A DNA stretch of 12,728 bases. It comes from Candidatus Sumerlaeota bacterium. GTDB taxonomy: Bacteria > Sumerlaeota > Sumerlaeia > JAFGJS01. The notes beneath the pieces are model-generated. The model was not told the DNA's origin. It saw only the letters and a list, made by a program, of their open reading frames with translations, and made no database searches. A program made the translations under genes and the position numbers. This document shows positions 1 through 12,728 of this stretch, piece by piece (the first letter of the stretch is position 1; the number at the start of each line of letters is the position of its first letter). The stretch spans positions 1 through 12,728 of the forward strand of contig JAFGJS010000101.1 in assembly GCA_016928995.1 (NCBI GenBank), written 5' to 3'.

Positions 1-1
1 A

Positions 2-148
2 CCGCGCGAGCAGGAAGCGGCGCTTGAACAAGCAGGCCAAAAACGTCGCGGCAAGAAGCCCAAACAGCCCGATGACAAACCCGATCCCTGCAATTTTCTT
101 ACCTGCGTACGAAAAAAAATTCAAGAATGTCACGCCGCGCGCCGATAG
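2..148 (+). CDS. C-terminal end of an unidentified basic protein, possibly a transposase relic (partial at left edge)
   Basis: An open frame enters from the left edge and ends at TAG 146-148, giving 48 visible residues. The tail is very charged, with a Lys/Arg-rich stretch (KRRGKKPKQPDDKPDP) followed by Cys-containing sequence. From memory, the basic GKKPK..P..KPDP linker resembles the linker before the NFTDP motif in IS1182-type transposases, and here an NF is followed by unrelated residues and an early stop. A truncated or frameshifted transposase is therefore possible, but the resemblance is short and unverified. No start is visible, and no terminal inverted repeat is seen between 149 and 197. 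It could equally be the C-terminus of any lysine-rich protein. Confidence 0.35.
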   Translation, partial: PREQEAALEQAGQKRRGKKPKQPDDKPDPCNFLTCVRKKIQECHAARR

Positions 149-197
149 TATGAGCTAAGGGCACGGATCGCCCATTGCATTCCTCAAGGAAGAGGTG

Positions 198-1484
198 ATG
201 AAGATGGCCGGCATACTTGCCAGCATCACGTCGGCGTGGCCGGAATTGTCCGGCGGCCGATCCCAGGAAACGCCGCAAAGCGCTTCGCAGAATTCCACCA
301 GTTCATCCAATCCCGCTAGTTTGACTCCTGATAACGCCGCGCTTGCCGCCAATGACGCGGATGTCGTTGAACTTTCCGGTCTGACGCCTGACGCCGTTAA
401 CGCGCAGATCAACGAATTGTATAACGTTCTCAACTCCGCCCGGCAAACTCCCAGTTCGCAAAGCCAGCCAGCCGCCATAGCGGATGCGGAGAACGCCTCC
501 GCGCAGGCCGCTGGTTTTTCATGGCAATCGCTGTTGGGCAATTGGCGGGAAAGCAGCGGCGGTTCGCTGGATTCGCTGTTCAACGATCTGCAGGTCATGG
601 CGGATGAATTGCGGCAATACGACCACGAGCAGATGGACCGGCTGGAGATCCTGTTGCGCACGCTGGCGAAACTCGACCCGGACAACGCGCACACGATTTT
701 GAACCGGATGCGCGCGGCGATCGGCCGGACGCTGGATTTGATGCGATCGTATTCCAGCGCTCAGGCTGCACCGGCCGCCATTCCGGAACAAACCTCGCAG
801 AATGAACAAGCGCAAGCCAGTTTCGTCCATTTTTCGCTCGATCTCGAAATGGAATTCACCGAGGAAATCGAGTCTGTCGTGGCGGAGCTGCGCGACAATG
901 GCGTCGAGGTGCAGACCGCGCGGATTCGCTCCTCCAGCAGCATCTCGATCCACGTGGAATTCACCGGCGTGCAGGTGCAGCAGTCCGATCCGCTCGTGCT
1001 GGACCTGAATGGCGACGGCGTGAATCTGTCCAGCTATGAAAACGGCGCGGCATTCGACATCAACGGCGACGGCGCCATCGACCGCACGGCCTTTGTGCAG
1101 GGCGATGACGCCTTGCTCGCGCTGGATCGCGACGGCAACGGCCGCATCGATGACGGCGGCGAGCTCTTCGGCGATCAGCACGGCGCGGTCAACGGCTTCG
1201 AGGAACTGGCGCGTTACGACGACAACGCCGACGGCATGATCGATCAGCAGGACGCGATTTTCTCCCTGTTGCGCCTGCTGCATGACCGCAACGGTGATGG
1301 GACCGTGGCTGGCGACGAGCTTTCCACCCTGGAGGAGCAGGGGATCACGGCGATCCGCCTGGATTATCAATCCGGCAGCAAGGATGACGGCCAGGGCAAC
1401 ACCCTCGCCGAAGAGGCCGTGTTCCAGCGCGCGGACGGCTCGCAAGGCGCCGTGGTGGACGCCTGGCTGGGCTATCAATCCTGA
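198..1484 (+). CDS. EF-hand-like calcium-binding repeat protein
   Basis: The product has 428 residues. The N-terminal half is Ser/Gln/Ala-rich and then helical, without a signal peptide or membrane segment (residues 1-255). The C-terminal part (about 264-389) carries a run of Asp-rich calcium loops: DLNGDG (269-274), DINGDGAID (287-295), DRDGNGRIDDGGE (310-322), DDNADGMIDQQD (341-352) and DRNGDGTVAGDE (363-374). The opening DPLVLDLNGDG and the ELFGD after the third loop are the pattern I know from bacterial EF-hand/RTX-associated calcium-binding proteins, some of them large secreted ones. Calcium binding is well supported by the loops; the cellular role is unknown. I chose ATG 198 because AAGGA lies 7 bases upstream; GTG 195 and ATG 204 are in-frame alternatives. 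An intrinsic terminator follows 76 bases after the stop, so the gene is probably monocistronic. Without a signal peptide the protein is either cytoplasmic or exported by a leaderless route. Confidence 0.85.
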   Translation: MKMAGILASITSAWPELSGGRSQETPQSASQNSTSSSNPASLTPDNAALAANDADVVELSGLTPDAVNAQINELYNVLNSARQTPSSQSQPAAIADAENASAQAAGFSWQSLLGNWRESSGGSLDSLFNDLQVMADELRQYDHEQMDRLEILLRTLAKLDPDNAHTILNRMRAAIGRTLDLMRSYSSAQAAPAAIPEQTSQNEQAQASFVHFSLDLEMEFTEEIESVVAELRDNGVEVQTARIRSSSSISIHVEFTGVQVQQSDPLVLDLNGDGVNLSSYENGAAFDINGDGAIDRTAFVQGDDALLALDRDGNGRIDDGGELFGDQHGAVNGFEELARYDDNADGMIDQQDAIFSLLRLLHDRNGDGTVAGDELSTLEEQGITAIRLDYQSGSKDDGQGNTLAEEAVFQRADGSQGAVVDAWLGYQS

Positions 1485-1560
1485 CCGGGCGCGCATGATA
1501 TTTCCTTTGCATGTGGCGCCGCATCGGTCTAAAAAGAAGTCATATACAAAATTTATCATA

Positions 1561-1597
1561 CAGCGGCCTGCCTGCCGCAGGGCGGGCCGCTGTTTTC
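1561..1597 (+). terminator. Rho-independent terminator after the EF-hand gene
   Basis: A 12-bp GC-rich stem is formed by 1561-1572 (CAGCGGCCTGCC) and 1581-1592 (GGCGGGCCGCTG), with one T-G wobble and an 8-base loop. TTTTCT follows directly. This is a strong intrinsic terminator for the + strand, placed between the EF-hand gene and the small CxxC gene. It argues that the two are separate transcripts. Confidence 0.8.
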
Positions 1598-1629
1598 TAG
1601 TTTATACAAGCCCGGAAGGATCGCCGGAC

Positions 1630-1782
1630 ATGACCAAGGAAATCTGTAAATGGGAGAGCTTCACCAAGAGCAACTTCAAGAAATTGAAGGAGATCGTGGA
1701 GAAGCCGAAGTATATCTGTTTGAAATGCGGCCGCGTGGCGAATGACAAAAGCTATCTTTGCAAAAGCAAATCCATCGAATAA
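1630..1782 (+). CDS. Small zinc-ribbon-like protein (50 aa)
   Basis: This short protein is rich in Lys, with one CxxC pair inside YICLKCGRVANDKSYLC (Cys 31, 34 and 44) and another Cys near the N-terminus (Cys 6). A CxxC plus a third Cys about ten residues later is typical of a single zinc-binding knuckle; the basic composition would suit nucleic-acid or ribosome contact, but that is inference. The ATG at 1630 has a good ribosome-binding site (GGAAGGA, 9 bases upstream) and the stop is TAA 1780-1782. It begins shortly after the terminator at 1561-1597 and ends 33 bases before fruK, so the two may be co-transcribed. I recall similar tiny CxxC proteins annotated as hypothetical in several Gram-negative groups, but cannot name a function. 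Confidence 0.7.
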   Translation: MTKEICKWESFTKSNFKKLKEIVEKPKYICLKCGRVANDKSYLCKSKSIE

Positions 1783-1815
1783 ACGCGCCCCGGCGCTGAT
1801 GGCGAACGCCTTTTC

Positions 1816-2784
1816 ATGATTCTGACTCTCACACCGAATCCCTGCGTCGATAAAACCGTGTGGATCGAACGGCTCGAACCGGGCCGTCCGGTTCGCGGCG
1901 AGCGTTGCGATTGCGTGGCCGGCGGCAAGGGCTGCAATGTCTCCAAGGCCGTGCGGCAGCTCGGCGGCGCCACGATGTGCGCGCTGGTCGTCGGCGGACA
2001 CACTGGGCGTTATGTGGCGGAGCTGCTCGAAGAGCGGCACAAGGTGAGCGTTGCGCCGCTATGGGTGGAAGCTTCTACGCGAACCATCACCACCGTGCTG
2101 GAATGCGAAAAGCATCGGCAGACCGCGATCTTCGAGCCAGGTTCGGCTGTGACTGACGAGGAGGCGGAGTGCATCCACGATCAATTCCTCGGCATCCTGG
2201 ACGCTCTGCGTGAAAATGAACCGCACGCCCCCTTGACGGTCACGCTGAATGGAACCGTGCCGGATGCGAAACTGCGCAACCTGTATGCCCGGCTGATCCC
2301 GGAGCTGAAGCGGCGCAAGGTCTTCGTGCTGCTCGACTCCCATGGCCCTGAGTTCGCCGAAGGCTTGAAAGCCGCGCCGGACGCTATCAAGCCGAACCGT
2401 CAGGAGGTTGAGGAACTGCTGGGCATGCCGCTGGATTCCGAGGAAACCCTGAAAAACGCATTGACGCAGCTGCATGAAATGGGTGTGGAACTGGCCGTCA
2501 TCACGGACGGCGTCAACGGAGCGGCCGTCTCGCGGCGCGAGGGCGGCCGATTTCAGCAATTGCGCGCCATTCCGCCGCAAGTCGAGGAAATCAATTCCAT
2601 CGGCAGCGGCGACTGTTTCGTTGGCGGACTGGTTCATGCGCTGCAGATCGGGCAATCGCTGGAAGATGCTGTGCGCCTGGCCAGCGCCTGCGGCGCCTCC
2701 AACGCCTCGCATTGGGACATCGGCGCCCTCAACCGCGAAGAAATCCTTCGGCTCGTTCCGCAAATCCGCATTGAGCCGTTATAA
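1816..2784 (+). CDS. fruK: 1-phosphofructokinase-type PfkB kinase
   Basis: The 322-residue product matches the 1-phosphofructokinase/tagatose-6-phosphate kinase (LacC/FruK) branch of the PfkB sugar kinases in length and layout. It opens with MILTLTPNPCVDKT, as FruK proteins do. It has the substrate-binding GGKGCNVSKA (36-45), an IKPNRQEVEELLG segment (191-203), and the C-terminal ATP/anion-hole motif GSGDCFVGG (263-271), with Asp266 the expected catalytic base. The predicted reaction is ATP-dependent phosphorylation of fructose 1-phosphate to fructose 1,6-bisphosphate in the cytoplasm; tagatose-6-phosphate is an alternative substrate within the family. No PTS fructose transporter gene is adjacent, so the source of fructose 1-phosphate is not shown. 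The start lacks a clear Shine-Dalgarno sequence; translation may depend on the small upstream gene ending 33 bases earlier. Confidence 0.88.
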   Translation: MILTLTPNPCVDKTVWIERLEPGRPVRGERCDCVAGGKGCNVSKAVRQLGGATMCALVVGGHTGRYVAELLEERHKVSVAPLWVEASTRTITTVLECEKHRQTAIFEPGSAVTDEEAECIHDQFLGILDALRENEPHAPLTVTLNGTVPDAKLRNLYARLIPELKRRKVFVLLDSHGPEFAEGLKAAPDAIKPNRQEVEELLGMPLDSEETLKNALTQLHEMGVELAVITDGVNGAAVSRREGGRFQQLRAIPPQVEEINSIGSGDCFVGGLVHALQIGQSLEDAVRLASACGASNASHWDIGALNREEILRLVPQIRIEPL

Positions 2785-2812
2785 AAAAAAATGACCGCCC
2801 GAAGGACGGTCA
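2783..2812 (-). terminator. Rho-independent terminator on the minus strand
   Basis: Read on the minus strand, TGACCG (2812-2807) pairs with CGGTCA (2797-2792). The inner bases add two more G-C pairs across a mismatch, with a short loop. Nine consecutive T residues follow (complement of 2791-2783). This is a strong intrinsic terminator for transcripts coming from the rfaE1 side. On the + strand the A-tract precedes the hairpin and no T-tract follows, so it would work poorly for fruK. It begins only a few bases after the fruK stop. Confidence 0.75.
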
Positions 2813-3129
2813 AATACAAGGGTATTGGGTTGTCTCTGGGCCGATTTTTCCGCCGCTTAGCAGAATCCTGTACGGTCGGCCCATACTTTTTATTTCGAAT
2901 TCAGCGCTCCGAATAGAGCGCCGCGAAATCGCTTATGTTTCATATTCTGCTAGAACATAATGCAGAAAGCATGCCAGTAATTGATCGTTGATGATATTGC
3001 AGCGTGGACGATTGAAATAATTGTAGATAGGTTTTCTCGGATTGCTTTGTATGGGCTGAAAGAGGTTGGGAAAGCGGCGGCACTCGTGTTCGATAATCGG
3101 ACGAAATGACCGTCTGAATATCAGACAGA
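2813..3129. other. Gene-free, hairpin-rich stretch between convergent fruK and rfaE1
   Basis: I find no convincing gene here. Several short dyads are present: GGGCCGA/TCGGCCC (2838-2882), GCGCTC/GAGCGC (2904-2921, 6-base loop), TTCTGC/GCAGAA (2945-2967, 11-base loop) and GTCTGA/TCAGAC (3112-3126, 3-base loop). The last lies directly after the rfaE1 stop on the minus strand. Two minus-strand ORFs overlap this stretch and run back into rfaE1 out of frame; neither has a recognisable protein pattern. Transcripts from rfaE1 would carry this stretch as a long 3' untranslated region up to the terminator at 2812-2783. A small RNA is possible but not shown. Confidence 0.4.
2838..2894 (+). terminator. 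Possible plus-strand terminator after fruK
   Basis: GGGCCGA (2838-2844) can pair with TCGGCCC (2876-2882) around a 31-base loop, with CCG/CGG able to extend the stem past a bulge. ATACTTTTTATTT follows. The T-tract begins four bases after the stem and the loop is long, so this is a moderate candidate for ending the fruK transcript. Confidence 0.4.
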
Positions 3130-4110
3130 CTACTCCTTGACCTGCTGAAGCAACTCTTCCGGCGAGATGGTGGCGTTGCCGTGTTTGAGCACCGCGACGC
3201 TGGACGCCAGGTTGCCCAATTCCGCTGCATCCAGCGTGGGCCATCCGGCGAAAAGCCCTAGGCTGAAGAACGCGGCAAAGGTGTCGCCCGCGCCGGTGAC
3301 GTCGTAAACTTCGTGGCGGATGGCGGGGATATGCCGCGCCGGTTTGCCTTGCTCGACGATGGTGAGTCCGTCCGCGCCGCGTGTGATGACCACGATCGAA
3401 CAGCGCACGGCGCGTTGAAGTTTGCGCGCGGCGCGAACCACGCTTTTATCGTCGCGCAGTTCCAGTCCGGTCTCCACCTGCGCCTCGAGCAGGTTGGGCT
3501 TGATCGCCGCGCAACCGGCGTAGCGCGCGTAATCGCGGCCCTTGGGATCCACCACGGCGGGAATGCCGAGTTTGCGCGCAAGCGCGAGCAGCGCTTTCAG
3601 CACGCGCGGCGTCAGCACGCCCTTGCCGTAATCGGAAACAACCACGCCGTCGTAGCGCTCCAGGTTGCGCTCCAGCCAGCGGATCAGCCGATCTTCCACC
3701 TCGCCGTCGATCGCTCGCGGTCGTTCCCGGTCGATGCGCAGGATCTGCTGGCCATGGGCCACGATGCGCTGTTTCACCGTGGTCGGACGGTGTGCATCGG
3801 CGAACATCGCCGCCGTGCCGATGCCGCGCTCGCGCAGCAGTTCCAGCAGCCGCGCGCCGTCCGCGTCCTTGCCGGCCACCCCGGCTTGCGTCGTTTTGCA
3901 GCCGAACGCCGCGAGGTTATGCGCCACGTTCGCCGCGCCGCCGATCACGTCGCGTTCGTCCTGGTATTGCACCACGATCACCGGCGCTTCGGGCGAGGTG
4001 CGCTCCACCGTGCCGTTCACGTATTGGTCCAGCATCACGTCGCCGATCACCAGCACGCGCAGCCGCGCCAATTCCTTCAGTGTGCCGTTGGTCCATTGCC
4101 GAGCGTTCAC
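3130..4110 (-). CDS. rfaE1: D-glycero-beta-D-manno-heptose-7-phosphate kinase (kinase-only HldE/RfaE domain)
   Basis: The 326-residue PfkB-family protein carries the full RfaE kinase signature set: GDVMLDQY (23-30), RTSPEAPV (37-44), GGAANVAHNL (57-66), SDYGKGVLT (159-167), DPKGRDYARY (188-197), KPNLLEA (204-210) and VTGAGDTFAA (271-280), with Asp276 as catalytic base. It phosphorylates heptose 7-phosphate at C1 to the 1,7-bisphosphate in the ADP-heptose pathway for the lipopolysaccharide inner core. The adenylyltransferase domain found in fused HldE is absent; the protein stops after the kinase domain, so a separate rfaE2/hldC is expected elsewhere. The start is GTG 4110-4108, supported by GGAG seven bases upstream on the minus strand. 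It is the last gene of the leftward run and is separated from the amidohydrolase gene by 90 bp, so it may have its own promoter. Confidence 0.93.
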   Translation of the reverse strand: MNARQWTNGTLKELARLRVLVIGDVMLDQYVNGTVERTSPEAPVIVVQYQDERDVIGGAANVAHNLAAFGCKTTQAGVAGKDADGARLLELLRERGIGTAAMFADAHRPTTVKQRIVAHGQQILRIDRERPRAIDGEVEDRLIRWLERNLERYDGVVVSDYGKGVLTPRVLKALLALARKLGIPAVVDPKGRDYARYAGCAAIKPNLLEAQVETGLELRDDKSVVRAARKLQRAVRCSIVVITRGADGLTIVEQGKPARHIPAIRHEVYDVTGAGDTFAAFFSLGLFAGWPTLDAAELGNLASSVAVLKHGNATISPEELLQQVKE

Positions 4111-4138
4111 GAACGTGCTCCAATTGAATGAATGAAAT

Positions 4139-4159
4139 TGATGTCGAATAAAGACATCA
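4139..4159. other. Hairpin between amidohydrolase and rfaE1
   Basis: TGATGTC (4139-4145) and GACATCA (4153-4159) form a perfect 7-bp stem with a 7-base loop in the 90-bp gap upstream of rfaE1. On the minus strand the following bases are only moderately T-rich (AATTTCATTCATTC), so terminator activity would be weak. It may be an attenuator-like or operator dyad in the rfaE1 leader. Confidence 0.35.
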
Positions 4160-4200
4160 TCTTCGCAGGAGGATGATTGACAAGGAAATTCTGTCCAAGT

Positions 4201-5505
4201 TTATGCAAACGGCAGGAACGCGGGATTGAAATCGCCGCCCACGATGTCGCGTACGCGTTGACGCAAAGCGGCCGGATCGCCAATGACCAGCATGGGAGTC
4301 TTTCCTGCATTCACTTGCGTCCAGCCCTCCGGTCCGTATGCCTGGTCAAACAATTCGCCGTGCCGTTCCGCGGCCAGCAGCGGCTTGCCGTCCATCATCA
4401 GCAGGTCGATGTCCGCCGTGTCGAACGACAGGATCGCATCATACGGATCGTCCGCCTTTGCGCGCACAAGCAGCAGGTCCGCGCAATATCCCGCCTCCAG
4501 GCGGCCCAGATCGCTATCGCGTTTCAATGCGCGGGCGGCGTTGACCGTGGCCATGCCCAGCAGCGTGCGCGAAGGCAGCGTCTCGCCGTACCACTCTTGA
4601 TATTTGGCGGAGGCGACGCGCAGCTCGTCGATCATATTCACGCTGCCGGTCAGGCAGGAGTCCGTGCCCAGCGCGACGTTCACGCCCAATTCCAGCGCCG
4701 GACGGATATCGCCGCCTTGCTGGTAGAGGAATTCATACGTCGCCGGACACCAGGCCACGCTCGCTTTGCTTGCGGCGATGACGGCGTAGTCCTTGCGGTC
4801 GCAGCCGATGCAATGCACCAGCAGCGTGTTGGCGTTGACCAATCCCTGCTCCGCCAATCGCGGCAATTCTTCGCGCGTCTCTGCGTCGAAGCCCTCCTCG
4901 CAGTGGATCACGAACGGCAGCCCTTTTTCCTGCGCGTACTGAAACTCCTCCTGCGCGCCCCAGCCCCACGAGGGGTGCGTTCCGGACTTGTCAATCGCCC
5001 GCAGCAGCGATTCGCGGCCGTATTCGCCGATCATGCGCAACGGCAGCTTTGCGTATAAATCCTCGGCGGTGCGCATGTAATGATCCAGCGCCGTGGCCGC
5101 GCCGCTGAAAATGTTTTTATACGCACCGAGTTGATAGAGCGTGGGGTTATCCACCGTGTCGCGGCGGCGCACTTCGGGAAACGCGCTTTCCGGCTGCTGA
5201 TGCAGCTCCGCCAGCCATTGATACACGTTTTCATACGGCGGATTGCCGCACCGGGGGAGCCATGAGCCGCGGAAATGATCATGGGCGTTGATCAGCGCGG
5301 GCATGGCGATCAGTCCGTGCGCGTCAATCTCGGCCGCGCGCGCGGGATGCGTCGCGTCCACCGCTTCGCGGGCGGATTGCACGTCAGCGAAACGATTTTC
5401 CCGGATCACGATGCGCGCGCCGCGCAGGCATTTGTCCGGCGTGAGCGCTGTCGCGCCCTGAATGATTAAATTCTGCTTCCAGCCTCTTCGCGATTCGATG
5501 GTCAT
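4201..5505 (-). CDS. Metal-dependent amidohydrolase (ATZ/TRZ, cytosine deaminase-like family)
   Basis: The 434-residue product has the amidohydrolase layout: a small N-terminal beta region, a TIM barrel and a C-terminal return to the beta region (RLEAGYCADLLLV, about 335-347). Metal and catalytic residues are visible: HDH (His75, His77), HCEE (His201 with Glu204 as the HxxE proton shuttle), His231 in LLVHCIG, and Asp282 in LGTDS. The HxxE form places it with hydrolytic deaminases of purines, pyrimidines, triazines or related compounds and with chlorohydrolases. The substrate cannot be read from the sequence. No signal peptide is seen, so it is cytoplasmic. The ATG overlaps the lipase stop as ATGA, and there is no Shine-Dalgarno sequence, so its translation is probably coupled to the lipase gene. 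Position in a folK cluster might hint at a pterin-like or nucleobase substrate, but this is speculation. Confidence 0.88.
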   Translation of the reverse strand: MTIESRRGWKQNLIIQGATALTPDKCLRGARIVIRENRFADVQSAREAVDATHPARAAEIDAHGLIAMPALINAHDHFRGSWLPRCGNPPYENVYQWLAELHQQPESAFPEVRRRDTVDNPTLYQLGAYKNIFSGAATALDHYMRTAEDLYAKLPLRMIGEYGRESLLRAIDKSGTHPSWGWGAQEEFQYAQEKGLPFVIHCEEGFDAETREELPRLAEQGLVNANTLLVHCIGCDRKDYAVIAASKASVAWCPATYEFLYQQGGDIRPALELGVNVALGTDSCLTGSVNMIDELRVASAKYQEWYGETLPSRTLLGMATVNAARALKRDSDLGRLEAGYCADLLLVRAKADDPYDAILSFDTADIDLLMMDGKPLLAAERHGELFDQAYGPEGWTQVNAGKTPMLVIGDPAALRQRVRDIVGGDFNPAFLPFA

Positions 5506-6329
5506 GGTTCAATGCGCCGATCTGTTTGATTTTCCACCTCGCTCAGATTCTGCAGCAATTGCGCATAAAAATCAAGCGGCTTTAAAGCACAGGCCGCCGC
5601 CGTCGGCATAAACAGCCAGTTCACCAATCCGATATGGTCCAGCGGCACGGTTCCCCGCCAGCCGCTCCAGCGCGCGGACTCCACCAGCACCAGCCCGTCG
5701 TTCGGACCGGGCTGCTCGCCTTTGCGCTTCAGGTATTCGTAAAACGGCAACAGCACCCAGTGCACCTCGCGCGCGCTTGGCTCGCCGGCGTAGGAAAAAT
5801 ATCGCACCGTCGGCGCGTCTGATGTTTCCGCGTTGAAGCGCTCCATCCGCTCCGGCATCAGGTCGCGGTGCCCGGCGAAGTACGCGTCCACGTATACGCG
5901 CCAGTTGCTCAGTTTGATTTTGAGCAGCGCATCGAGCAGCGGCCCGGCGATCATGTCCAGCGTAAGGTTGGCGATTGCGCTGCCGTGATGCGGCGTGCCC
6001 AGCGTGGTCAGCGAGGCCACGCGTTCCGCCCCGCCCAGCCGCGAGATATAATGCCGCGCATCCAGCCCGCCCATGCTGTGGGCGATGATGTGAATTTTCG
6101 GCGCGTCGATGTTCGCGTCGATGAAGCGCTTGAGCGCCTCGGCGCGCTCCGCGATGCTGCCCGTGCTGGGCACGCCGGGCGCGTATACCTGCTCCACGCC
6201 CAGCGACTTGTAATGCGCCTCGACGCCGTGGAAATATTCGATCCGCAGCGACATCGACTGCCATACGTCATACTGCATCGCCTCAAAGCCGCCCAGACCG
6301 TGAGCTAATAAAATGGGGTATTGAATCAT
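5502..6329 (-). CDS. Alpha/beta-hydrolase lipase (triacylglycerol lipase-like)
   Basis: The 275-residue protein has the bacterial lipase arrangement: an oxyanion-hole HGLGG (10-14) right after the N-terminus, the nucleophile elbow AHSMGG (83-88, Ser85), TLGTPHHGS (109-117), an acid in PNDGLV (Asp211) and a DH pair with His232. These complete a Ser-Asp-His triad as in Pseudomonas/Burkholderia-type true lipases. Unlike those secreted enzymes it starts directly at the first strand (MIQYPILLAHG) and has no signal peptide. It is therefore predicted to act in the cytoplasm, perhaps on membrane lipids or small esters, or to leave the cell by a leaderless route. It overlaps the upstream membrane-protein gene and the downstream amidohydrolase gene by four bases each (ATGA), which points to one transcript with coupled translation. 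No strong ribosome-binding site precedes its ATG. Confidence 0.88.
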   Translation of the reverse strand: MIQYPILLAHGLGGFEAMQYDVWQSMSLRIEYFHGVEAHYKSLGVEQVYAPGVPSTGSIAERAEALKRFIDANIDAPKIHIIAHSMGGLDARHYISRLGGAERVASLTTLGTPHHGSAIANLTLDMIAGPLLDALLKIKLSNWRVYVDAYFAGHRDLMPERMERFNAETSDAPTVRYFSYAGEPSAREVHWVLLPFYEYLKRKGEQPGPNDGLVLVESARWSGWRGTVPLDHIGLVNWLFMPTAAACALKPLDFYAQLLQNLSEVENQTDRRIEP

Positions 6330-7114
6330 AGTTTTGTCATCTGCTGTTCAAGTTTTTGAGTTATCAGGATTCCAATATATTTGGGCGCTAAAAAACAATA
6401 TCCGCCAAAAAAAATTAGTAGCAACATCAATACAAAAAGATCAGGAAGAAATCCCGGTATGATATCGATAAATAAAAATATACTGCAAAGGACATGCCAC
6501 GGCCATACGCCAATTATAATAATAAAAACTATACAGCAAAGACCTATGTTTTTTATATATTTATTCAGCATCCAGAAAACTGGATTAAATTGAATAATCC
6601 AGGGAAGAATGAAAAAGCAAAATATAATAGCATATTCTGTCAACCAGATCGGACCGAATGAATCGCCTATGATGTTGACGCTACTGGTTAAATTAGTCCC
6701 TAAAGCGATGAATAGGTGCAAGCCAAGATAGATTTTTTGCCGTTTTTCATTGTGGAACAGCATCGGCGCTAATATTTCGCGGTGTGTGACGGGCGTCAGG
6801 CTCAGTTGCACCAGCAGCTCTCTTTTCAGCCATTTTGATAGGATGTGCATGGTGTGCATTTTGGGGATGATGGCAAAGTATAGGCCGCAGGCGATAAACA
6901 GTCCGAATGAGCTCTGTAGCAGGATATTGGCATGTCGGCTGAAAATGGCGATGAGCAGAGCGCAGTATCCTACTATAGTTAGAATGACGCCCGATGTCTC
7001 GCTACGAAACCACCATGGCGAGCGTTTGCGCCGGTGCTTGAGCAATTCTTCGAGCGGTGAATTTTTCAGCGCGTCTTGCCAGGATTGCTGATCGGCGCTA
7101 GTGGGCGGAGTCAT
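6326..7114 (-). CDS. Six-helix membrane protein, possible ABC-2-type permease relative
   Basis: The 262-residue protein has a soluble, basic N-terminus (1-38) and about six hydrophobic segments (near 41-58, 65-83, 127-147, 157-176, 190-218 and 223-244). After the second helix comes QLSLTPVTHREILAP (103-117). This resembles the LTP(L/V)..REIL cytoplasmic motif of ABC-2-type permeases, so an export permease or its relative is my best guess; no partner ATPase lies beside it. The gene begins 7 bases after the folK stop without a well-spaced ribosome-binding site and overlaps the lipase start by four bases. Its 3' half (about 6330-6660) is markedly AT-rich compared with all neighbours, suggesting recent acquisition or weak constraint. 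The function remains unknown. Confidence 0.72.
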   Translation of the reverse strand: MTPPTSADQQSWQDALKNSPLEELLKHRRKRSPWWFRSETSGVILTIVGYCALLIAIFSRHANILLQSSFGLFIACGLYFAIIPKMHTMHILSKWLKRELLVQLSLTPVTHREILAPMLFHNEKRQKIYLGLHLFIALGTNLTSSVNIIGDSFGPIWLTEYAIIFCFFILPWIIQFNPVFWMLNKYIKNIGLCCIVFIIIIGVWPWHVLCSIFLFIDIIPGFLPDLFVLMLLLIFFGGYCFLAPKYIGILITQKLEQQMTKL

Positions 7115-7121
7115 CGAGCAG

Positions 7122-7622
7122 TCAGGCCTTTTTCATGCGCTTGGCGTCGGCTTCGAGCACGTTGAGGTATTCCGCGAGCGGCCGGCCGGTGTGAGGATGT
7201 TTCAGCCTTGACGAGAGATCGAGCAGCGGCTTGAGCGCGAAGGCTCGCTCGACGAGCAAGGGATGCGGAACGATCAGGCGTTCCGTGGAGACGATGCAGT
7301 CGTCGTAGAGCAGCAGGTCGAGGTCGATGCAGCGCGGCCCCCATTTTGCAGAGCGCTTGCGGCCCATTTCGCGTTCGATGCCGAGGAGCAGGTCGAGCAC
7401 GTCCTCCGGTTCGAGCACGGTGTGCGCGCGCGCCGCGGCGTTGATGAATGGCGGTTGATTTACGACGCCCCAGGCCGGAGCGTGATACAGCGGCGAGAGC
7501 GTCACGCGGGTGAATGACTTTTCGCCGCGCAGCAGCTCGACCGCACGCAGCACCTGCGCCTTGGGATCGTCCAGGTTCGAGCCCAGCCCGATGTATATGG
7601 TATGCCCTGTCTTTTTGCCCAT
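7122..7622 (-). CDS. folK: 6-hydroxymethyl-7,8-dihydropterin pyrophosphokinase (HPPK)
   Basis: The 166-residue product matches HPPK in length and motifs: YIGLGSNLDDP (10-20), QPPFINAAA (56-64), and the hallmark REMGRKRSAKWGPRCIDLD (84-102) with Mg-binding Asp100 and Asp102. LLLYDD follows, then PHP (119-121). It transfers pyrophosphate from ATP to 6-hydroxymethyl-7,8-dihydropterin in cytoplasmic folate synthesis. I chose ATG 7622 because homologs begin just before the YIGLGSN strand. A frame extension to TTG 7697 exists but adds 25 residues outside the conserved domain. No folB or folP is adjacent. It sits at the head of a tightly packed cluster (membrane protein, lipase, amidohydrolase) and 88 bp after fetB, where a weak promoter-like sequence is present. 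Confidence 0.93.
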   Translation of the reverse strand: MGKKTGHTIYIGLGSNLDDPKAQVLRAVELLRGEKSFTRVTLSPLYHAPAWGVVNQPPFINAAARAHTVLEPEDVLDLLLGIEREMGRKRSAKWGPRCIDLDLLLYDDCIVSTERLIVPHPLLVERAFALKPLLDLSSRLKHPHTGRPLAEYLNVLEADAKRMKKA

Positions 7623-7654
7623 GATTCGGTCTTTGATGCGAGAGGATAACTGAT

Positions 7655-7684
7655 ACGATAGATCAAGGGCGTGAGTAAGCGCAA
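7655..7684 (-). promoter_or_regulatory. Weak candidate promoter upstream of folK
   Basis: On the minus strand TTGCGC (7684-7679) and TATCGT (7660-7655) are separated by 18 bases, roughly a sigma-70 layout, about 33 bases before the folK ATG. Both boxes match the consensus only partly. It would give the folK cluster a promoter separate from fetAB. Confidence 0.25.
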
Positions 7685-7710
7685 GCGCAAGAATCAAAAT
7701 CGAACATGGT

Positions 7711-8499
7711 TTATTTTTTCAGCACGGTCCGATTCAGGACGCCGTAGGGCGTGAAGGCTTGCGGCAAGCTGAGCAGCAGAGCGGCGGCGACGGTCAGCGC
7801 CGTGCCGGAGAAAATGGCGATCATGATCGCCAGCTGATATTGAATCGCGGTCATTGGGCTGCTGCCGCCGAGGATCACGCCGGTCATCATCCCCGGCAGC
7901 GAAACGAGGCCGATCGTGGCGATGGTGGCGACTGTGGGTGTGAGCGCGGCCTGGCAGGCGTCGCGCAGATGCGGCCGCAAGGCTTCTTGCAGCGTGGCGC
8001 CCTGCGACAGGGCGAGCTGGAACTCCGCCTCGCCCTTGCGCAGACCGGTAAAAAACGTTCGCACGCCCACGATGTCGGCGCGCAGGCAATTGCCCAGGAT
8101 CATCCCGCAGATGGGGATGGCGTATTGCGCGTCGAGCAGGCCGGGGCGATGCAGAACCGGACCGAGGAAATAAAGCAACGGAATCGCCGTGCCGGTCATC
8201 AGCGCCAGAAACAGCGGCCCCAGGAACGGCTTCAGCCGCAGCTCGCAGCCGCGCACGATGGAAAACTCCGCCACCACGATCATCGCCAGCACCCATGCGG
8301 CGTTGAGCCAGAAGTTGTTCAGCTTGAAGATGAATTCCAGATAAAATCCGACGAAAAGCAGCTGCACGGTCATGCGCGCGATGGCGAGCGCGGATTGGCC
8401 CAGCATCGGGATGCGCAGCCAGAGGATCACGGCGCAGGGGAGTATCAGCAGCGCATACGCGGCGGCCAGTCCGCCAATGCCGATGTCGATGGCGCCCAT
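7711..8499 (-). CDS. fetB: ABC-type iron export permease FetB (UPF0014)
   Basis: The 262-residue polytopic membrane protein carries the UPF0014/FetB signatures: ARMTVQLLFVGFYLEFIF (41-58), ICGMILGN (130-137), the cytoplasmic stretch LALSQGATLQEALRP (162-176), and the highly conserved GLVSLPGMMTGVILGGSSP (197-215) followed by YQLAIMIAIF. In E. coli FetB pairs with the ATPase FetA to export iron and protect against oxidative stress; other family members have been linked to metal or solute efflux. I chose ATG 8499 because AAAGGAG ends 8 bases before it. A GTG at 8505 overlaps the fetA stop (GTGA) but lies only 2 bases from that ribosome-binding site. The gene follows fetA by 2 bp and clearly forms one operon with it. 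Confidence 0.9.
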   Translation of the reverse strand: MGAIDIGIGGLAAAYALLILPCAVILWLRIPMLGQSALAIARMTVQLLFVGFYLEFIFKLNNFWLNAAWVLAMIVVAEFSIVRGCELRLKPFLGPLFLALMTGTAIPLLYFLGPVLHRPGLLDAQYAIPICGMILGNCLRADIVGVRTFFTGLRKGEAEFQLALSQGATLQEALRPHLRDACQAALTPTVATIATIGLVSLPGMMTGVILGGSSPMTAIQYQLAIMIAIFSGTALTVAAALLLSLPQAFTPYGVLNRTVLKK

Positions 8500-8501
8500 G
8501 T

Positions 8502-9146
8502 TCACGGCTCCTTTGGCGTGGAGATGTTCACGACGCGCGCCGCTGTTTTGCGCAGCGCTTCGTCGTGCGAAACGGACAGGATCGCCATGTCGCTCTGCTC
8601 GCGCAGCAGTTCCAGCGCCGCGGCCTTGGCTTCGCCGTCCAGCGCCGCGGTCGGCTCATCCAGCAGCAGCATTTTGCGCTCTAGCAGCAGCGCCACGACT
8701 AGCGCCAGCCGTTGCTTTTCGCCGCCGGACAGGTCGCCGGTCTGCTTGCTCATCGCATCATCCGGCAGACGCAGCCGCTTGAGCAGCTCCGGCGCGCGCG
8801 ATACGTTAGCGGCCAGCGCGGCGTTCGCCTTGTATGCGAACGGCCGGTGCAAAACTTCCTCCACGGTCCCATCGCCGAACTCCGGCGACTGCGGTACGTA
8901 TGCGATGCGCTGCCGCAATTCCCACACCGTGCGCGCGTCGAGCGCCTCGCCGTCCACGCGGATCGCCCCGGCATCCGGAGTGGCGAATCCCAGCACGCAA
9001 CGCAGCAGCGTCGTCTTGCCGCAGCCTGACGGCCCGTTCAGCGCCACATGCTCGCCATGCCCGACTGTCAACGAAAAGTCCCGCAGCAGACTTTTCCCAT
9101 TGAAAGAAATCGCAAGGCCGTCAATGTCGAGTGCGGATGGCATCAT
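8502..9146 (-). CDS. fetA: ABC transporter ATP-binding protein FetA
   Basis: This is a compact 214-residue ATPase with all nucleotide-binding motifs: Walker A GPSGCGKTT (38-46), Q-loop YVPQSPEF (83-90), signature LSGGEKQ (139-145), Walker B MLLLDEPTAALD (159-170) and H-loop His194 in SVSHDEA. The short length without a C-terminal regulatory domain and the adjoining UPF0014 permease identify it as FetA, which powers FetB-mediated iron export at the inner membrane. I chose the first of two ATGs (9146; 9143 is equivalent). A TTG extension to 9164 adds only hydrophobic residues. No strong ribosome-binding site is visible. The 157-bp upstream gap to nadK holds an inverted pair of 9-nt-periodic repeats and an AT-rich segment with a TATTAT box (complement of 9213-9218), but no convincing -35 box. 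Confidence 0.9.
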   Translation of the reverse strand: MMPSALDIDGLAISFNGKSLLRDFSLTVGHGEHVALNGPSGCGKTTLLRCVLGFATPDAGAIRVDGEALDARTVWELRQRIAYVPQSPEFGDGTVEEVLHRPFAYKANAALAANVSRAPELLKRLRLPDDAMSKQTGDLSGGEKQRLALVVALLLERKMLLLDEPTAALDGEAKAAALELLREQSDMAILSVSHDEALRKTAARVVNISTPKEP

Positions 9147-9172
9147 TAAAGATAAGGCAACCAAAAATATTC

Positions 9173-9198
9173 GACAGGATTAACAGGATATGCAGGAT
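9173..9198. repeat. 9-nt-periodic CAGGAT repeat, left arm of inverted pair
   Basis: CAGGAT occurs at 9175, 9184 and 9193, exactly nine bases apart, within GACAGGATTAACAGGAT and the bases after it. TTTTT follows. A diverged copy lies inverted at 9269-9292. From memory, very similar CAGGATTAACAGGAT strings are scattered through intergenic regions of many unrelated bacteria, so this is probably a dispersed repeat and not a gene-specific operator. Confidence 0.7.
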
Positions 9199-9225
9199 TT
9201 TTCAGTAAAGAAATAATACGTAACT

Positions 9226-9241
9226 CAGATTGGAAAATCTG
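9226..9241. other. Small hairpin between the repeat arms
   Basis: CAGATT (9226-9231) and AATCTG (9236-9241) form a perfect 6-bp stem with loop GGAA. On the + strand TTTTAT follows, giving a weak terminator-like shape. It lies in the AT-rich spacer between the two inverted repeat arms upstream of fetA. Confidence 0.35.
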
Positions 9242-9268
9242 TTTTATAACTCAACAGCGTTTTTTTGC

Positions 9269-9292
9269 ATCTTGTTTATCCTGTTCATCCCG
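9269..9292. repeat. 9-nt-periodic CAGGAT repeat, right arm (inverted)
   Basis: On the minus strand the units CGGGAT, CAGGAT and CAAGAT follow each other at nine-base spacing (complements at 9287, 9278 and 9269). They lie just downstream of the nadK stop and are preceded on that strand by a T-run. The arm is a diverged, inverted counterpart of 9173-9198. Confidence 0.65.
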
Positions 9293-9303
9293 TCAAAAAA
9301 AAA

Positions 9304-10032
9304 TCAATCCATCGGGCGGCCGGCGACGACGCATTGTTTGCAGCGTAGCGCGTCGAGACCGAGGATCGTGTACGGCTCCTCGGCCATGCCGATCTCCAGC
9401 CGGTCGTTTTCGTGCAGTTCCCACTGCTCCGGATCATTATCGGCCAATAGCAGCGCCGGACCGCGCGTGATCTGCACCGACAGCCGGTCCGCCACGTCCA
9501 GCACGGCCCACTCCACTGGCTCGACCGAATTCACGATCGCCAGCCCCAGTCCGGCCTTGAACGTGCCGCGCGTGATCGAACGGAAGTACGCCGTGGAGCC
9601 GAACGGCGTGGCCACGACCAATCCGTCGCCGATGATCTCATGCGGCACGTAGAGCTCGCCGTTCACCGAAAGATAAAAGCGCGTGGCCGACGCCGGATTC
9701 GCCATGTGCAGGCCGACCTCGTTCACCGCGAGTTTCACGTGATCCTTCCAGCGCATTTGGACTTTACGCAGCACAGAGCGCTCCAGCGCGCCGGACTTCA
9801 GCCGCTCCAGGATCGCCTGCGTCTCGTGCCTGGGGCACTTCACGCAATTATGATCGTTGCGGATGGGAACCTTGGGGATGCCGGGAAAATCGCGTTCCGC
9901 GCCGATCAGCGTGCCGTCGCCGCCATGGCAGATCATCACGTCCGCCTGATCGGGCGGCGCGATCTCGATGCCGGTCTGCTCCATCGCGGCTCGTAAATTC
10001 GCCACGTCCTGTCCTATGATATGCACCTTCAT
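9304..10032 (-). CDS. nadK: NAD kinase
   Basis: The 242-residue protein has the NAD kinase motifs: GGDGT (37-41) with the catalytic Asp, the NE pair (104-105, LAVNEV), and DGLVVATPFGSTAY (136-149), the glycine-rich nucleotide-binding segment. It phosphorylates NAD to NADP in the cytoplasm. Between GGDGT and NE lies an unusual stretch, KVPIRNDHNCVKC (54-66), in place of the common GINLGRLGFL. It contains a CxxC (63/66), and a second CxxC (231/234, CKQC) sits near the C-terminus. This pattern suggests a divergent NAD kinase branch with a possible structural metal site. ATG 10032 has an excellent ribosome-binding site (AGGAG, 8 bases upstream) and a promoter 35-64 bases upstream. A longer frame to GTG 10056 would swallow the ribosome-binding site and is rejected. 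It is divergent from the acyltransferase gene. Confidence 0.88.
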   Translation of the reverse strand: MKVHIIGQDVANLRAAMEQTGIEIAPPDQADVMICHGGDGTLIGAERDFPGIPKVPIRNDHNCVKCPRHETQAILERLKSGALERSVLRKVQMRWKDHVKLAVNEVGLHMANPASATRFYLSVNGELYVPHEIIGDGLVVATPFGSTAYFRSITRGTFKAGLGLAIVNSVEPVEWAVLDVADRLSVQITRGPALLLADNDPEQWELHENDRLEIGMAEEPYTILGLDALRCKQCVVAGRPMD

Positions 10033-10127
10033 GCCGCTCGCTCCTGTGATGCACACAATGCCTGCAATCTTGACGCCAATGCGCAGCGCTTGTCAATCGC
10101 GCTTCCCACCCGCTGGAATTTTCTTCT
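9986..10127. repeat. Direct repeat copy A: nadK start and divergent control region
   Basis: This stretch is repeated in the same orientation at 11454-11595. Bases 10034-10084 are identical to 11502-11552 (51 consecutive matches by eye). Similarity continues with scattered mismatches on both sides, into the first 16 or so nadK codons on one side and to about 10127 on the other. A single-base indel lies between the nadK ATG and its ribosome-binding site. Copy A controls the intact nadK and acyltransferase genes. Confidence 0.85.
10067..10096 (-). promoter_or_regulatory. Sigma-70-like promoter of nadK
   Basis: On the minus strand TTGACA (10096-10091), a perfect -35 box, is followed after 18 bases by CAAGAT (10072-10067), which keeps the three most conserved -10 positions (A2, A5, T6). 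The boxes lie 35-64 bases before the nadK ATG. The same bases form a TTGAC-N17-GTCAA dyad (10070-10096) that could be an operator. The whole element is conserved exactly in the second repeat copy. Confidence 0.55.
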
Positions 10128-10155
10128 TCACATTCCCTTCGAAGACCGTTATAAA
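10127..10155 (+). promoter_or_regulatory. Sigma-70-like promoter of the acyltransferase gene
   Basis: TTCACA (10127-10132; 5 of 6 to consensus), a 17-base spacer and TATAAA (10150-10155; 5 of 6) make a good sigma-70 promoter, 45 bases before the TTG start at 10201. In repeat copy B the corresponding bases have diverged and neither box survives. Confidence 0.55.
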
Positions 10156-10200
10156 CGTTTTTCTGCATACTCAAGAAGTACAAATCGTTGGAGCCTTGTT

Positions 10201-11445
10201 TTGACCAATATCCCTGCGTTGACGGCGTTGCGATTTCTAGCGGCGCTGGCGGTTTTTTTACATCACTGGCTTTCGCTGGACGGGCATCTCTTCTGGGGCG
10301 ATGATTTCATCCTGGTCGTCCATGAAAATCCAATCTTGCGCTTAATGTGGGAGGGTCGTTTCGGGGTCACTCTTTTTTTCGCACTCTCCGGCTTTCTACT
10401 CACCGTGTGTCATTACGGCGATTTTAACAAAAAGAGCGGCTGGGGCCGGTTTTTTCTCAAGCGCGCGGCGCGCATTCTGCCGTTGTACTTCTTTCTGCTG
10501 GCGCTGCTTTTTCTGCTCCACATCGCCATGCAAAGACATTATCACCTGCCGATGGACCGCTACTTCGTTTATGCCACGCTGACCCAGGCGTTCTTCGCCG
10601 ATCTAAAGTTCAACGGCATGGAGACCGCCTGGTCGCTGACCGTGGAATGGTGTTTTTATCTCACGCTGCCCATGATGATCCTGATGTTGCGCCGCATTTG
10701 GCGTGACGACGCAGGGCTGGCGCGCAACTTGAGCCTGTCTACTGTGGCGCTGTTTCTTATCGGTCTGATTTTGTTGCTGATTGGCACAATGCTAAGGCGG
10801 CAGGAAGTTTTCACGCTATGGGGCTTTATGGAGACCGTGCAGGATTGGCGGTCATACACCTATTTCGGCCGCTTTTACGACTTCGCCTTTGGCATGATCG
10901 CCGGAATGATCTACATTAAATCCGGCAACCGCTGGCTTCGTCGTCCGCCGCTTGCCGACGCAGCTGTGGCGGCAAGCAGCGCCGGCATTTTGATTTTGTG
11001 CTATCTCTCGTATGGGCTGGGCGGCATCGAAACGTACCATGGCTGGCTCTTGAATTTGCCCGGCGCGCTGCTCAGCGCTGTGTTCATCTACTTTCTCTGC
11101 TGTCGTGAAGGCCGCATTTCACGCGTGTTGAGCTGGAAACCGTTCGTCTACCTCGGTCAGATTTCCTTTGCGCTATACCTGATTCACAAATGGGATTTCA
11201 CCAACTGGATCTATAAGAAACTCGCCGCGACCGACATCCCGGCGATTGTCTCGATACTTGCATTATACGTTTTCTTTTCCTTGGTTTCCGCCGCGCTATA
11301 CGAACTCATTGAGCGTCCCGGACAATGGTGGGTTTTACGCATGGCAGGCGGACGCCGCAACGCCCGGCCGCCTTGGGCCATCCGCCGCTTTCGCGAATGG
11401 CGCGGCCTTCCAGCGCCTGCCGAGGCCGAAGCGCCGTTGGGGTGA
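10201..11445 (+). CDS. Acyltransferase 3 family membrane protein
   Basis: The 414-residue protein is an integral-membrane O-acyltransferase of the acyltransferase 3 (OafA/NodX-like) family. It begins with ALTALRFLAALAVFLHHW, carrying the family Arg (11) and the catalytic-region His (21/22). Next come FFALSGFLL (59-67), FLKRAARILPLYFF (85-98), WSLTVEWCFY (144-153), ISFALYLIHK (321-330) and ELIERP (368-373). About ten hydrophobic segments span the chain. Such proteins acylate cell-surface polysaccharides, lipopolysaccharide or secondary metabolites; the substrate here is unknown. I chose TTG 10201 because GGAG lies 7 bases upstream and a promoter lies 45 bases upstream; no ATG fits. The last 30 residues (from about 382) are Arg/Pro-rich, unlike the core. 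They end just before repeat copy B, so the 3' end may have been altered by the duplication junction. Confidence 0.9.
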   Translation: MTNIPALTALRFLAALAVFLHHWLSLDGHLFWGDDFILVVHENPILRLMWEGRFGVTLFFALSGFLLTVCHYGDFNKKSGWGRFFLKRAARILPLYFFLLALLFLLHIAMQRHYHLPMDRYFVYATLTQAFFADLKFNGMETAWSLTVEWCFYLTLPMMILMLRRIWRDDAGLARNLSLSTVALFLIGLILLLIGTMLRRQEVFTLWGFMETVQDWRSYTYFGRFYDFAFGMIAGMIYIKSGNRWLRRPPLADAAVAASSAGILILCYLSYGLGGIETYHGWLLNLPGALLSAVFIYFLCCREGRISRVLSWKPFVYLGQISFALYLIHKWDFTNWIYKKLAATDIPAIVSILALYVFFSLVSAALYELIERPGQWWVLRMAGGRRNARPPWAIRRFREWRGLPAPAEAEAPLG

Positions 11446-11453
11446 TTGTTCCG

Positions 11454-11501
11454 CGCGCCGCGCAGCTTCGCCGCGTCCTGTCCCACGATATGGGTTTTCA
11501 T
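11454..11501 (-). pseudogene. Truncated nadK 5' remnant
   Basis: From ATG 11501 the minus strand encodes MKTHIVGQDAAKLRGA, which aligns with the NAD kinase start MKVHIIGQDVANLRAA. Ten of 16 residues are identical, and the differences are mostly conservative. Similarity ends abruptly after this point; the frame continues antisense to the acyltransferase gene without GGDGT or any other kinase motif. The remnant still has its ribosome-binding site and promoter. It is best read as the leftover 5' end of a second nadK-like gene. Confidence 0.75.
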
Positions 11502-11595
11502 CCGCTCGCTCCTGTGATGCACACAATGCCTGCAATCTTGACGCCAATGCGCGGCGCTTGTCAATCGTGCTTCACGCCTGTTGGAATTTTCTTCG
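11454..11595. repeat. Direct repeat copy B: duplicated nadK control region
   Basis: This is a same-orientation copy of 9986-10127, offset by 1468-1469 bases, with 51 consecutive identical bases at 11502-11552. It keeps the nadK -35 box (complement of 11559-11564), the -10 box (complement of 11535-11540) and the AGGAG ribosome-binding site, but the promoter of the acyltransferase side is lost. It begins nine bases after the acyltransferase stop. Confidence 0.85.
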
Positions 11596-11726
11596 GCGCA
11601 ATCTCTCACCTCTGCCGGATAGAATTGGTTGGGGCGCATCTTGACTGCGCTACGCAATCAGTGCCGCGTCGGACTTGAAGCGTCAGCAAAGCATAAACCC
11701 CCTTCGCTCCAATGCTCTAAAATCTC

Positions 11727-11757
11727 TTGATCACATAGGTGTGCCCCGAATTATACT
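11727..11757 (+). promoter_or_regulatory. Loose candidate promoter for the small membrane protein
   Basis: TTGATC (11727-11732) and TATACT (11752-11757) match sigma-70 boxes reasonably, but the 19-base spacer is long. The leader to ATG 11841 would be about 80 bases. Confidence 0.3.
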
Positions 11758-11840
11758 CATCCTGGAGTCATAGAATCCATTTCTTGCGTTCCGTGTTTTA
11801 TGCGGGTTAATCTTAATATCGTGCATCTTACGAGGTGAGT

Positions 11841-12182
11841 ATGGATCAGAACATGCTGGTGACGATTATTACTTCTGCGGCGGTTGGAGCCCTTATATCT
11901 GGCATTATCAACTTGGTCGGGCAGTGGCGCGAACGTCGAGCACGCCGGCGCGAGCTTTTACTTGCGAAGTCAATTGATTTGGCTTTTGCCCGTCGCGAAT
12001 TTGTATTGAAGATCGCTAAAGAGATGGGCCAAGACGTTCGGTTTAAAGATGACATTTCGATTGCCGCCGGCTATTTTCGCGCTCTTGAACATTTGATGGA
12101 TCATAGTTCGCTGCCAGAAGAAGCTCTCGAAGCGGAGCGGCGCTCGCTTGAAGAGCTCGACGCCGACCGCCGAAACAGTTGA
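11841..12182 (+). CDS. Small membrane-anchored protein of unknown function (113 aa)
   Basis: The protein has one N-terminal hydrophobic helix (about 5-27, MLVTIITSAAVGALISGIIN), immediately followed by a very basic stretch (WRERRARRREL). The positive charge places the rest in the cytoplasm. The remaining 80 residues are predicted helical and charged, ending with an acidic/basic segment (EEALEAERRSLEELDADRR) that may form a coiled coil. No catalytic motif is seen. I chose ATG 11841 over GTG 11835 because GAGGT sits 5 bases before the ATG and overlaps the GTG. Proteins of this architecture are usually annotated as hypothetical. Its codon use is less GC-biased than that of its neighbours. No partner gene is adjacent: ldhA starts 147 bp downstream beyond a palindrome. 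Confidence 0.75.
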   Translation: MDQNMLVTIITSAAVGALISGIINLVGQWRERRARRRELLLAKSIDLAFARREFVLKIAKEMGQDVRFKDDISIAAGYFRALEHLMDHSSLPEEALEAERRSLEELDADRRNS

Positions 12183-12218
12183 TACTCGCGCTAACTGCTA
12201 TGAATTCCTATCGTGTGA

Positions 12219-12274
12219 GTCCCGGCAGGGACGGGACAATCGTAGCCCCGGATTTCAATCCGAGGCTACGATTG
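12219..12274. repeat. Compound palindrome (REP-like) upstream of ldhA
   Basis: Two dyads lie side by side. GTCCC/GGGAC (12219-12232) has a 4-base loop. The second is a 38-base near-perfect palindrome at 12237-12274: CAATCGTAGCC pairs with GGCTACGATTG, then after one C/A mismatch CGGATT pairs with AATCCG around a 2-base loop. There is no following T-run, so an intrinsic terminator is unlikely. The size, symmetry and intergenic location resemble REP elements mobilised by REP-associated tyrosine transposases; no such transposase is in this window. Confidence 0.7.
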
Positions 12275-12329
12275 TTGCGCCACTGCCGTGGTGTATACAA
12301 CGCGCGATCAAAACCGACCGAGGCGAATC

Positions 12330-12728
12330 ATGAAAGTCGCGATGTATGGCGCAAAGCCATATGACAAGAGATTTTTCGATGCGGTGAATCAACGCTATGG
12401 GCATGAGTTGACTTATTTCGAGGCGAACCTGACGCGCTCGACGGCGCCGCTGGCCAAGGGGAATCCGGCGGTCTGCGTGTTCGTCAACGACACGCTGGAC
12501 GCGCCCGCGCTGCAAGCGCTGGCCGACGGCGGCACGTCGATCATCGCCTTGCGTTGCGCCGGTTTCAACAACGTGGACCTGAACGCCGCCGCCGCGCTGG
12601 GCATGACCGTCGCGCGCGTGCCGTCCTATTCGCCTTACGCTGTGGCCGAGCACGCCGTGGCGCTGATCCTCGCGCTCAACCGCAAGATTCATCGCGCGCA
12701 CAATCGCGTGCGCGAGGGCAACTTCGCG
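12330..12728 (+). CDS. ldhA: Fermentative D-lactate dehydrogenase, N-terminal part (runs off right edge)
   Basis: An ATG at 12330, preceded by GAGG 6 bases upstream, opens a frame that stays open to the window end (133 residues). It aligns closely with E. coli LdhA as I remember it: [16 protein letters not shown], then CVFVND (49-54), [13 protein letters not shown] (72-84), [15 protein letters not shown] (96-110) and [11 protein letters not shown] (116-126). This is the substrate-domain half of the D-isomer 2-hydroxyacid dehydrogenase family, in which the Arg of [11 protein letters not shown] binds the substrate carboxylate. The enzyme reduces pyruvate to D-lactate with NADH in the cytoplasm during fermentation. 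The Rossmann NAD-binding domain and catalytic His lie beyond the window. The compound palindrome ends 55 bases upstream and lies in the presumed promoter region. Confidence 0.92.

Follow-up and report, generated by a model that had tools for sequence, protein, structure and literature searches.

The acyltransferase gene at positions 10201-11445 of the analysed window lies between two same-orientation copies of the start and leader of nadK. We read this structure as the scar of one recombination event, in which a circularised donor fragment integrated by a single crossover and thereby inserted the acyltransferase beside nadK, and we give this reading about an even chance. Directly observed are the repeat, its pattern of divergence, a truncated in-frame nadK start, no other copies of the element and a gene of atypical composition; the donor, the circle and the crossover are what we infer. 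The insertion would most likely represent an ordinary bacterial route to gene gain, an event of a known kind. The window is the entire contig 146 (12,728 nucleotides) of a draft Candidatus Sumerlaeota genome (4.5 Mb in 161 contigs, 92% completeness). The nearest genomes that we compared belong to the same class only, with NadK identity of at most 45-47%, and scanning NadK peptides against the genome contigs returned no close relative.

Geometry and conservation of the repeat

Copy 1 of the repeat (9985-10138, reverse strand) comprises nadK codons 1-16, the leader with its ribosome-binding site, a TTGACA hexamer and the upstream flank. Copy 2 (11454-11606, reverse strand) comprises codons 1-16 of a truncated second nadK allele, the leader and the upstream flank. 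Aligning the copies requires a single gap, of one base at 10033, and the two direct copies that the first-pass annotation had reported here are confirmed, with edges that shift by a few bases only. Within them lies an exact core of 51 bp (10034-10084, identical to 11502-11552, reverse strand in both cases), and no direct repeat in the window is longer; exact repeats in 100 base-shuffled windows reached 17 bp at most. Beyond the copy edges, no significant similarity between the flanks was detected.

Conservation is unevenly distributed along the copies. The leader (10034-10099), bounded by the start codon and the upstream edge of the TTGACA hexamer, is identical at 65/66 positions (one changed) vs. 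33/45 for nadK codons 2-16 (12 changed), a significantly higher conservation (Fisher p = 7e-5). This agrees with the earlier statement that the non-coding 51 bp are the best conserved part and that the nadK codons have diverged. In the 28 bp next upstream of the leader, 22 positions are identical and 6 are changed, and an A/T-rich block of 13 bp upstream of the core is likewise kept in both copies. The initial description of the structure as a duplicated promoter region holds for the leader, which is duplicated, but it is incomplete, as the right copy also contains in-frame nadK codons 1-16.

The core is present only twice in its own genome, also when up to three mismatches are allowed, and it is absent from 40 relatives. 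An exact 22-mer of the core is absent from ~85,000 species genomes and from viral contigs, and the repeat had no DNA match in the plasmid collection. With two genomic copies and none in the other genomes searched, the core is not a dispersed repeat, and it does not look like a mobile element. The first-pass annotation had named a widespread dispersed element as the finding that would speak against it, and our search recovered no copies beyond this locus.

The two nadK starts and the acyltransferase

The intact nadK (9304-10032, reverse strand) is the sole NAD kinase gene found in the genome: its product was the single family match in the 92% complete draft, and a search for a second full nadK elsewhere found none. 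The product matches Pfam NAD_kinase_C (E = 8e-7) and NCBIfam NAD kinase models (down to 8e-12, under those models' cut-offs). NadK matches were detected in 25 of the 39 class genomes (its own included), with relatives reaching 45-47% identity, and none of the window's other genes was a convincing conserved neighbour of nadK in the 19 class relatives with nadK. The nadK promoter would consist of a perfect TTGACA and a poor -10, and it was not called by the consensus scan. A conserved RNA element was considered and rejected, since the Rfam search gave no relevant match for the leader and shuffled sequence folds as well as the leader does.

Copy 2 reads MKTHIVGQDAAKLRGA in frame, compared with MKVHIIGQDVANLRAA in copy 1. 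Its likeness to nadK does not extend past about codon 16 and ends within a few bases of the stop codon of the acyltransferase (11443-11445); the nadK remnant begins at most 9 bp from that stop, and positions 11446-11453 form the junction between the stop codon and nadK codon 16. Because copy 2 carries codons 1-16 in frame, it represents a second nadK allele, truncated so that its 5′ end is left. Of the eight codons that differ between the copies, three are changed synonymously, and several of the amino-acid replacements are conservative. When 12 random substitutions were introduced into copy 1, with all changes thus put on copy 2, the resulting peptide was as similar to copy 1 in 0.2% of the trials, and a stop codon was present in 34%. 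Since random substitutions rarely leave so similar a peptide, this suggests that most of the codon divergence arose while both nadK copies were working genes. GC3 of the first 16 codons was uninformative as a marker of donor vs. resident, as many genes of the contig have a lower 5′ GC3.

The nadK remnant stays open as a fused frame of 96 residues (11211-11501), which overlaps the acyltransferase 3′ end in antisense orientation and has no family match. The truncated copy is probably without protein function, and a promoter retained on it would point antisense to the acyltransferase.

The bracketed gene (10201-11445, forward strand) has a full-length domain match to PF01757 (Acyl_transf_3; E = 2e-30, 106.4 bits), well above the curated cut-off of 31, and its start is most likely the TTG at 10201, which has GGAG upstream. 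This match places it in the acyltransferase 3 family, while no NCBIfam model matched that would assign a substrate or subfamily, so that a surface role is a guess. Its GC of 0.55 and GC3 of 0.69 compare with 0.61-0.66 and 0.74-0.84, respectively, in most neighbours. No second Acyl_transf_3 gene was found elsewhere in the draft (92% complete), so that this gene is the sole family member found. Its occurrence in the class is sporadic, with weak relatives in six other genomes; none of these lies beside nadK in the loci examined, and the plasmid collection contained no match. The atypical composition, the status as sole family member in the genome and the lack of close homologues in the class all fit acquisition, and the acyltransferase was probably acquired.

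Origin of the arrangement

The proposed donor fragment would have come from a related lineage and would have carried the first ~16 codons of nadK, the leader and a neighbouring, divergently oriented acyltransferase gene. On circularisation, nadK codon 16 would have been linked to the acyltransferase end, and one RecA-type crossover within the 51-66 bp of leader that were identical in donor and resident would have integrated the circle. The product would then read, in order, resident nadK, hybrid leader, donor acyltransferase, donor nadK 5′ fragment, hybrid leader and resident upstream flank. Under such a crossover the core would be identical because the exchange needs uninterrupted identity, perhaps aided by a constrained promoter and ribosome-binding site, and the sequence on either side would differ because donor is there compared with resident. 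In line with a single crossover, the insert is flanked by direct repeats of the target sequence, and the identity is exact over 51 bp, which is generally long enough for a RecA crossover. We note as a counterpoint that one edge of the core falls near the TTGACA hexamer and the other near the start codon, a placement also expected if the promoter or leader were under selection.

That constraint is central to the competing idea of a tandem duplication of nadK and its neighbour, after which most of the second nadK would have been lost and the leader kept in both copies by selection (copy 2 acting as a working promoter, e.g., of antisense or rightward transcripts) or by gene conversion. A constrained promoter would account for a high-identity core that reaches from the hexamer as far as the start codon, and for the A/T-rich 13-bp block kept upstream, and selection on the promoter may have contributed to the conservation of the core. 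For copy 2, a model of neutral decay in which leader and codons change at one rate and the total coding change is at most ~2x the leader change fits poorly with 1/66 vs. 12/45 changes (likelihood ratio 8.7, p about 0.003). The duplication would also need extra steps (the duplication itself, two losses, and selection or conversion). Moreover, no convincing acyltransferase remnant was found right of copy 2, where the best similarity was weak and was reached by 1/100 shuffles, and the leader shows neither an unusual RNA fold nor an Rfam match. We therefore consider a duplication with a selected or converted leader rather unlikely. Between the two origins first proposed, entry by homologous joining fits best given the atypical composition, the sole family member and the weak class relatives, while tandem duplication with neutral decay is disfavoured.

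The same final anatomy would be yielded by homology-facilitated illegitimate recombination of a linear donor, in which donor nadK and leader would anchor the left side by homology, the acyltransferase end would join resident codon 16 without homology, and the resident 5′ end would be the remnant. Such recombination has been described in competent bacteria and put forward to explain displaced effector genes in Vibrio (PMC5361080), and the junction seen here is abrupt. It usually deletes resident DNA, however (average ~1 kb; PMC3240628), it does not by itself explain an identity confined to the middle of the repeat, and its anchor crossover must fall inside or beyond nadK; we judge it unlikely, at a level similar to the duplication or slightly below. 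With regard to a chimeric assembly of strain variants, the draft state of the genome (161 contigs, 92% completeness) and a window that is a whole contig would allow for it, but the acyltransferase/nadK junction (11446-11453) has no shared sequence that could mislead an assembler and the core is on no alternative contig, which makes such an artefact very improbable.

A single crossover of a circularised donor has experimental counterparts. In a study of E. coli conjugation, single-crossover products were sequenced in which donor DNA was bounded by partial target duplications of 109-950 bp; such inserts made up most of the recombinants and were attributed to DNA that had been partly degraded, had recircularised and had then undergone a single crossover (PMC3240628). 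Our locus similarly has foreign DNA between short direct target duplications, here of about 150 bp. It differs in that the repeats are ~87% identical instead of being copies of one sequence, and in that the event is natural and neither parent is seen. To explain orphan-gene displacement in effector modules of Vibrio, homology-facilitated illegitimate recombination has been suggested (PMC5361080); our locus shares with that system an anchor of homology to one side of the insert, a join without homology to the other and a remnant of the old gene past the insert. In contrast to that system, no deletion is demonstrated here, and the housekeeping gene is complete, a 5′ end being all that is left over. 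The locus is a clean natural case of gene gain beside a housekeeping gene, whose scar preserves the probable substrate of the crossover as well as the non-homologous join, and it leaves the knowledge of nadK or of acyltransferases unchanged.

Switching and other features of the contig

Exact 51-bp direct repeats 1.47 kb apart could permit occasional RecA-dependent deletion, and the gene that they enclose encodes an Acyl_transf_3 protein, which is the basis for imagining that recombination of one core with the other could switch a surface modification reversibly on and off. We consider such a switch very unlikely: no recombinase gene was recognised beside the acyltransferase, the assembly holds two copies of the core only and no contig with the deleted junction, and the insertion alone already accounts for the repeat. 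The acyltransferase could in principle pop out, and this would follow from the scar rather than be evidence of a designed switch. A further reading is a two-layer control of cell-envelope modification, in which the right leader would be a working promoter firing antisense through the acyltransferase and the identical cores would let cells lose or regain the gene; we attach hardly any probability to it.

Other features of the contig lie outside the repeat. Just left of nadK, positions 9170-9297 hold a palindromic dispersed repeat (GACAGGATTAACAGGAT...) with 48 matches in the genome at up to three mismatches, several of them as facing pairs, compared with 0 for the reversed control pattern. A strong inverted repeat at 12218-12288 (GTAGCCCCGGATTTCAATCCGAGGCTAC) was compared with the Acido-Lenti-1 RNA, for which it remained below threshold (22.5 bits vs. 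37), and it occurred a single time in the genome with the pattern used. The open frame at 6326-7114 has no Pfam match; it is rich in hydrophobic residues, and its GC is 0.42 vs. 0.61-0.66 in its neighbours. Its product is probably a membrane protein, and it is possibly another acquired gene.
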